The position numbers and the translations under genes are program-made. A DNA stretch of 64,000 bases. Source: an uncultured Lachnospiraceae bacterium. GTDB lineage: Bacteria; Bacillota; Clostridia; Lachnospirales; Lachnospiraceae. Positions 1-64,000 of this stretch are shown piece after piece. Positions within the stretch are counted from its first letter, which is position 1. Each line of letters begins with the position of its first letter. The stretch lies in NCBI GenBank assembly GCA_946623875.1, contig CAMORO010000001.1:1-64000 (forward strand). Reading direction: 5' to 3'. Under the pieces are notes generated by a model that had not been told where the DNA came from, did not search any database, and was given only the letters and a program-made list of their open reading frames with translations.

Positions 1-516
1 CCGGTCATCCATCCCTTCCCTGATCAGCGAATCCCATTCATCTATGATGAACACGATTTTAGTATCTGTACTTCTTACAAGCTTCAATAACCCTTCATTC
101 AGTGTGTTAACATTGGTTATTTCAGGGAATAGATCCATAAGCTCATCCAGCAGGTGTTTATTGATCGTAGCCGGGATATCCGAAAAAGGCTCCTTTAGCT
201 GCTTAGCTGCGGAAACAAAACCGGAAATATCCAGATTTATCACATGATATTTATTAAGGTGCTTCTCATAACTCTCATCTTGCGCAATATCATACCTTGC
301 GAACAGTTCATGAGAATCACAGGTTCTGTCATAGTATGCACACAGCATCTGTGCTGCATAAGATTTTCCGAACCGGCGGGGTCTGCTGATACAGGTCAGC
401 TTTTGCTTTGTTCCTATCGTAGCATTGATAAGGCTGATCATTCCAGTCTTATCCACATAATCAGACCGGAGTATTTCTGCAAATCCACTGTTACCCGGGT
501 TCAAATAGGTACCCAT
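1..516 (-). CDS. AAA-ATPase-like protein (DUF1703/PD-(D/E)XK-associated family), 3' part beyond window edge
   Basis: Reverse strand from ATG at 516 reads MGTYLNPGNSGFAEILRSDYVDKTGMISLINATIGTKQKLTCISRPRRFGKSYAAQMLCAYYD...; the RPRRFGKS Walker A context is typical of AAA-ATPase_like proteins. No stop before the window edge. Confidence 0.8.
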   Translation of the reverse strand, partial: MGTYLNPGNSGFAEILRSDYVDKTGMISLINATIGTKQKLTCISRPRRFGKSYAAQMLCAYYDRTCDSHELFARYDIAQDESYEKHLNKYHVINLDISGFVSAAKQLKEPFSDIPATINKHLLDELMDLFPEITNVNTLNEGLLKLVRSTDTKIVFIIDEWDSLIREGMDDR

Positions 517-652
517 TTCTCAGAACTCCTTTCCTGTATCATATCAGATCATCAATTGTATTATACTACCTATACCATATCCAAACAACTCGCAAATATG
601 TTCTTATACACTCAACATACACGCTTTATGAGCATATCCTCAGACTAAGACA

Positions 653-693
653 GGAACAGCCACAGACCCGGTTTGGCGATCTGTGGCTGTTCC
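653..693 (-). terminator. Hairpin GGAACAGCCACAGA / TCTGTGGCTGTTCC, likely terminator of the 752-2587 gene
   Basis: 14-bp perfect inverted repeat just downstream of a minus-strand stop; T-tract is weak. Confidence 0.5.
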
Positions 694-751
694 CGTTATC
701 TCAATTATATATCTCTCAATCCTTCTATATCAGGTCAAATGCATATCCCTC

Positions 752-2587
752 TTACACGATCGATGCTCCGAACAACGCCGCAAGCGTAAGGAAATCGATC
801 CCGCCCGCTGCATTCCTTAATGCGTCAAGGTCTACCCCTGCCGGAATGGTTACCTTATATATAACACCATCATACACATAGGTAACAGTAACAGCTACAT
901 CCGGCCTTTCCTTAAGAGCGTCTACAACCTCCTTGCTTATGCCTGTCCATCTTGAGGTTGTTATCAATACAGTACCGCCCGGTGCTGCTGATACAATCTG
1001 CTGTACCGCTGTCGCGTTGAATACCTCATAGCTTTCATCAGCGGGGTCTGCTGCTGTCTGCTCTGTCGGAGGCTGTTCCGTTTCGGACTGTACTGACGAT
1101 GCATCTACTATCTCAACATTCACTATCACATCCTGAGAATTCGCCACCTGCTGCTGGTCGCCCTGATTATCCTGCTGTCCCGGCTGCTGTCCGCCCGCCT
1201 TGTCAAGCTCTACAGAGAATATCACACCACCGCCTTTGGGAACTATGGCATAATAATTGCCATTTCCGTCTACCTTCACCGCTGTCTGTTTGCCTGAATC
1301 ACTGTAGGCAGCCTTAATGCTGTAGCCGTCTGCAAGGGCAACCCTCATCGTTACCATCTCGCCTTCCCTGGCTGTATCCTTGCCTGCGCTTAAGGTCGCG
1401 CCCTCTGAGGGCTGGTCAACCTTGATTATATACTGCACCTTGCTTCCGAAGGTTTTGTTTTCTGTCAGAATCGGACAAGAGTCATCATCGTATCCTGTAA
1501 CGCTTGAAAAAATGCCTGCTTCTCCAGGTTCAATCTTCCATACTGTAAGATTGATACTATCCTCCGCTGCACCTTCACCAAGAACTACGCTTCCATGTTT
1601 TCCACTAATTGTTCCGCCAACGTAAGCATTTACTGTACCTCCATCAGCATCCAAAATCAGGCCATTTTCTCCGGTAACATTCCCATCAACATGAAGATCT
1701 ATGCTCCCGGAGCTTCTTGCGTCTAAATCTGCACCGCTCCACTCAGTCCAGGTTTTGCCTCCTCCTGATATATTTCCTCCAACCTTTACATTTACCATTC
1801 CTTCTTCTAAAACGAGGACGGAAACACCGTCTGCCTTTGCAGATACATCCCCCTCGACTTCAATGTTTTGTGTTCCGCTATTTATTGTACCCGTCAAAAT
1901 CCCACTCTCATCAGCAGAATTAATACTGCCGCCTATGGATATTGATGATTCTCCATTGGCTTTGACAAATGCTTCAACACCATTGGCTTTGGCAGATGTT
2001 ACATCCCCCTTTATCTTTACTTCCGATTTACCGTCTGCATCTATTTGTGAACTAAGCTCATTATTCAAACTGCCCTCAACTGTGAGGTCAGCTGTCCCAC
2101 CTACAGAAGTTTCTATAATCGCACCAAAATTATTTTCGGATTGTGAGGCGTTTACATCCCCATGTACCGTAACCTCAGAAGAACCGTTATATTCGCTCTT
2201 AATCTCCACGCCATTGGAAACGGATTTTATCTCGCCTGTTTCAACTATGCTTCTGCTGTTTCCGCCCGTGCTTTCCACATAAAGAGCTCTTTTATTTACA
2301 ACTGAAGCTGAAGTAATATTCCCTATCGTCACCTCAGCGATCTTGCCCTTAGTGGATTCAACATGCGCAGCGGCCAGAGTGTCAGTTACTTCATAATCAT
2401 TATATACATCGCCATACTCTGCATCATGAATATCAAAATTGTTCCCATCTCCATCATAAGTCCTCTGATCTACCTCCGTAACAGCGACCGGATCCGCAAA
2501 CACCGGTGCCGGAGCAAAGGTCAGAGCCATAGCAACCGACAGTCCCACTCCCATACATCTCTTAGCAGCATTCCCCAATCTCATCAT
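752..2587 (-). CDS. Secreted repeat-containing surface protein (putative beta-helix repeats)
   Basis: Signal peptide MMRLGNAAKRCMGVGLSVAMALTFAPAPVFA; GGAGGTATTG ribosome-binding site just upstream of this internal start; repeated motif V-x-V-x-G-[DNS]-[IV] about every 20-25 aa. Confidence 0.7.
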   Translation of the reverse strand: MMRLGNAAKRCMGVGLSVAMALTFAPAPVFADPVAVTEVDQRTYDGDGNNFDIHDAEYGDVYNDYEVTDTLAAAHVESTKGKIAEVTIGNITSASVVNKRALYVESTGGNSRSIVETGEIKSVSNGVEIKSEYNGSSEVTVHGDVNASQSENNFGAIIETSVGGTADLTVEGSLNNELSSQIDADGKSEVKIKGDVTSAKANGVEAFVKANGESSISIGGSINSADESGILTGTINSGTQNIEVEGDVSAKADGVSVLVLEEGMVNVKVGGNISGGGKTWTEWSGADLDARSSGSIDLHVDGNVTGENGLILDADGGTVNAYVGGTISGKHGSVVLGEGAAEDSINLTVWKIEPGEAGIFSSVTGYDDDSCPILTENKTFGSKVQYIIKVDQPSEGATLSAGKDTAREGEMVTMRVALADGYSIKAAYSDSGKQTAVKVDGNGNYYAIVPKGGGVIFSVELDKAGGQQPGQQDNQGDQQQVANSQDVIVNVEIVDASSVQSETEQPPTEQTAADPADESYEVFNATAVQQIVSAAPGGTVLITTSRWTGISKEVVDALKERPDVAVTVTYVYDGVIYKVTIPAGVDLDALRNAAGGIDFLTLAALFGASIV

Positions 2588-2850
2588 CAATACAATACCT
2601 CCTTGTCTCTTATTTCCTCTTTTGCTCCGTACAACACTTAAAATGTTATGGAACAAAACGTCACATATATAGCAAATTGTATATCACTCCCCCCTCACGT
2701 CAAGTGCCATCTTTGTGCCAAACCCCTCAAACCCGCATAAATACGGTATTTCTGTCGCATGATTTTTATTAATTTCTTTTCATGATTTGTTGTCCATTTA
2801 GGTCAATATTCTCTCTATGTTTTTTCTTATATAGCTGTTATAATGTTGCT

Positions 2851-4374
2851 ATGCAGACCAAAACAATCATCAGCAAAAAGCACATAATGCTCTCTGTCCT
2901 GTTCGCGATATATATGTCCGAGTACATGATCTCGCTTATCATTATGGATCAGAGCGCTTACGGACTCTCAGGCGCGGGGAGTATTCTCCACTATCTTAAG
3001 ATGCCCGGCATTGCGGCAGGCTTCCTCCTGTTCCCGTTAAGCAGAGGCCATGATGCCGATATACGTTCGGGACGTATGCTCATGCTTGTTTCAAACATTG
3101 TATACATTGCGGGAATGGCCGCCCTGACGGGGATCTTTTTTACTGTCGGCTTGCCTCTCTACATTATTTCATGTGTGGTCAGCCTGATCTCCCTGGGCTT
3201 CCTTGGCGGCGCAGTATACTATTATTTCGCAATGGGTTTTGTCAATCATCCGTACATAGGGCGTCTGTCGGGAGCAGGCGGTGCAGCAGCCTTCCTCATA
3301 CAGATGGCCTCGCAGTACCTTATCCCCGCCGAGGCAGCAATGCTGATCCTTCTCTTTGCAGGATTCGCTTTCACGGCCTATGTTACGCTCTTCTCAAGGG
3401 AAAGGTTTGACTGGATGTTTGATGAGCCGCTTGAATATGCCAAAAAGGGTGACCCGAGGCTTCCCGTCCCCGCTGTCATCGCTGCCGGTACAGCAGCCAT
3501 GCTGCTCCTGTATATGATCTGCGGCTTTACCGATACGGTCATTATATCAATGAATTTTGCCGGAGATATGTCTATGTATGCATGGCCGAGGCTATTCGGC
3601 GCAGCAGGATACCTGGTCGGAGGTTTCCTTGCAGACTTAGGGCGCAGGCGCTGGCTGCCGCTGGCTGCGCTGTGCATGACCTTGCTGTGCATTCCCCTGC
3701 CCTTTATGATGAGGGAAGGCTACATTATTACAGCTACCTGTCTCTACTATATTATAGTCGTTGCACAGATCGTGTTCCTTAATGTTTTCTTCTGGGAGCT
3801 TGCCCCCAAAACCTCCCGCCCGCAGCTGATGGCAGGCATGAGCAGGGTATTAAGCTGTCTGTCCGTGGTTATTCTTCCACTGTTTTCCTATATTCCCGTC
3901 ATGGCCGATATTATGATAGAGGTGATATTTGCTACCGCCTCGATCATTTTCTTTGTCTTAGGCGGATACATTCCGGCAATCGGTTCTGTAGCCATAGTGG
4001 GGACAGCCGCTAATAATAACAGGCTCACGGATAAGGATGTCCTGCCGGATAAGGATCAGGCAATAACTGAGGCTGTAAGAGAGGGCAGCTTTGATCCCTT
4101 TGATGATTTCGCATATAAGCACGGACTTACACCGCGTGAAAAGGACTTCCTCGTACTCCTTATAGAGAGTGACGACGAAGTCCAGATCATCGCTTCCAAT
4201 ATGAACATAAGCGTCCGTACCGCATACCGCCATATAAAAAGCATATATGAGAAGACAGGTACCGAGACAAGATATGGGCTCATGCGGTATTATTACGAGT
4301 CAGGGCAGGGTAACCCTGTTCTCTCTTCTTCCAGGGCAGACAGCTTCTGCGATACTTCTCCCCGGACTGTGTGA
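2851..4374 (+). CDS. Multi-TM MFS-like membrane protein with C-terminal LuxR-type HTH
   Basis: About 12 hydrophobic segments followed by HGLTPREKDFLVLLIES...IASNMNISVRTAYRHIKSIYEKTG (LuxR/GerE-type HTH). ORF track starts at 2782; ATG at 2851 also possible. Confidence 0.75.
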   Translation: MQTKTIISKKHIMLSVLFAIYMSEYMISLIIMDQSAYGLSGAGSILHYLKMPGIAAGFLLFPLSRGHDADIRSGRMLMLVSNIVYIAGMAALTGIFFTVGLPLYIISCVVSLISLGFLGGAVYYYFAMGFVNHPYIGRLSGAGGAAAFLIQMASQYLIPAEAAMLILLFAGFAFTAYVTLFSRERFDWMFDEPLEYAKKGDPRLPVPAVIAAGTAAMLLLYMICGFTDTVIISMNFAGDMSMYAWPRLFGAAGYLVGGFLADLGRRRWLPLAALCMTLLCIPLPFMMREGYIITATCLYYIIVVAQIVFLNVFFWELAPKTSRPQLMAGMSRVLSCLSVVILPLFSYIPVMADIMIEVIFATASIIFFVLGGYIPAIGSVAIVGTAANNNRLTDKDVLPDKDQAITEAVREGSFDPFDDFAYKHGLTPREKDFLVLLIESDDEVQIIASNMNISVRTAYRHIKSIYEKTGTETRYGLMRYYYESGQGNPVLSSSRADSFCDTSPRTV

Positions 4375-4444
4375 AAATATCTCATTCCGAAGGCATATAT
4401 TCAGTCCCTGCTGCTCCTTCTGCCCATTATCCTCATACCATAAA

Positions 4445-4470
4445 ACAGCCCGGGATCTCTCCCGGGCTGT
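4445..4470. terminator. Bidirectional terminator hairpin ACAGCCCGGG-atctct-CCCGGGCTGT
   Basis: 10-bp perfect GC-rich inverted repeat between convergent genes. Confidence 0.75.
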
Positions 4471-4535
4471 AAATTGTATATCTTTCAATTGTTCAGTGAG
4501 TTATTTCTCATCTGTCATTTCATTCCGCAAAGGAA

Positions 4536-6131
4536 TTACTTCTTCCATGCATCATACTGCTTCTGGAACTCAGCAAGGATGTCCTGATATCCTGCTTCGT
4601 CAAGAGCTGCCTGATATGCTTCGATGGTTGACTCAACGTCAGCAGAAGCGATACCGCCGTTCTCAAGAGCAAATCCGTATTCCTCGAATACGTTCTGGCA
4701 TGCTGTGAAGGCTGCCTCAACAGGTGTCTTGTCGAAACGGAAACCTGCTGCGGGTGATATCTCTGCACCGCCGTTGAAATCAGTGTACAGAGAAGCCTTG
4801 TCTGCAGGCTCGTTGTCAAGAGGTGTTACGATAGTAGCCGAAGCTGACTCCCACATAGAATGGTTGTACTTTTCAGAAGTCTGGGTAACCTGACCCTTAT
4901 CATTGTATGTGAAGTCCTCGCCTTCGATACCGAAGGTGTAGATATCAGCAAGCTTGCTGTCTGTGTAAAGAAGTCCAAGGAAATCTATACAAGCCTGTGC
5001 CTGCTCGGGTGTTGAATTAGCTGTTACACAGTAGCATGAACCAAGTGCTGATGTTGAATGTGCCCATCTCTTGGTATAAGGCTGTAATGCGATAGGCTGG
5101 TTGTAACGGCTCTCAGCTTCCATGTTAACCGGAAGATCTGTCCACCATGTTACTGCCCAATCCTGTGACTGTGTTGTTGTATCGTTTGTTGTCTTGGTTA
5201 CATCATCCTCTGAGAGATATCCCTTCTCAGCCCACTCAGCCATAAGTGTACAGAACTCAAGGTACTCAGGTGTTGTAATGGTATCAACCACTTCATTTGT
5301 CTTCTTGTCTACAGCAACCCAGTTAGATGTGCTGTCTGCTGTGAAGAAATCGAAGTTATCAATGTACCATCTGTAGAACATTGCTGTCTTCTGTGTAAGG
5401 TAAGGGTACTTAAGTCCTTTATTCTTAGCATCTTCAAGCATGGGCTCAAGATCCTTAAGGCTCTTAACGGAACTTATATCCCATCCGAACTCATCAACAA
5501 GCTCCTTACGGAAGATGAAGTCATATCCTTCAACATTGTCCTTGTATACGGGTACGAAATAGTTCTTGCCGTCGTACTTGGTTGCTTCCCACTGTCCTTC
5601 GTCCATTGAGTTGTAAAGATCGGTTCCCTTAAGAAGATCTGTAAGATCGTAAACCGCATTCTTCGGAACAAGGTCATTGGTACCGATAGTTGCCTCCCAT
5701 GAAGCTGTCCACAGAAGGTTGATCTCGTTGTTTGCAAGTGCAAGGTTAGCCTTCTCCTGATATTCACCTGATCCGATATCCGTCATGGTGACATGTACGT
5801 TGATCTTGTCTGCGATATAGTCATTGATCGCATCCTCAACCTTCTTGTCCTGCGCTGTGTCAGGATTTGCAAGGTTGAATGTACATCTGTACAGATTGAT
5901 GTTAACCTTTCCGTCTGCTGTTGTAGCTTCTGCTGCGCCCGCATCTGCTGTGTCTGCTGCAGCCTCATCACCTGCGTCACCTGCGTCACCTGCATCGGCT
6001 GTATCTGCGGGTGCTGCTGCACCTGCATCTGGCGGAGCTGCTGCCGGCTGTCCGCCACATGCTGCAAGACCTAATGCCATTGTTGCTGCGAGTGCTGTTG
6101 CCAGTACTCTTTTGATTACTCTGTTTTTCAT
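4536..6131 (-). CDS. Extracellular solute-binding lipoprotein of an ABC transporter
   Basis: Lipoprotein signal LATALAATMALGLAACGG; solute-binding-protein-like body; adjacent to two ABC permeases. Confidence 0.88.
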   Translation of the reverse strand: MKNRVIKRVLATALAATMALGLAACGGQPAAAPPDAGAAAPADTADAGDAGDAGDEAAADTADAGAAEATTADGKVNINLYRCTFNLANPDTAQDKKVEDAINDYIADKINVHVTMTDIGSGEYQEKANLALANNEINLLWTASWEATIGTNDLVPKNAVYDLTDLLKGTDLYNSMDEGQWEATKYDGKNYFVPVYKDNVEGYDFIFRKELVDEFGWDISSVKSLKDLEPMLEDAKNKGLKYPYLTQKTAMFYRWYIDNFDFFTADSTSNWVAVDKKTNEVVDTITTPEYLEFCTLMAEWAEKGYLSEDDVTKTTNDTTTQSQDWAVTWWTDLPVNMEAESRYNQPIALQPYTKRWAHSTSALGSCYCVTANSTPEQAQACIDFLGLLYTDSKLADIYTFGIEGEDFTYNDKGQVTQTSEKYNHSMWESASATIVTPLDNEPADKASLYTDFNGGAEISPAAGFRFDKTPVEAAFTACQNVFEEYGFALENGGIASADVESTIEAYQAALDEAGYQDILAEFQKQYDAWKK

Positions 6132-6157
6132 TTTTTACCTCCCTTAATTCTTTGTTT

Positions 6158-7084
6158 CTATCCCTTAACCGATCCAACAGTAAGACCCTTAACGAAGTAC
6201 TTCTGGAAGAACGGATAAACGATCATTATAGGTCCGATAACGACAATAACCGTCGCCATTGTTGCCGAGTACTGAGGTATGCTTCCTCCCATAGCCGCCC
6301 TTACCGAAGCAGGTACGTTGGAGTTGTTGAGAAGGAATTCAATACTCTTCTGTATATTTACAAGAAGCAGCTGAAGCGGCTTCTTACTGTCCGAAGTAAT
6401 GTACAGTAATGCATTCTGCCAGTCATTCCAGTAGGCTGTTGCCATCATGAAACCTACGGCTGCGAGCGAAGGTTTAAGAAGCGGAAGTGTTATACCGAAG
6501 AATGTGTAATACTCACCAGCTCCGTCTATCTTGGCTGCTTCCATAAGCTCACCGGGAATGCTGTTGACTATGTATGTCCTTAAGATGATGACATTCATGG
6601 TCGAAACCATAAGAGGAAGTACCAGCAGCGCGTAACTGTCCTTTAAGTTGTAATACGAAGTAAATACTATATAACCCGCAAGCTGACCTCCGGTGAAAAG
6701 CATGGGGATAAGAAGATATACCGAAAGGAACTTGGCAAGCCTGAAACCCGGCCGGCTGATCGCATAAGCGAACATACTCATTATAAGAAGTCCGAGCAGT
6801 GTTCCGACAACTGTAACTCCTATCGTTACCGCATATGATCTCATGAGCTGTGTACCGTATCTCAATACGGCATTCATTCCTGCCATAGACCATTTCTCGG
6901 GGAAGAAGCTGAAACCGTTCTTCGCTATTGCCTTCTCATCCGTAAACGCCGCTATGAATACCAGCACAACGGGAAGTGCACAGAATAATGTATATAACAA
7001 CAGGAAAAACCCAAGTATGTATTGTCCGACTCCCTTTTTTTCTCTTCTTGATGGAGCTAAATCAGCATCGTATCCTCTTGCCAT
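6158..7084 (-). CDS. Carbohydrate ABC transporter permease (LplC/YtcP-like)
   Basis: EAAKIDGAGEYYTFFGITLPLLKPSLAAVGF is the permease EAA motif. Confidence 0.9.
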   Translation of the reverse strand: MARGYDADLAPSRREKKGVGQYILGFFLLLYTLFCALPVVLVFIAAFTDEKAIAKNGFSFFPEKWSMAGMNAVLRYGTQLMRSYAVTIGVTVVGTLLGLLIMSMFAYAISRPGFRLAKFLSVYLLIPMLFTGGQLAGYIVFTSYYNLKDSYALLVLPLMVSTMNVIILRTYIVNSIPGELMEAAKIDGAGEYYTFFGITLPLLKPSLAAVGFMMATAYWNDWQNALLYITSDSKKPLQLLLVNIQKSIEFLLNNSNVPASVRAAMGGSIPQYSATMATVIVVIGPIMIVYPFFQKYFVKGLTVGSVKG

Positions 7085-7176
7085 TGTATTACCTCCGATT
7101 TATTAATCATTGTTTCGAATAATCATTAAGAAGCACAAAAACCGTCTTCACATCACCTTAATATCAACTGTCCCGG

Positions 7177-8082
7177 TCAGAACAGAGCATTCTCGGGCTC
7201 AATCCTTTTAACCATCCAGTTCGCAAACAGCATCAGGAACAGACCGACAACAGACTGGAAGAACGAAGTCGCCGCCGTAAATCCGAAATTGGAGTTCTTA
7301 AAGATCGCATTCAAAACATACGAGTCGATAACCTGCGTTGTATCATACAACTGTCCGCTGTTTCTTGTAACCTGATAGAAAAGACCGGTATCGGATCTCA
7401 TGATACTGCCGACCGAAAGAAGAAGCATTACGGTGATCATCGGAATAAGTGAAGGCAGGGTTATATGCCATATCTGCTGCCACTTGTTGGCTCCGTCGAT
7501 CTCGGCCGCTTCATACAGGGCCGTGTCTATTCCGGCCAATACCGACATATACAGGACCGAACCGTATCCGACGCTGTTCCACATCTTAACGATGGTAAGT
7601 ATGATGGGCCATAAGTCCTTCCTTGTATAAAACCTTACACCCATGTTGAAGGTATTGTTAAGGATACCGGTATCGGTACTGATAAAAGCATATACTATGA
7701 ACTGAACTGCCGCATATGAAATGAAAACAGGAATGATCATTATCGTCTGCATTGTCTTGGCAGCCCTTTTAAATACGAACTGATCAATGGCAATGGCAAG
7801 AACAACATTGAGGAAGGTTCCGAGTGCCGTGAAGATAACATAATACATAATAGTGTTCTTGGTCATGGAAATGAACGTCTTCTTGGATGCCATCAGGAAC
7901 TTGAAATTGTCAAGTCCGCACCAGGGACTCTTCCATATTCCGAGTGAGAAATTGTAATCCTTAAATGCCATCACAAGTCCGGCCATCGGCACATACATAA
8001 TAAAGAATAAAACCAGTACTACAGGCAGTGCCATTACAACATGCGCTCTGTGCTTCCATGTGTTCTTCAGGAAATCCTTCAT
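7177..8082 (-). CDS. ABC transporter permease (LplB-like)
   Basis: EAAEIDGANKWQQIWHITLPSLIPMITVMLLLSVG EAA loop; multi-TM. Confidence 0.9.
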   Translation of the reverse strand: MKDFLKNTWKHRAHVVMALPVVLVLFFIMYVPMAGLVMAFKDYNFSLGIWKSPWCGLDNFKFLMASKKTFISMTKNTIMYYVIFTALGTFLNVVLAIAIDQFVFKRAAKTMQTIMIIPVFISYAAVQFIVYAFISTDTGILNNTFNMGVRFYTRKDLWPIILTIVKMWNSVGYGSVLYMSVLAGIDTALYEAAEIDGANKWQQIWHITLPSLIPMITVMLLLSVGSIMRSDTGLFYQVTRNSGQLYDTTQVIDSYVLNAIFKNSNFGFTAATSFFQSVVGLFLMLFANWMVKRIEPENALF

Positions 8083-8120
8083 AGCTTGTCACCTCTTATG
8101 ATTTTTAAGAAATTTCTCAA

Positions 8121-8134
8121 CTTAAACGATTACG
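8121..8134. promoter_or_regulatory. Candidate LacI-family operator CTTAAACGATTACG
   Basis: Matches 13/14 the reverse complement of 10697-10710; central CG in a near palindrome; next to a TATAAT-like box upstream of the permease genes. Confidence 0.5.
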
Positions 8135-8322
8135 TAAGTATAATACACCTTTTTTTTTTCAATGGCAACACTTATAATCACTTTCCATAACCAAAATAAC
8201 TAATTTTGGCTAAATCATCTAACTTTTACTCATTATATTTATTAAAATTTACCTGATTACTGTCATCCAAATCTTTTAAATGCCGTTTTTGGAACTTCAA
8301 TAACTGATTTACAGACATCTGT

Positions 8323-10611
8323 CTAATCGGCTACCTTCACATTCGGCTCTGACATATGCAGAACGTATTCCACACCCTGTATCTCTTTATCTGTCGTCAC
8401 CTTTATCACGTTTCCGTTCCTGACGGCAGATATGCGGTTGACCTGCTCACCCTTCACATTTACAAGATCACAGGAAGCAGCAGCGCCGTCCTCAAGCTCG
8501 TAGATATGAACCTTTATATCTTTTGTATAGTCATAATCCGGCCTGTTGTCGGTGTTCCCTCTGACAAGCAGAGTATTGGGCCTTACATACAGCGGCATTG
8601 AGAAATAATCATAGGTATCACGGTAAAATCTTCCTCCCTCACGCTTCTCATCCGTTAGCAGGTGTGTCCAGGTTCCCCCGGGAATGTAGTAATCACTGAC
8701 GCCCTTTTCATTGAAAACGGGAGCCACAAGAAGGGATCCTCCAAGCATGTACTGCATATCAAGATATGAGCAGGCAGGATCATCCATGTATTCAAATACC
8801 ATCGGTCTCATAACAGGGACACCCGTATTATGTGCCTTTACCGACATTGAATACAGGTATGGCATAAGTGTACATTTAAGTTTGGTGAAGAATCTTACGA
8901 CATCATTGCTCTCTTCATCAAAAAGCCACGGAACACGGTAGCTTCCCGAACCGTGAAGCCTTGAGTGGGTGGACATGAGTCCGAATGCTGCCCACCTCTT
9001 ATACAGATCCGGAGAAGCGGTATATTCAAATCCGGAAATATCATGACTCCAGAATGAGAAGCCCGACATCGCAAATGACAATCCTCCGCGAAGCGTCTCG
9101 GCCATCGATGCGTAGCTTGCGGAACAGTCACCGCCCCAGTGAACCGGGAACTGCTGACCGCCTGCCGTAGCCGAACGGGCAAACAGCACGGCTTCTCCCT
9201 CGCCTTTTACTTCCTTAATAGTGTTAAACACTGCCTGATTGTATAAGTATGTGTAATAATTGTGCATCGAATACGGATCGGCTCCGTTGTGGTAAACGAC
9301 ATCAACAGGAATCCTCTCCGCGAAATCAGTCTTCACGCAGTCCACTCCTTTAGCAAGCAGACCTCTTATCTTATCCGTATACCATTTAACCGCTGCGGGA
9401 TTGGTGAAATCGACAATTGCCATACCGCACTGCCATGCATCAACCTGCTTAACACCCTTACCGTCCGCGCGCATAAGGAAGTATCCGCCTTCTACTCCTT
9501 CACGGAAGGTCCTGTTTCCCTGAGCAATATACGGATTAATCCAGCAGCATATCTTCAGTCCCTTGTCATGATAACGCTTAAGCATTCCCTCGACATCGGG
9601 GAATACCCTTTCGTCCCATTCAAAATCACACCAATGGAATTCCTTCATCCAGAAGCAGTCAAAATGGAACACTGATAACGGGATATCCCTGTCACTCATC
9701 CCCTGAATAAAGGAGCTTGTTGTTTCCTCATTGTAATTGGTAGTAAATGATGTGGACAGCCACAGTCCGAATGACCATGCCGGAGGCAGGGCGGGACGGC
9801 CTGTAAGCTGTGTGTATTCAGTCATTATATCCGCAGGCTTTGGACCGTAGATAAAGTAGTATCTCAATTCCTCGCCGGGTACACTGATCCCTACGAATTC
9901 CACCTTCTCACTTCCAACCTCGAACTCAACATTGTCTGTATGGTCAACAAAGATTCCGTACCCTTTATTGGACACATAGAAAGGTATCGATTTATATGCT
10001 ATCTGTGAAGCGGTTCCTCCGTCCTCATTCCAGGTCTCAACAGTCTGTCCGTTCTTAACAAAGGGTGTAAATCGTTCACCAAAACCGTATACACACTCTC
10101 CCGGACGAATGGACAGCTCTGTCACCATATGGTTATCTCCCTCTTCCCTCATGTACTCATCACTGGGAAGCATTGAACTTCTCTTTCTGTCCATCATGAT
10201 ATAAGAAAGATTCCTGAAACCGCATCTTGTGATCACTTCACCGTCCGAAACGAAGCTGTATGAAAAATCCTTCCTGTCAACAACAACAGAAACATCACCC
10301 GTAGTCAGCACAGCCCTGTCATCATCTATACTGACACTGTATTCTTCGGGTTTTATATTAAGCTGATATCTTGCTTCATGTGAAACGTAAGCTTCATAAT
10401 GCCATGATCTTACAAATATAACATTTTTCCCTGCCACCGTAAAATCGATGGTGATAACCGGCAGGTTGAGAGTATCTCCCCTGCTCGTTATCTTCTTAAC
10501 AGGAGCAACAACCCGCATGCCGTTTTCTATTTCTTCTATAAAATAGGCATCCGATGCATAATTAATGGAAGCTCTTTCACTGGTAACCCAAAATCCTTCA
10601 GTGTATCGCAT
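8323..10611 (-). CDS. yicI: Glycoside hydrolase family 31, probable alpha-xylosidase (YicI-like)
   Basis: GH31 motifs CVKTDFAERIP, HWGGDCSASYASMAETLRGGLSFAMSGFSFWSHDISGFE. Confidence 0.88.
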   Translation of the reverse strand: MRYTEGFWVTSERASINYASDAYFIEEIENGMRVVAPVKKITSRGDTLNLPVITIDFTVAGKNVIFVRSWHYEAYVSHEARYQLNIKPEEYSVSIDDDRAVLTTGDVSVVVDRKDFSYSFVSDGEVITRCGFRNLSYIMMDRKRSSMLPSDEYMREEGDNHMVTELSIRPGECVYGFGERFTPFVKNGQTVETWNEDGGTASQIAYKSIPFYVSNKGYGIFVDHTDNVEFEVGSEKVEFVGISVPGEELRYYFIYGPKPADIMTEYTQLTGRPALPPAWSFGLWLSTSFTTNYNEETTSSFIQGMSDRDIPLSVFHFDCFWMKEFHWCDFEWDERVFPDVEGMLKRYHDKGLKICCWINPYIAQGNRTFREGVEGGYFLMRADGKGVKQVDAWQCGMAIVDFTNPAAVKWYTDKIRGLLAKGVDCVKTDFAERIPVDVVYHNGADPYSMHNYYTYLYNQAVFNTIKEVKGEGEAVLFARSATAGGQQFPVHWGGDCSASYASMAETLRGGLSFAMSGFSFWSHDISGFEYTASPDLYKRWAAFGLMSTHSRLHGSGSYRVPWLFDEESNDVVRFFTKLKCTLMPYLYSMSVKAHNTGVPVMRPMVFEYMDDPACSYLDMQYMLGGSLLVAPVFNEKGVSDYYIPGGTWTHLLTDEKREGGRFYRDTYDYFSMPLYVRPNTLLVRGNTDNRPDYDYTKDIKVHIYELEDGAAASCDLVNVKGEQVNRISAVRNGNVIKVTTDKEIQGVEYVLHMSEPNVKVAD

Positions 10612-10696
10612 AATTCAACCTTTCCTGTTTTATGTTTATACATTCTTCACTATATAGTTTATTGTGGTTTAATTTACTTAAATTAATCAAATATTT

Positions 10697-10710
10697 CTTA
10701 ATCGTTTAAG
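10697..10710. promoter_or_regulatory. Candidate LacI-family operator CTTAATCGTTTAAG
   Basis: Near-perfect palindrome with central CG upstream of the GH31 gene; same motif as 8121-8134. Confidence 0.5.
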
Positions 10711-10766
10711 CTAAATTTACATTATTTCCATCAAATATGCAACCCTTTTATAAAAACTTTATAATA

Positions 10767-10800
10767 AAAATGTCATTCCGGAAATTCGGAATGACATTTT
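10767..10800 (-). terminator. Terminator hairpin AAAATGTCATTCCG / CGGAATGACATTTT
   Basis: 14-bp perfect stem with A/T flanks downstream of the HerA-like gene. Confidence 0.8.
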
Positions 10801-10841
10801 GGTATGAATTTCTGATGAAATTCAGGATTCTATGATTAAGC

Positions 10842-12593
10842 TTACTTAAGCTTGAACAGCGTTCCGATTATGCCTCGTCCGAGAGAAGCACCGAGATTAC
10901 CGCCAATCTTCTTACCGAAGGAACCGCCCACCGACTTGCCAAGTACGTTTCCAACCTCACGTCCGAGGGTACCCGCCGTAGAACTTGCCACACTCTTTGC
11001 CGCATTCTTAACTGCATTCTTCTTGGTTGCCTCTGCTTTTTCAGCAGCCTTTCTTGCCGCTTCCTCTTCCTTAAGCTTAGCTGCTTCTTCTCTTGCTTTC
11101 TCTCTTTCGGCTGCCTTTGCCGCCGCAGCCTCTTCACGCTCCTTCTGCCTCTTAGCTGCCGCTTCCTCTTTTTCCTTTTGCTTTCTTGCTTCTTCTTCTT
11201 CCTTCTCTCTCTTCTTACGTTCAGCTTCTTCTTCCTTAAGCCTCTGCTTCTCTTCCTCTGCGGCACGAAGCTCATCTTCCATGGCTATCTGCATTCTCTG
11301 CAGGAACTCATACGCCGAATCCCTGTCAACCATATCACGGTATTTCGGATTAAGATAACAGGTGTCTATCTTCTCTCTTCTGACCTCATCCTCCAATGCA
11401 CCCATCTTACTCTGCGGCGGAAGTATCCTGCACTGTTTAACCATTGTAGGAATACCTTCCTCATCAAGCACGGAAACAAGAGCCTCACCAATTCCCAACT
11501 GAGTCAGAACCTCATATGTATCAAATTCGGGGTTCTCCCTGAAGGACTGGGCAGCCGCCCTGCATGCTTTCTGCTCGGACGGAGTATATGCATGAAGCGC
11601 ATGCTGTACCTTGGTCCCAAGCTGTGCAAGCACACCATCTGGTATATCCTTGGGGCTCTGCGTAATAAAGAATATTCCGACACCCTTGGATCTTATAAGC
11701 TTAACAACCTGCTCTATCTTATCCATCAGTGTCTTCGATGCAGAATCAAATAACATGTGTGCTTCATCAAAGAAGAAGACCATCTTGGGCTTTTCAAGAT
11801 CCCCCGCTTCCGGAAGTGTCTCGAAAAGCTCGGACAGCATCCATAGCAGGAATGTCGAATACATATTGGGATTGTTTATGAGCTTCCGGCAATCGAGAAC
11901 CTGTATCATTCCCTTGCCTTCGGCACTTACCGTCAGCCAGTCCCTTATATCAAGTGCAGGTTCGCCGAAGAACTTATCGGCTCCTTCAGCTTCGAGCGCC
12001 ATCACGGATCTCATTATAACCCCGAGACTCTGTGAGGAAATATTGCCGTATCTGGAACTGAGTTCCTTTGCATTCTCACTGACATACTGGAGTATTCCCC
12101 GAAGATCCTTGGTATCTATAAGAAGCATGTTCTGATCTTCCTCAAGCATATCATCTGCTATCCTGAATACTACTGTCAGGATATCTGTCTGAGTATCATT
12201 AAGACCGAGTATTCTTCCAAGGAGCAGAGGTCCCATCTCGGTTATAGTAGTGCGGAGCGGAAGTCCGTTCTCTGCATATACATCCCAGAAATTCGTAGGA
12301 TAAGCCTGATACCTGAAGCCTTCCTCATTAAGTCCGAACCTTTCGATCCGGGCATTCATATCCTCACTTTCAACACCGGGCTTACACATGGCGGCCAGAT
12401 CGCCCTTGACATCCGCAAGGAAAACAGGAACTCCGAGATCACTGAACGACTCGGCCAAAACCTTAAGCGTGACTGTCTTACCTGTTCCGGTAGCACCCGC
12501 TATCATTCCGTGCCTGTTAACCATCTTCGGATAAATGAATACCTTCTCATCACCCGACTTGCCTATCCATATTTTCTGCTCGTTGTACATCAT
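10842..12593 (-). CDS. HerA-like ATP-binding protein (DUF853 family)
   Basis: Walker A GATGTGKTVTLK, Walker B KMVFFFDEAHMLF; E/K/A-rich coiled-coil then Gly-rich C-terminus. Confidence 0.88.
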   Translation of the reverse strand: MMYNEQKIWIGKSGDEKVFIYPKMVNRHGMIAGATGTGKTVTLKVLAESFSDLGVPVFLADVKGDLAAMCKPGVESEDMNARIERFGLNEEGFRYQAYPTNFWDVYAENGLPLRTTITEMGPLLLGRILGLNDTQTDILTVVFRIADDMLEEDQNMLLIDTKDLRGILQYVSENAKELSSRYGNISSQSLGVIMRSVMALEAEGADKFFGEPALDIRDWLTVSAEGKGMIQVLDCRKLINNPNMYSTFLLWMLSELFETLPEAGDLEKPKMVFFFDEAHMLFDSASKTLMDKIEQVVKLIRSKGVGIFFITQSPKDIPDGVLAQLGTKVQHALHAYTPSEQKACRAAAQSFRENPEFDTYEVLTQLGIGEALVSVLDEEGIPTMVKQCRILPPQSKMGALEDEVRREKIDTCYLNPKYRDMVDRDSAYEFLQRMQIAMEDELRAAEEEKQRLKEEEAERKKREKEEEEARKQKEKEEAAAKRQKEREEAAAAKAAEREKAREEAAKLKEEEAARKAAEKAEATKKNAVKNAAKSVASSTAGTLGREVGNVLGKSVGGSFGKKIGGNLGASLGRGIIGTLFKLK

Positions 12594-12653
12594 ATACCTC
12601 CATATCCAATAAATCCATAGTAAACGAAATCAGTAATTTCGTTAACTGCAAGA

Positions 12654-13709
12654 TCAGTCTGTAAGTGTCAATACCCAATAGGTGCATCCGTTTACAGTAA
12701 CCGTTCCGACACCTGCATATGTGTAATCACCATTAGTCATACATCTGTTATGTGAAGGTGACATCGCCCATGCCGATACTACCTGCTCGGGACTTTCCAT
12801 ATAACATGCAAGGTTCTCTCCCGCATAACTGTAGTTAACCCTGTTCTGTGAAAGTATTGTCACCCAGTTCTTTCCGCCTGCTCTTGTATGTGAATAGTTC
12901 GATGAAACTTCCTTAGCCCTTAACGATGCAACATAGTTAAGATCATCTTTTAGAGTCAGTTCACCTGCTCCCGCTTTCCTCCGTTTCTCATTTACCGCCT
13001 TAAGCAGCCTGTTTATCTTATCGGTAACACCTGTATTGTTACTCTTCTGTGATGATGTTCCTGCAGGAACGGCCGCCTGACTTCCAGACTGCCCTGCTGA
13101 TGCAGATACATTTTTGTCTGCCTTGCCGGCTGTACTGTCCGTCTTAACCGTCGCTGCGACCCTGTTCACTTTCGCAGATGCAGATGTATCAGCCGACTGT
13201 GTCCCGATCGCTGTTTCATTTTTATTTGCCGTTACCGCTTTGGAATAAGCTGCTGATGTATTATCCGATGATGTCTGTACCTTTATCTTATCACCGGCAG
13301 CGGAAGCTCCCGTATCAGTCAAACTGTAATGTACCGTAGGATCTGAAATAAGGACAGGCAGGCTGTCTGACGGATCCGTCCGTAAAATATCACCTGAAAA
13401 TCCCGGATCATCGGGCAGTATGCCGTTGCTTCCATAATATGAAGCATTTTCTATAAGAATATCCTGTTGTGCATTACTGATATCATTGTTACCGTCGTTA
13501 AGAAGAATATCATCATCTGCGGATGTATCAATAAGGAAATCCTCCGAAAAGATAACCTCATCTCTTCCCATATTATAATTATTGTAATCCGAAATCAGGA
13601 TATTACCGTTATCGATCAAAAGCTCTTCAGCATATGCCTTAGATACGGGTGCAAAAGTGAATGCAGCACAGGCTGCTGCGATCATGGATAATTTAAGTGT
13701 CTTATTCAT
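12654..13709 (-). CDS. Secreted CAP-domain (SCP-like) protein
   Basis: Signal peptide; C-terminal LLKAVNEKRRKAGAGELTLKDDLNYVASLRAKEVSSNYSHTRAGG...GENLACY...VVSAWAMSPSHNRCM (CAP signature). Confidence 0.88.
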   Translation of the reverse strand: MNKTLKLSMIAAACAAFTFAPVSKAYAEELLIDNGNILISDYNNYNMGRDEVIFSEDFLIDTSADDDILLNDGNNDISNAQQDILIENASYYGSNGILPDDPGFSGDILRTDPSDSLPVLISDPTVHYSLTDTGASAAGDKIKVQTSSDNTSAAYSKAVTANKNETAIGTQSADTSASAKVNRVAATVKTDSTAGKADKNVSASAGQSGSQAAVPAGTSSQKSNNTGVTDKINRLLKAVNEKRRKAGAGELTLKDDLNYVASLRAKEVSSNYSHTRAGGKNWVTILSQNRVNYSYAGENLACYMESPEQVVSAWAMSPSHNRCMTNGDYTYAGVGTVTVNGCTYWVLTLTD

Positions 13710-14010
13710 TTGTGTCTCCCTTCTTTAGTACGTCGTTAAACAAGACTGCCATTTCTGTTTATCAAAAGAGCAATCCTTCAAACGAAATACTAACCGTATC
13801 GCATTTCCCTTACGATACAGTGACCCCTTAGCAGCCATATCTTTACTGCTAAGTGACATTATACACTATATATTGTGGTTTGTCATTATATTTTCAAATT
13901 ATGAATCCTCAAAATACAACCGTTACGATATCATCCACTTTTTTATATATTTTTGTTAAACCGTGTTTAAATCTTATTAACGTAGTAATTCGCTCGAATT
14001 TCTGTTCTGT

Positions 14011-14042
14011 ATCGAATTGATGTTCGCGAACATCAATTCGAT
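14011..14042. repeat. 32-bp perfect palindrome ATCGAATTGATGTTCGCGAACATCAATTCGAT
   Basis: Reverse complement is identical; intergenic; followed by TTTTT on the plus strand. Confidence 0.9.
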
Positions 14043-14364
14043 TTTTCAAAAAATTTAATCATGATTTATGTGCGTCGAACTCATGTTTGCTGCCGGATCT
14101 GTCAAAAAATTTCTTCGAAAATATTTTCGATTTTTTTCCGGCAGGATTTTCTCATTTTATTTACACTCATATTTCTTCATGAAACATTTTGTGTCATGCC
14201 GTGAAACGCCTGTAAACACTGGGTTTCCGGGATATATGGATTTCGAGTGTGTTTATCTAAGTTAAATCGTCATATAATATTTCGGTTTAGACCTTTCTTC
14301 CTCCCCCATTCTGTTCATCTCCTGCTTTCATCAATTTGCGGGACGTTTGGCAATAATCAAAATA

Positions 14365-14399
14365 AAATGCCTTCGGAAATCAGTATTCCGAAGGCATTT
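14365..14399 (-). terminator. Terminator hairpin AAATGCCTTCGGAA / TTCCGAAGGCATTT
   Basis: 14-bp perfect stem downstream of the aminotransferase. Confidence 0.8.
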
Positions 14400-14454
14400 A
14401 TCAAATATAGCGTATGCTATTTATATTATTGCTATGATCCGGGGTTTTTGCTTA

Positions 14455-15627
14455 TTATCCTTTTTTCTCTCTAAGTTCCTCAACATAATCGGATAATTTG
14501 CTCATGGCGATCTTCAGCTTATCAAGAGAGTAAGCATAAGATATTCGTATGAAACCTTCTCCGCTGTTACCGAAGGCCGAACCGGGTACGACTGCCAGCC
14601 TCTTTGCATCAAGCAGGGCAAATGCAAATTCCTCCGATGTCATTCCAAATTCCTTAATGCACGGAAATACATAGAAGGCTCCGAAGGGTTCGAAGCAGGG
14701 AAGTCCCATCTCCTTAAATGCATTGATCAGGAAACGTCTTCTCTGATCATATGATTCACGCATCATTGCAACATCCGGATCACCGTTCCTTAATGCTTCA
14801 ACCGCAGCATACTGGCTGGTCGTAGGTGCACACATTATACAGAACTGATGTATCTTGGTCATCTGTGCAATGATCTCCTCGGGACCGCAGGCATAACCCA
14901 GCCTCCATCCCGTCATGGCAAAGCCCTTGGAAAAACCGTTTATCAGTATCGTCCTCTCCTTCATTCCCGGTAAAGATGCAATACTGCAATGATCACCGCA
15001 ATAGGTAAGTTCGCTGTATATCTCATCCGAAAGTACAAAGATATCCTTTTCCACACATACTTCGGCTATTTCCTGAAGTTCCTCCCTCGTCATCACAGCA
15101 CCAGTGGGATTATTGGGATACGGCATGACCAATATCTTTGTCTTATCCGTAATACAGTCAAGCAGCTCCTGCTTCGTCAGCTTGAATTCATTCTCATTCT
15201 TAAGCTCTATGATAACAGGCTTTCCACCGGCAAGTATCGCACATGGTTCGTAGGAAACGTAGCTGGGCTGCGGTATCAGAACCTCATCCCCCGGATCCAG
15301 CATTGCACGCATGGCTATATCTATCGCCTCGCTGCCGCCTACGGTGATTATCACCTGTTTGGCGGCTTCATAATCGATATTAACACGTCTTTTTATATAT
15401 TTACATATCTCCTGACGGAGCTCCATAAGACCGGAATTGGATGTGTAGAAGGTCCTGCCCTTTCCCAGAGAGTAAATACCCTCATCTCTTATATGCCAGG
15501 GCGTATCGAAATCAGGCTCACCCACTCCAAGAGAAATAACATCCTTCATCTCACTGGCTATATCAAAGAACTTACGGATTCCCGACGGCTTAATGCTAAC
15601 TATTGTTTCCGATAAAGGGTTCCTCAT
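14455..15627 (-). CDS. PLP-dependent class I/II aminotransferase
   Basis: NGFSKGFAMTGWRLGYACGP PLP-lysine motif; PYPNNPTGAV. Confidence 0.93.
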   Translation of the reverse strand: MRNPLSETIVSIKPSGIRKFFDIASEMKDVISLGVGEPDFDTPWHIRDEGIYSLGKGRTFYTSNSGLMELRQEICKYIKRRVNIDYEAAKQVIITVGGSEAIDIAMRAMLDPGDEVLIPQPSYVSYEPCAILAGGKPVIIELKNENEFKLTKQELLDCITDKTKILVMPYPNNPTGAVMTREELQEIAEVCVEKDIFVLSDEIYSELTYCGDHCSIASLPGMKERTILINGFSKGFAMTGWRLGYACGPEEIIAQMTKIHQFCIMCAPTTSQYAAVEALRNGDPDVAMMRESYDQRRRFLINAFKEMGLPCFEPFGAFYVFPCIKEFGMTSEEFAFALLDAKRLAVVPGSAFGNSGEGFIRISYAYSLDKLKIAMSKLSDYVEELREKKG

Positions 15628-16106
15628 GGTGTCATCAGCATCCTTTCGTCAGTATTCTCGGCATTCAGGATCGTTCCGTGGTCCTTATACTTTTTAAGTA
15701 CAAAATGCGTGGTCGTGGAGATCACATATTCAAGAGTTGCAAGCTTCTGGGCTACAAAGTTGCTGACCTCCCTGAGAGTCTTACCCTCCAGTGATACCAG
15801 AAGATCAAATCCGCCCGCCATCAGATAAGTAGCATTTACCTCGGGGTACTTGTATATACGTTCCGCTATGGCATCAAAGCCAAGATCCCTCTGCGGTGTT
15901 ACCCTTACCTCGATCAGCGCATTAACACGATCTGTTGTAACCTTGTCCCAGTCTATCAGTGTATGATACCCGCAAATGATACCTTCAGCCTCCATGTCGG
16001 CAAGCTCCTGCGTGATCTCTGCCTCTGTCGTACCGAGCAGTACTGCCAGCTCCTTAAGCTCGACACGGCTGTTTTTCTCAATGTAGTTAAGTATCTTCTC
16101 TCTCAT
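15624..16106 (-). CDS. Lrp/AsnC-family transcriptional regulator
   Basis: MREKILNYIEKNSRVELKELAVLLGTTEAEITQELADMEAEGIICGYHTLIDW plus Lrp-type effector domain; overlaps the aminotransferase start. Confidence 0.9.
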   Translation of the reverse strand: MREKILNYIEKNSRVELKELAVLLGTTEAEITQELADMEAEGIICGYHTLIDWDKVTTDRVNALIEVRVTPQRDLGFDAIAERIYKYPEVNATYLMAGGFDLLVSLEGKTLREVSNFVAQKLATLEYVISTTTHFVLKKYKDHGTILNAENTDERMLMTP

Positions 16107-16116
16107 TACATTCTCC

Positions 16117-17103
16117 TTATTTATAAACCTTATACAATTCATCCGATTTAGGCGGTTCCAGATAACGAACCTCATCTTCATTTATGAGGATTCTGTCATT
16201 TCCTTCCGTAACCTTGCCAATCACAGATGCATTGATACCCTCTTTCCCAAGCTTACGTACAAGATCATGACCGTTTGGTGCAGTGATGAGCATTGATCCG
16301 CTGGATATGAGCTGATATGGATTCAGACCAAAGAACTCGCATACCTCTATCGTCTCCTGCCTTACCGGAATACACTTAAGATCTATGGAAAGTCCCACTC
16401 CCGATGCCTCGGCAACCTCCCACAGAGCTCCGAATATCCCGCCCTCGGTTACATCATGCATGGCCGTTACCCCATGCCTTACCGCGACTGCCGCCTCAGG
16501 TACAACAGACAGATATTGAATGAAGCCTGCTGCCGTCTCTACAAACGGAGTACTGAAACGTTTGAGCAGTTCAGCCTCTTTTTCACGGGCTATTATCGAT
16601 GTTCCTTCAAGACCGATCCACTTAGTCACGATCACATCATCGCCCGGCCTTGCACCTCCGGTAGTCACAAGAGCATCCTTAACAATCTTTCCGATGCCTG
16701 TAACCGTGATAACGGGCTGATTAACCACCCTTGTAACTTCCGTGTGTCCGCCAATTGTCTGTATATTAAGTGAATGACAGGTCTCCTCGACCTGCTTCAT
16801 CACTTCTTTTAATTCTGACTCTTGTGTTCCTTCGGGCAGAAGAACCGAAAGCATGACCCCGATCACCTCGGCTCCCGAGGATGCTATGTCATTGGCTGTC
16901 ACATGTATGGCAAGAGCACCTATTTCATGCGATGTCCCTGTTATGGGATCGGTACTCATTACAAATACTTCACCCTCTTTAAGCTGTATGGCTGCACAGT
17001 CCTCACCCACAGCCGCTCCCATGATGATCTCGTCTCTTTTGGTTTTGATCTGCCTTATGATGGAGCGCTTAAGTACCGCTTCAGGTACTTTGCCTATGTT
17101 CAT
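16117..17103 (-). CDS. AIR synthase-related protein (HypE/ThiL-like fold)
   Basis: GAAVGEDCAAIQL, IQTIGGHTEVT, MHDVTEGGIFGALWEVAEASGVG motifs. Confidence 0.88.
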   Translation of the reverse strand: MNIGKVPEAVLKRSIIRQIKTKRDEIIMGAAVGEDCAAIQLKEGEVFVMSTDPITGTSHEIGALAIHVTANDIASSGAEVIGVMLSVLLPEGTQESELKEVMKQVEETCHSLNIQTIGGHTEVTRVVNQPVITVTGIGKIVKDALVTTGGARPGDDVIVTKWIGLEGTSIIAREKEAELLKRFSTPFVETAAGFIQYLSVVPEAAVAVRHGVTAMHDVTEGGIFGALWEVAEASGVGLSIDLKCIPVRQETIEVCEFFGLNPYQLISSGSMLITAPNGHDLVRKLGKEGINASVIGKVTEGNDRILINEDEVRYLEPPKSDELYKVYK

Positions 17104-17158
17104 TGGTTGAATTCCTCTTTACTGAATTGTTGTCTTAACTATTTATAATTTCTGCTCC

Positions 17159-19144
17159 TTACTCACCCTCCGGTGCAGCTTCGGCTGCAGGTTCGGGTGC
17201 AGGTTCCGCAGGTGCTTCGGGTGCAGCTTCAGACGCTGCGGGTGTCTCGGGCATTACCGGAACAGCCGCCGGATCAAGTCCCGGGATCAACGGCATCATC
17301 GGAACTCCTGCCGCCGCACTCTTTAACTGGTTGATGGTACTCTTGCAGGCTTCTATGCTTCCTGTTGCTATGGCAGCCTTAACTGCTGCGGTTATTTCCG
17401 GATTGTCAGCCGCAGTTCCTACAGACGCTGTCTTCGGTACCGCCTGATAAGTACTCCTGTTTATCTGTACTCTTTCTGTTTCAACTCCGTCAACCTTGAT
17501 TATCTTCCAGTACTCACCTCTGTATCCGGTATGTGCCGACTGGATATGGATCTCACCTACAGGTGCGGACGGATCGGCAACCACCTTTTCACCTTCGGGT
17601 TCCTTCTTCTCAAGTTCCACGCTTTCAAATGATAATGTCCTGTTTGAAGGCCTGTTTTCAACTCCGTAAATGTTGAATACAACCTGTTTATCATCGGTCG
17701 TATATCCTTCGATGTATATGGGAGTCTCCATATTGTTTGTAAACTTAAAATCTTTGGATGTTCCCGAAATAGCCGCATCCGCCGACATATCTACATAATT
17801 TACGATCATGGAGTGATTGTATCTTTCGTCAACCTGAAGTTCAGCACGTATTACGGCATTGTAAAGGGTTGAACTTACCTGGCATATTCCGCCTCCAAGA
17901 CTCTCAACCACAAGTCCGTTGGCATATGAACCTGCCAGGAAATATCCGTTTTCTTCAGTGAAAGGACTTACACACTCATACACTGACAACTGTTCACCGG
18001 GATACAGCAGCCTTCCGTTGATAAGCTTGGTTCCGTTACGTACATTTCCCGAACGCTCCTTACCGGATGATGAGAAGCTGGTAGAAAAATGTCCCAACAG
18101 ATCCTTGACTTTCTCAAGGTCTGCGGCCGTTCCTTTGGGCTGTATCATTCCTGATACAAGTTCTATGCTCACACTTTCCTTGTTCCAGTTGTTCATGATA
18201 CTCATAACAGAATCTACGGACTGATCCACATCTATTCCGAAGCCTTCCTGTCCCTCTGTTATATGGAACACTCCGCCTTCCCTTGTCATCGTCGCATCCT
18301 TGGCATCGGATCCGCATGCATCACTCTCAGCCTGGACAACGTTTCTGACATACGCCTTGTCAGCGGCTACATTTATGTCATAGACCTTATGCTCTACCTC
18401 AAGGTCTTTGTTTGCCTTGTATCTTGCAATCACATTACCTGTCTTGCCAAGCCCTATCGCTTCAATAAGGATGTCACTGTTGCTCCACTTCACACCCAGA
18501 TCACCGGCCGATACGGTTGTTACCCTGTCATTTATTGATGTAAGTTCTATCGGAGTCTCGCGAAGCTTTGCAATGTAATCCTCTATCCTCGACTGCGCTT
18601 CCTTGTATGTGAGTCCTGAAATATCTATGTCATCAGCATACACACCCTTGTTTATCTTTGCGTCCGGATCAATATGTACGGACGCCGGGACTTCCACATT
18701 TATCTCAGTTGTCAGGCTGTTTTCATTTTCAAGCAGATTATCAGCCTCAATATCAACCGAATCACTTCCGGAGGAAATATTGATATTAACCTCATCTGCA
18801 GCGCTGTCCGTCTGTGTATCCGGTATACTGTCCGCTACTCCCGCAGATATATTAACATCGGTCACCGTGTCGTTATCCCCGGACGCTCCGTTATCCGCAT
18901 CAGTCCGGGCAGGATCGGTACTCTCATTATGTGCAGGTGCTGACGTATTCCCCTGTGTTCCCGACTTGGTTATGGTCACACCCTGCCGGGGTTCTTCATC
19001 AACAAACGTGATCACACTGTCTGATTTGCTTATGGATTTGCCGCTCCCTGCCGGCTTGGCAAATACCGGATCAACTCCCGTCAAAACCAGACCCGCTATG
19101 CACAATACTGCGGCACGAAGCCTTAGCTGCTTATTCACTGACAT
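17159..19144 (-). CDS. VanW-family protein with N-terminal signal and Pro/Ala/Glu-rich C-terminus
   Basis: VanW core NVRNGTKLINGRLLYPGEQLSVYECVSPFTEENGYFLAGSYANGLVVESLGGGICQVSSTLYNAVIRAEL. Confidence 0.9.
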   Translation of the reverse strand: MSVNKQLRLRAAVLCIAGLVLTGVDPVFAKPAGSGKSISKSDSVITFVDEEPRQGVTITKSGTQGNTSAPAHNESTDPARTDADNGASGDNDTVTDVNISAGVADSIPDTQTDSAADEVNINISSGSDSVDIEADNLLENENSLTTEINVEVPASVHIDPDAKINKGVYADDIDISGLTYKEAQSRIEDYIAKLRETPIELTSINDRVTTVSAGDLGVKWSNSDILIEAIGLGKTGNVIARYKANKDLEVEHKVYDINVAADKAYVRNVVQAESDACGSDAKDATMTREGGVFHITEGQEGFGIDVDQSVDSVMSIMNNWNKESVSIELVSGMIQPKGTAADLEKVKDLLGHFSTSFSSSGKERSGNVRNGTKLINGRLLYPGEQLSVYECVSPFTEENGYFLAGSYANGLVVESLGGGICQVSSTLYNAVIRAELQVDERYNHSMIVNYVDMSADAAISGTSKDFKFTNNMETPIYIEGYTTDDKQVVFNIYGVENRPSNRTLSFESVELEKKEPEGEKVVADPSAPVGEIHIQSAHTGYRGEYWKIIKVDGVETERVQINRSTYQAVPKTASVGTAADNPEITAAVKAAIATGSIEACKSTINQLKSAAAGVPMMPLIPGLDPAAVPVMPETPAASEAAPEAPAEPAPEPAAEAAPEGE

Positions 19145-19290
19145 CCCTCAATTCTTTAATACTAAATTTCAAGTCAACTTGAAATTTGGTTACATTCAAC
19201 GTATATTATAGTAAACGCATCATACGATTTAATTAAAGGCAGCGATTTACGTATTGAGTATAAATGATCGCGTTTACTGTAACCATAATC

Positions 19291-19395
19291 TTACTGTATA
19301 AGATAAGCTATGGTCGGAACAACCATGGCAAGTACAAGGATTATAATTATTATACTTGACATGAGCTTTTTTGATTTCTTATTGTAGAAATTCAT
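19291..19395 (-). CDS. 34-aa single-TM small membrane protein (Prli42/DUF4044-like)
   Basis: MNFYNKKSKKLMSSIIIIILVLAMVVPTIAYLIQ with an AGGGAGGTTTTCC ribosome-binding site upstream; ORF track shows only a longer version. Confidence 0.6.
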   Translation of the reverse strand: MNFYNKKSKKLMSSIIIIILVLAMVVPTIAYLIQ

Positions 19396-19450
19396 GGAAA
19401 ACCTCCCTAAAATATATCTGAACCACTGATACCTTAAAGGAATATTATAT

Positions 19451-20113
19451 ATGATATCACCTATTTTTACAACTATTGTTATCGGTTTTCTGGCGATCAT
19501 GGTATACATGAAAGCAACCACAACCAGGTTCAATACAGGCGATGATGATGTCATCGAGAACGAGAGCAGGGCCAATGCGGTACGAAAAAAAAGCCTTGAT
19601 GATCTTAATTACATTCATATACCTGTAGAAACGCTTCCTTTCCATTATGAAGACACGGAAAAGACAGCGGATGGACCACGGAAATCGATCAATTCCGATG
19701 TTATTTTACGGGATGATGAGAACAATGTCCTCAGGATGTGTGACAGAAAAACAGTCAACTTCACGGGAATGTCAAATACCGATCTGAAAATGACATACGG
19801 TGCGCCCAATCTTACGGTCCTGTCCGAATATGATGCCAACTTCACGGAACTGGTTAAGGCTCTTGACACCTGGGGAACCCATCTTATAGAGCGTGATCTT
19901 AAGGATGATGCAAGGAAGGTACTTGAATTCGCGGTTGAATGCAGGAGCGACCTTAAATCTACCTATATAAATCTTGCCAATATATATGTTGACGGATTTG
20001 AATTCGACAGGCTTGATCACATAACCGAAATCGCGGACAGTCTCAATTCCCTTATGAAGGAGCCTATCCTGCGGGCACTTAGAGACAAAGCCGATCTGAG
20101 AAATATGTTCTGA
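19451..20113 (+). CDS. Hypothetical protein with N-terminal TM anchor
   Basis: MISPIFTTIVIGFLAIMVYMKATTTR TM then cytoplasmic alpha-helical domain; AAAGGA upstream. Confidence 0.7.
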   Translation: MISPIFTTIVIGFLAIMVYMKATTTRFNTGDDDVIENESRANAVRKKSLDDLNYIHIPVETLPFHYEDTEKTADGPRKSINSDVILRDDENNVLRMCDRKTVNFTGMSNTDLKMTYGAPNLTVLSEYDANFTELVKALDTWGTHLIERDLKDDARKVLEFAVECRSDLKSTYINLANIYVDGFEFDRLDHITEIADSLNSLMKEPILRALRDKADLRNMF

Positions 20114-20115
20114 CA

Positions 20116-20738
20116 TTAACTGTTCCGGATAATTACATATATTATGATCAACGCAAATGCCGCGAGTTGGGATTTCCTGTACATGGAAAGGATTGCTATA
20201 TATTCACGTATGAACATGCAAAACGTATTGCCCTGTTGATCCTTTGGCGAAGAAGCGGCAAAAGGTTCACCTGCTTTCCTATATAACAGCCGAGAATGAT
20301 AATATAATCCTTGTCATGACCGGGTTTATTAAGAGCAGCGGCGTAGCTCATTATTACGGTTCCGATAAAGATACAGATGTAGTAACATGCAATGATCTCA
20401 GTAATGATCGTATACCTGCACAACAGATTGAATATAAGGCAGACACAACCGAAAGCCGTTCCCAGCAAATGCCATTTCTTAAAACCTTCATGTCTTATCG
20501 TCGTCAGATTACATATGAAAAGAAATACCGTCATCGCAAAGATCACGGGGATCGTTCCTGTTAAAAAAAGCTTTGGAAAATCCGATATGATATCACGTAA
20601 TTCATGTCCTTTAAATGGAATATGTCTTATTATATGGACAATAAGCGAGATCAGCACTATGCCCAGCCCGGCAGTACTGATCCCGAAATATGAACATATG
20701 AAATTCCAGCGTTTATTTCTACTGTTGTTTGTTAACAT
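20116..20738 (-). pseudogene. YdcF/DUF218-family membrane protein with internal deletion and frameshift
   Basis: N-terminal TM region and DKDYIIILGCYIGKQVNLLPLLRQRINRAIRFA are followed directly, in another frame, by FIREYIAILSMYRKSQLAAFALIIIYVIIRNS* (stop at 20116). Confidence 0.65.
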
Positions 20739-20785
20739 GGTAATCTGTAACGTATAGAATAGCCACTGCCAAAAGCAGGGGCGTG

Positions 20786-21406
20786 TCATGCGTATGAACA
20801 GTACTTCCTGAGCTTGCAGCGCTCACATTGCGGACTTATCGCCTTACATATATCACGTCCGAAGGTGATGAGCTGTATGTTTATGAGTATCCAGTGATCC
20901 TTCGGTATCTCCTTCATCAGATCGAACTCTATCTTCACCGGCTCGGTCTCTCTGGTGAGACCGAGCTTACCGGATATCCTCTTTACATGCGTATCAACCA
21001 CGATGCTTGGGATACCGTATACATTTCCTCTTATTACGTTGGCAGTCTTTCTTCCCACACCCGGCAGTGATGTAAGTTCGTCTATATCCGAAGGAACCCT
21101 GTCATCATATTTCTCATGGAGCATGCGGCAGCATGCAATGATATTCTTCGCCTTGTTGTGATAGAAACCGGTACTCTTTATATCCTGCTCCAGCTCGCTC
21201 AGCGAAGCTTCGGCAAAAGACCGTATATCGGGATACTTAACAAACAGATCCTTTGTAACTGTATTTACTCTGGCATCGGTACACTGGGCCGAAAGTATGG
21301 TGGCGATCAGGAGCTGCCAGGCACTGTCATGATCAAGATAGCAGACAAGACCGGTCCCGTACATATCGTCCAGTATGTTCAAAATTTCTCCGGTACGCTT
21401 CTTCAT
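20786..21406 (-). CDS. nth: Endonuclease III
   Basis: MKKRTGEILNILDDMYG...DELTSLPGVGRKTANVIRGNVYGIPSIVVDTHVKRISGKLGL...CKAISPQCERCKLRKYC (HhH-GPD plus Fe-S loop). Confidence 0.95.
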   Translation of the reverse strand: MKKRTGEILNILDDMYGTGLVCYLDHDSAWQLLIATILSAQCTDARVNTVTKDLFVKYPDIRSFAEASLSELEQDIKSTGFYHNKAKNIIACCRMLHEKYDDRVPSDIDELTSLPGVGRKTANVIRGNVYGIPSIVVDTHVKRISGKLGLTRETEPVKIEFDLMKEIPKDHWILINIQLITFGRDICKAISPQCERCKLRKYCSYA

Positions 21407-21410
21407 TGTA

Positions 21411-22619
21411 TTATTCCAGGCTGACCTTACTGAGTTCGATGAGCTTGTTATGCATCTCTGTCTCGATACGGCTAAGCTCCTTCTCGGCCTCGGCACGCTT
21501 CGTACGTCCGTCTGCCTGTATCTGTACCACTTCGTTAAGCGTATCGATAAGTGTCTGATTGGTATGTGTAAGGGTCTCGATGTCCACGATTCCTCTCTCA
21601 GCCTCCTTCGCCGATGCAACAGTTGCTATCTTAAGGGCTTCGGCATTCTTCTTAAGAAGCTCATTGGTCATATCCGTCACGTCCTTCTGGGCTTTGGCAG
21701 CCTCGGTTGAATGGTTAAGACCTATAGCGATAACCATCTGACTCTTCCAGAGAGGTATGGTATTCACCAGAGTACTCTGGATCTTCTCAGACATCATCGT
21801 ATCGTTGTTCTGGATAAGACGTATCTGCGGAGCCATCTGCATGGATATGTTTCTTGTAAGCTCAAGGTCATAGATCTTTTTCTCAAATCTCTCTATCATT
21901 GCAGCGTAATCGGAAGCAGCCTGCGAATCCTCGGGAAGCCCTGTTTCTTCAGCTTTCTTAAGAAGCTTCGGAAGCTCCTGCTGCTTGGCGATCGCAAGCT
22001 TTTCCTTTCCTGCGATTATATAAAGCGTCAGGTTCTTGTAATAGGTAAGGTTCGTCTCATACATCTTATCGAGCATTGCGACATCCTTAAGCAGAGTCAC
22101 CTGATGTCCTTCCATGATCTTAACGACCTTGTTCACATTGTTTTCGGTCTTGTCATATCTTGCAACAAGATCGTTAACCTTGGCCTGTCCCTTCTTGAAC
22201 AGTCCAAGAAAGCCCTTCTTCTCTTCCTCTGTATTAAAACCCTTAAGCTCCGCAACAAGACCGGTAAGCAGTTCACCGATCTCACCCATATCCTTGGTAC
22301 GTACGCTGTTAAGTGCTCCCTCGGAGAAATCGGCTATCTTCTTCTGTGCTCCGGCGCCGTACTGGATCACGAGCTGGGTATTGTTAAGGTCTATCTGCTG
22401 TACGTAGCTGTCAACAACTTTCTGCTCCTCAGGAGTCAGATCGCTCTTTGTCTTAATGTCGGCAAGCTCGGTTCCGTAGTCAACCGGTGTATGGGCTACC
22501 GGCTTCTCCGGTTCAAGTGCGGCAAACGGCGACTCGTACAGAGTTGCTTCCGGTACTGCAGGTTCTGCCTGCATGGCTGCTGTTGTTCCCATTGTTGTGT
22601 CGTTTAAATTTGTGTCCAT
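21411..22619 (-). CDS. Toxic anion resistance protein (TelA family)
   Basis: TelA-like body ...VDSYVQQIDLNNTQLVIQYGAGAQKKIADFSEGALNSVRTKDMGEIGELLTGLVAELKGF... Confidence 0.92.
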   Translation of the reverse strand: MDTNLNDTTMGTTAAMQAEPAVPEATLYESPFAALEPEKPVAHTPVDYGTELADIKTKSDLTPEEQKVVDSYVQQIDLNNTQLVIQYGAGAQKKIADFSEGALNSVRTKDMGEIGELLTGLVAELKGFNTEEEKKGFLGLFKKGQAKVNDLVARYDKTENNVNKVVKIMEGHQVTLLKDVAMLDKMYETNLTYYKNLTLYIIAGKEKLAIAKQQELPKLLKKAEETGLPEDSQAASDYAAMIERFEKKIYDLELTRNISMQMAPQIRLIQNNDTMMSEKIQSTLVNTIPLWKSQMVIAIGLNHSTEAAKAQKDVTDMTNELLKKNAEALKIATVASAKEAERGIVDIETLTHTNQTLIDTLNEVVQIQADGRTKRAEAEKELSRIETEMHNKLIELSKVSLE

Positions 22620-22690
22620 GGTATACCCTCCGTTTTATGACATACTGTTTATTGCTACGTTTGGAAAACCGTTAAAATCCCATATAACCT

Positions 22691-24073
22691 TTACTGACCC
22701 TTGAGTACGGGCTCCTGCGCCAGACCTTCCTGCGTGAGCATGGTCGTCAGTACCTGTGCATCCGAAGTCACATCCCATACGGAATCCCGGAACAGGTTGT
22801 TGAGCAGTTGGACAAAGGCTTCATTTATCGTATCCAGCGTATTCTCTATCTCGGACTTGGCATCTTTTATTTCCTTACCGGGAGCACTGACCTTATCATA
22901 CTCGGCATAGGCCTCCACCAGCTTAAGCATAGTGGGAAGATAGTAGTCCATAAGCTTGTGCATCCTGTCCATCTGTTCCGGATGTTCACTGACCCTGTTG
23001 AAAATCTGCTTAAGAACATCTTCAAGGTAGCTTAACTTGGCAGATATCACTTCGCCCGGAATATCATCATTAAGCCTGTGCAGCTTCTCTATGGCCTCCA
23101 TACCGTCAGAAACCATTACTTCAAGTTCACTCTTCTCCTCCGTGGTAAGCTCAGCCTCTTTCGCTGCCTCTTCAGCCTTCTGCCTGCTCTTCATCGTATC
23201 GTATTCCCTGTATACCTCTTCCGAAAGCATAAGGGTAGTCTCTTCCGTATCCAGATAGCCCTCAGGGTAAAATCCCTTTTTGAGCATCTTCTTTATATCC
23301 TTTCGAAGCTTCTTCTCTTCGGTTCCGGTCGCAGATGCAAGCCTGGCAATTGTGGAATACATCTTGGTACCGCATAGCTGCGCATATCTCTTCGCCCGTT
23401 TGATCAGATTTCTGTCATTTCCGCCCTTCACTATGGCAGCTATACTGACTATCGTGAGAATGGAGCAGACCAGGATCCCGATCCCCATCGAGGAATCCAC
23501 TGTTGCAGCTATCGCCAGCATCAGAGTTATCAGTCCAAACAGGCTGGTACCTATGATCCCAAGTACCAGATACAATAAACTTGTATTATCACCCACTGCT
23601 TTAAATTTGGTAGGCAGGAGCTGTCCGTTTACCACGATCGAATTGGGTGATCTTAAGAGCCTTTTTAATTCTTCGCGTTTACGTCTTTCGCTAATGCTCT
23701 TTTGACGCTGCTCCGTTGCGTTTGTTCCGCTTCTTAAGGGTGCCTCACCGGGTCTTTTGACATATGCCGACTCCCTCTGCGCTCTTCTTGCCGCTTCACG
23801 CTGCCTGCGTTCCTCCCTCTCCCGCTCAAGCTGTTTCTGCTTTTCCCTTGTAGCAGCTCCGTCCGAGTAGGTAGAGTATTTATGGGTTGAAACATTCTGA
23901 GCTCCGCCTCCGAGTATACTCCTCTCAAGATGCTCTGTCGCATCATCGAGAACACGGTTGACAGAAGACCTTATCGCGCTGTCAAGTCCGCCAAAATTAC
24001 CGTTCTTAAGTCCCTGCTTAAGAGCCCTGCTTATCTCATCGCCTATTTCATTAAACAGTTGATTGTCTGCCAT
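22691..24073 (-). CDS. XpaC-like (5-bromo-4-chloroindolyl phosphate hydrolysis family) protein
   Basis: Two central TMs and a C-terminal XpaC-like helical region; adjacent to TelA as often seen. Confidence 0.72.
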   Translation of the reverse strand: MADNQLFNEIGDEISRALKQGLKNGNFGGLDSAIRSSVNRVLDDATEHLERSILGGGAQNVSTHKYSTYSDGAATREKQKQLEREREERRQREAARRAQRESAYVKRPGEAPLRSGTNATEQRQKSISERRKREELKRLLRSPNSIVVNGQLLPTKFKAVGDNTSLLYLVLGIIGTSLFGLITLMLAIAATVDSSMGIGILVCSILTIVSIAAIVKGGNDRNLIKRAKRYAQLCGTKMYSTIARLASATGTEEKKLRKDIKKMLKKGFYPEGYLDTEETTLMLSEEVYREYDTMKSRQKAEEAAKEAELTTEEKSELEVMVSDGMEAIEKLHRLNDDIPGEVISAKLSYLEDVLKQIFNRVSEHPEQMDRMHKLMDYYLPTMLKLVEAYAEYDKVSAPGKEIKDAKSEIENTLDTINEAFVQLLNNLFRDSVWDVTSDAQVLTTMLTQEGLAQEPVLKGQ

Positions 24074-24113
24074 TTTCGCTCCGCATTGCTATATTGATAA
24101 CTATTCAGAACAG

Positions 24114-24863
24114 TTACTGGTTATCATCATGTCCGTAGTAAGAACCATAGTATTTACCATAATATTTGCCATAGTACTTACCGTAATACTTGCCGTAATA
24201 CTTACCGTAGTATTTACCGTACTTACCGCCCATATCCACCTTGTTAAGGATCACGCCGAGGAAGGGGCAGCCCGTCTTGCGAAGCTGCTCGATAACACGC
24301 TCAACGAATTTGCGGCTTATTGCCCTTGCTTCAAGCACGAGAGCCACTCCGTCACAGCTCTGAGCTATGATAGCACCGTCAATAACGCTTCCGATAGGCG
24401 GGGTATCGACTATAACATAATCATAAATATCCCTGAATTTGCTCAGAACAAGCTTAAATCTTGATGTTCCGAGAAGTTCGGAAGGGTTGGGCGGAACGGG
24501 ACCCGTAGGTATTATATGAAGTCCCTTTACGTTGGTCGAGTAAATAACATCCTGGATATCTCTCTTTCCTGCCAGGAAATGAGACAGTCCCGACGAGATC
24601 CTTGTAATATTGTAACGGCCAAGAATAACCGACTTTCTCATATCACCGTCAATAAACAGTACATGTTTGCCCGCCTCTGCCATTGAAATTGCAAGGTTAA
24701 AAGAAACCGAGGATTTCCCCTCATTGGGTACACAGCTCGTGATCGCGATAACCTTCACGTTATTACCGCAGAATTCCATGTTTGATCTCAAAGATTTGTA
24801 TGCTTCGTTGGTCTGGAAGCTCAGCTTATTCTTACGGTTTATCGTAATGACCTTAGTATCCAT
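24114..24863 (-). CDS. CpsD/CapB-family BY-kinase
   Basis: SCVPNEGKSSVSFNLAISMAEAGKHVLFIDGDMRKS...VDTPPIGSVIDGAI; Tyr-rich C-terminal tail. Confidence 0.93.
   Translation of the reverse strand: MDTKVITINRKNKLSFQTNEAYKSLRSNMEFCGNNVKVIAITSCVPNEGKSSVSFNLAISMAEAGKHVLFIDGDMRKSVILGRYNITRISSGLSHFLAGKRDIQDVIYSTNVKGLHIIPTGPVPPNPSELLGTSRFKLVLSKFRDIYDYVIVDTPPIGSVIDGAIIAQSCDGVALVLEARAISRKFVERVIEQLRKTGCPFLGVILNKVDMGGKYGKYYGKYYGKYYGKYYGKYYGKYYGSYYGHDDNQ
24120..24233. repeat. 12-bp tandem repeat encoding KYYG-type tail of the BY-kinase
   Basis: Minus-strand translation GGKYGKYYGKYYGKYYGKYYGKYYGKYYGSYYGHDDNQ; diverged 12-bp units. Confidence 0.9.
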
Positions 24864-25689
24864 CTTTCGAAGAATCCTCCTTTCCGGATCTTAATACATC
24901 AACATTTACCGGAGTCTGGGTCCTGTGACCGTAACTGCTCCTCTTATGCTTTTTCTTCTTACTCTTCCTTGTTTCGTTCCCTTCATCATCTTCAGTCTCG
25001 TCCTCAAAGGGAATGGAGCCGAGGACACTGACCTTAAGGTACTGCTCGATATCATCGGGATTCTTTACGGTATCATCCATTATATAAACAAGAATGATCA
25101 TTGCTATTGAGAAGAAACTTCCGACCGCCGCGCCGATTATCGTATTCCTGAACACCTTGGGTGATGACGGTTCCTCAGGAAGATCTGCTTCCTCCACAAC
25201 GTTTACGGCTTCGGTGTTCATGACAGCCGCAATATGAGTGGATGCGGAATTCCTTATTTCATCGGCTATCGCCCGCGCCATCTCCGGACTTGAATCCTCA
25301 ACCGTTATCGTTATGATACGGGTATCAGTGGGTACGCTCACATTTATCTTACTCTTGAGCTTCTTATTGTCGATATCAAGTGCAAGCTCTTTTCTGACCT
25401 CATCAAGTACCGGACGGCTCGTAACAAGCTCCTGATAATCCTTGGTCAACTGTGTACCCGTCTGAAGATCCGAATAAGTGAGTGATTCATTACTCTGCCT
25501 GTTTATAATATACATCTTGGTGGTCGATATATACATAGGCGTAATTACATAGACTGATACAAGAAAGGTTATTATACCCGAAAGCGCCGCAAATATAATG
25601 ATTATCCACAGCTTACTGACAAGTACGCCTATCAGCTCCACCAGATCTATTTCTATTTCGTCCGACTGTATCTGATTGCCCTGTTCCAT
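24853..25689 (-). CDS. Polysaccharide chain-length/Wzz-type protein (CpsC/YveK-like)
   Basis: IDLVELIGVLVSKLWIIIIFAALSGIITF N-terminal TM, Wzz domain, second TM near the C-terminus. Confidence 0.9.
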   Translation of the reverse strand: MEQGNQIQSDEIEIDLVELIGVLVSKLWIIIIFAALSGIITFLVSVYVITPMYISTTKMYIINRQSNESLTYSDLQTGTQLTKDYQELVTSRPVLDEVRKELALDIDNKKLKSKINVSVPTDTRIITITVEDSSPEMARAIADEIRNSASTHIAAVMNTEAVNVVEEADLPEEPSSPKVFRNTIIGAAVGSFFSIAMIILVYIMDDTVKNPDDIEQYLKVSVLGSIPFEDETEDDEGNETRKSKKKKHKRSSYGHRTQTPVNVDVLRSGKEDSSKDGY

Positions 25690-25757
25690 TAATTGTGTTT
25701 CTCCTATGATTTGTTATCGGTAAAAATAATGTGCTGCTGCGAATAGTGTATGAATGA

Positions 25758-26483
25758 TCAGTTCAACGGCTTGTTGTTTACTATGTTGATCGCATTCGCA
25801 TACAGTATCCCGGCAGCATAATCGTGATCACACTTTCTCAATATGTATTCCGCACATTCAGCCATTTCCGGCTTCCTTGATCCCATGCTGTGCGCATCGG
25901 TCCCTATAAAGTGGATCCATTCCTCCTTAAGAAGCTTTTTTAAGAACCTCTTGATCCTGCTGCCTCCTTCTCCGGTAAACGACCTGCTGTTTACCTGTAT
26001 CAGGGCTCCCCGCGAAATAAGGTCGTCAATTATTTCGGGATCCTTTACAAGGCAGTCGTAGCGTTCGACATGAGCAAGCACCGGATAACAGCCGTAGCTT
26101 GATACATTCTTGACCGCCTCGATTATCTCCCTTTTCTCCACAACCGTGGAGAATTCGATCAACACGTAGTCCGAATCGGCCAGTGTATGGACTCTGCCCT
26201 CCTCTATCCACTCGGTGATCGAAGGGTAATAATATATCTCATTGCCTATAAACAGCTTAAGATCCGGATGTCTCTTTGCAGACAACTGTTTGAGCCTTGC
26301 AAATGTATCATCTATCACATGCCTGTCGGTCTCAACGTATCCGCCATGATAATGAGGGGTCAGTATCATCGCCCTTATGCCTTCATCATAAGCATAATCA
26401 AGCATGCTGAGTGACATATCCATATTTTTCGAACCGTCATCCACTCCCGGGAGTATATGACAGTGTGTGTCAAGATAAAACAC
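25758..26483 (-). CDS. CpsB/CapC-type PHP phosphotyrosine phosphatase
   Basis: MFYLDTHCHILPGVDDGSKNMDMSLSMLDYAYDEGIRAMILTPHYHGG. Confidence 0.93.
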   Translation of the reverse strand: MFYLDTHCHILPGVDDGSKNMDMSLSMLDYAYDEGIRAMILTPHYHGGYVETDRHVIDDTFARLKQLSAKRHPDLKLFIGNEIYYYPSITEWIEEGRVHTLADSDYVLIEFSTVVEKREIIEAVKNVSSYGCYPVLAHVERYDCLVKDPEIIDDLISRGALIQVNSRSFTGEGGSRIKRFLKKLLKEEWIHFIGTDAHSMGSRKPEMAECAEYILRKCDHDYAAGILYANAINIVNNKPLN

Positions 26484-26619
26484 CGTATATCCCTTTCATA
26501 TAGATTATAGTATTCTTCGCTGTTCTGCCTACAGATCTGCCCACGATGCCCACATCATGGGAGCCCGCCGGCTTTGAGACATCAGCGGGATCCGGCAGGC
26601 TTCCTTCCTCCCGGCGGGA

Positions 26620-27750
26620 TCATTCAAGGGCTTCGACCATACGGTCCCATGAGAAGATATATTCTCTTTCGATAATACCCTTTACGTACTCATCCTGTTT
26701 GTTCTCACTGAAGTATTTATATATAGCCCGGGCCAGCGCTCTGTCATCAAAGGGCTCGACCACAAGCCCCGTAACGTCATCCTCAACGACCTCCGGCAAA
26801 CCGCCGACCTTTGTTACAATAACCGGCTTCCTGAATCCGTAGGCTATCTGTACGATGCCGCTCTGGGTTGCGGATTCGTAAGGCAGTACAACAAGATCCG
26901 CCGCGGAGAAGTACTTCTCGACTTCTTTATCCGGAACATAGCCATCCTTTATGACTATATCACTTCCGACTCCCAGCTTCTCTATCAGTTCAAGATATTC
27001 ATCCTTATTCCCATCAAAGTCACCCACAATGAACAGCCTTGGCAGAACTTCGTCCGGATACTCCTCCTTAAGGATGCCCACAGCGTTAATGAGATGTTTA
27101 AGTCCCTTGTATTCCCTGACAAAACCGAAGAAAAGCATGATCCGCTCTTCCTCTCCGACACCAAGCTGCTCCCTGGCTGTCCTCTTGTCAAAGTTGCCGA
27201 AATTGAATGCACTGTAGGTCGGGTGTACCATTACCCTGTAATCCGCATCAGGCTTGATGGACAGCAGATCATCCACCTCTCCCTGAGCATGGAGCAGGTA
27301 CTTCTGTGCATTCGCAAGCGCCATCCGCGTAAGCTTCTTATCCAACGGAAATCTCTCATGCGGAAACACGTTATGGCAGATATATGTGACCGGTATTCCG
27401 GCTCTCTTAAGCTTCCCGGTAAGAATGCGGTAACATGGTGCGAAATACGGATGCCACCATTGTATTATGACCTTCCCGGGTCTCATACCTATTATACGTT
27501 TCGCCACTCCCGCTATATTGAAAGGATTGGCTGTATTTATCAGGAATTCGGTATCTTCTATTTTAAAGGTGTCATTGGCGTAATCCCTCTGTTCACGTTT
27601 GAACAGGATCTTCGGATACTGCATTTTATATGAGATCATCTCCACATCGTGCTTCTTTCCGATAGCCCTGCACAAAAGACCCGTGTAATGGGATATGCCT
27701 CCCTTATATGGGTAAACGGGACCTATCAGGACCCATTTGTTATCCGGCAT
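26620..27750 (-). CDS. Glycosyltransferase family 4
   Basis: MLFFGFVREYKGLKHLINAV, VVLPYESATQSGIVQIAYGFRKPVIVTKVGGLPEVV. Confidence 0.92.
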   Translation of the reverse strand: MPDNKWVLIGPVYPYKGGISHYTGLLCRAIGKKHDVEMISYKMQYPKILFKREQRDYANDTFKIEDTEFLINTANPFNIAGVAKRIIGMRPGKVIIQWWHPYFAPCYRILTGKLKRAGIPVTYICHNVFPHERFPLDKKLTRMALANAQKYLLHAQGEVDDLLSIKPDADYRVMVHPTYSAFNFGNFDKRTAREQLGVGEEERIMLFFGFVREYKGLKHLINAVGILKEEYPDEVLPRLFIVGDFDGNKDEYLELIEKLGVGSDIVIKDGYVPDKEVEKYFSAADLVVLPYESATQSGIVQIAYGFRKPVIVTKVGGLPEVVEDDVTGLVVEPFDDRALARAIYKYFSENKQDEYVKGIIEREYIFSWDRMVEALE

Positions 27751-27767
27751 GTCTGTAAGCTTTCCTT

Positions 27768-28772
27768 TTATGATTGATCAACTGAAGGAGCTTTATCTCC
27801 TTCCTCCTGCGCCTGTTTCTCTTCTCTTGCTCTCTCATTATAATCAAGGCGGCGTACCCTGAACTGAATATCCTCTAAGAGCTTGCGGTTGTTGGCGATC
27901 ACATCCGCCTGCAGTCCGACGATAAAAGTCATAAACCCCAGCAGCATCAGTGTCGATGAAAATACGAGTGACTGTATATGACCGTTTCCCGCTCCCTTAA
28001 TAAAGTATATAAGGAAACGGACAACCAGCGCAAGTCCCGCCGTAAACGGAATGATTCCCAGTATCGAGAAAAATGTAAGCGGTCTGTACATCATAAACGC
28101 CCGCACGATCGTAATCATGGAACGCTTAACGTACCCGAACATCGAATGAAAGAGCCTTGACTTCCTGAGTTCACCGTTAGTCCTTACGGGAACCGAGGTT
28201 ATCGCCATGCTGGTCCTTCCGGCCTGAACGATGGTCTCCAGCGTATATGTGTAATTGTTCATTACATTAAGATGCATGGCGGCATCCCTTGAAAAAGCCC
28301 TGAAACCGCTGGGCGCGTCGGGAATATCCGTTTTGCTGGCCACACGTACCACATAACTTCCAAAATGCTGAAGCTTCTTCTTAAGCGGTGAGAAATGTTC
28401 GGTATCATCTATCGGTCTTTCTCCTATCACAACATCGGCTTTCTTTTCAAGGATCGGCTTTATAAGCTTCTCTATATCCGCTCCGCAATACTGATTGTCT
28501 GCGTCCGTGTTTACTATAATGTCGGCTCCGTTTCGAAGACACGCATCAATTCCGGCCATAAAGCCCTTGGCAAGTCCCTTATTCCTTGTAAAACTCACCA
28601 CATAATTGACGCCCCAGTTCCTTGCAACCTCAACCGTATTGTCCACGCTGCCGTCATTGATTATCAATACTTCTATTTCATCTATGCCGTCGATATGCTT
28701 GGGCAGATCGTTAAGTGCGATCTCAAGTGTCTGAGCTTCATTAAGGCATGGTATCTGAATTATTAATTTCAT
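27768..28772 (-). CDS. Glycosyltransferase family 2
   Basis: MKLIIQIPCLNEAQTLEIAL...VLIINDGSVDNT...IIVNTDADNQY; C-terminal TMs. Confidence 0.93.
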   Translation of the reverse strand: MKLIIQIPCLNEAQTLEIALNDLPKHIDGIDEIEVLIINDGSVDNTVEVARNWGVNYVVSFTRNKGLAKGFMAGIDACLRNGADIIVNTDADNQYCGADIEKLIKPILEKKADVVIGERPIDDTEHFSPLKKKLQHFGSYVVRVASKTDIPDAPSGFRAFSRDAAMHLNVMNNYTYTLETIVQAGRTSMAITSVPVRTNGELRKSRLFHSMFGYVKRSMITIVRAFMMYRPLTFFSILGIIPFTAGLALVVRFLIYFIKGAGNGHIQSLVFSSTLMLLGFMTFIVGLQADVIANNRKLLEDIQFRVRRLDYNERAREEKQAQEEGDKAPSVDQS

Positions 28773-28796
28773 TATTTATCTCCACTCAAATTACTG

Positions 28797-29735
28797 TCAA
28801 CACTTCTCTTTTGCAATATATATAGGTCTCCCCTTCGTCTCCAGATATGTCTTTGCAAGGTATTCACCCACAAGTCCTATACAGAACAACTGGACACCGC
28901 CCAGGAATACTATGATACATATCATCGAAGGCCAGCCGCTTGTCGGATCACCGTAAACCAGTGTACGTATGATAATGAACACGATCATGACAAAGGCAGC
29001 AAAGGTAAAAAACAATCCAATAACGGCCGCTATGGTAAGCGGAGCCGTTGTAAATCCGACAAAGCCTTCCATCGAATACAGAAAGAGCTTCCAGAAATTC
29101 CATTTGGTTTCACCTGCCACTCTTTCCCTGTTCTCGTAATCTATCCACTTCGTCTTAAAGCCTACCCAACTGTATATGCCCTTGGTAAACCGGTTGTATT
29201 CCTTCATTGACAGTACGGCATCCACCATCGTACGTGTCATGATCCTGTAATCCCTTGCACCGTCCATGATATCAAGTTCGGTCATGCTGTTCATCAGCTT
29301 GTAGAACTGTCTTGCAAAGAATGATCTTATCGGAGGCTCACCCTTTCTTGTGACTCTTCTTGTCGCAGCGGTATCATATCCCTCCTCGGAAACCGCCTTA
29401 TACATTTCGGGAAGAAGCTGTGGCGGATCCTGAAGATCGGCATCCATTATCACGACATAATCACCGTTTGCATTGTCGAGTCCGGCATATATGCCTGCTT
29501 CCTTCCCGAAGTTACGGGAAAACGAGACATATCGTACCCTGTCGTCCCCGGCTTTGAGGTTCTTTATGATCTGAAGTGTATTGTCATTCGAACCGTCATC
29601 TATAAACAACAGTTCAAATTCCAGTTCACTGTCTGTATTCTTGAATTCTTCCATGGTCCTGCTCATTTCGTCATAAAAGATCGGCAAAGCCGCCTCTTCA
29701 TTGTAGCATGGGACCACAACCGTAAGTAATCTCAT
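28797..29735 (-). CDS. Glycosyltransferase family 2 (GtrB/DPM1-like)
   Basis: MRLLTVVVPCYNEEAALP...LLFIDDGSNDNT...VVIMDADLQDPP; two C-terminal TMs. Confidence 0.93.
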   Translation of the reverse strand: MRLLTVVVPCYNEEAALPIFYDEMSRTMEEFKNTDSELEFELLFIDDGSNDNTLQIIKNLKAGDDRVRYVSFSRNFGKEAGIYAGLDNANGDYVVIMDADLQDPPQLLPEMYKAVSEEGYDTAATRRVTRKGEPPIRSFFARQFYKLMNSMTELDIMDGARDYRIMTRTMVDAVLSMKEYNRFTKGIYSWVGFKTKWIDYENRERVAGETKWNFWKLFLYSMEGFVGFTTAPLTIAAVIGLFFTFAAFVMIVFIIIRTLVYGDPTSGWPSMICIIVFLGGVQLFCIGLVGEYLAKTYLETKGRPIYIAKEKC

Positions 29736-29766
29736 CCGGTAACCCCTGAATCTTTGATCATTTATC

Positions 29767-31032
29767 TCATTTATTGTTCTCAGCTCTGAGGATATCATAC
29801 TGCACAGCGCAGGCTGGTTCCACGGCAACCCTTAATTTCTGACTGGCATGCGGTGCAGAAGCCATTTCATTACCATCTTCGTCGTAAATACCCGTAACCC
29901 TGACCTTTATATCCCTTCCGTCAGGCTTCATCACTTCTATCATATCACCCTTTAGGAACTTATTCTTCTGGGTTATACATAAAAAACCGTTCTCATCAAT
30001 ACGTTCTACCATTCCCAGATATACGGATTCCTTAACATAGGTGCTGTTTTCATATATCTGCGCCGTCTCATCGGGTTTGCCGAAATAGAAGCCCGTCGTG
30101 AACTGCCTGTAGGTGCACTGTGCTATCTCATGCCTGTACCAGTCCATATTATCCCTGTAGGTCTGTTCCGATACAAAATAATCATCTATTGCCTTCCTGT
30201 AAGTTCGTGCCACTGTGGCTACATACAGGGCTGTCTTCATCCGTCCCTCTATCTTGAAGCTGTCTATTCCCGCTTCTGTCATTTCGGGAATGTATTCGAT
30301 CATGCACAGATCCTTTGAATTAAAGATATAGGTGCCTCTTTCATTCTCGAACACCGGCATGTACTCACCGGGCCTTGTCTCCTCCATCAGCGCATATTTC
30401 CATCGGCACGGATGAGTGCAGGCTCCCCTGTTTGCATCCCTTCCCGTAAGAAAGCTGCTGAGAAGACATCTTCCCGAATAGGAAATGCACATGGCTCCGT
30501 GAATGAAGCTCTCTATTTCCATATCTTCCGGGATATGCTCCCTAATCTCCCTTATCTCTCCAAGGGACAGCTCCCTAGCCGAAACAACCCTCTTTGCACC
30601 CTGCTTATACCAGAAGTCATAGGTTAAATAATTGGTGTTATTAGCCTGCGTGCTGATATGTATATCAATCCCCGGGCACTTCTCCTTAGCGATCATGAAC
30701 ATTCCGGGATCGGCAATGATAAGCGCGTCCGGCTTCAGCTCATTCAGTTCCTTCAGGTACTTTCCTGCCCCGTCAAGGTCGCTGTTGTGAGCCAGAATGT
30801 TAGCGGTAACATGAACCTTCACCCCGTGTTTGTGGGCAAAGTCAATCCCCCTCGCCATCTCCTCATACGAGAAGTTTTTCGCTTTTGCGCGCAGTCCGAA
30901 AGCCTCTCCACCTATATATACAGCATCGGCGCCAAAGATAACTGCTGTTCTTAATACTTCCTCAGAGCTTGCGGGTACAAGCAGCTCGGGCTTTTTCCGG
31001 TTTCTGTTTTTTGTCAAATCCTCTGTTATCAT
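29767..31032 (-). CDS. Peptidase U32-family protein
   Basis: PELLVPASSEEVLRTAVIFGADAVYIGGEAFGLRA; ESFIHGAMCISYSGRCLLSSFLTGRDANRGACTHPCRWKY. Confidence 0.95.
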   Translation of the reverse strand: MITEDLTKNRNRKKPELLVPASSEEVLRTAVIFGADAVYIGGEAFGLRAKAKNFSYEEMARGIDFAHKHGVKVHVTANILAHNSDLDGAGKYLKELNELKPDALIIADPGMFMIAKEKCPGIDIHISTQANNTNYLTYDFWYKQGAKRVVSARELSLGEIREIREHIPEDMEIESFIHGAMCISYSGRCLLSSFLTGRDANRGACTHPCRWKYALMEETRPGEYMPVFENERGTYIFNSKDLCMIEYIPEMTEAGIDSFKIEGRMKTALYVATVARTYRKAIDDYFVSEQTYRDNMDWYRHEIAQCTYRQFTTGFYFGKPDETAQIYENSTYVKESVYLGMVERIDENGFLCITQKNKFLKGDMIEVMKPDGRDIKVRVTGIYDEDGNEMASAPHASQKLRVAVEPACAVQYDILRAENNK

Positions 31033-31698
31033 TTAATTCTGTCTGTTATCTGTCCTTACGCTCAGGGTCACTCCGTCACCCATAGGAAGGACTGTTGTAC
31101 GAAGCCTCTCATCATGGGTAAGAATATACAGGTATTCTCTCATTCTTGAATGTATCGTCCGGTTCCTTCTTGTGACCGCAAATCTTGACTGTATTATATC
31201 TCCGTCCTGAAGTACGTTATCAGAGATCAGCATTCCGCCCTCATTCAGCATGGCCATTACATCCTCATAGAAGTTAATGTACTGTCCCTTGGCGGCATCC
31301 ATGAATATAAGGTCATAGCTTAAGCCGTCAGACCTTAATTCCTTAAGCACAACGGCCGCATCTCCTTCGATCAGGTTTATCCTGTCACCAAAACCGCTCT
31401 TCTCGATATTGGCTCTCGCAACCGGAATGCGTTTATCATAATTCTCAATTGTGGTTATCCCACAGTCTTCATCCGAACACTCCGCCATCAATATCGAAGA
31501 AAAACCCACTGCCGTACCGACTTCCAGAATACTCTTCGGATCCGTTGCCGCTATTATAACTCTTAACAGGCTCTGGACCTGAGGCCTGATTATCGGGATC
31601 CTGTCATCCGTTGCTCTTTTCTCGAGCTCCCTCAGAAACCCCGTATTACCTTCATCAAGCGACTGTATAAACGCGCCGACACGCGTATCCTCTATCAC
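31033..31698 (-). CDS. O-methyltransferase (TrmR/YrrM-like)
   Basis: SILEVGTAVGFSSILMAE...DLIFMDAAKGQYINFYEDV; a GTG start at 31698 after AGGAGA avoids overlap with the upstream gene (ORF track start 31743). Confidence 0.88.
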   Translation of the reverse strand: MIEDTRVGAFIQSLDEGNTGFLRELEKRATDDRIPIIRPQVQSLLRVIIAATDPKSILEVGTAVGFSSILMAECSDEDCGITTIENYDKRIPVARANIEKSGFGDRINLIEGDAAVVLKELRSDGLSYDLIFMDAAKGQYINFYEDVMAMLNEGGMLISDNVLQDGDIIQSRFAVTRRNRTIHSRMREYLYILTHDERLRTTVLPMGDGVTLSVRTDNRQN

Positions 31699-31699
31699 T

Positions 31700-32293
31700 C
31701 TACTCTCCTGTTTCAATATCGATCTCCGGCTCGGCGGAATCATCTGTCATGTTATCTATCTCTACTGCGCCGTCCTCACCTTCATAAGGTGTTTCACCCT
31801 CTTCCAGATCACCCTCAACAAGATCCGATCCGGACTCCACGGGCGCGTTGTCATCATACACCTCATTAAGACCCTCCTGAAGCTCCTGCGGCATGTATTC
31901 ACCCGTTTCCTCATTCTCGCTCTCGATCTCCTCTGCCTTGGTAAGGATCGCCATCAGCTCATCTGTTGTAAGCGAATTGTTGAGAGTGTAGGTTCCCGGT
32001 TCTATCTTTCCTTTGTATTCGGACAGCTTAGCCTGAATGAAGAACAGCATCCAGTCACCGGTTATACCCTTTTCTTCAAGCTTCTTTGCAACGTCCGTCA
32101 GGCCTTCGCCCGAATCCACCGACATTATGATGTCCCTGCCGGGTGCCTCGGCCACCGGTCCCTCGGTAAATATCCTGAAGCCGAATTCATATGCCTTCTT
32201 CCCTATATTGATCACAAGTACAGCACACACTATCAATACCACAGCGCGTACAACGGTACCCATAAAACTGACGGTTAAATCTATTGCTTTCAT
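31700..32293 (-). CDS. MltG/YceG-like N-terminal-region membrane protein
   Basis: N-terminal TM, then RDIIMSVDSGEGLTDVAKKLEEKGITGDWMLFFIQAKLSEYKGKIEPGTYTLNNSLTTDELMAIL. Confidence 0.8.
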   Translation of the reverse strand: MKAIDLTVSFMGTVVRAVVLIVCAVLVINIGKKAYEFGFRIFTEGPVAEAPGRDIIMSVDSGEGLTDVAKKLEEKGITGDWMLFFIQAKLSEYKGKIEPGTYTLNNSLTTDELMAILTKAEEIESENEETGEYMPQELQEGLNEVYDDNAPVESGSDLVEGDLEEGETPYEGEDGAVEIDNMTDDSAEPEIDIETGE

Positions 32294-32302
32294 ATTTTCC
32301 CT

Positions 32303-32626
32303 CTAATCCAGCGAACTCACAATACTGTCCGTAATGTATTGATACAGCCTCGAAAACTCAACTTCCGCGGTTATGAAATCCGAAACCCGGGAATCTGCGC
32401 ACAGATCCTCCATTCTTGCCGAGATATTCTCGGATTCGCGATCATATTCATCCTCGCTCATATCCTGAACCCTCATGCTCAGTTCACGGATACTGGCTAT
32501 GCAATCCATTGCATGCTCATCATTAACAACTTTGGAGAAGGTGTCCTTATATCTTATAAACTCCTCTGTCTCCTTTAACTGCCCGATCAATGCATCAAGT
32601 GCATCCATAAGCTTTTCGTTGTTCAT
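32303..32626 (-). CDS. YlbF/YmcA-family protein
   Basis: Small helical protein MNNEKLMDALDALIGQLKETEEFIRYKDTFSKV; sits next to RNase J. Confidence 0.78.
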   Translation of the reverse strand: MNNEKLMDALDALIGQLKETEEFIRYKDTFSKVVNDEHAMDCIASIRELSMRVQDMSEDEYDRESENISARMEDLCADSRVSDFITAEVEFSRLYQYITDSIVSSLD

Positions 32627-32643
32627 TTATATTCCCCTTATGA

Positions 32644-34320
32644 TCAATTGTCTATCTCCATGATTATGGGCATGATCATCGGACGCCGTTTCATCTTCTT
32701 CCATACATAGCTTGACAGCGCATCCTTGATAATGCTCTTCATCTTTCCCCAGTCGGTTATGTTCCTGACCTGTATCTTATCTATTGCCGTGAGCACCACA
32801 TCACGTGCCTCCTCCATGATATCATCGGATTCCTTGACATAGATAAAGCCCCTGGTCACTATATCCGGGCCTGCAACAACCGTGTTGGTACCCCTTTCCA
32901 GAGTCATGACAGCCATAAGTATCCCGTCCTCGGCAAGAGCCTGTCTGTCACGGATAACCACATTACCAACATCTCCGACTCCGAGACCGTCCACAAATAC
33001 CGCACCTGTCTGTACTTCTTCCGTAATCCTTACACCCTTTTTATTTAAAGCGATCACCTTGCCTACCGAAGTAAGTATGATGTTTTCCTTCGCGATCCCC
33101 AGTTCACGTGCTATGGCCGCCTGTGCCTTGAGGTGCTTATACTCGCCATGTACCGGAATGGCGTACTGCGGCTTGACCAGCGTATAGATCAGCTTGATCT
33201 CCTCCTGGCATGCATGCCCGGAAACATGAGCATCCTGGAACACAACATCGGCTCCCTTCATGCTCAGTTCGTTGATAAGCCTTGCCACCGCCTTCTCATT
33301 ACCGGGAATCGGGTTCGACGAGAAGATCACCGTATCGCCGGGCTTGATCTGGACCAGCTTATGAGTGCTGTTGGCTATCCTGTTAAGCGCGGCCATGGTC
33401 TCGCCCTGTGATCCCGTCGTGATTATTACTGTCTTTCTGTCGGGATAATTCTTAAGATCCTCTATATCTATGAGGGTATTCTCATGAATATCGATATAAC
33501 CCAGCTCCGTTGCCGTCTGGATAATATTGACCATGCTCCTTCCTTCGACCACAACCTTGCGATTGTGCCTGTAAGCGGCATCGATTATCTGCTGTACCCT
33601 GTCCACATTACTGGCAAAGGTAGATACGATTATCCTTGAATCCTCATGTTCACTGAACAGAGCATCTATGGTCTTTCCGACTGTTTTCTCCGAGTTGGTG
33701 AAGCCCGGTCTCTCCGCATTGGTGGAATCACACATAAGCGCGAGTACACCCTTGCGCCCAAGCTCCGCAAACCTCTGTAAATCTATTGCTTCCCCGAACA
33801 CAGGTGTGTAATCCACCTTGAAATCACCCGTATGCACCACTGTTCCCACAGGCGATGTTATTGCCAGTGCGCATGCATCCGCAATACTGTGATTGGTCCT
33901 TATGAATTCAACCTTAAATGCTCCGAGCATGATGGTCTCGCCGGCTGATACCACTCTTTTACTGACTATATCCGATATACCGTGTTCCTTAAGCTTGCCG
34001 TCTATGAGCGCGGTCGTAAGCTTGGTGGCATACACCGGTACGTTGAGCTGTTTCAAAACATAAGGCAATGCGCCGATATGATCCTCATGTCCGTGTGTTA
34101 TGACAAAGCCTTCGACCTTATCCGCATTATCCGTTAAATATGTAATATCGGGTATGACAAGGTCTATACCCAGCATATCATCCTCGGGGAAAGCCAGCCC
34201 GCAGTCAACGACCACGATGCTGTTACCGTATTCAAAGGCGGTAATGTTCATACCTATCTGCCCAAGCCCACCCAAAGGGATTATCTTAAGCACTTTACCG
34301 CCGTTTTTCTTTTTTGCCAA
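32644..34320 (-). CDS. rnj: Ribonuclease J
   Basis: GLGQIGMNITAFEY, VITHGHEDHIGALPYV, VHTGDFKVDYTPV, HVSGHACQEEIKLIYTLVKPQYAIPVHGEYKHL. Confidence 0.96.
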   Translation of the reverse strand: MAKKKNGGKVLKIIPLGGLGQIGMNITAFEYGNSIVVVDCGLAFPEDDMLGIDLVIPDITYLTDNADKVEGFVITHGHEDHIGALPYVLKQLNVPVYATKLTTALIDGKLKEHGISDIVSKRVVSAGETIMLGAFKVEFIRTNHSIADACALAITSPVGTVVHTGDFKVDYTPVFGEAIDLQRFAELGRKGVLALMCDSTNAERPGFTNSEKTVGKTIDALFSEHEDSRIIVSTFASNVDRVQQIIDAAYRHNRKVVVEGRSMVNIIQTATELGYIDIHENTLIDIEDLKNYPDRKTVIITTGSQGETMAALNRIANSTHKLVQIKPGDTVIFSSNPIPGNEKAVARLINELSMKGADVVFQDAHVSGHACQEEIKLIYTLVKPQYAIPVHGEYKHLKAQAAIARELGIAKENIILTSVGKVIALNKKGVRITEEVQTGAVFVDGLGVGDVGNVVIRDRQALAEDGILMAVMTLERGTNTVVAGPDIVTRGFIYVKESDDIMEEARDVVLTAIDKIQVRNITDWGKMKSIIKDALSSYVWKKMKRRPMIMPIIMEIDN

Positions 34321-34400
34321 ATCTGTTCCTCCGTATTTCTGTCCCTGCTAATTATTTACTCCCTGCATTAACACAAAATATAAATTGAATTAAATCTGTA

Positions 34401-34718
34401 TTAAACCTGTACGATCTCCGTATCCGAAAGAGCATCCTCGAAAATGCCTGCCACTATATCCAGCTCGTTGTCATCCTCGATTTCCTCGTAAATGCTCTCT
34501 TTCGAATCGGCGGGTGCCACATCCTTAAGTATCATACATTCCGCATCCCCTTCCGGCGCGTCAGCTACCAGGATGTAATTTGACCCGTTTATCCTTGTTT
34601 CATCTATGATATACCATTCAGCCGTGCCTTCTTCGGTCTCAAACACGATCTTTCGTTTGTCCGCATCATTACCGGCCGGCTTCACGGTATCTTTCTTATT
34701 TATGTTTGTGTTGTCCAT
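34401..34718 (-). CDS. DUF1292-family protein
   Basis: IVFETEEGTAEWYIIDETRINGSNYILVADAPEGDAECMILKDV; conserved next to RuvX/IreB. Confidence 0.85.
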   Translation of the reverse strand: MDNTNINKKDTVKPAGNDADKRKIVFETEEGTAEWYIIDETRINGSNYILVADAPEGDAECMILKDVAPADSKESIYEEIEDDNELDIVAGIFEDALSDTEIVQV

Positions 34719-34806
34719 ATTTTCTCTTATCTATACTCAATAACGTAAATCACTGCCTTTAATTAGATCGTATAACGATCAGACGCAAGGGTTGTTGAAA
34801 CATACT

Positions 34807-35229
34807 TCATGCGCGGTTCGCTTCAAGATAACCCCGGAGTATTATCATTGCAGCTATCTCATCCACATAATCCTTACGGTTCTCCCTGCGTATCCCGCAC
34901 TCCTTCATGATCTCATCGGCTTCAACCGTGGTAAGCCTCTCATCCTCAAGTATCACAGGGAGTCCCGTGCGTCGTTCAAGCGCTTCCTTAAACTCTTTTG
35001 TCTTATCGCACCTGACCCCTTCGGTATCATCCATGTTCCTGGGATAACCGAGCACTATCCTCTCCACGCCGTATTCCCTGCATATCTCTTCTATCCTGGC
35101 GTAGGTCTTTCTCAGCTTATTCTCATGCTTGCGCCTTATTATTTCCAATCCCTGAGCAGTAAGAAGCAGAGGATCGCTTACAGCAACCCCCACAGTTTTG
35201 CTCCCGTAATCAAGGCCGAGTATTCTCAT
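34807..35229 (-). CDS. ruvX: Holliday junction resolvase-like protein RuvX/YqgF
   Basis: [31 protein letters not shown]...[12 protein letters not shown]...[11 protein letters not shown]. Confidence 0.95.
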
Positions 35230-35230
35230 A

Positions 35231-35494
35231 TCAGGCCCAGCCGTTGTTCTTGATATACTGTGTCAGTAACTCCTCAACCAGTTCATCGCGCTCCACCTTC
35301 ATGATAAGGCTCCTGGCATTGTTGTGACTGGTAATATAAGTGGGATCACCCGACATGATGTAGCCCACAATCTGATTTACCGGATTGTAACCCTTCTCAT
35401 TAAGTGCCTCATATACTGATGACAGCACCACCTTTACTCCCGTTTCCGGCTCAACCTGAACGCTGAAATGTTGTGTACTTCCCAAATCCTGCAT
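35231..35494 (-). CDS. ireB: IreB-family regulatory phosphoprotein
   Basis: [60 protein letters not shown]. Confidence 0.95.
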
Positions 35495-35580
35495 TTCTCT
35501 GTCTCCTGTTTTCTATAAACTTCAGTAACTATAACTATAATATTTTACCCTAATTGGCTCAAAAATACAACACCGCAGGA

Positions 35581-36963
35581 TCACAACCCTTCGGTCACGG
35601 CATGCAGCATCTCATCACCGATGAAATCAAGAACCCTGCAGGGGATTATTATTCCTGTCATGTCTTTCGCATCATTATCACCCTTATCAACCGCAAACCG
35701 CACATACTCCTTATTGTATCCCACCAGATAAGGCGATCCCTCAACAACAGCCTCCTCCTCAATAAGAACCTCTGTCAGACTGTCTTTGTAATATTCACGG
35801 AAGCTTTTTGATCTTTTTGACGAATCTTCCATAAGGATTGCCGATCTTACACTCTTCTGCTTCTGTGTAAGCTGCCCCGGCATCCTGTCAGCCGCCGTTC
35901 CCCTGCGCCTCGAATAGGCAAATATGTGGGTCTCATAGAAGTTAACCTTATCAAGGAAGCTTCGTGTTTCGTTGAACTCTTCCCCGGTTTCTCCCGGAAA
36001 GCCAACAATAACATCTGTTGTTATTGCCGGATGTTCAAAATACTTTCTTATAAGCTGTACCTTTTCATAGTACTCGTCAACATCATATCTCCGGTTCATC
36101 CTCTTTAACACTTCATTGCTCCCGCTCTGCAATGACAGATGAAAATGCGGGCAAAACGCCTCGATCCCGCTCATGGCTCTTAAGAAATCATGTGTTATTA
36201 TTCTGGGCTCGAGCGATCCGAGACGGATCCTTTGAACTCCTTCTATCGCCGCAACCTTCCTTATTATATCAATAAGAGCTTCATTGTTATATTCTCCGTC
36301 CTTCGCTGCAATGTTGTAGGGTCTGTCAAGTCCGTATGAACTCAAATGGATCCCGGTTATGACGAATTCCCTGCACCCTTTTGCAACCAGTCCCCTGATC
36401 TCGGATACCGTTTCATCCTCATCCCTGCTCACCACATGACCACGGGAATAAGGTATTATACAATAGCTGCAGTACTGGTCACAACCGTCCTGGATCTTAA
36501 TGTATGCCCTGGTATGGTCCGTCAGGCGGGTCAGGGATCTGAAGACAGGGGATCCGTAGACCGGCCGGTCCCCGGCCGTGACACCGTAAACCTCTTCCTG
36601 CCCTGCCGATCCTTTGTACTCACTCATATATTCCTCAACCAGCCGCACTATATCCTTTTTATCCTTATTGCCTACGATGAGATCTATACTATCATCCTTA
36701 AGGGCACCCTCCCTGTCCGTTTCCACATAACAGCCTGCAGCTACGACTGCCGCTTCGGGATTTAATGTCTTTGCTCTGTGAAGCATCTGGCGTGATTTCC
36801 TGTCCGCGATGTTTGTTACGGTACATGTATTTACTATGTATATGTCAGCCTTTTCACTAAAGGGCACAATTTCATAACCCGAATCAGCGAAATTTTGTTG
36901 CATTAATTCCATCTCATATGCATTGACTTTACAGCCCAGATTGTGAAATGCGACTTTTTGCAT
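35581..36963 (-). CDS. mtaB: tRNA (N6-threonylcarbamoyladenosine(37)-C2)-methylthiotransferase MtaB
   Basis: VAFHNLGCKVNAYEMELMQQ; radical SAM CDQYCSYCIIPYSRG; TRAM-like C-terminus. Confidence 0.95.
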   Translation of the reverse strand: MQKVAFHNLGCKVNAYEMELMQQNFADSGYEIVPFSEKADIYIVNTCTVTNIADRKSRQMLHRAKTLNPEAAVVAAGCYVETDREGALKDDSIDLIVGNKDKKDIVRLVEEYMSEYKGSAGQEEVYGVTAGDRPVYGSPVFRSLTRLTDHTRAYIKIQDGCDQYCSYCIIPYSRGHVVSRDEDETVSEIRGLVAKGCREFVITGIHLSSYGLDRPYNIAAKDGEYNNEALIDIIRKVAAIEGVQRIRLGSLEPRIITHDFLRAMSGIEAFCPHFHLSLQSGSNEVLKRMNRRYDVDEYYEKVQLIRKYFEHPAITTDVIVGFPGETGEEFNETRSFLDKVNFYETHIFAYSRRRGTAADRMPGQLTQKQKSVRSAILMEDSSKRSKSFREYYKDSLTEVLIEEEAVVEGSPYLVGYNKEYVRFAVDKGDNDAKDMTGIIIPCRVLDFIGDEMLHAVTEGL

Positions 36964-37109
36964 AATTTTTCTCCGTTTTTTTGAACACTTTTTCAATTGA
37001 CTTTTATGAAACGCCGAATTATATTGTATATGAAATCAGAAATGTTCACAACAATTTATACTCTTTAAGGTTAATACCTGATATATGAGTATAGGAAAGG
37101 AGTAAAATA

Positions 37110-37340
37110 ATGAAAACAGTACAGATCTCACTTAATTCGATCGACAAGGTTAAGTCATTCGTTAATGACATCACCAAGTTTGATTATGATTTCGATCTTG
37201 TATCGGGAAGGTATGTAATTGACGCCAAGTCGATAATGGGTATCTTCAGCTTAGACCTTTCTAAGCCGATCGACCTTAACATCCATGCTGAGGATAATGC
37301 TGAAGACGTTTTGGCTGTTATCAAGCCATATATGATCTAA
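37110..37340 (+). CDS. HPr-like protein
   Basis: VSLNSIDKVKSFVNDI...FDLVSGRYVIDAKSIMGIFSLDLSKPI; GGAAAGGAG upstream. Confidence 0.88.
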   Translation: MKTVQISLNSIDKVKSFVNDITKFDYDFDLVSGRYVIDAKSIMGIFSLDLSKPIDLNIHAEDNAEDVLAVIKPYMI

Positions 37341-37384
37341 TATTGTTCAGAATGGTAACAGGGACAACCAAAAGGGCATTTGTC

Positions 37385-37406
37385 AAAGGACAGAGGTCCT
37401 TTTTTG
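37385..37406 (+). terminator. Rho-independent terminator AAGGACagagGTCCTTTTTT
   Basis: Stem followed by a T-tract downstream of the HPr-like gene. Confidence 0.8.
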
Positions 37407-37436
37407 TTGTGCCGGAAACCTCTTTCCCCAACGGTC

Positions 37437-39239
37437 TTATCTTACACCCGCCATATGATCCTTATCCAGTTCATACCAGTGCATCTTACCGGCTGATGCA
37501 AGAGGGGCGTATTCTTCATCGTAATCCCGCTTCCTGCAGATGTATATCACATCATCCCGTATCTTCCCGGCCTTTAGTTCTTCTTTCCACTGCAATATGT
37601 TTGCATTGACAGCAGCATCAATGTCTCTCGCATAGTAGTAATTATTGATGCTCCTGCCGTTAAGATAAGCGAAAAACGCCGTATCCATCATAATATCGTT
37701 CTCATTGTAAAGAAAGACCATCTCCCTGTATTTAAGATCAGACGCGGGAAATGATACCTTTGTCCATATACTCGTGTTGTACTGCTCTTTTGTAAAATAA
37801 TTCTGCTTCGTCTTTATAACCGGAGTTGCATCAAGCACCTGCAGCAGGACAAGAAACACCATTGCCTTTATTATGATCTTCCCGCCCTTTTCCCTTTGTC
37901 CAAACATCTCCGAGAGCTGCCTGTATGCATAACAGAGAGCACCTGTCGTTATCAGATACATCGGAACCCATATAAACCTGCCGTTTGAGCGGAATATGCC
38001 CATTGCATTTCTGACAATACCGGGAAGCGGGATACCGAACAGCTTCACACCTCCAAAGGTAACTATAGGTATCAAAGCCAGTAAGGTATCTGCCAGGATC
38101 ACTGCAAGTGCCGCGCTAAATCTTATGTGCTCCTTCAGATACTTCTTTATACCTGCCTTCTTCAGACTCTTTACCATATATACCATACCGAATGCGGCAA
38201 GGATCAACACTCCAAGGCCCAGATAGGCATAGCCTTCATACTGCCACGCATAATACAGCTTCATGGGTTTAAGTATGACACTTCCGTACAGCGGATTGAT
38301 AAATGTATTAAGATTGATGACAAAACTGCCGAAGCCTTCGTCCACTCCGCCCGACTCTCCGTAAAAAGCCCCAAAAACATAAAGGGTCAGCAGCCCCGTA
38401 AAACAAAATGCAAAAAGATTAACAGCCTCCCAAAAAAGACGCGGCCAAAGATACTTCCCGCGACTCACCCCTTCTTCACACCCTGCCTGTTTCTCTCTCC
38501 GGGTCTGTGCAACACAGTTCTCAATACCTGCCGCAAGCAGGATGCTTCCCACCATCGGTACATAGTATGTATGTATACCGACACACAACAGACCCATTAA
38601 TCCGTAGCTTACCAATATCCTTCTACGGCTGTATCCGTGCCTGTTGAACCATATATACAGTGCCAGCAGGATGATCCACTGTGCTCCGAGAGCCGTGTGG
38701 TAGAACATTCTCTGAAGTACGGTCGTACTGAGTATGTAAACAGGGGATGAAATGAGCGCGATCACGCCGGGTGTGACAGAGGGTGTTTCTTCATCCCTGC
38801 AGGCCCCACCCCGCAGCAGACTCATAACGACCAGTGATGAGATCCCGCCCATAAGCATGAAGCTTACGAATCCAAACAGCCCGAAGTATTGAAAGTGTAT
38901 GGGCAGCACTCCCCCAAACAGCTTAAAAAACAGTGCCAACAGGGGTATGGAATCCGTAAATATTACTGATACACTTGTAGGATAGCTTAATGTATCGATC
39001 AATCCGACAGGGAAATGCCAGTCACTCATGCGATAATGGCACCATCCGATGTAATGCTGCTTAAGATCCATGTCTGTATTGAACAGCCATGCATCATATA
39101 CAGGATCCAATATCCTTACTCCGTAAACCCACAAAAAACAGGCCGCACCCAGCGCGCAGCCTGTTAAGAACAGTATGAACCGGTTATTAAGAAACGACAA
39201 TAACCTCGTCTGTTTCGACAGCTTTTGAAAAGAGCTCAT
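37437..39239 (-). CDS. Large multi-TM protein (DUF6311/GT-C-like)
   Basis: About 10-12 TMs with extracytoplasmic C-terminal domain; architecture resembles GT-C-type membrane proteins; family assignment tentative. Confidence 0.6.
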   Translation of the reverse strand: MSSFQKLSKQTRLLSFLNNRFILFLTGCALGAACFLWVYGVRILDPVYDAWLFNTDMDLKQHYIGWCHYRMSDWHFPVGLIDTLSYPTSVSVIFTDSIPLLALFFKLFGGVLPIHFQYFGLFGFVSFMLMGGISSLVVMSLLRGGACRDEETPSVTPGVIALISSPVYILSTTVLQRMFYHTALGAQWIILLALYIWFNRHGYSRRRILVSYGLMGLLCVGIHTYYVPMVGSILLAAGIENCVAQTRREKQAGCEEGVSRGKYLWPRLFWEAVNLFAFCFTGLLTLYVFGAFYGESGGVDEGFGSFVINLNTFINPLYGSVILKPMKLYYAWQYEGYAYLGLGVLILAAFGMVYMVKSLKKAGIKKYLKEHIRFSAALAVILADTLLALIPIVTFGGVKLFGIPLPGIVRNAMGIFRSNGRFIWVPMYLITTGALCYAYRQLSEMFGQREKGGKIIIKAMVFLVLLQVLDATPVIKTKQNYFTKEQYNTSIWTKVSFPASDLKYREMVFLYNENDIMMDTAFFAYLNGRSINNYYYARDIDAAVNANILQWKEELKAGKIRDDVIYICRKRDYDEEYAPLASAGKMHWYELDKDHMAGVR

Positions 39240-40371
39240 CTATTGTCTCCGAAAGGTTTGTTTCCGAACGTTTGATTATGTTCACATTGGGCTTGGTCAC
39301 CGGATGCTTGGCCACAAATATCGTGCAGCAGTCTTCATACGGAAGGATCGAAGTTTCATACGTGTCGATCTTTTCGGAAATCTTGATTATCTCATTCTTG
39401 TCAAAGCCTATAAGAGGCCGGAATACGGGCATCGTACACACTTCGTTTGTAGCAGCCAGTGACTGCATGGTCTGAGATGCAACCTGTCCCAGGCTCTCTC
39501 CCGTTACAAGCGACAGGCATCCGTTCTCCTTAGCCAGATGCTCGGCGATCCGCATCATATAGCGCCGCATGATTATCGTCAACTCATCATGGGGGCATTT
39601 CTCGTATATTTCAAGTTGGATATCGGTAAAGTTGATCACATGAAGCCTGATAGATCCTGCGTACTTCGATATATACCTTGCAAGATCCACCACCTTTTGT
39701 TTCGCTCTTTCGCTCGTATATGGTGGCGCGTGGAAATAAACCGCTTCCAGCTTGACTCCTCTTTTTGCTATCATATATCCTGCAACAGGAGAGTCGATAC
39801 CTCCGGACAGCAGAAGCATTGCCTTTCCGCCGGTTCCAACCGGCATTCCGCCCGGTCCCGGAATGATCTTTGAATAAATGTATATCTTATCATCCCTTAT
39901 CTCTATGGTAAGCAGGATATCCGGATCATGCACGTCAACCTTCATTTCGGGCCAGGCATCAAGTATCCTTGAGCCCATCTCCATGTTGACCTCCTGCGAA
40001 TCCATGGGATAATTCTTGCGGGCACGGCGGCAGTTGACCTTGAATGTCCTGTTCTTATCGGGATATTCCTCGTCAATGTACTTTATTACATCCTCCGCCA
40101 GCCTGTCAAAGCCCTCATCCTCAACATGGACAACGGGACATATTCCCGTGATCCCGAACACACATGACAGGGCGGATACGACCTCATCATAGTCATAGTC
40201 ACTCAGACATTCGATATTGACACGTCCCTGTGTCTTGCCTACACTGAACTCTCCCTGTACCTTCTTCAGCGCGAAGTTTATCTGCCTTACAAGGGCATCC
40301 TCGAACATATACCTGTTCTTGCCCTTTATCGCAATTTCAGCATATTTAATAAGAAATGATGTGTAATTCAT
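39187..40371 (-). CDS. thiI: tRNA 4-thiouridine synthase ThiI
   Basis: MNYTSFLIKYAEIAIKGKNRYMFE; MLLLSGGIDSPVAGYMIAKRGV. Confidence 0.96.
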   Translation of the reverse strand: MNYTSFLIKYAEIAIKGKNRYMFEDALVRQINFALKKVQGEFSVGKTQGRVNIECLSDYDYDEVVSALSCVFGITGICPVVHVEDEGFDRLAEDVIKYIDEEYPDKNRTFKVNCRRARKNYPMDSQEVNMEMGSRILDAWPEMKVDVHDPDILLTIEIRDDKIYIYSKIIPGPGGMPVGTGGKAMLLLSGGIDSPVAGYMIAKRGVKLEAVYFHAPPYTSERAKQKVVDLARYISKYAGSIRLHVINFTDIQLEIYEKCPHDELTIIMRRYMMRIAEHLAKENGCLSLVTGESLGQVASQTMQSLAATNEVCTMPVFRPLIGFDKNEIIKISEKIDTYETSILPYEDCCTIFVAKHPVTKPNVNIIKRSETNLSETIDELFSKAVETDEVIVVS

Positions 40372-40433
40372 TTTACTCCTTTGCTCCTGACGTCATATCT
40401 CATCAATCTTTATGAACCCTTCGCCTTGCAGCA

Positions 40434-41594
40434 TCAGTGTCTTTTGAATTTCCTTAATACGGGAAGAAGCTCCCGCATCCCCGAAAGGGCCAGATCGATC
40501 TCCTCTTTCGTTGTCTCAACACTCATGCTGAACCTTATTGTGGAATCAAGCAATTCCTTCTTAACTCCTATCGCCTTAAGGGTTTCACTGATCGCAGGCT
40601 TATTGCTGGAACAGGCCGATCCCGAGGATACGTATACTCCCTTATCCTCAAGTGCATGAAGCATAACCTCGGCACGGATCCCCTCAACCGATGCGCTTAT
40701 TATGTGAGGCGCTGTTTCCCTTATATCATCTGCAAGTCCGTTAATGCTCACACCTTCAAGCCTGCCCAGTTCATCTGTAAAATATGACTTCAATCCGTAC
40801 ATCCTGTCTGTCTTCGCCTCAAAGCCATCATATAAAAGTTCCGCTGCCCTGGCCATTCCGGCTATTCCCGGGACATTCTCCGTTCCGGACCTTAAGCCCT
40901 TCTGCTGTCCGCCGCCGAACATGATCGGCTTTATCTTAACCTTATCTCCTACATACAGCAGACCAACGCCCTTGGGACCGTGTATCTTATGTCCGCTGAC
41001 AGACAACAGATCAATATGCTCCCTTACGGGACTGATCCTGACTTTCCCAAAGCCCTGAACCGCATCCACATGGAACAGCGTATCCCTGTTATGTTCCTTT
41101 ATTATCCTGCCAAGTCCGGCTATGGGCTGAAGTGAGCCAATCTCATTGTTAACATACATTACGGATACAAGTATGGTATCATCCCTCAGAGCCTCCTTAA
41201 GGTCGTCCGGTCTGACACGGCCGGATCCATCCACATCAAGGTAGGTGACCTCAAAACCCTCATCTTCAAGATATTTACAGGGCTCAAGCACGGCCGGATG
41301 CTCGATCTTTGTTGTTATTATATGCTTACCTGTCCTCCGGCACGCCCGCGCGCAGCCGATCAGAGCCAGATTGTCCGACTCGGTTCCTCCCGAGGTAAAC
41401 AGTATCTCCTTAGGCTTCACCTTCAATATGCCCGCAAATATATCCTTTGCATATCTTATATATTTCTCAGCCTCTACTCCTGCCATGTGCATGCTCGACG
41501 GATTACCGTAATGTTTATCCATGATCTCACACATGAACTCCCTTATTTCGTCAAAGCATCTGGTAGTCGCAGAGTTATCCAAATATGCTGTCAT
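40434..41594 (-). CDS. Cysteine desulfurase (NifS/IscS family)
   Basis: MTAYLDNSATTRCFDEI; DLLSVSGHKIHGPKGVGLLYV; VYVSSGSACSS. Confidence 0.96.
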   Translation of the reverse strand: MTAYLDNSATTRCFDEIREFMCEIMDKHYGNPSSMHMAGVEAEKYIRYAKDIFAGILKVKPKEILFTSGGTESDNLALIGCARACRRTGKHIITTKIEHPAVLEPCKYLEDEGFEVTYLDVDGSGRVRPDDLKEALRDDTILVSVMYVNNEIGSLQPIAGLGRIIKEHNRDTLFHVDAVQGFGKVRISPVREHIDLLSVSGHKIHGPKGVGLLYVGDKVKIKPIMFGGGQQKGLRSGTENVPGIAGMARAAELLYDGFEAKTDRMYGLKSYFTDELGRLEGVSINGLADDIRETAPHIISASVEGIRAEVMLHALEDKGVYVSSGSACSSNKPAISETLKAIGVKKELLDSTIRFSMSVETTKEEIDLALSGMRELLPVLRKFKRH

Positions 41595-41645
41595 TATATA
41601 ACTCCTGTATATCCGTTATTTCTCAGCCGGTAACTGCTCTCAAAA

Positions 41646-42389
41646 TCACTCAAGCGTATACACCAGCCACGACAATACTGTCATGCCGGCGGTCTCGGTG
41701 CGCAGGATGCGATGACCGAGCGTTATGGGTGTAAAGCCGCCGCTTAGGGCGATCTCATACTCGGATTCGTCGAAGCCGCCTTCCGGCCCGATAAAAACGG
41801 CGATATTCTCGCCGCTCTTAATTCCGGATAACACTTCTCTTGTCTTATCCATCGCATTCATATCACACAGTTCATACGGCAGAAGCTTAACCTCCATATC
41901 CCTGCAGTACTCTACGGCCTCCGCAAAGCCCATAACAGGCTTAACCTGTGGTATGAAACGCCTTTTACTCTGTTTGGCTGCTGCCTGTGCAATGCTTCCG
42001 AACCGCTGCAGCTTGGCTGCTTCCTTCTTCTTATCATATTTAACGACCGAGCGTTTCATGGAAACAGGGATCACCTCAAATACACCCAATTCAACGGCCT
42101 TCTGTATGATAAGTTCCATTTTATCACTCTTGGGAAGCCCCTGCAGCAGATATATCCTGCATGGAAGCTCTACATTGTCTTCCTTAATGAACCTTAGCTT
42201 AAGATGGACACGTTCCTCCCCGAAACCGGCAATCTCGCAGCGGTATTCCTTATCCTGACCCTCCGTAACTACCGCCACCTCTTCGCCTATGCGCATCCTC
42301 AGCACATTCCTTATATGATTAAAGTCCTGTCCTTCTATATATATATCATGCCCGGAAATATTCCCGGGATCTACAAAAAACTGATACAT
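41646..42389 (-). CDS. rsmE: 16S rRNA (uracil(1498)-N(3))-methyltransferase
   Basis: HIRNVLRMRIGEEV...IYLLQGLPKSDKMELIIQKAVELGV...FIGPEGGFDESE. Confidence 0.96.
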   Translation of the reverse strand: MYQFFVDPGNISGHDIYIEGQDFNHIRNVLRMRIGEEVAVVTEGQDKEYRCEIAGFGEERVHLKLRFIKEDNVELPCRIYLLQGLPKSDKMELIIQKAVELGVFEVIPVSMKRSVVKYDKKKEAAKLQRFGSIAQAAAKQSKRRFIPQVKPVMGFAEAVEYCRDMEVKLLPYELCDMNAMDKTREVLSGIKSGENIAVFIGPEGGFDESEYEIALSGGFTPITLGHRILRTETAGMTVLSWLVYTLE

Positions 42390-42425
42390 TAAGTCTCCTC
42401 AGATCCTCGAAGTCCCCTAAGCCGG

Positions 42426-44387
42426 TCAGCCTCTTCCGGCCTTCTTGATCTTCTTCTCGTTGTACATCAGCTTGTCAGCCTCCTCCACATAATCATTAAG
42501 GGTAAGAGCACTGTCCGGATCGGTGATAACATATCCCGTGCTTATCCCCGGAACATCCGGCAGATTGTATTCTTTGGCCTTAACCGGAATGGTGTGCTGG
42601 ATAACGTTAACCAGTTCATCCACTTCTTCTCTGACAGATACGGGAACGATAACAAGAAATTCATCCCCTCCGAACCTGACCGGTATGGCATCTTCGGATA
42701 TACATTCCCTGATCGATGCCGACAGACAGCGTATAGCGTCGTCTCCACAGGCATGTCCGAAGGTATCATTGAAATATTTCATCCTGTCCATATCAATGAA
42801 CAGAACACCAAGGCGCTTACCCTCATCATGTGTTTTTTTGAATAGTCGTGACGCCATTTGATGATAACCCAGTCTGTTGTAAAGGTTGGTTAGGTTGTCA
42901 ACCATTGAAATACCGGATAACATCTGATTAACATATTCAAGCTTTTTACCCGCAAAGAAATTCCTGAGCGCCATCGTAACCGTATTCACGAAGGGTTCTA
43001 TATTTTTCGTATGCAGGATCTCAAGGCAATCGCTTATTGCAACAAATCCTACGGTAGCATCCATGAAATGAAGCGGGATAAACATATAATCCCTGCCTCT
43101 GCGCGTACTGTCAAAATAAGGGAAAAGGCCGGTTATCGTCTCATGGGGATAGGTCCCTCCGCTTCTTTTGTTCCATGCAAAAACAACTTCCATAACGTCA
43201 GGGTACCCGTCCACCTTAAGTGAAGAATTGTCAGTTCTGATATTTCCGTCTGTCTGATCGATATCAATCTGGCTTCCGTAATCATAAAGATCCTTATCAA
43301 GCACTATCCACAGACCGTTGCACTTAAGATCCGGGATACACAGTTCTATCGACTTACACATATCTTCAATGGTATCGCAGTCCGGGAACTTGTACTGCAT
43401 CATACATATCTGATCATTCACCTTTTGTGTATACATCTCATTACTCAGAGAAATTGCAACCCTTTTCTCAAGATCCTCCCTGGACGGCTTGGATTCACCT
43501 GTTGATTCCCTTTTTACCACACGGGTATCCATATATGTTACCTGCTCAACCTCTTCACCGTTCCACAGTCTCTTAAATATATTTAAACAGATATTTCCGA
43601 CATTGAACTGGAACTGATCGATAGTTGTTATCGAGGGTGAAAAGTATGCGGAAATATTGAGATTGTCAAATCCCGTAACAAAAACATCTCCGGGGATCCT
43701 GATCCCATGTGAAGACGCAGCCTGAAATACTCCTACCGCTATGGGATCATTGGCACAGATGATAGCCTGAGGCAGCTTGCCTCTGTGCAAGGAAAACAGC
43801 TTTTCAAATCCGCGTATTCCGGTTTCAAGCCCGAAGCTCTCCGAAAACAGACACATTTCATCCGCCGGCAGATTGTTTGCCTTACAGTAATTCTTCAGGG
43901 CCATTGTTCTCATCTTGTTCTCGTAATTGTCCACCGGGCCCATGATAAACCAGAAATCCGTAAGATCAAGATCCTTATGAAGATATCTGATCATGGATGT
44001 CATTGCAACCTCGTTGTCTATCCCCACATAATAGAAGTCAGCGATACGGTTGGCGATTGAGATAACGGGCTTGCCCGATGCTGCCGCCGCACGGACAACA
44101 TACGAAGCACCCCTGCCGCCGTACAGATTCTCACTCGTATTGGTAACGTTGTTGACATCCAGCACTATACCGTCGTAATCACTGAAATCAGGAAGACGGA
44201 ATATGTTGTATTCCCCCCGATTGTGCGAAGCCTCATATCCCGCAAAGCCGGCACTTCTGAATACATACAGGTTTATGGGTTCACCGGATTTCCTGATCGC
44301 ATCGCTAAAACCTGCCACCCTGTCATATGTGAAGCTTCGTCTGCAGTCGTTTATCATGAAAATGAGCTTCTTAATACCCTTCTCCAT
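42426..44387 (-). CDS. Diguanylate cyclase with N-terminal LacI/GalR-type periplasmic-binding-protein-like domain
   Basis: N-terminus lacks HTH and begins IKKLIFMINDCRRSFTYDRVAGFSDAI...AIICANDPIAVGVFQAASSHGIRIPGDVFVTGFDNL; C-terminus DNLTNLYNRLGYH...PVRFGGDEFLVIVP. Confidence 0.92.
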   Translation of the reverse strand: MEKGIKKLIFMINDCRRSFTYDRVAGFSDAIRKSGEPINLYVFRSAGFAGYEASHNRGEYNIFRLPDFSDYDGIVLDVNNVTNTSENLYGGRGASYVVRAAAASGKPVISIANRIADFYYVGIDNEVAMTSMIRYLHKDLDLTDFWFIMGPVDNYENKMRTMALKNYCKANNLPADEMCLFSESFGLETGIRGFEKLFSLHRGKLPQAIICANDPIAVGVFQAASSHGIRIPGDVFVTGFDNLNISAYFSPSITTIDQFQFNVGNICLNIFKRLWNGEEVEQVTYMDTRVVKRESTGESKPSREDLEKRVAISLSNEMYTQKVNDQICMMQYKFPDCDTIEDMCKSIELCIPDLKCNGLWIVLDKDLYDYGSQIDIDQTDGNIRTDNSSLKVDGYPDVMEVVFAWNKRSGGTYPHETITGLFPYFDSTRRGRDYMFIPLHFMDATVGFVAISDCLEILHTKNIEPFVNTVTMALRNFFAGKKLEYVNQMLSGISMVDNLTNLYNRLGYHQMASRLFKKTHDEGKRLGVLFIDMDRMKYFNDTFGHACGDDAIRCLSASIRECISEDAIPVRFGGDEFLVIVPVSVREEVDELVNVIQHTIPVKAKEYNLPDVPGISTGYVITDPDSALTLNDYVEEADKLMYNEKKIKKAGRG

Positions 44388-44592
44388 TCTGCCCCACCTC
44401 TGTTAAATAATAATCTTAACTATTCAAAACAGCGCAAAATCAGCTATATTTTAGTATATACTCACTTTTTGCGTTTATCAAGAATACCTGTCTAAAAAAT
44501 GTGTTCCTCGCGCCGCGGTTATGTTATACTGTAAACAGCACAGGAATATGACACGCTTCGGTTAAAGAAGCATCGTAATAAAGGAGACGCCT

Positions 44593-45345
44593 ATGAACGG
44601 AAGAATTCATTCACTTGAATCATTTGGTACGGTAGACGGACCGGGTACACGGTTTGTTGTCTTTGTACAGGGTTGTCCGATGAGATGCCTGTACTGCCAC
44701 AATCCAGATACATGGTCAATGGTCGGCGGTACCGAGATGACTCCCGAGGATGTATATGCACAGTATAAAAGGAATGAGCCCTTTTACAAAACAGGAGGGA
44801 TCACGGTTACGGGCGGCGAGCCTCTTATGCAGGTTGATTTTCTCATCGATCTTTTTACACTGGCCAAAAAGGACAATGTGCATACCTGTATCGATACGTC
44901 GGGTATAGCCTACAAACCGGGGAATACCGGATTTATCAAAAAGCTGGATAAGCTGATGGAGCTTACCAACCTTGTCATGCTCGATATCAAGCATATAGAT
45001 CCCGAAAAGCACAAGGCGCTTACCTCACAGCCAAATGATGGGATCCTTGCCTTTGCCGAATACCTTGATACAAAGGATGTCGACATCTGGATAAGACATG
45101 TTGTTGTACCCGGATATACCGATGATGACGAATATCTGTACAAGCTGGGATTCTTTATCGGAGGCCTTCACAACCTCAAGGCTCTGGATGTACTTCCCTA
45201 TCATACAATGGGTGTTGTAAAGTACGAGAAGCTTGGTTACGAATATCCGTTAAAGGGTGTTCCGGCCATGGATAAAGATGCTGTCATCAAGAAGAAGGAA
45301 GTAGTTCTTGACGGTATCAGGAAGAGAAGGGCATCCCTTAAGTGA
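44593..45345 (+). CDS. pflA: Pyruvate formate-lyase activating enzyme
   Basis: IHSLESFGTVDGPGTRFVVFVQGCPMRCLYCHNPDTW. Confidence 0.95.
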   Translation: MNGRIHSLESFGTVDGPGTRFVVFVQGCPMRCLYCHNPDTWSMVGGTEMTPEDVYAQYKRNEPFYKTGGITVTGGEPLMQVDFLIDLFTLAKKDNVHTCIDTSGIAYKPGNTGFIKKLDKLMELTNLVMLDIKHIDPEKHKALTSQPNDGILAFAEYLDTKDVDIWIRHVVVPGYTDDDEYLYKLGFFIGGLHNLKALDVLPYHTMGVVKYEKLGYEYPLKGVPAMDKDAVIKKKEVVLDGIRKRRASLK

Positions 45346-45441
45346 CCAATATTAGTATGTACTAACCGCATAATGGTAATGTATAATACAGATAGTTAAA
45401 AATTTAACATTCAGTATTTACATACAAAGGAGGATAATAAA

Positions 45442-45612
45442 ATGGCATATACAATAAGTGATGCTTGCATCAGTTGCGGAACATGTGAGGCTCAGTGCCC
45501 CGTAGGTGCTATCTCGGCAGGCGATGGCAAGTTCGAGATCGATGAAGACAAGTGCGTTAGCTGCGGTTCTTGCGCAGGTGCATGCCCTGTCGGAGCTATT
45601 GAGGCTGATTGA
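45442..45612 (+). CDS. 56-aa 2[4Fe-4S] ferredoxin (below the ORF-track cutoff)
   Basis: MAYTISDACISCGTCEAQCPVGAISAGDGKFEIDEDKCVSCGSCAGACPVGAIEAD with AAGGAGG upstream. Confidence 0.95.
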   Translation: MAYTISDACISCGTCEAQCPVGAISAGDGKFEIDEDKCVSCGSCAGACPVGAIEAD

Positions 45613-45615
45613 TTA

Positions 45616-45805
45616 CCTCACACAGACTCAAAAGGTCATAAGGACTCCTCCCGTAAACGGGTCCCTCCTCATGACAAATACTCAAAACGCTTCGCGTTTT
45701 TCGTTGCGTGAGCTCGTCAAGCACTCGCTCACTTCACAGAAAATAAAAACCATCTCCTTCATGCAAGCATGGGAGATGGTTTTTATTTTCTGTGACTGTG
45801 TGAGG
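45616..45805. repeat. Structured palindromic element A (multi-hairpin) between convergent genes
   Basis: Outer arms CCTCACACAG/CTGTGTGAGG; hairpin GTCATAAGGA..CCCGTaaACGGG..TCCTCATGAC; AAAACGC-TTC-GCGTTTT; GTGAGC/GCTCAC; 23-bp perfect arm CACAGAAAATAAAAACCATCTCC/GGAGATGGTTTTTATTTTCTGTG around loop with ATGCAAGCATG. Confidence 0.85.
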
Positions 45806-45812
45806 GTTTTCC

Positions 45813-47144
45813 TCACTGTTTCGACATGTTTGCGAAGCGGGTTGTCTTGGGCATCCATACCAGTTCGACGGTTCCTATCGGGCCGTTCCTCTGCTTGGCT
45901 ATTATCACTTCCGCTACTCCCTGCTTGGGAGATTCCTTGTTATAGTAATCATCTCTGTAGAGGAACATCACTACATCCGCATCCTGCTCTATCGCCCCCG
46001 ACTCTCTTAGATCGGACAGCATCGGACGGTGGTCCTCTCTTTTTTCCACCGCACGGGAAAGCTGAGACAGCGCTACCACCGGAACATTCAGTTCCCTGGC
46101 AAGAGCCTTAAGTGAACGTGATATTTCCGATATTTCCTGCTGTCTGGAATCGGAGCGTCCGTTACCGCTCATTAGCTGCAGATAGTCGATTATCACTATT
46201 GAAAGTCCGTGCTCCTGACTGTATTTACGGCATTTGGACCTTAATTCACCTATACTTATACCCGGTGTATCATCTATTATCAGCTTGGATCTTGATATGA
46301 TATCCGCACCCTCTATCAGATTCTCCCAGTCGGCATCGGCTAGCTCCCCTGTCCTTATCTTCTGAGCCTCAACATGTGATTCAAGAGAAAGCATTCGGTT
46401 GATCAACTGCTCCTTACTCATCTCCAGTGAGAAGATCGCGGCACAAAGTCCCGACTTGAAGCAGACATGCTGGGCTACATTAAGTACGAATGCAGTCTTG
46501 CCCATCGACGGACGGGCTGCGATAAGTATAAGATCCGAAGGCTGCAGGCCTGCCAGCCTGTAATCAAGATCGGTAAACCCCGTTGCTATACCGGTTACAT
46601 ACCCCTGATTCCTGGAGATCACGCTTATATGCTCGAGAGCATCCACCACCACCTTGCGGATCGGCACAAAATCGTCACCACCTCGCCTTGAGACTATGTT
46701 GAAGACCCTCTTCTCGGCATCCGCCAGGATATCGTCCGTTGATTCCTTGGGATTGTAGCAACGGTTGTTTATCTCATCGTTTAACTTGATAAGACGCCTC
46801 ATGACAGCCTTGTCTGCGACTATCCTGATATATTCCCTGATATTGGCGGAGGTGTAGGTACTGTTTACAATGTCCACCATATATTCCATATTGCTGATCG
46901 TCTCAGGCAGGTTCTTCTCAACCAGTCTGGCCTTTAGGGTAACAGGATCGACCGGCTTGCCTTCATTGTACAGCTCCACCATGGCCGCAAACAGTTCGCC
47001 GTACTGATCATGATAAAAATCATCCTTATTCAGCATTTCGGATGCCACAACAATGGCATCCTTATCCATTAACATACTTCCTATGACCGACTGTTCAGCC
47101 TCTTTGTCATTGGGCAGTAATCTCTTTACAACCGCATCACTCAT
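45813..47144 (-). CDS. dnaB: Replicative DNA helicase
   Basis: LPNDKEAEQSVIGSMLMDKDAI; LILIAARPSMGKTAFVLNVAQH; VVALSQLSRAVEKR. Confidence 0.97.
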   Translation of the reverse strand: MSDAVVKRLLPNDKEAEQSVIGSMLMDKDAIVVASEMLNKDDFYHDQYGELFAAMVELYNEGKPVDPVTLKARLVEKNLPETISNMEYMVDIVNSTYTSANIREYIRIVADKAVMRRLIKLNDEINNRCYNPKESTDDILADAEKRVFNIVSRRGGDDFVPIRKVVVDALEHISVISRNQGYVTGIATGFTDLDYRLAGLQPSDLILIAARPSMGKTAFVLNVAQHVCFKSGLCAAIFSLEMSKEQLINRMLSLESHVEAQKIRTGELADADWENLIEGADIISRSKLIIDDTPGISIGELRSKCRKYSQEHGLSIVIIDYLQLMSGNGRSDSRQQEISEISRSLKALARELNVPVVALSQLSRAVEKREDHRPMLSDLRESGAIEQDADVVMFLYRDDYYNKESPKQGVAEVIIAKQRNGPIGTVELVWMPKTTRFANMSKQ

Positions 47145-47176
47145 CGGATGGCTCCTTTAACACTCAAACAACTGCA

Positions 47177-47623
47177 CTAGGCCTCTTCAACCTTAACCTT
47201 AAGTGTTCCCGTCACCTTGGGATGCAGCTTCACCTTAACCTCATAGGTTCCAAGGCTCTTTATCGGATCGTCGATCACTATCTTCTTCTTGTCAATATCA
47301 AGACCGTGCTGTTTCCCGGCTTCCTCGGCAATTTCCTTGCTGGATACGGAGCCGAAGGTCTTACCGCCTTCACCGGCTTTAAGCTTAACAACCACGGTTT
47401 TCTGTTCAAGCACTTCCGCAAGTGCCTTCGCATCTGCAAGGTTCTGAGCTGCCACCTTCTCATCATTGGCCTTCTTAAGCTTCAGATCATTGAGGTTCTT
47501 TCCGGTAGCCTCCACTCCCTTTTTCCTGGATAAAAGGAAATTCCTTGCATATCCGTCACTGACATCCACAACATCGCCCTTCTTACCAAGGGACTTTACA
47601 TCTTCCAACAGTATTACTTTCAT
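47177..47623 (-). CDS. rplI: 50S ribosomal protein L9
   Basis: [40 protein letters not shown]. Confidence 0.97.
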
Positions 47624-49669
47624 TTATATAGCACCTTCCTTTTGCATATTTTCGAGTGTCTCCATCAGGAGATTCCTTGCATCTGCAAGACTTACATTCT
47701 CAAGCTGCGCTCCGGCAACATTCAGGTGTCCGCCTCCGCCAAGACGCTCCATCACCAACTGCACATTCAGTTCATCTATGGATCTTGCGGAAATATATAT
47801 CGTATTCTGATAATCGGTAAGTACGAATGATGCCTTGACTCCGTTTATGTTGAGCAGCTCATTGGCCGCCTGTGCACCGATCACGGTAGGATCGTCGACA
47901 CCGTCCCCGTCAAACAGTGATATGGCGTAAACATCATCGAATACCTCGAAGTTACGTACCGCATCCGTCCTTGCCCTGTATGCATCCATATCTGTTCTGA
48001 ACAGCTTGCGTACACGGGTCACATCCGCACCGTTCCTTCTCAGATAAGCCGCTGCCTCAAAAGTTCTTACACCCGTTTTATTCATGAAATTGTTCGTATC
48101 AACCATCATACCTGAATACAAACAGTCCGCCTCAATGGACTTGAGCTTGATATTATCTCCGATATACTGGAGAATTTCCGCTACCATTTCGGACGCCGAC
48201 GAAGCATAAGGTTCAATATACGAAAGCGTAGCGTTATCTATCCTCTCACTTCCCTGCCTGTGATGGTCGAGTACGACTATTGTCTTACATCTGGTAATAA
48301 GATCCTCACACTCGGTACGGCTCGGACGGTTTACATCAACTACCACCAGTGCCGTATGCTGGTCTGCCGCCTCCATTGCCTGCATACTGTTAAGTATGAG
48401 ATCATCATCATAATCACCCGATTTGATCATGCTTTCATACAGAGGACGTATTGAGGTCGTTACTTCATTTACTACTATATGTACCTTCTTGCCGAATGAT
48501 TTAGCCGCCCTGTACACTCCGACTGCCGAACCGAAGGCATCAACATCGGGAATCTTGTGACCCATGACTATCACCTTGTCGGCGCTCTCTATGATCTCAC
48601 GGAGCGCATGTGCCTTGACACGCGCCTTAACACGTGTATTCTTCTCAGACATAAGGCTCTTGCCGCCATAGTAGGTGATGGATTCCGGTGTCTTGACAAC
48701 AGCCTGATCTCCGCCGCGTCCCAAGGCAAGGTCAATACAGGTTCTTGCGAACTCATAATCCTTAAGATAGGAACCGGCCTCCATTCCGACACCGATACTG
48801 AGTGTCAGGGACATCTCATTACCGATGTTTACCGTCTTAACATCCTCAAGAAGCTCAAACCTGTTGTCACACAGGCTCTTAAGATGCTTCTTCTTAAGAA
48901 GTACAAGATATTTATCCTTCTCAAGCTTCTTAACAAGTCCGTCATAGGCTGACATGTACTTGTTTATCTTCCTGTCAATAAGGGCTACAAGAAGTGAACG
49001 TCTTACCTCCTCAATGCTTGACAGCGCTTCATCAAAGTTATCGATATAGATAAGAGCAACGGCCAGCTTCTGCTCATCTATCTGCACCTGCAGCTCATTT
49101 ATCTTGGTTTCGTCAAACATAAACAGCGCAATTATATAGCTGTTTTTATCAAGAGTCTCTATTATCTCCGAATCCGCCAGTATAGACAGCATCGATACCT
49201 TCTTCATGCTCACGCGGTAATCGCATCCCTCATGGGTTATCATGATCTCGGTTTCATTCTCTAATTCAGGAAGCTTGTTCTTCGTTATCGAAGGAATGAC
49301 CGCTGATATCATCCGCCTGCTGTTCCGCTTAACCTTGAGCGTCTCCTCAAAGCTTTCATTGGTCCATACTATCCTTCCACTCTCATCAAGCAGGGCATAA
49401 GGTATCTCCAGCTCCCTGAGAAGCTGTCTCTGAACCTGTCCGTATCTTGTTGCAAAGCTTATGAATTCGTTAAGGATAAGACTTCGATTCTTGAAATAAA
49501 GAAATAATGCCGTGCCAATATAAATAACCACAAAGACGGTTGTTAAGAAACCCGCCCTGCGGTCAACAAAGTACATCAGTATGTTAAATATGAACAATAA
49601 TATGGAAAACAGCAGAGGCCACAGCACATATATACGTACCTGACCCTTTAAGCCCACATTCCGACTCAT
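47624..49669 (-). CDS. gdpP: GdpP-family c-di-AMP phosphodiesterase (TM, PAS-like, degenerate GGDEF, DHH/DHHA1)
   Basis: KVIVMGHKIPDVDAFGSAVG...VVLDHHRQGS...MERLGGGGHLNVAGAQ; two N-terminal TMs. Confidence 0.95.
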   Translation of the reverse strand: MSRNVGLKGQVRIYVLWPLLFSILLFIFNILMYFVDRRAGFLTTVFVVIYIGTALFLYFKNRSLILNEFISFATRYGQVQRQLLRELEIPYALLDESGRIVWTNESFEETLKVKRNSRRMISAVIPSITKNKLPELENETEIMITHEGCDYRVSMKKVSMLSILADSEIIETLDKNSYIIALFMFDETKINELQVQIDEQKLAVALIYIDNFDEALSSIEEVRRSLLVALIDRKINKYMSAYDGLVKKLEKDKYLVLLKKKHLKSLCDNRFELLEDVKTVNIGNEMSLTLSIGVGMEAGSYLKDYEFARTCIDLALGRGGDQAVVKTPESITYYGGKSLMSEKNTRVKARVKAHALREIIESADKVIVMGHKIPDVDAFGSAVGVYRAAKSFGKKVHIVVNEVTTSIRPLYESMIKSGDYDDDLILNSMQAMEAADQHTALVVVDVNRPSRTECEDLITRCKTIVVLDHHRQGSERIDNATLSYIEPYASSASEMVAEILQYIGDNIKLKSIEADCLYSGMMVDTNNFMNKTGVRTFEAAAYLRRNGADVTRVRKLFRTDMDAYRARTDAVRNFEVFDDVYAISLFDGDGVDDPTVIGAQAANELLNINGVKASFVLTDYQNTIYISARSIDELNVQLVMERLGGGGHLNVAGAQLENVSLADARNLLMETLENMQKEGAI

Positions 49670-49798
49670 TACGGTTCCTCAAACAGAAATCAATTCTCCA
49701 AAAAGATCAACATCCTAAGTATATATTTTACCATAAAGCCGGGGGCACTAACAACCACAAGCAGTTGTGGTCTGAAGAATGCAGGGCACAAATTGTGT

Positions 49799-51331
49799 TT
49801 AACTTAAACGTTTCTTCAGAAGTTCATACTCATCCTTCAGCTCAATATAGGTGTCAACATCACCGTTACCCGAATCCGGATGATAGATAAGGCACAGCTT
49901 CTTATACCTTAAGGACAGCTCATCAAGTGATGTACAACCCTTGAAATATATGGTCTCAACACCTGCTACAGTGGAAGAAGCATTGTCACTGCCTGATTTC
50001 CCGCCTGTATGACTGCCGCCCGCGCTCTTACCGCTGCCGGATCTGCTGTCTGTACGGCTTTTGCTGCTGCCTTCCTTAGTGCTTCCCGCCGTATCTCCTC
50101 CGGATTTTCCGGCGCTTTCGTCCCGGGCATCTGTATATGTCTTCGCATTGCGTTCGCGGCGCCTCTTCTCCTGACGCTTTCTCTCTTCCTCCCGGCGTTT
50201 CTTCTCTTCCTCGACCGCCTTCTCATATTCCCGCTTTATATCTTCATCCAGGTCGTCCTGACGTCCTTTCTTCCCGGCCTCCTCAGCCTCACGTTCCTTC
50301 CTCTCTCTTTCCTCCCGTTCCCTCTTACGTCTTGCCTGTTGTGCCCTTGAACGCCTGCTCTGCCGGGATTCGTTCATCCGATCCTCTTCCTCCCTGAGCT
50401 TACGTACATGTATTGTGTTCTTAAGCATCTCTATATCATTGGCAAGAAGGCTGATCTTCGTCTCGTATTCGAGCTGTGATTTCGCTCCGACCCTGTAGTA
50501 ATCGTAATATATCTCATCAAATTCCTTACTTATCCTGTCCAGTATCTCCATCTCATTGTCATCAAGGTCTTCCTTGGCTGCAATGAGGGTGATCTCCTTC
50601 CTGTATTCATCCAGCTCCGTGCGGATCTCATCATCCTCTCCCTCACCGGCGCTGTAATCAGGCACTATCTTCTTCCTCAGCTCATCTATCAGGCCTGAGA
50701 ACGTATCTCCCGACTTATCAAGAGCATCCTCGAACTGTGCCCTTAATTCCCTGCCGTAATTGACCGTCCTCTTTACTATATGCTGCCAGTCGTTATCAAC
50801 ATTAATGCTCTCCCTGTTTCCGTGCGCATAGGCCGGTCCGGCAGGCTCCAGACGTTTATATGCCACATACGAACACATGAAAAATGCAAAGCTCGCCACA
50901 TATATCATTATATACAATGCCGAATTGCCGCCTATTACCATACCTTCCACCACTGTAAACATGCAGGCATAGAAAAATGCGTTCACAACCACAACAAAGA
51001 TATTTTTTGATCTTGAGCGTCTCGTCACAGAGGCCTCGGCTATCATATACTTGTAACCCATGCACAGAAGACATATGATCGCCGATACCCATCCCTTATC
51101 AAAACGCACTATTATGGTAAGAGACAGGCCGAAGATAAATCCAAGGGTCACATACAGCATGGTTCTTATGGAAGGATTGTTGTTTGCAACATTAAGGATA
51201 ACTTCATACAGAACAAATGCGGCAACCACAAGGAAGACTGTCTTTACAGGGCTCACGGAAAACGCCCTTGACAGTCCGATCGCAGTCACGAAGACCATTA
51301 TTATCGAAATGATGTTATCTATTTTTTTCAT
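49799..51331 (-). CDS. Membrane protein with long charged coiled coil and C-terminal J-domain-like region
   Basis: Several N-terminal TMs, E/R/K-rich coil, Ser/Gly linker, then TSLDELSLRYKKLCLIYHPDSGNGDVDTYIELKDEYELLKKRL (HPD motif). Confidence 0.8.
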   Translation of the reverse strand: MKKIDNIISIIMVFVTAIGLSRAFSVSPVKTVFLVVAAFVLYEVILNVANNNPSIRTMLYVTLGFIFGLSLTIIVRFDKGWVSAIICLLCMGYKYMIAEASVTRRSRSKNIFVVVVNAFFYACMFTVVEGMVIGGNSALYIMIYVASFAFFMCSYVAYKRLEPAGPAYAHGNRESINVDNDWQHIVKRTVNYGRELRAQFEDALDKSGDTFSGLIDELRKKIVPDYSAGEGEDDEIRTELDEYRKEITLIAAKEDLDDNEMEILDRISKEFDEIYYDYYRVGAKSQLEYETKISLLANDIEMLKNTIHVRKLREEEDRMNESRQSRRSRAQQARRKREREERERKEREAEEAGKKGRQDDLDEDIKREYEKAVEEEKKRREEERKRQEKRRRERNAKTYTDARDESAGKSGGDTAGSTKEGSSKSRTDSRSGSGKSAGGSHTGGKSGSDNASSTVAGVETIYFKGCTSLDELSLRYKKLCLIYHPDSGNGDVDTYIELKDEYELLKKRLS

Positions 51332-51483
51332 ATATCTGCACTAACAGCCTGTCCGCAGCAAACGAAATGTACAGTACAGGGTTTTATATCCTTCTTTGAA
51401 AGGTTATCACTTGAAACCATAACTTGTCAATCGGGTTGCTTTCACTCTTGACTCCGTCTTTGCCGGTAATTAAAATACATATT

Positions 51484-52968
51484 ATGAGCACAGTTAATAC
51501 ATTTGATGATCAATATCATATTGCTGTTTCCGAAAAACTCCTTGAATTTATCGATGCTTCACCGTCATGCTATCACGCTGTTGCGGGTATAAAGGACATG
51601 CTGTCGGATTATACGGAGCTTAGGGAGCAGGACGAATGGTCACTCAGGCCGGGGCAGGGCTATTATGTTGTCAGGAATTCTTCATCAATAATTGCTTTTC
51701 GGATACCCGCCGATACAGATCCGGTCACAACGGATAACACAGATATGCCTGCTTTCCTTATCAGTGCGGCGCACAGTGATTCCCCTGCCTTTAAGCTGAA
51801 ACCCGGCTGCGAAATGGATGTTGAGAAACATTATACCAGACTTAATGTCGAAAAATACGGCGGCATGATCATGTCATCCTGGTTCGACCGTCCCTTATCG
51901 GTGGCCGGAAGAGTTTTTACAGATGAAAACGGCTCAATTACCGAACATCTTATCAACATCGACAGGGATCTGCTCATAATCCCTTCTGTTGCCATACATA
52001 TGAACCGTGATATAAATGACGGATATAAATACAATGCACAGAAAGATATGCTGCCTCTTTTTGCTGCCTACATACCCGAAACCGGTAAACACGGAACAAA
52101 CACGGAAGATGCTTCCGGCTCCGTAATAAATGACAGGGAAACCGATAGAGCATCACAAGAAGGTATTCTTATCGATATTATCGCACGCGAAGCGGGTATA
52201 CCTGCCGATTCGATCCTTGGCTCAGACCTGTTCATTTATCCGAGAGTCAGAGGAACCTTCCTTGGACATAACAGTGAGCTCATCGCAAGCAGGGCACTTG
52301 ATGACCTGCAGTGCGCCTTCGCACTTATCCGGGGATTTGTAAGTTCGGAAGACGGCTCGGAAAGAGATAAGATCAATGACGATCTTTCCATCGGTACGTA
52401 TATTGAGAGAAAAACCGGTCCGGCAAAAAACAAAACAGGATTTAATATTCCTGTATGTGCCGTGTTTGATAATGAAGAAACCGGAAGCCTCTCAAAACAG
52501 GGAGCAGACTCCACTTTCCTTTACGATACCTTATCAAGGATTGCCGACTGCCTTGGATATGATCATATACAGCTAAGACGCATGCTTGCAAACAGCTTCA
52601 TGATATCGGCCGACAATGCGCATGCTGTCCATCCCAATCATCCCGAGTACGCGGATCCCACAAACCGTCCGTATCTCAACGGCGGTATAGTAATTAAATA
52701 CAACGCTTCACAGAAATATACGACCGACGGTAATTCGGAAGCCCGTCTGCGTAAGCTGTGCAGACAGGCCGGCGTGCCTGTTCAGACCTACGTAAACAGG
52801 TCGGACATAGCAGGCGGCTCCACCCTTGGTAATCTGTCCAACCGTCATGTCTCTGTTCCTACCGTGGATATAGGACTGCCCCAGCTTTCGATGCACAGTT
52901 GCTTCGAAACTGCCGGGGCATATGATACTGAGTATATGATCAGGCTTATACGTGAATTCTATGATTAA
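51484..52968 (+). CDS. M18-family aminopeptidase
   Basis: LLEFIDASPSCYHAVAGIKDML...SAAHSDSPAFKLKP...VFDNEETGSLSKQGADSTFL...SADNAHAVHPNHPEYADPTNRPYLNGGIVIKYN. Confidence 0.95.
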   Translation: MSTVNTFDDQYHIAVSEKLLEFIDASPSCYHAVAGIKDMLSDYTELREQDEWSLRPGQGYYVVRNSSSIIAFRIPADTDPVTTDNTDMPAFLISAAHSDSPAFKLKPGCEMDVEKHYTRLNVEKYGGMIMSSWFDRPLSVAGRVFTDENGSITEHLINIDRDLLIIPSVAIHMNRDINDGYKYNAQKDMLPLFAAYIPETGKHGTNTEDASGSVINDRETDRASQEGILIDIIAREAGIPADSILGSDLFIYPRVRGTFLGHNSELIASRALDDLQCAFALIRGFVSSEDGSERDKINDDLSIGTYIERKTGPAKNKTGFNIPVCAVFDNEETGSLSKQGADSTFLYDTLSRIADCLGYDHIQLRRMLANSFMISADNAHAVHPNHPEYADPTNRPYLNGGIVIKYNASQKYTTDGNSEARLRKLCRQAGVPVQTYVNRSDIAGGSTLGNLSNRHVSVPTVDIGLPQLSMHSCFETAGAYDTEYMIRLIREFYD

Positions 52969-52982
52969 TATATGTTGATATT

Positions 52983-53125
52983 GTAACTATTCAGAACAGG
53001 CTCAAAATACTTCGTATTTTTCGCTGTTTTGGATTCATCCAATACATAAATTTATAAAATATGCTGTTTATATGCAAGCATGACACATCATATTTTAAAA
53101 TTTATGTGCTGTTCTGAATAGTTAC
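52983..53125. repeat. Structured palindromic element B (multi-hairpin) between convergent genes
   Basis: 17-bp perfect outer inverted repeat GTAACTATTCAGAACAG/CTGTTCTGAATAGTTAC; AAAATAC-TTC-GTATTTT; TTGGAT-tc-ATCCAA; long A/T stem 53044-53063/53089-53107 around loop with ATGCAAGCATG. Confidence 0.88.
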
Positions 53126-53144
53126 CTGATATTGCTGACTTTAC

Positions 53145-53711
53145 TTATGCGGCTTTGTTTACCGCAGCAACACCGACTCTCTTAAGTGCCTTCCTTACCG
53201 GCACTCCCACAGCTATCGCGACCACCATCTTAACTATGTCCATTGGAATGAAGGGGATAACGCCTGCTGCCAGTGCCGCATTAAATGTCATTCCCGCCGA
53301 TACCGCAAGCCATACGGTTCCAAGAGTATAACAGACCGCCACTCCAATGATCATACCCACCGCATGCATATACGGCTTATCTTCGAACTTATCTATAAAC
53401 AGTCCCGTAAAGAATGCAACCGCAATATATCCGATGATATATCCGCCTGTGGGACCGAAGAGCTTCTGAGGTCCTCCGGTGAAGTTGGCCATTACGGGTA
53501 CTCCCACAAGTCCTATAAGTATATAGAGTACGCAGGCAACCGTTCCCCATTTGGCACCGAGCACATAAGCCGCAAGGTATATTCCAAGGATCGCAAGCGA
53601 GATCGGTACCGGACTTACCGGTATATTTAACGACAAAGGCCCCAGCACGCATATCACTGCGGTCGCCAGGCCTATGTAACACATTTTCCTTACTTTTGAA
53701 TTTGTTTCCAT
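53145..53711 (-). CDS. bioY: Biotin transporter BioY
   Basis: CVLGPLSLNIPVSPVPISLAILGIYLAAYVLGAKWGTVACVLYILIGLVGVPVMANFTGGPQKLFGPTGGYIIGYI. Confidence 0.95.
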   Translation of the reverse strand: METNSKVRKMCYIGLATAVICVLGPLSLNIPVSPVPISLAILGIYLAAYVLGAKWGTVACVLYILIGLVGVPVMANFTGGPQKLFGPTGGYIIGYIAVAFFTGLFIDKFEDKPYMHAVGMIIGVAVCYTLGTVWLAVSAGMTFNAALAAGVIPFIPMDIVKMVVAIAVGVPVRKALKRVGVAAVNKAA

Positions 53712-53822
53712 GATCGTAAACCTCTTTTCTCAAGACATTGGTATGGTTCTTTTGCCTTGTTTAATTGTCAACCTGCATCAAGTTTACAATCATACGGATA
53801 AAATGTCAATACTTATCCGTGC

Positions 53823-55349
53823 CTACTCCGCTCCGTTTCTTACTGCTTCGGCATGTTCCTTCTGTATTTCGGGATCATATGAAAGTATCGGCTCAATATC
53901 CTTCCCCTTTATCCTTCGGTCAATATAGTTGTTTGTAAGCTTCACAACCAACGGAGTTAATGAAAGCACGCCTATAAGGTTGGGGATCATCATGAGACCG
54001 TTGAAGGTATCCGAGATATCCCATGCGAGCGTGGATGTCATAACGGCTCCCGCAATCATCATTAAAACAAAGATCATCCTGTACACTCTGGCACCCTTGA
54101 CTCCGAAAAGGTATTCCACTGCCTTGGAACCGTAGTGTGACCATCCCATTATGGTAGTGAATGCAAACAGAAGGATCGCGACGGCAACAAACCATTCACC
54201 GCCCTTGCCGAATACCGAGCCGAATGACTTGGCTACCAGTGTTGCATCATTGGTTCCTTCAGCCACGAGACCCGTATCAAGATCGATCGCTCCCGAAGAC
54301 AGTACCACGAGTGCAGTCATTGTGCATATTATTATGGTATCGGCAAATACTTCGAATATTCCCCAGAGACCCTGCTTAACAGGTTCCTTTACATTGGAAT
54401 TGCTGTGTACCATTACCGAAGAACCAAGACCGGCTTCATTGGAGAACACACCTCTCTTACATCCACTCTTGATCGTGTTCATGGCCACCTGTATCGCTGT
54501 TCCGGCAACACCGCCGGCAAGCGCCCTTGGCCCGAACGCAAACCTGAATATCGCCGCAAGCATGGCAAACAGATTTTCAATATTCATTGAAACTATCGCA
54601 ATCGCACCGACAATGTATGCAATTGCCATAAACGGAACTATCTTCTCGGCAAAGGAAGCTATCCTCTCAAGACCACCGAGGATAATAACCGCACCAAGCA
54701 GCATGAGTGAAATACCGATTATCCAGTTAACTATTGATACCCCGGCTATGACTACAGGATCGACATGCGAAAAGAAAGCCGATTCAATGTTAAGTGTGAT
54801 CTTATTGATCTGTGCCATATTCCCTATACCAAAGGAAGCCAGTATCGTAAAGCAGGCAAAGATCACTGCGAGCGCCTTACCTATGTGCTTACATCCCTTG
54901 TACGAACCAAGACCGTCACTCAGATAATACATGGCTCCGCCTGACCATTCACCCTCGCTGTTCCTTCTCCGGTAATAGATACCCAGGATATTCTCCGAAT
55001 AATTGGTCATCATACCAAGTATTGCAGCAATCCACATCCAGAAAACAGCGCCCGGACCACCCACACAGATAGCTGCCGCAACACCTGCGATATTACCCGT
55101 TCCCACCGTTGCGGCAAGTGCCGTACACAATGCCTGGAACTGAGATACGGATCCTTCCTCATCCTTAACATGCGAATCCTCATTGAACAGCATTCCGATG
55201 GTTCTGCCAATCCAGTGTCTTATGTGAGTTATCTGAAATGCCTTGGTGATTATAGTACATATAAGTCCGGTACCAAGAAGCAGGATAAGACCAAACCAAC
55301 CCCATGCAAAACCGTTAACAGTATCATTGATTCTTACTATAGTATCCAT
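53823..55349 (-). CDS. Alanine/glycine:cation symporter family protein
   Basis: ALAATVGTGNIAGVAAAICVGGPGAVFWMWIAAILGMMTNYSENILGIYYR; SNEAGLGSSVMVHS. Confidence 0.96.
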   Translation of the reverse strand: MDTIVRINDTVNGFAWGWFGLILLLGTGLICTIITKAFQITHIRHWIGRTIGMLFNEDSHVKDEEGSVSQFQALCTALAATVGTGNIAGVAAAICVGGPGAVFWMWIAAILGMMTNYSENILGIYYRRRNSEGEWSGGAMYYLSDGLGSYKGCKHIGKALAVIFACFTILASFGIGNMAQINKITLNIESAFFSHVDPVVIAGVSIVNWIIGISLMLLGAVIILGGLERIASFAEKIVPFMAIAYIVGAIAIVSMNIENLFAMLAAIFRFAFGPRALAGGVAGTAIQVAMNTIKSGCKRGVFSNEAGLGSSVMVHSNSNVKEPVKQGLWGIFEVFADTIIICTMTALVVLSSGAIDLDTGLVAEGTNDATLVAKSFGSVFGKGGEWFVAVAILLFAFTTIMGWSHYGSKAVEYLFGVKGARVYRMIFVLMMIAGAVMTSTLAWDISDTFNGLMMIPNLIGVLSLTPLVVKLTNNYIDRRIKGKDIEPILSYDPEIQKEHAEAVRNGAE

Positions 55350-55394
55350 TATTATTCCTCATCCTGAATTGTCACATCAGTTCTTGACAACATC

Positions 55395-57029
55395 CTATGA
55401 TTCATTCTGGCTCTCAACCAGTCTGTTTGAGCCATAACGCTCGCGAAGCTTGGGCTTCTCGATCTTACCGGTAGGATTCCTCGGTATATCCGCGAAGATG
55501 ATTTTCCTCGGCCTCTTATACCTTGGAAGCTTGAGACAGTACTCATCCATCTCTTCCTCTGTCATGGTGACACCTTCCTTAAGTTCTATGATGGCACAGC
55601 TCACCTCTCCGAGACGTTTGTCGGGAATACCTATAACAGCAACGTCATGCACATTCTTGTTGGTACGGATGAAATCCTCGATCTGTACGGGATACAGGTT
55701 CTCACCACCGCTTATGATGACATCCTTCTTGCGGTCTACAAGCAGAATGAAGCCGTCCTCATCCGCCATGGCCATATCTCCCGTATACAGCCAGCCGTCC
55801 TTCAATACCTCGGCCGTTGCCTTGGGATCGTTATAGTATTCCTCCATCACACCGGGACCCTTGACTATAAGCTCACCTACATCTCCCTGCCTGACCGGCT
55901 CGCCGTTCTCATTCACTATTTTGGCTTCCCAGCCAAAACCTGCCTTTCCAATGCAGCCTACCTTATGTATGTTCTCAACACCCAGATGTACGCAGCCCGG
56001 CCCTATCGATTCGGACAGACCGTAATTGGTATCGTACTGATGATTGGGGAATACTTCCTTCCATTTCTTAATAAGCGACTTCGGAACCGGCTGGGCTCCT
56101 ATATGCATGAGCCTCCACCGGCTCAGATCATAATCACTTAATTTGACCCTTCCGCTGTCTATCGCCTCCAATATATCCTGTGCCCACGGAACCAGCAGCC
56201 ACACTATCGTGCACTTTTCCTTGGATACCGCTTCCAGTATGACTTCAGGCTTGGTACCCTTAAGAAGTACTGCCTTGCTTCCTGAAAGGAGCGAACCGAA
56301 CCAGTGCATCTTGGCACCCGTATGATACAGAGGAGGAATACAAAGGAATACATCATCCCTTGTCTGTCCGTGATGGTTCTGCTCAACCCTGCAGGAATGC
56401 ATGAGCGATCTGTGCTTATGAAGTATCGCCTTCGGAAATCCCGTTGTTCCCGACGAGAAATAGATAGCCGCATAATCATCATCCGTTATTTCGACCTTAG
56501 GCTTTCTGGAGCTGCAGTTGTTTGCCAGTGTCTGATAGTCATCGGCAAACTCGGGACAGTTCTCACCCACATATATGAGCAGCCTCTTTATCATAAGCTC
56601 GTCCGCTATATCCTCTATACGTCCGACAAACTCCGGTCCGAACACAAGCACATCAATCTCGGCAAGCTTGGCGCAATAGAGTATTTCATCGGATGCATAT
56701 CTGAAGTTAAAAGGAACAGCGATCGCTCCCGTCTTAAGTACTCCGAAATATATAGGCAGCCATTCAAGACAGTTCATCAGAAGGATTCCTACCTTATCAC
56801 CCTTCTTGATCCCCCTGCTTATAAGCAGATTTGCAAAACGGTTAGCCTTCTCGTCAAATACACTCCATGTGATCGTACGACGGTACGGTTCCCTGGGATT
56901 GGATTCGATCAGATCATAATCCTTCCAGGTCTTACGTCTGTCCTCCTTAATCTCGGGATTCAGTTCCACAAGACACGTATCATCTCCATAGAGTTCCGCA
57001 TTTCTTTCCAATAATTCAGTGATCGGCAT
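55395..57029 (-). CDS. AMP-binding acyl-CoA synthetase
   Basis: AAIYFSSGTTGFPKAILHKHRSLMHS; GWLYTGDMAMADEDGFILLVDRKKDVIISGGENLYPVQIED; PRNPTGKIEK. Confidence 0.95.
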   Translation of the reverse strand: MPITELLERNAELYGDDTCLVELNPEIKEDRRKTWKDYDLIESNPREPYRRTITWSVFDEKANRFANLLISRGIKKGDKVGILLMNCLEWLPIYFGVLKTGAIAVPFNFRYASDEILYCAKLAEIDVLVFGPEFVGRIEDIADELMIKRLLIYVGENCPEFADDYQTLANNCSSRKPKVEITDDDYAAIYFSSGTTGFPKAILHKHRSLMHSCRVEQNHHGQTRDDVFLCIPPLYHTGAKMHWFGSLLSGSKAVLLKGTKPEVILEAVSKEKCTIVWLLVPWAQDILEAIDSGRVKLSDYDLSRWRLMHIGAQPVPKSLIKKWKEVFPNHQYDTNYGLSESIGPGCVHLGVENIHKVGCIGKAGFGWEAKIVNENGEPVRQGDVGELIVKGPGVMEEYYNDPKATAEVLKDGWLYTGDMAMADEDGFILLVDRKKDVIISGGENLYPVQIEDFIRTNKNVHDVAVIGIPDKRLGEVSCAIIELKEGVTMTEEEMDEYCLKLPRYKRPRKIIFADIPRNPTGKIEKPKLRERYGSNRLVESQNES

Positions 57030-57163
57030 TTTTCCTCTCCTTAATAATCAACTTCTTATCTGTATCTGTGAATAAAGTCACACTAAAATAGCTTATCACT
57101 TTCTTTTTTTTATATCAAGTTATTAGACATGATTTATGTTTTTATGACTTTCCTGTAAAATAC

Positions 57164-57198
57164 AGAAAGCCGACCACCTCTTCGGCAGTCGGCCTTCT
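57164..57198 (-). terminator. Terminator hairpin AGAAAGCCGAC / GTCGGCCTTCT
   Basis: Stem downstream of rpsR; minus-strand U-rich 3' side. Confidence 0.75.
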
Positions 57199-57221
57199 AT
57201 ACTTATAACTGATGATAGCTG

Positions 57222-57497
57222 TCAATCCTGAACATAAGGCATGATAGCTACGTGGCGGGCTCTCTTTACAGCAACTGTAAGTGCCCTCTGATGCTTGGCG
57301 CAGGTTCCTGTGATCCTGCGGGGAAGTATCTTGCCTCTTTCGGAAACAAACTTCCTGAGTGTAGCTGCATCCTTGTAATCAATGTTCGTATCCTTGCCGC
57401 AGAAAGCACAAACCTTCTTTCTTCTGCGGATACCGCCTCTTCTCCTCATCGGAGAATCAGCTCTGTCATTATCACCCTGTGGTCTATTGTAAGCCAT
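57222..57497 (-). CDS. rpsR: 30S ribosomal protein S18
   Basis: [62 protein letters not shown]. Confidence 0.97.
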
Positions 57498-57523
57498 TTT
57501 GGTTACCTCCTGGTATCACTGTC

Positions 57524-57967
57524 TTATGTGAACGGTAACTCCTCGTCTATTCCGTCGGGAATATTCATGAAGCCGTCCCCCGGATCTGCTGCCTGAGCAT
57601 TGTCTATCGGAGTAAAGCCTGTATTTGCGACCTCTCCGGCTGCATTCTTGCTCTCAGCAAACTCCTGTTCATCAATAACTACATCGGTGGTATATACCTT
57701 CTGACCTTCCTTGTTTGTGTAGCTGCCGGTCTGTATCCTTCCGGTAACGGCAATCTTCACGCCCTTCCTTAAATACTTCTCAGCGAACTCACCCTGTCTG
57801 CCAAATGCTACGCAGTTGATGAAATCAGCCGTCTGGTCATCACCGTTTCTCTTAAACCTTCTGTCAACCGCAAGTGTATATCTTGCTACTGCGGTTGAGC
57901 TGTCTCCCGAAGAATATCTCACATCGGGATCACGCGTTAATCTGCCCATCAGAATAACTTTGTTCAT
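57524..57967 (-). CDS. ssb: Single-stranded DNA-binding protein
   Basis: MNKVILMGRLTRDPDVRYSSGDSSTAVARYTLAVDRRFKRNG...; acidic tail DEELPFT. Confidence 0.97.
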   Translation of the reverse strand: MNKVILMGRLTRDPDVRYSSGDSSTAVARYTLAVDRRFKRNGDDQTADFINCVAFGRQGEFAEKYLRKGVKIAVTGRIQTGSYTNKEGQKVYTTDVVIDEQEFAESKNAAGEVANTGFTPIDNAQAADPGDGFMNIPDGIDEELPFT

Positions 57968-57984
57968 AATATACTCTCTTTCTA

Positions 57985-58272
57985 TTATGCCTCTGCCTTA
58001 ACGCATAAGTATCTGATAACGTTTTCCATAATGCGCACACGATTCTCGATTTCGATGGGAGCTGTTGTATCAGCTTCGAAATGGATGAAGTAGTAGTAAG
58101 CTTCTTTCATCTTCCGGATCTCATAAGCTAACTTCTTCTTACCCCATTCGTCGATGTCTGTTACAGTGCCACCGAACCGGGTAATGTACTTCTGTACCTT
58201 CTCGAGTGCGGCTGCTCTCTCGTCATCTTCGATCTTAGCACTAAGAACAACGCATAATTCATACTTGTTCAT
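57985..58272 (-). CDS. rpsF: 30S ribosomal protein S6
   Basis: MNKYELCVVLSAKIEDDERAAALEKVQKYITRFGGTVTDIDEWGKKKLAYEIRKMKEAYYYFIHFEA. Confidence 0.97.
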   Translation of the reverse strand: MNKYELCVVLSAKIEDDERAAALEKVQKYITRFGGTVTDIDEWGKKKLAYEIRKMKEAYYYFIHFEADTTAPIEIENRVRIMENVIRYLCVKAEA

Positions 58273-58410
58273 GCCAGTACCTCCTTTCGGTCTTAGGCCT
58301 CATCCCATGGATGAAGCAAGGATTAATGGGTGACGGATATCCCGTCAACACTTGTATCACGAGTAAAAATGATAACATATATCAATGTGATTTTCAAGCA
58401 TATTTTTCAG
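58273..58410 (-). promoter_or_regulatory. Promoter and leader of rpsF-ssb-rpsR; candidate ribosomal-protein leader
   Basis: Minus strand: TTGAAA-17-TATCAT promoter, hairpin GACGGgatatCCGTC, then ACCGAAAGGAGG before the ATG. Confidence 0.45.
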
Positions 58411-58443
58411 TCCTCCTATTTATAGGATGACAAAAGGGGCGGA

Positions 58444-59166
58444 TCAGCAGCTTATCTGACCCAGCACCTCTCCGATACTTCCGTTTATCACAAGGTCAGC
58501 CTTCTTGTCCATGGGCGTTGATGATTTGTTTATAAGCACGAGCTTATTTCCACGATAGTAATTGATCAGGCCTGCTGCCGGATACACTGCCAGGGATGTT
58601 CCGCCGATAATGAGCATATCCGCCTTACTTATATGATCTATGGATCTGCTCATGATACTGTTGTCAAGACCCTCCTCATACAGTACAACATCGGGTTTTA
58701 CCGGGCCGCCGCATTCATCGCATTTGGGAACGCCCTCTGTTTCGATTATGTAGTTGATATCAAAGAACTTGTGGCAGTGCTCACAGTAATTGCGCAGTGT
58801 ACTTCCGTGAAGCTCAAGCACTTCCTTTGAACCGGCTGCCTGATGAAGTCCGTCTATATTCTGTGTCACAACAGCTTTAAGCTTACCCTTCTCTTCAAGC
58901 TCGGCCAGCTTAAGATGAGCCTTGTTCGGCTTAGCCGTCGTGCATATCAGCTTGTCCCTGTAGAATCTGTAGAACTCCGCTGTCCTGGCTCTGTAAAAAG
59001 TGTGCGAAAGAATTGTTTCCGGCGGATAGTCATACTTCTGATTGTACAGTCCGTCCACACTCCTGAAATCAGGAATTCCGCTCTCGGTGGACACTCCGGC
59101 TCCTCCGAAAAATACAATGTAATTACTCTCATCGATCCATTCCTGCAGCTTTTCAATTTCTTTCAT
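58444..59166 (-). CDS. NAD-dependent protein deacetylase, sirtuin family
   Basis: VFFGGAGVSTESGIPDFRS; VVTQNIDGLHQAAGSKEVLELHGS; four zinc Cys CEHC/CDEC. Confidence 0.95.
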   Translation of the reverse strand: MKEIEKLQEWIDESNYIVFFGGAGVSTESGIPDFRSVDGLYNQKYDYPPETILSHTFYRARTAEFYRFYRDKLICTTAKPNKAHLKLAELEEKGKLKAVVTQNIDGLHQAAGSKEVLELHGSTLRNYCEHCHKFFDINYIIETEGVPKCDECGGPVKPDVVLYEEGLDNSIMSRSIDHISKADMLIIGGTSLAVYPAAGLINYYRGNKLVLINKSSTPMDKKADLVINGSIGEVLGQISC

Positions 59167-59218
59167 TGTAACCCTCCTTTGATCTTTTATAATATGCCCT
59201 ACACCCGATACACCTGCA

Positions 59219-59656
59219 TCAGGATCCCTTCTCATCAGCATCCCGCTCAATTCCTACCTGCATCTCCGCCTTGCATACCTTCTCACCATTTTGATTGCGT
59301 ATCACGACCTTTATTATAATAAGATTAAATGTATCATTCTTTTCGGCAACTGTTCCTTCTACTGTCAGTTCATCCCCGACATAAACGGCTCCGGAAAACT
59401 TCGTCTTAACACTGTGGATCAGTGAATGCTCTCCCGGAAGATATACTCCGGCAAGCGTTGACAGATATGATGCCGTCAGCATTCCGAATACCACACAGCG
59501 TTCATGTCCGTGCGCCCTGGCGTATTCCACATCCTTATGAAGCGGATTGATATCTCCGGTAATATCACGGAACTTATCCATCTCAGACTCCGTTATCCTT
59601 ACCTTAAATGATTCCTTATGCCCGACCTCAAGCTGTTCATACGTATATGTGTTCAT
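59219..59656 (-). CDS. MaoC-like hotdog dehydratase
   Basis: VRITESEMDKFRDITGDINPLHKDVEYARAHGHERCVVFGMLTASYLSTLAGVYLPG. Confidence 0.92.
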   Translation of the reverse strand: MNTYTYEQLEVGHKESFKVRITESEMDKFRDITGDINPLHKDVEYARAHGHERCVVFGMLTASYLSTLAGVYLPGEHSLIHSVKTKFSGAVYVGDELTVEGTVAEKNDTFNLIIIKVVIRNQNGEKVCKAEMQVGIERDADEKGS

Positions 59657-59666
59657 TAAATAACTC

Positions 59667-59915
59667 CTAACGTCCCTGCTGTTTGTCGTATATCATATCC
59701 ACCATCTGTCCGACATTCTCGAGCTTGTTGACCTCCTTGATGTCGAACTTCATGTTGAATTCCTTCTCCATCGATATTATCAGCGAAATATGCTCCAGGG
59801 AATCCCAGTCCTCGATATCATCCGAATTGGTGGAATCCGTGATCACAAGAGTATCGTCATCAAAGACATCCCTGAATATTTCGTTAACCTTTTCCATTAT
59901 CTCTTCTCTGGTCAT
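59667..59915 (-). CDS. Acyl carrier protein
   Basis: EIFRDVFDDDTLVITDSTNSDDIEDWDSLEHISLIISMEKEFNMKFD (DSLEH phosphopantetheine site). Confidence 0.94.
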   Translation of the reverse strand: MTREEIMEKVNEIFRDVFDDDTLVITDSTNSDDIEDWDSLEHISLIISMEKEFNMKFDIKEVNKLENVGQMVDMIYDKQQGR

Positions 59916-60021
59916 TTAATTCTCTCCATTCCATCAATTGATGCAATACCGGCAGAGGCTGCCAAACCTATTTTTTAAATGAAATATACTCTCACAAGAC
60001 CGGAGGTCCTGAAATGCTTCT

Positions 60022-62280
60022 CTATATGGTTTCCAGCAGCCCGACCTCCGTAAGCTGCCCCACAACCTTACGGACCACTTCGACCGGCTGTTCAATTACC
60101 TTCGCAAGCTCTTCCACATCATGTGTTCCGTCAGCGTAGGCAAGTACATCCTTCATGGCAAGCGTTTCCCGGTAGGTCTCCTTGGAACTCATTGTCGGAA
60201 CCAGACCCCGTTTGCCAAGCTGCGGCTCACACAGGCAGGTAACCTTATATACCTTACCGTCATCCCCCGGGATCCTGTCATTTGATACTCTGGTTTTCCC
60301 TGTTCTTTCCTTCTTCATACCTACCTGTTCAAGTGCAGAAGACAGTTGCCTGTCGGAAGCGATAATACTGCGTATCCTCTCATCCTCTTCCTCTCCGAAT
60401 GCAGATGCGCCCTCGAGTACATCGATACACTTCCTCATGACCGAATACGCACCGTAGAAGCCCTCGGGAGACACTATGGTCATATTGTCGCCGGAGGTAT
60501 GATACTCGGGATAGATATGGTACTTGGATCTGCAAAAGCAGACAAGCGGAAGATCCACGCCCGGAGCCTGATACTGTCTTTCATCGGATCCCCTCTTAAG
60601 ATAGGAATAATCCGAATAATCAGGCTTCCCGCCTTTTCCTCTTCCCCTGCAATGCTCCTTAAGTACCGCTGTAAGAACCTTATCCGCAAGTGTATCACCA
60701 TATCTTGAATGAACTATCGAATAATCCCTGTCATCACCTACACAGGTAAGATTAAATCCCGCTATAACTTTCTCCTTAAGCTCATCAATATTCTTCGACA
60801 GATAGGTTATTGCTCCTATGGTTTCGGGAACAAATATGATACGGTAGCTGTATTTCCTGTTCCTTATTCCCTTGATATATGTACACAGATGAGCCATTAA
60901 CGAAGGACCGGAGCATTCGTTGTTCGCCATTGAGGGATGACATATATAGGTAGAAAGGAATACTTCCTTCTCAGACTTCCCTTCACTGACTGTTGACGGG
61001 ATAACAAGCTCTCCGTAAGTAAGATTCCCCTCAAACAATGAGGATTTAATGACCGCATGATATCTTGAAGCCCTCTCTAGGCTGTCCTTCTGCACCTGCG
61101 ACATCGCAAAGCCCCACCGTTCCCTGTAATATGAAGTAACATAGGGAATAAGTTCAGGCTGATCCTTAAGAGTGTAAATGTGGGGTTCAAGCTCATCAAA
61201 GCTCATCCACTCATCTACAGGAACGGAATACCCGAGTACATGCAGGTTATTGTCCATGAAATCAACTATACGGTTTCCATGTTCATCCTCGATATAGGCC
61301 TCATCTATCCGCCATTCCTTCGGCACCGTCCAGTCCATGACCTTCGTGCCCGTCGGTACCTCATACAGCTTAAGATCCGGAATGTATTCCTTAAGTATTT
61401 CAAAGGTCTCCCTGACACCTGCTCCGGTGATGCTGCGGCATATGGGAAACAGCCTCCCTGCCAGTCCGTACATGCTCTCACCCAGTACCTTGGGATCATC
61501 GTCCTGACCGATATATGAACAGATCCGGCGGCTCCTGTTTGTTAAAACATCCTTTACCATGATAGGATGAGCATCCCTTAACTCTATGATCTTATATTCG
61601 ATACCGTTAATATAAAACCGGTCTTCGATACCCTTTTCAATGAATTCGTCCTCAAGCGGAAGAATGGTATTTTCAACATCAAGTCCGAGATTCCTGACAT
61701 TCATTGAATATGTGGCTTCATGAGTATTACCCGAAGCATCGGTATAGTCAGCGGTGAAATCCTTAAGATACCTGTACGGAACCTGTCCGCCCGACTGCTC
61801 AGCATAATGGACAAATACAAATGAATGCTGCGTATCCTTGTCTATAAACAGATTTCTGTATCCGTGTTCCACCATGAAATTAAACGGTGAGTCGTCACCG
61901 AATGAACTGCTGTTAGAAAGCGCACACAGCTCTTCCTTATCCTTCCCCCATACGGCAAATGAATAAATGGGATGAGCTGTCCTTGCAAAATCCCCTCTTT
62001 TCATTGCTGTCTTTCCGATCGACCCTGTCTTACATGGGGTCTTATGGCTGTCATACGGCTCACCCTTGCAGAAAGCCCAGTTAAAGGTCGGAAATACCAG
62101 CGTCGCATCCTCTCCTATAATATCAATGATTCCGTCGATGAGGATATTAAGATCCGTATCATCATTATTCTGCATACAATCATACAGAAGCTGCTTGACA
62201 TCGGAGGTAACATATACATTATCTCCCTTTTTCAGATGAAGATGTCCCGCAATATCCTTTAATCTTATATAAGTATCCAT
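60022..62280 (-). CDS. Bifunctional protein: N-terminal AAC(3)-type acetyltransferase domain fused to DUF4910 aminopeptidase-like domain
   Basis: N-term ATLVFPTFNWAFCKGEPYDSHKTPCKTGSIGKTAMKRGDFARTAHPIYSFAVWG; C-term LSTYICHPSMANNECSGPSLMAHL...FVPETIGAITYLS...YHTSGDNMTIVSPEG plus winged-helix-like tail. Confidence 0.82.
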   Translation of the reverse strand: MDTYIRLKDIAGHLHLKKGDNVYVTSDVKQLLYDCMQNNDDTDLNILIDGIIDIIGEDATLVFPTFNWAFCKGEPYDSHKTPCKTGSIGKTAMKRGDFARTAHPIYSFAVWGKDKEELCALSNSSSFGDDSPFNFMVEHGYRNLFIDKDTQHSFVFVHYAEQSGGQVPYRYLKDFTADYTDASGNTHEATYSMNVRNLGLDVENTILPLEDEFIEKGIEDRFYINGIEYKIIELRDAHPIMVKDVLTNRSRRICSYIGQDDDPKVLGESMYGLAGRLFPICRSITGAGVRETFEILKEYIPDLKLYEVPTGTKVMDWTVPKEWRIDEAYIEDEHGNRIVDFMDNNLHVLGYSVPVDEWMSFDELEPHIYTLKDQPELIPYVTSYYRERWGFAMSQVQKDSLERASRYHAVIKSSLFEGNLTYGELVIPSTVSEGKSEKEVFLSTYICHPSMANNECSGPSLMAHLCTYIKGIRNRKYSYRIIFVPETIGAITYLSKNIDELKEKVIAGFNLTCVGDDRDYSIVHSRYGDTLADKVLTAVLKEHCRGRGKGGKPDYSDYSYLKRGSDERQYQAPGVDLPLVCFCRSKYHIYPEYHTSGDNMTIVSPEGFYGAYSVMRKCIDVLEGASAFGEEEDERIRSIIASDRQLSSALEQVGMKKERTGKTRVSNDRIPGDDGKVYKVTCLCEPQLGKRGLVPTMSSKETYRETLAMKDVLAYADGTHDVEELAKVIEQPVEVVRKVVGQLTEVGLLETI

Positions 62281-62311
62281 AATTTACCCTATGCTGCTCC
62301 GACAAATAAAA

Positions 62312-62399
62312 AGATCCTTCACTTCGTTCAGTATGACGTTGATATTCCGACATCATTGCCTTCCGGTATCCATGACATTCCGAGCGAAGCAAAGGATCT
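62312..62399. repeat. Imperfect palindromic intergenic element AGATCCTTCACTTCGTTCAGTATGAC ... ATGACATTCCGAGCGAAGCAAAGGATCT
   Basis: About 25-nt inverted arms with a few mismatches; located 5 bp downstream of the trigger-factor-like stop. Confidence 0.75.
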
Positions 62400-62403
62400 G
62401 ATA

Positions 62404-63609
62404 TTAATCTGTATAAACCGCGTTATCCTTGATTATCTTATAAGCCCTTGACTTATATACCGACTGGATAAGGTAAGGATCACCGAAGGTCTCCTTCTGC
62501 TGTTCATATGAGTCATCACTGCCCTCTGTCTCCACAAGATAAGCCTTGTAATCATCCACAGTACATCTTATGCCTTCCTTTTCCATTATGGCCTGGTATA
62601 TGAGCATCTTCTTGGCCGAATCCTGACAGATATTTATAAGCTCCTTGTCATATTCCTCCTCGGTCGTTCCGTTGTACTCATAGAAATCACTGTAGCCGCT
62701 TCCGTACATCTGCTCATAAATCTGGTTCATATACCGGAAAGACTCAAGCGATGTATATTTCTGAAGGGACTTGAGCTGCTTAAGGTATCTGTAAGGATAC
62801 TTGCTTACCGTAGTGTTCTCATCCAGATAATTGTCGATCCAGTTGTCCAGATTCTTATCGTATTCCTGATTCCTGTAAAATTCCTTATATTCCTCAACCG
62901 TATCTGCATTATCCGACAGATACTCGGCTACAAATTCATCCGTAAACTCGGGGTAGATACCGTTTATGGTACATTCAAACACCGCATCCTTGCCCTGAAG
63001 ATCCTCTTTATTGTAATCATCCGGGAAAGTCACGTTAACCGTAACATTGTCGCCGACACCCGCTCCGATAAGCTGCTCTTCAAAATCATCGATAAAGGTT
63101 CCTGAACCTATCGTAAGATCCGAGCCGCTTCCGTTTGTATTACCGCCTTCAAACTCAACGCCGTCTATCGTTCCGACATAATCGAGATTTATTATATCAC
63201 CGTTTTCGATCTTCTTGTCGGTTTCGGTGTCAAGATGCTGCTTACGCTGTCTCTCGATCTCATTTGCTATATCGGTATCGGTCGGTTCTATATCATTTTT
63301 GGAAATCGATACCCCTTTGTACTCTGGCATTGTAATGATCGATGATGCCGTAACTCCCTTTATATATCCGTTCTCATCAAGACCTTCGCTGTAATTGTTA
63401 TTGGGTGTAACCTTATTTGAAGCCTTGACAACAGCCACAGCAATAAGCGCGATCACTCCCGCTGCTATTAATGCCAATATAAGTATGCTGATTATCCTTC
63501 CCGTGATCTCCGTACGCTTAGCCTTCTTCTGCTGATTGGCACGGTCGATACGTTTCTTCATGCTGTTGCTCATATTGTCAGCACTGTTGTCATCCTTATT
63601 CTTTCCCAT
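62404..63609 (-). CDS. Membrane-anchored trigger-factor-like FKBP peptidyl-prolyl isomerase
   Basis: N-terminal TM IISILILALIAAGVIALIAVAVV; FKBP core IENGDIINLDYVGTIDGVEFEGGNTNGSGSDLTIGSGTFIDDFEEQLIGAGVGDNVTVNVTFPDDY; C-terminal trigger-factor-like helices; no ribosome-binding domain. Confidence 0.88.
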   Translation of the reverse strand: MGKNKDDNSADNMSNSMKKRIDRANQQKKAKRTEITGRIISILILALIAAGVIALIAVAVVKASNKVTPNNNYSEGLDENGYIKGVTASSIITMPEYKGVSISKNDIEPTDTDIANEIERQRKQHLDTETDKKIENGDIINLDYVGTIDGVEFEGGNTNGSGSDLTIGSGTFIDDFEEQLIGAGVGDNVTVNVTFPDDYNKEDLQGKDAVFECTINGIYPEFTDEFVAEYLSDNADTVEEYKEFYRNQEYDKNLDNWIDNYLDENTTVSKYPYRYLKQLKSLQKYTSLESFRYMNQIYEQMYGSGYSDFYEYNGTTEEEYDKELINICQDSAKKMLIYQAIMEKEGIRCTVDDYKAYLVETEGSDDSYEQQKETFGDPYLIQSVYKSRAYKIIKDNAVYTD

Positions 63610-63773
63610 TGGTACTAATCCTCCCGGTTAATATGTATTATCATCCTTTGCAGATCATGATCTGTGGCGGTGATATTTCACATCATAATATTCTAACCTA
63701 TATTTACAAGATTTTAAATAGTAAATCTGTGAAAGTTTTGTATTCAATCCCCAGACTGCTTTTATGAATGCTT

Positions 63774-64000
63774 TTATGAATGCATTTCCTTGTTTGCATT
63801 CAGAAAGTCATACAATGCCATCACACAGAAGATCATGGGTGTACAAAGTATCTGCTGGTAACAGAACATATTGTGGAAAAAGTATCCGGCAACCGCCGAA
63901 GCACATGCCAGTGATGCCGGATTGTCATATTTCCTTACGCAGGAGACAAATGCACTGCCAAATATCCCAAGATAGGTTACGAAGCCCAGGATCCCTTCAT
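63774..64000 (-). CDS. C-terminus of a multi-TM protein, possibly O-antigen ligase/polymerase-like (5' part beyond window)
   Basis: Reverse strand reads ...EGILGFVTYLGIFGSAFVSCVRKYDNPASLACASAVAGYFFHNMFCYQQILCTPMIFCVMALYDFLNANKEMHS*. Confidence 0.5.
   Translation of the reverse strand, partial: EGILGFVTYLGIFGSAFVSCVRKYDNPASLACASAVAGYFFHNMFCYQQILCTPMIFCVMALYDFLNANKEMHS

Follow-up and report, generated by a model that had tools for sequence, protein, structure and literature searches.

The stretch of DNA analysed here (the window, 64 kb) contains two folded elements, A and B, each lying between convergent genes as already noted in a preliminary description. Element A (45616–45805, read on the minus strand) fills the gap between the stop codons of a 2[4Fe-4S] ferredoxin gene (45442–45613, plus strand), which ends 2 nt short of the element, and of dnaB, the gene of the replicative helicase (45813–47144, minus strand), whose stop codon (45813–45815) lies 7 nt before the outer stem of A. 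The neighbours of element B (52983–53125, minus strand) are an M18 aminopeptidase gene (51424–52968, plus strand) and a bioY gene (53145–53711, minus strand). All hairpins and loops that had been described as common to A and B were found again. With up to three mismatches, the shared motif CTCAAAANNCTTCGNNTTTTTCG has two matches in the window where 0.04 are expected, and 32 in the 2.8-Mb draft genome where the reversed control gave none; its presence in both elements is not due to chance.

On the dnaB strand A is closed by an outer stem (5' arm CCTCACACAG at 45796–45805, 3' arm CTGTGTGAGG at 45616–45625), which is supported by the inverted repeat and the predicted fold; the whole element folds with z-scores of -8.9 (plus strand) and -10.1 (minus strand). 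Hairpin 1 (45734–45795), the longest, consists of a stem, an AA bulge and a CATGCTTGCATG tip, with the loop CATGCAAGCATG at 45760–45771; its stem is perfect, as had been stated, and measures 24 bp instead of the reported 23 bp. Hairpin 2 (45708–45732) pairs GTGAGC with GCTCAC and contains CGAG...CGAG, possibly tandem G.A pairs, and hairpin 3 (45681–45703) has the form CGAAAAACGC-GAA-GCGTTTTGAG, with the covarying stem AAAACGC/GCGTTTT and a conserved CGA/GAG base. The preliminary inventory was right for the hairpins it listed, but missed the 17-bp perfect terminal inverted repeat of B and a fourth hairpin of A (TATTTGTCATGAGG...CCTTATGACC, 45630–45680, minus strand). The latter is flanked by TTTTGAG repeats and is absent in the nearest relative, the sister copy L121, where partial tandem repeats take its place. 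Several other elements have a similar hairpin behind TTTTGAG, so the fourth hairpin is regarded as a recurring optional module. A module of the form ATTYGTCATAAGGGGTACCGC...GGATTCCTTATGAC was seen in A and in L107 (709–760), L192, L195, L323, L402 and L403, placed either within hairpin 3 or behind its TTTTGAG, and may be a mobile unit of its own. The 3' half of the element is often partially duplicated in tandem as well (L032, L039, L042, L052 and L121), which suggests slippage or repeated partial insertion.

At cut-off, an Rfam search gave no match anywhere in the window. With permissive filters, however, cmscan assigned positions 45675–45800 of the minus strand to RF01699 (Clostridiales-1) with 40.1 bits (E = 9.6e-8), compared with a curated gathering cut-off of 48 bits. 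The model aligned end to end, and the order of its parts on one strand was found in A and in its orthologues: an outer stem, a hairpin 1 that carries the AA bulge and the GCUUGC tip, a hairpin 2 and a hairpin 3 with CGNAG tip. A differs from the described RNA in its shorter hairpins 2 and 3, in the extra fourth hairpin and in a score under the cut-off. Orthologues at the dnaB site lie on both sides of the cut-off (L128 with 54.7, L121 with 50.2 and L123 with 42.8 bits), and for two more, L125 and L127, the search for RF01699 gave no match. A had been presented as a candidate for an undescribed element, with an existing Rfam family named as a refuting finding; by that measure the proposal is not supported, and A is a divergent resident copy of RF01699 and not new as a family. 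B matches RF01699 weakly, with 25.9 bits and under the cut-off. Elements of the same genome with B-like GTAACTATTCAGAAC ends reach 59.1 and 56.1 bits, which links the B-type to the RF01699-type elements. RF01699 is present in 30 of 37 genomes of A's genus and, at the level of the host's bacterial family, in 163 of 298 genomes, whereas 12 genomes sampled from other families of the order had no copy. Relatives that share the repeat are mostly rumen and gut Lachnospiraceae, and the host is very probably an uncultured member of this group. In the table of its 2010 description, Clostridiales-1 is a probable RNA that is not cis-regulatory, and the main text of that article, its supplement aside, makes no mention of mobility or of stop-codon position (Weinberg et al., 2010, PMC2864571). 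Within the literature covered, our search on Clostridiales-1 yielded nothing besides this table and passing mentions, and a search on MITEs (short non-autonomous transposons) of Lachnospiraceae yielded no relevant paper.

A DnaB-based search within the genus detected an A-like element directly 3' of dnaB in six genomes, the own genome included, with DnaB identities from 99% down to 77%. In one of these (L123) the gene following the element encodes a response regulator and not a ferredoxin. The stem of the long hairpin turns over among the orthologues (CCATCTCC/GGAGATGG, AGACCCT/AGGGTCT, GCCTCT/AGAGGC, AGTCCAT/ATGGACT) with pairing kept, while the CATGCTTGCATG tip and the A-rich bulge that follows it stay constant. 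Across the six orthologues 21 of 41 pairs are changed on both sides, a value reached by none of 500 shuffles. The alignment contains 38 double-changed cells for these 41 pairs, compared with a mean of 12.4 after shuffling and no more than 4 in slid alignments, and 96.7% of its cells are paired (83.1% after shuffling). For 19 other copies of the family 163 double-changed cells were counted, against 53.7 in shuffled alignments. The covariation first noticed between A and B, where the AAAACGC/GCGTTTT stem of A has its counterpart in the CTCAAAATACTTCGTATTTTTCG hairpin of B, was confirmed. In the alignments of copies, compensatory changes exceed the shuffled controls and, for the orthologues, the slid ones, which supports the view that pairing is kept over sequence.

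The strand on which the fold is maintained was deduced from 70 non-redundant copies, which were folded with Watson-Crick pairs only and in which single mismatches inside stems were counted. Purine-purine oppositions (G.A, A.G, G.G) amounted to 59 and their complements (TC, CC) to 1, and G-T mismatches outnumbered A-C mismatches by 27 to 13 (p = 0.04), so the folded strand is that of the Rfam model, i.e., of the mRNA. The G-U excess is modest, and single-stranded DNA as the folding form remains compatible with it. In the orthologues of A only one of 245 cells is G-U, which would follow from a role of both strands or from self-correction of palindromes. Correction of one arm against the other is known for palindromes, and template switching during replication could in principle produce covariation without selection and without any function. 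The very long and nearly perfect stem of A, the predominance of two-sided changes and the near absence of G-U speak for such an origin. As a full explanation we consider it unlikely: loops, AA bulge and GA motifs stay constant while stems turn over, unpaired purines still face each other, on one strand only, although correction would erase such oppositions, G-U exceeds A-C among the family copies, and the copy has persisted at one site among species whose DnaB proteins are 77% identical. Palindrome-templated mutation may nevertheless account for part of the covariation.

While the preliminary description was largely right about structural constraint, it did not recognise B as a transposon-like repeat with target duplications, nor the mobility of the family. 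B is one of about 20 near-identical 143-bp copies of a MITE without an ORF, whose 17-bp terminal inverted repeats match at 17 of 17 positions. It contains the CTCAAAATACTTCGTATTTTTCG hairpin (53001–53023), a second hairpin (53029–53042) and a long hairpin (53044–53107), and it is flanked by target-site duplications, TTGATATT on the left (52975–52982) and CTGATATT on the right (53126–53133), which are identical at seven of eight positions. B is a member of a related family, whose ends read GTAAC and whose duplications measure 8 bp, and it would be a younger MITE than A, moved by a transposase that leaves duplications of this length. Among 37 sites of GTAAC-ended elements, B among these, 17 carry a perfect 8-bp duplication (0.5 after shuffling) and a further five agree in seven of eight positions (0.3 after shuffling). 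There is no clean empty site for B, since the order of neighbouring genes differs in the two genomes concerned (G009, G044). Two lone GTAACTATTCAGAACAG-like ends in the window (24097–24113 with one and 44416–44432 with two mismatches) are possibly remnants of B-type elements. Carriage of B by phages or plasmids was dismissed, as it had no match in either collection; among viral contigs there was one match to the core of B (L150) and none to the canonical hairpin 3.

Copies of RF01699 from other genera start with TGATNCCAGGGTCAAAAG and extend past the Rfam model to CTTTTGACCCCAACATCA, and 31 of 42 two-ended copies are flanked by perfect target duplications of 5–6 bp, compared with 2.1 after shuffling (maximum 7 in 1000). 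In one genome the end motif occurs 206 times (control: 1), i.e., about 100 copies by count of terminal repeats. A third kind of ends, CCACCTGTGCGG, belongs to a 206-bp repeat with RF01699-like core in genome G017 (L113, L114, L115), where a 9-bp repeat, GAAATTTTT, was found at L113 and less exactly at the other two copies. RF01699 matches that reach or approach the cut-off were found in elements of all three end types, with duplications of 5–6, 8 and 9 bp. Two minimal elements of 71 bp (L301, L302) contain, besides hairpin 1, nothing but the RF01699 terminal repeats, the former between copies of the 5-bp target duplication TGCTA. By its ends and duplications, RF01699 itself looks like a miniature transposon (MITE). 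The transposases that moved these elements are inferred; no autonomous transposase with matching ends was found, the stretches around chosen terminal repeats in G077 and G241 holding ordinary genes. An IS66 element of the own genome was rejected as mover of B, for its ends, GTAAGCGTCTAAC (GTAAGCG...), have only GTAA in common with B; an element with an IS66 transposase (PF03050) and the ends of B was not found in this genome, which has a single PF03050 locus. The flanks of A carry no target duplication while its outer stem is present, and we treat A as an immobile descendant of a mobile element.

Copies in A's genus differ from those elsewhere in their ends and context. The right terminal repeat was found in 4 of 77 copies of A's genus and in 42 of 68 copies of other genera; 61 copies of A's genus are oriented along the upstream gene and 16 against it (32 and 36 elsewhere), and the upstream stop codon lies at the start of the element in 48 of 77 versus 7 of 68 copies (Fisher, 5e-11) or, on a per-site basis, in 31 of 59 against 7 of 65, a contrast that may be somewhat inflated, since context was derived from simple ORF calls and the samples were drawn differently, over a wide score range in A's genus and from the highest-scoring copies in other genera. 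As the mobile form starts with TGA, it can supply the stop codon itself. Several element sites are common to different species; in seven genomes, for example, a copy that starts at the etfB stop codon stands between etfB and etfA (L041/L097 on own contig C27 at 14872–15021, L108, L162, L183, L186, L189 and L196), with double changes in 12 of 36 pairs. This RF01699 copy is likely a control point of the bcd-etf operon. The pattern in A's genus fits repeated retirement into fixed elements at 3' ends or between genes.

At the dnaB site, the base of A's long hairpin is lined by an A-tract and a T-tract, which gives a G+C stem followed by a T-run on both strands (GGAGATGG-TTTTTATTTT) between convergent genes, and A resembles an intrinsic terminator in both directions (AAAATAAAAACCATCTCC-14 nt-GGAGATGGTTTTTATTTT, 45740–45789). 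This prediction is consistent with the tracts being kept in four of the five other orthologues (L121, L125, L127, L128); in the fifth, L123, the T-run in dnaB sense is interrupted (CTTGGGTTATTATTT), and there the next gene is not convergent. Several relatives that lack the element have a plain terminator-type hairpin at the convergent dnaB site, for instance L122 (with AAAACAAAACCCCTTTAC...GTAAAGGGGTTTTATTTT), L131 and L132. An automated terminator scan did not call the terminator of A because it was limited to loops of 3–8 nt. A is most likely the shared transcription stop of dnaB and ferredoxin, a reading that the comparison of orthologues and relatives supports, and termination of both genes within it is plausible.

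Our main reading, to which we assign a probability of roughly 0.7, is that A, once a mobile element, has been retired and preserved as a terminator working in both directions. An RF01699 element, a MITE of the host's bacterial family, would have inserted immediately behind dnaB in an ancestor of several species of the genus, and the copy would have been kept while its mobility was lost. On the dnaB strand the outer stem would close three hairpins, or four in the copy studied here. The long hairpin, bordered by A-tracts at one side and by T-tracts at the opposite side, would stop RNA polymerase arriving from dnaB as well as from ferredoxin, and the dnaB message would have the remaining parts of the fold at its 3' end, which they may protect. 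Termination is not the function of the whole family, since many copies lie inside operons, such as those between etfB and etfA, and have no T-tract.

These operon copies point to another possible role, which we rate somewhat short of even odds: the family would act in the message and not as a terminator, standing at the stop codon like the REP sequences of Escherichia coli and stalling terminating ribosomes, protecting the upstream message or setting the ratio of neighbouring genes, A being one such 3'-end element. REPs reduce translation when they lie no more than 15 nt from a stop codon (PMC12306157), and the orientation and stop-codon position of most copies in A's genus, the conserved etfB-etfA site and the identity of the folding strand with the mRNA strand agree with this role. 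The near-random orientation and distance in other genera mark it as a later use, however, and A has T-tracts, unlike typical operon copies, and stands in place of a terminator. The reading that follows the Rfam type, with Clostridiales-1 as a small RNA gene acting in trans and A as one of its loci, is very improbable in spite of the strong conserved fold and of a few copies that begin just past a TATAAT-like box, as the copies are bounded by terminal repeats and target duplications, occur in tens per genome at unrelated sites and in A's genus mostly start at a stop codon and not at a promoter. Retron RNA has its parts, namely outer repeats, short hairpins and a long hairpin, in the same order as the plus strand of A. 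We nevertheless rejected a retron-like msr-msd element reverse transcribed in trans as hardly credible: there is no reverse transcriptase beside A or B, the only RVT_1 protein of the genome is on another contig, target duplications fit DNA transposition, and the selected strand is opposite to the retron-like one. The RVT_1 protein (438 aa; L093, own contig C20, 2277–3591, minus strand) adjoins a peptidase-containing ABC exporter, not an element of the kind discussed here, and reads as part of a peptide export cluster. A REP/RAYT system was likewise discarded, the genome (about 83% complete) having no match to the Y1 transposase (PF01797).

Beyond A as a retired terminator, we give even odds to a wider proposition, namely that an Rfam RNA family is a mobile folded cassette, whose core has been combined with three or more kinds of transposon ends (5–6-, 8- and 9-bp duplications) within one bacterial family, brings its own stop codon by its TGA start and has been retired many times in some genera as a fixed control element at 3' ends or between genes, with its fold kept by compensatory change. 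To our knowledge, both the classification of the family as a MITE and the view of A as one of its retired copies, preserved at the site of a terminator, are new. If RF01699 is a transposable element, its hits in gut and rumen genomes are to be read differently from the small-RNA-gene typing in Rfam, and retired orthologous copies like A would offer a natural series for following the change from a mobile palindrome into a regulatory element and for separating RNA function from palindrome mutation as the source of stem covariation.

Among known systems, bacterial MITEs with IS66-like ends resemble B in a terminal inverted repeat starting from GTAA, the 8-bp duplication, the lack of an ORF and many near-identical copies, but B additionally carries a folded, covarying core. 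The nearest functional parallels are REPs near stop codons (PMC12306157) and convergent terminators with compensatory change (PMC5381666). Enterobacterial REP sequences are likewise palindromic repeats outside genes that occur in many copies, frequently at stop codons, and have a proposed effect on translation and mRNA stability, whereas RF01699 elements are much longer and have target duplications, and the genome studied here is without the REP-associated Y1 transposase. Bidirectional intrinsic terminators between convergent genes, e.g., in Bacillus cereus, share with A the A-tract, G+C stem and T-tract on both strands as well as compensatory change at conserved sites (PMC5381666); the predicted terminator of A differs from them in being one arm of a larger element of putative transposon origin.
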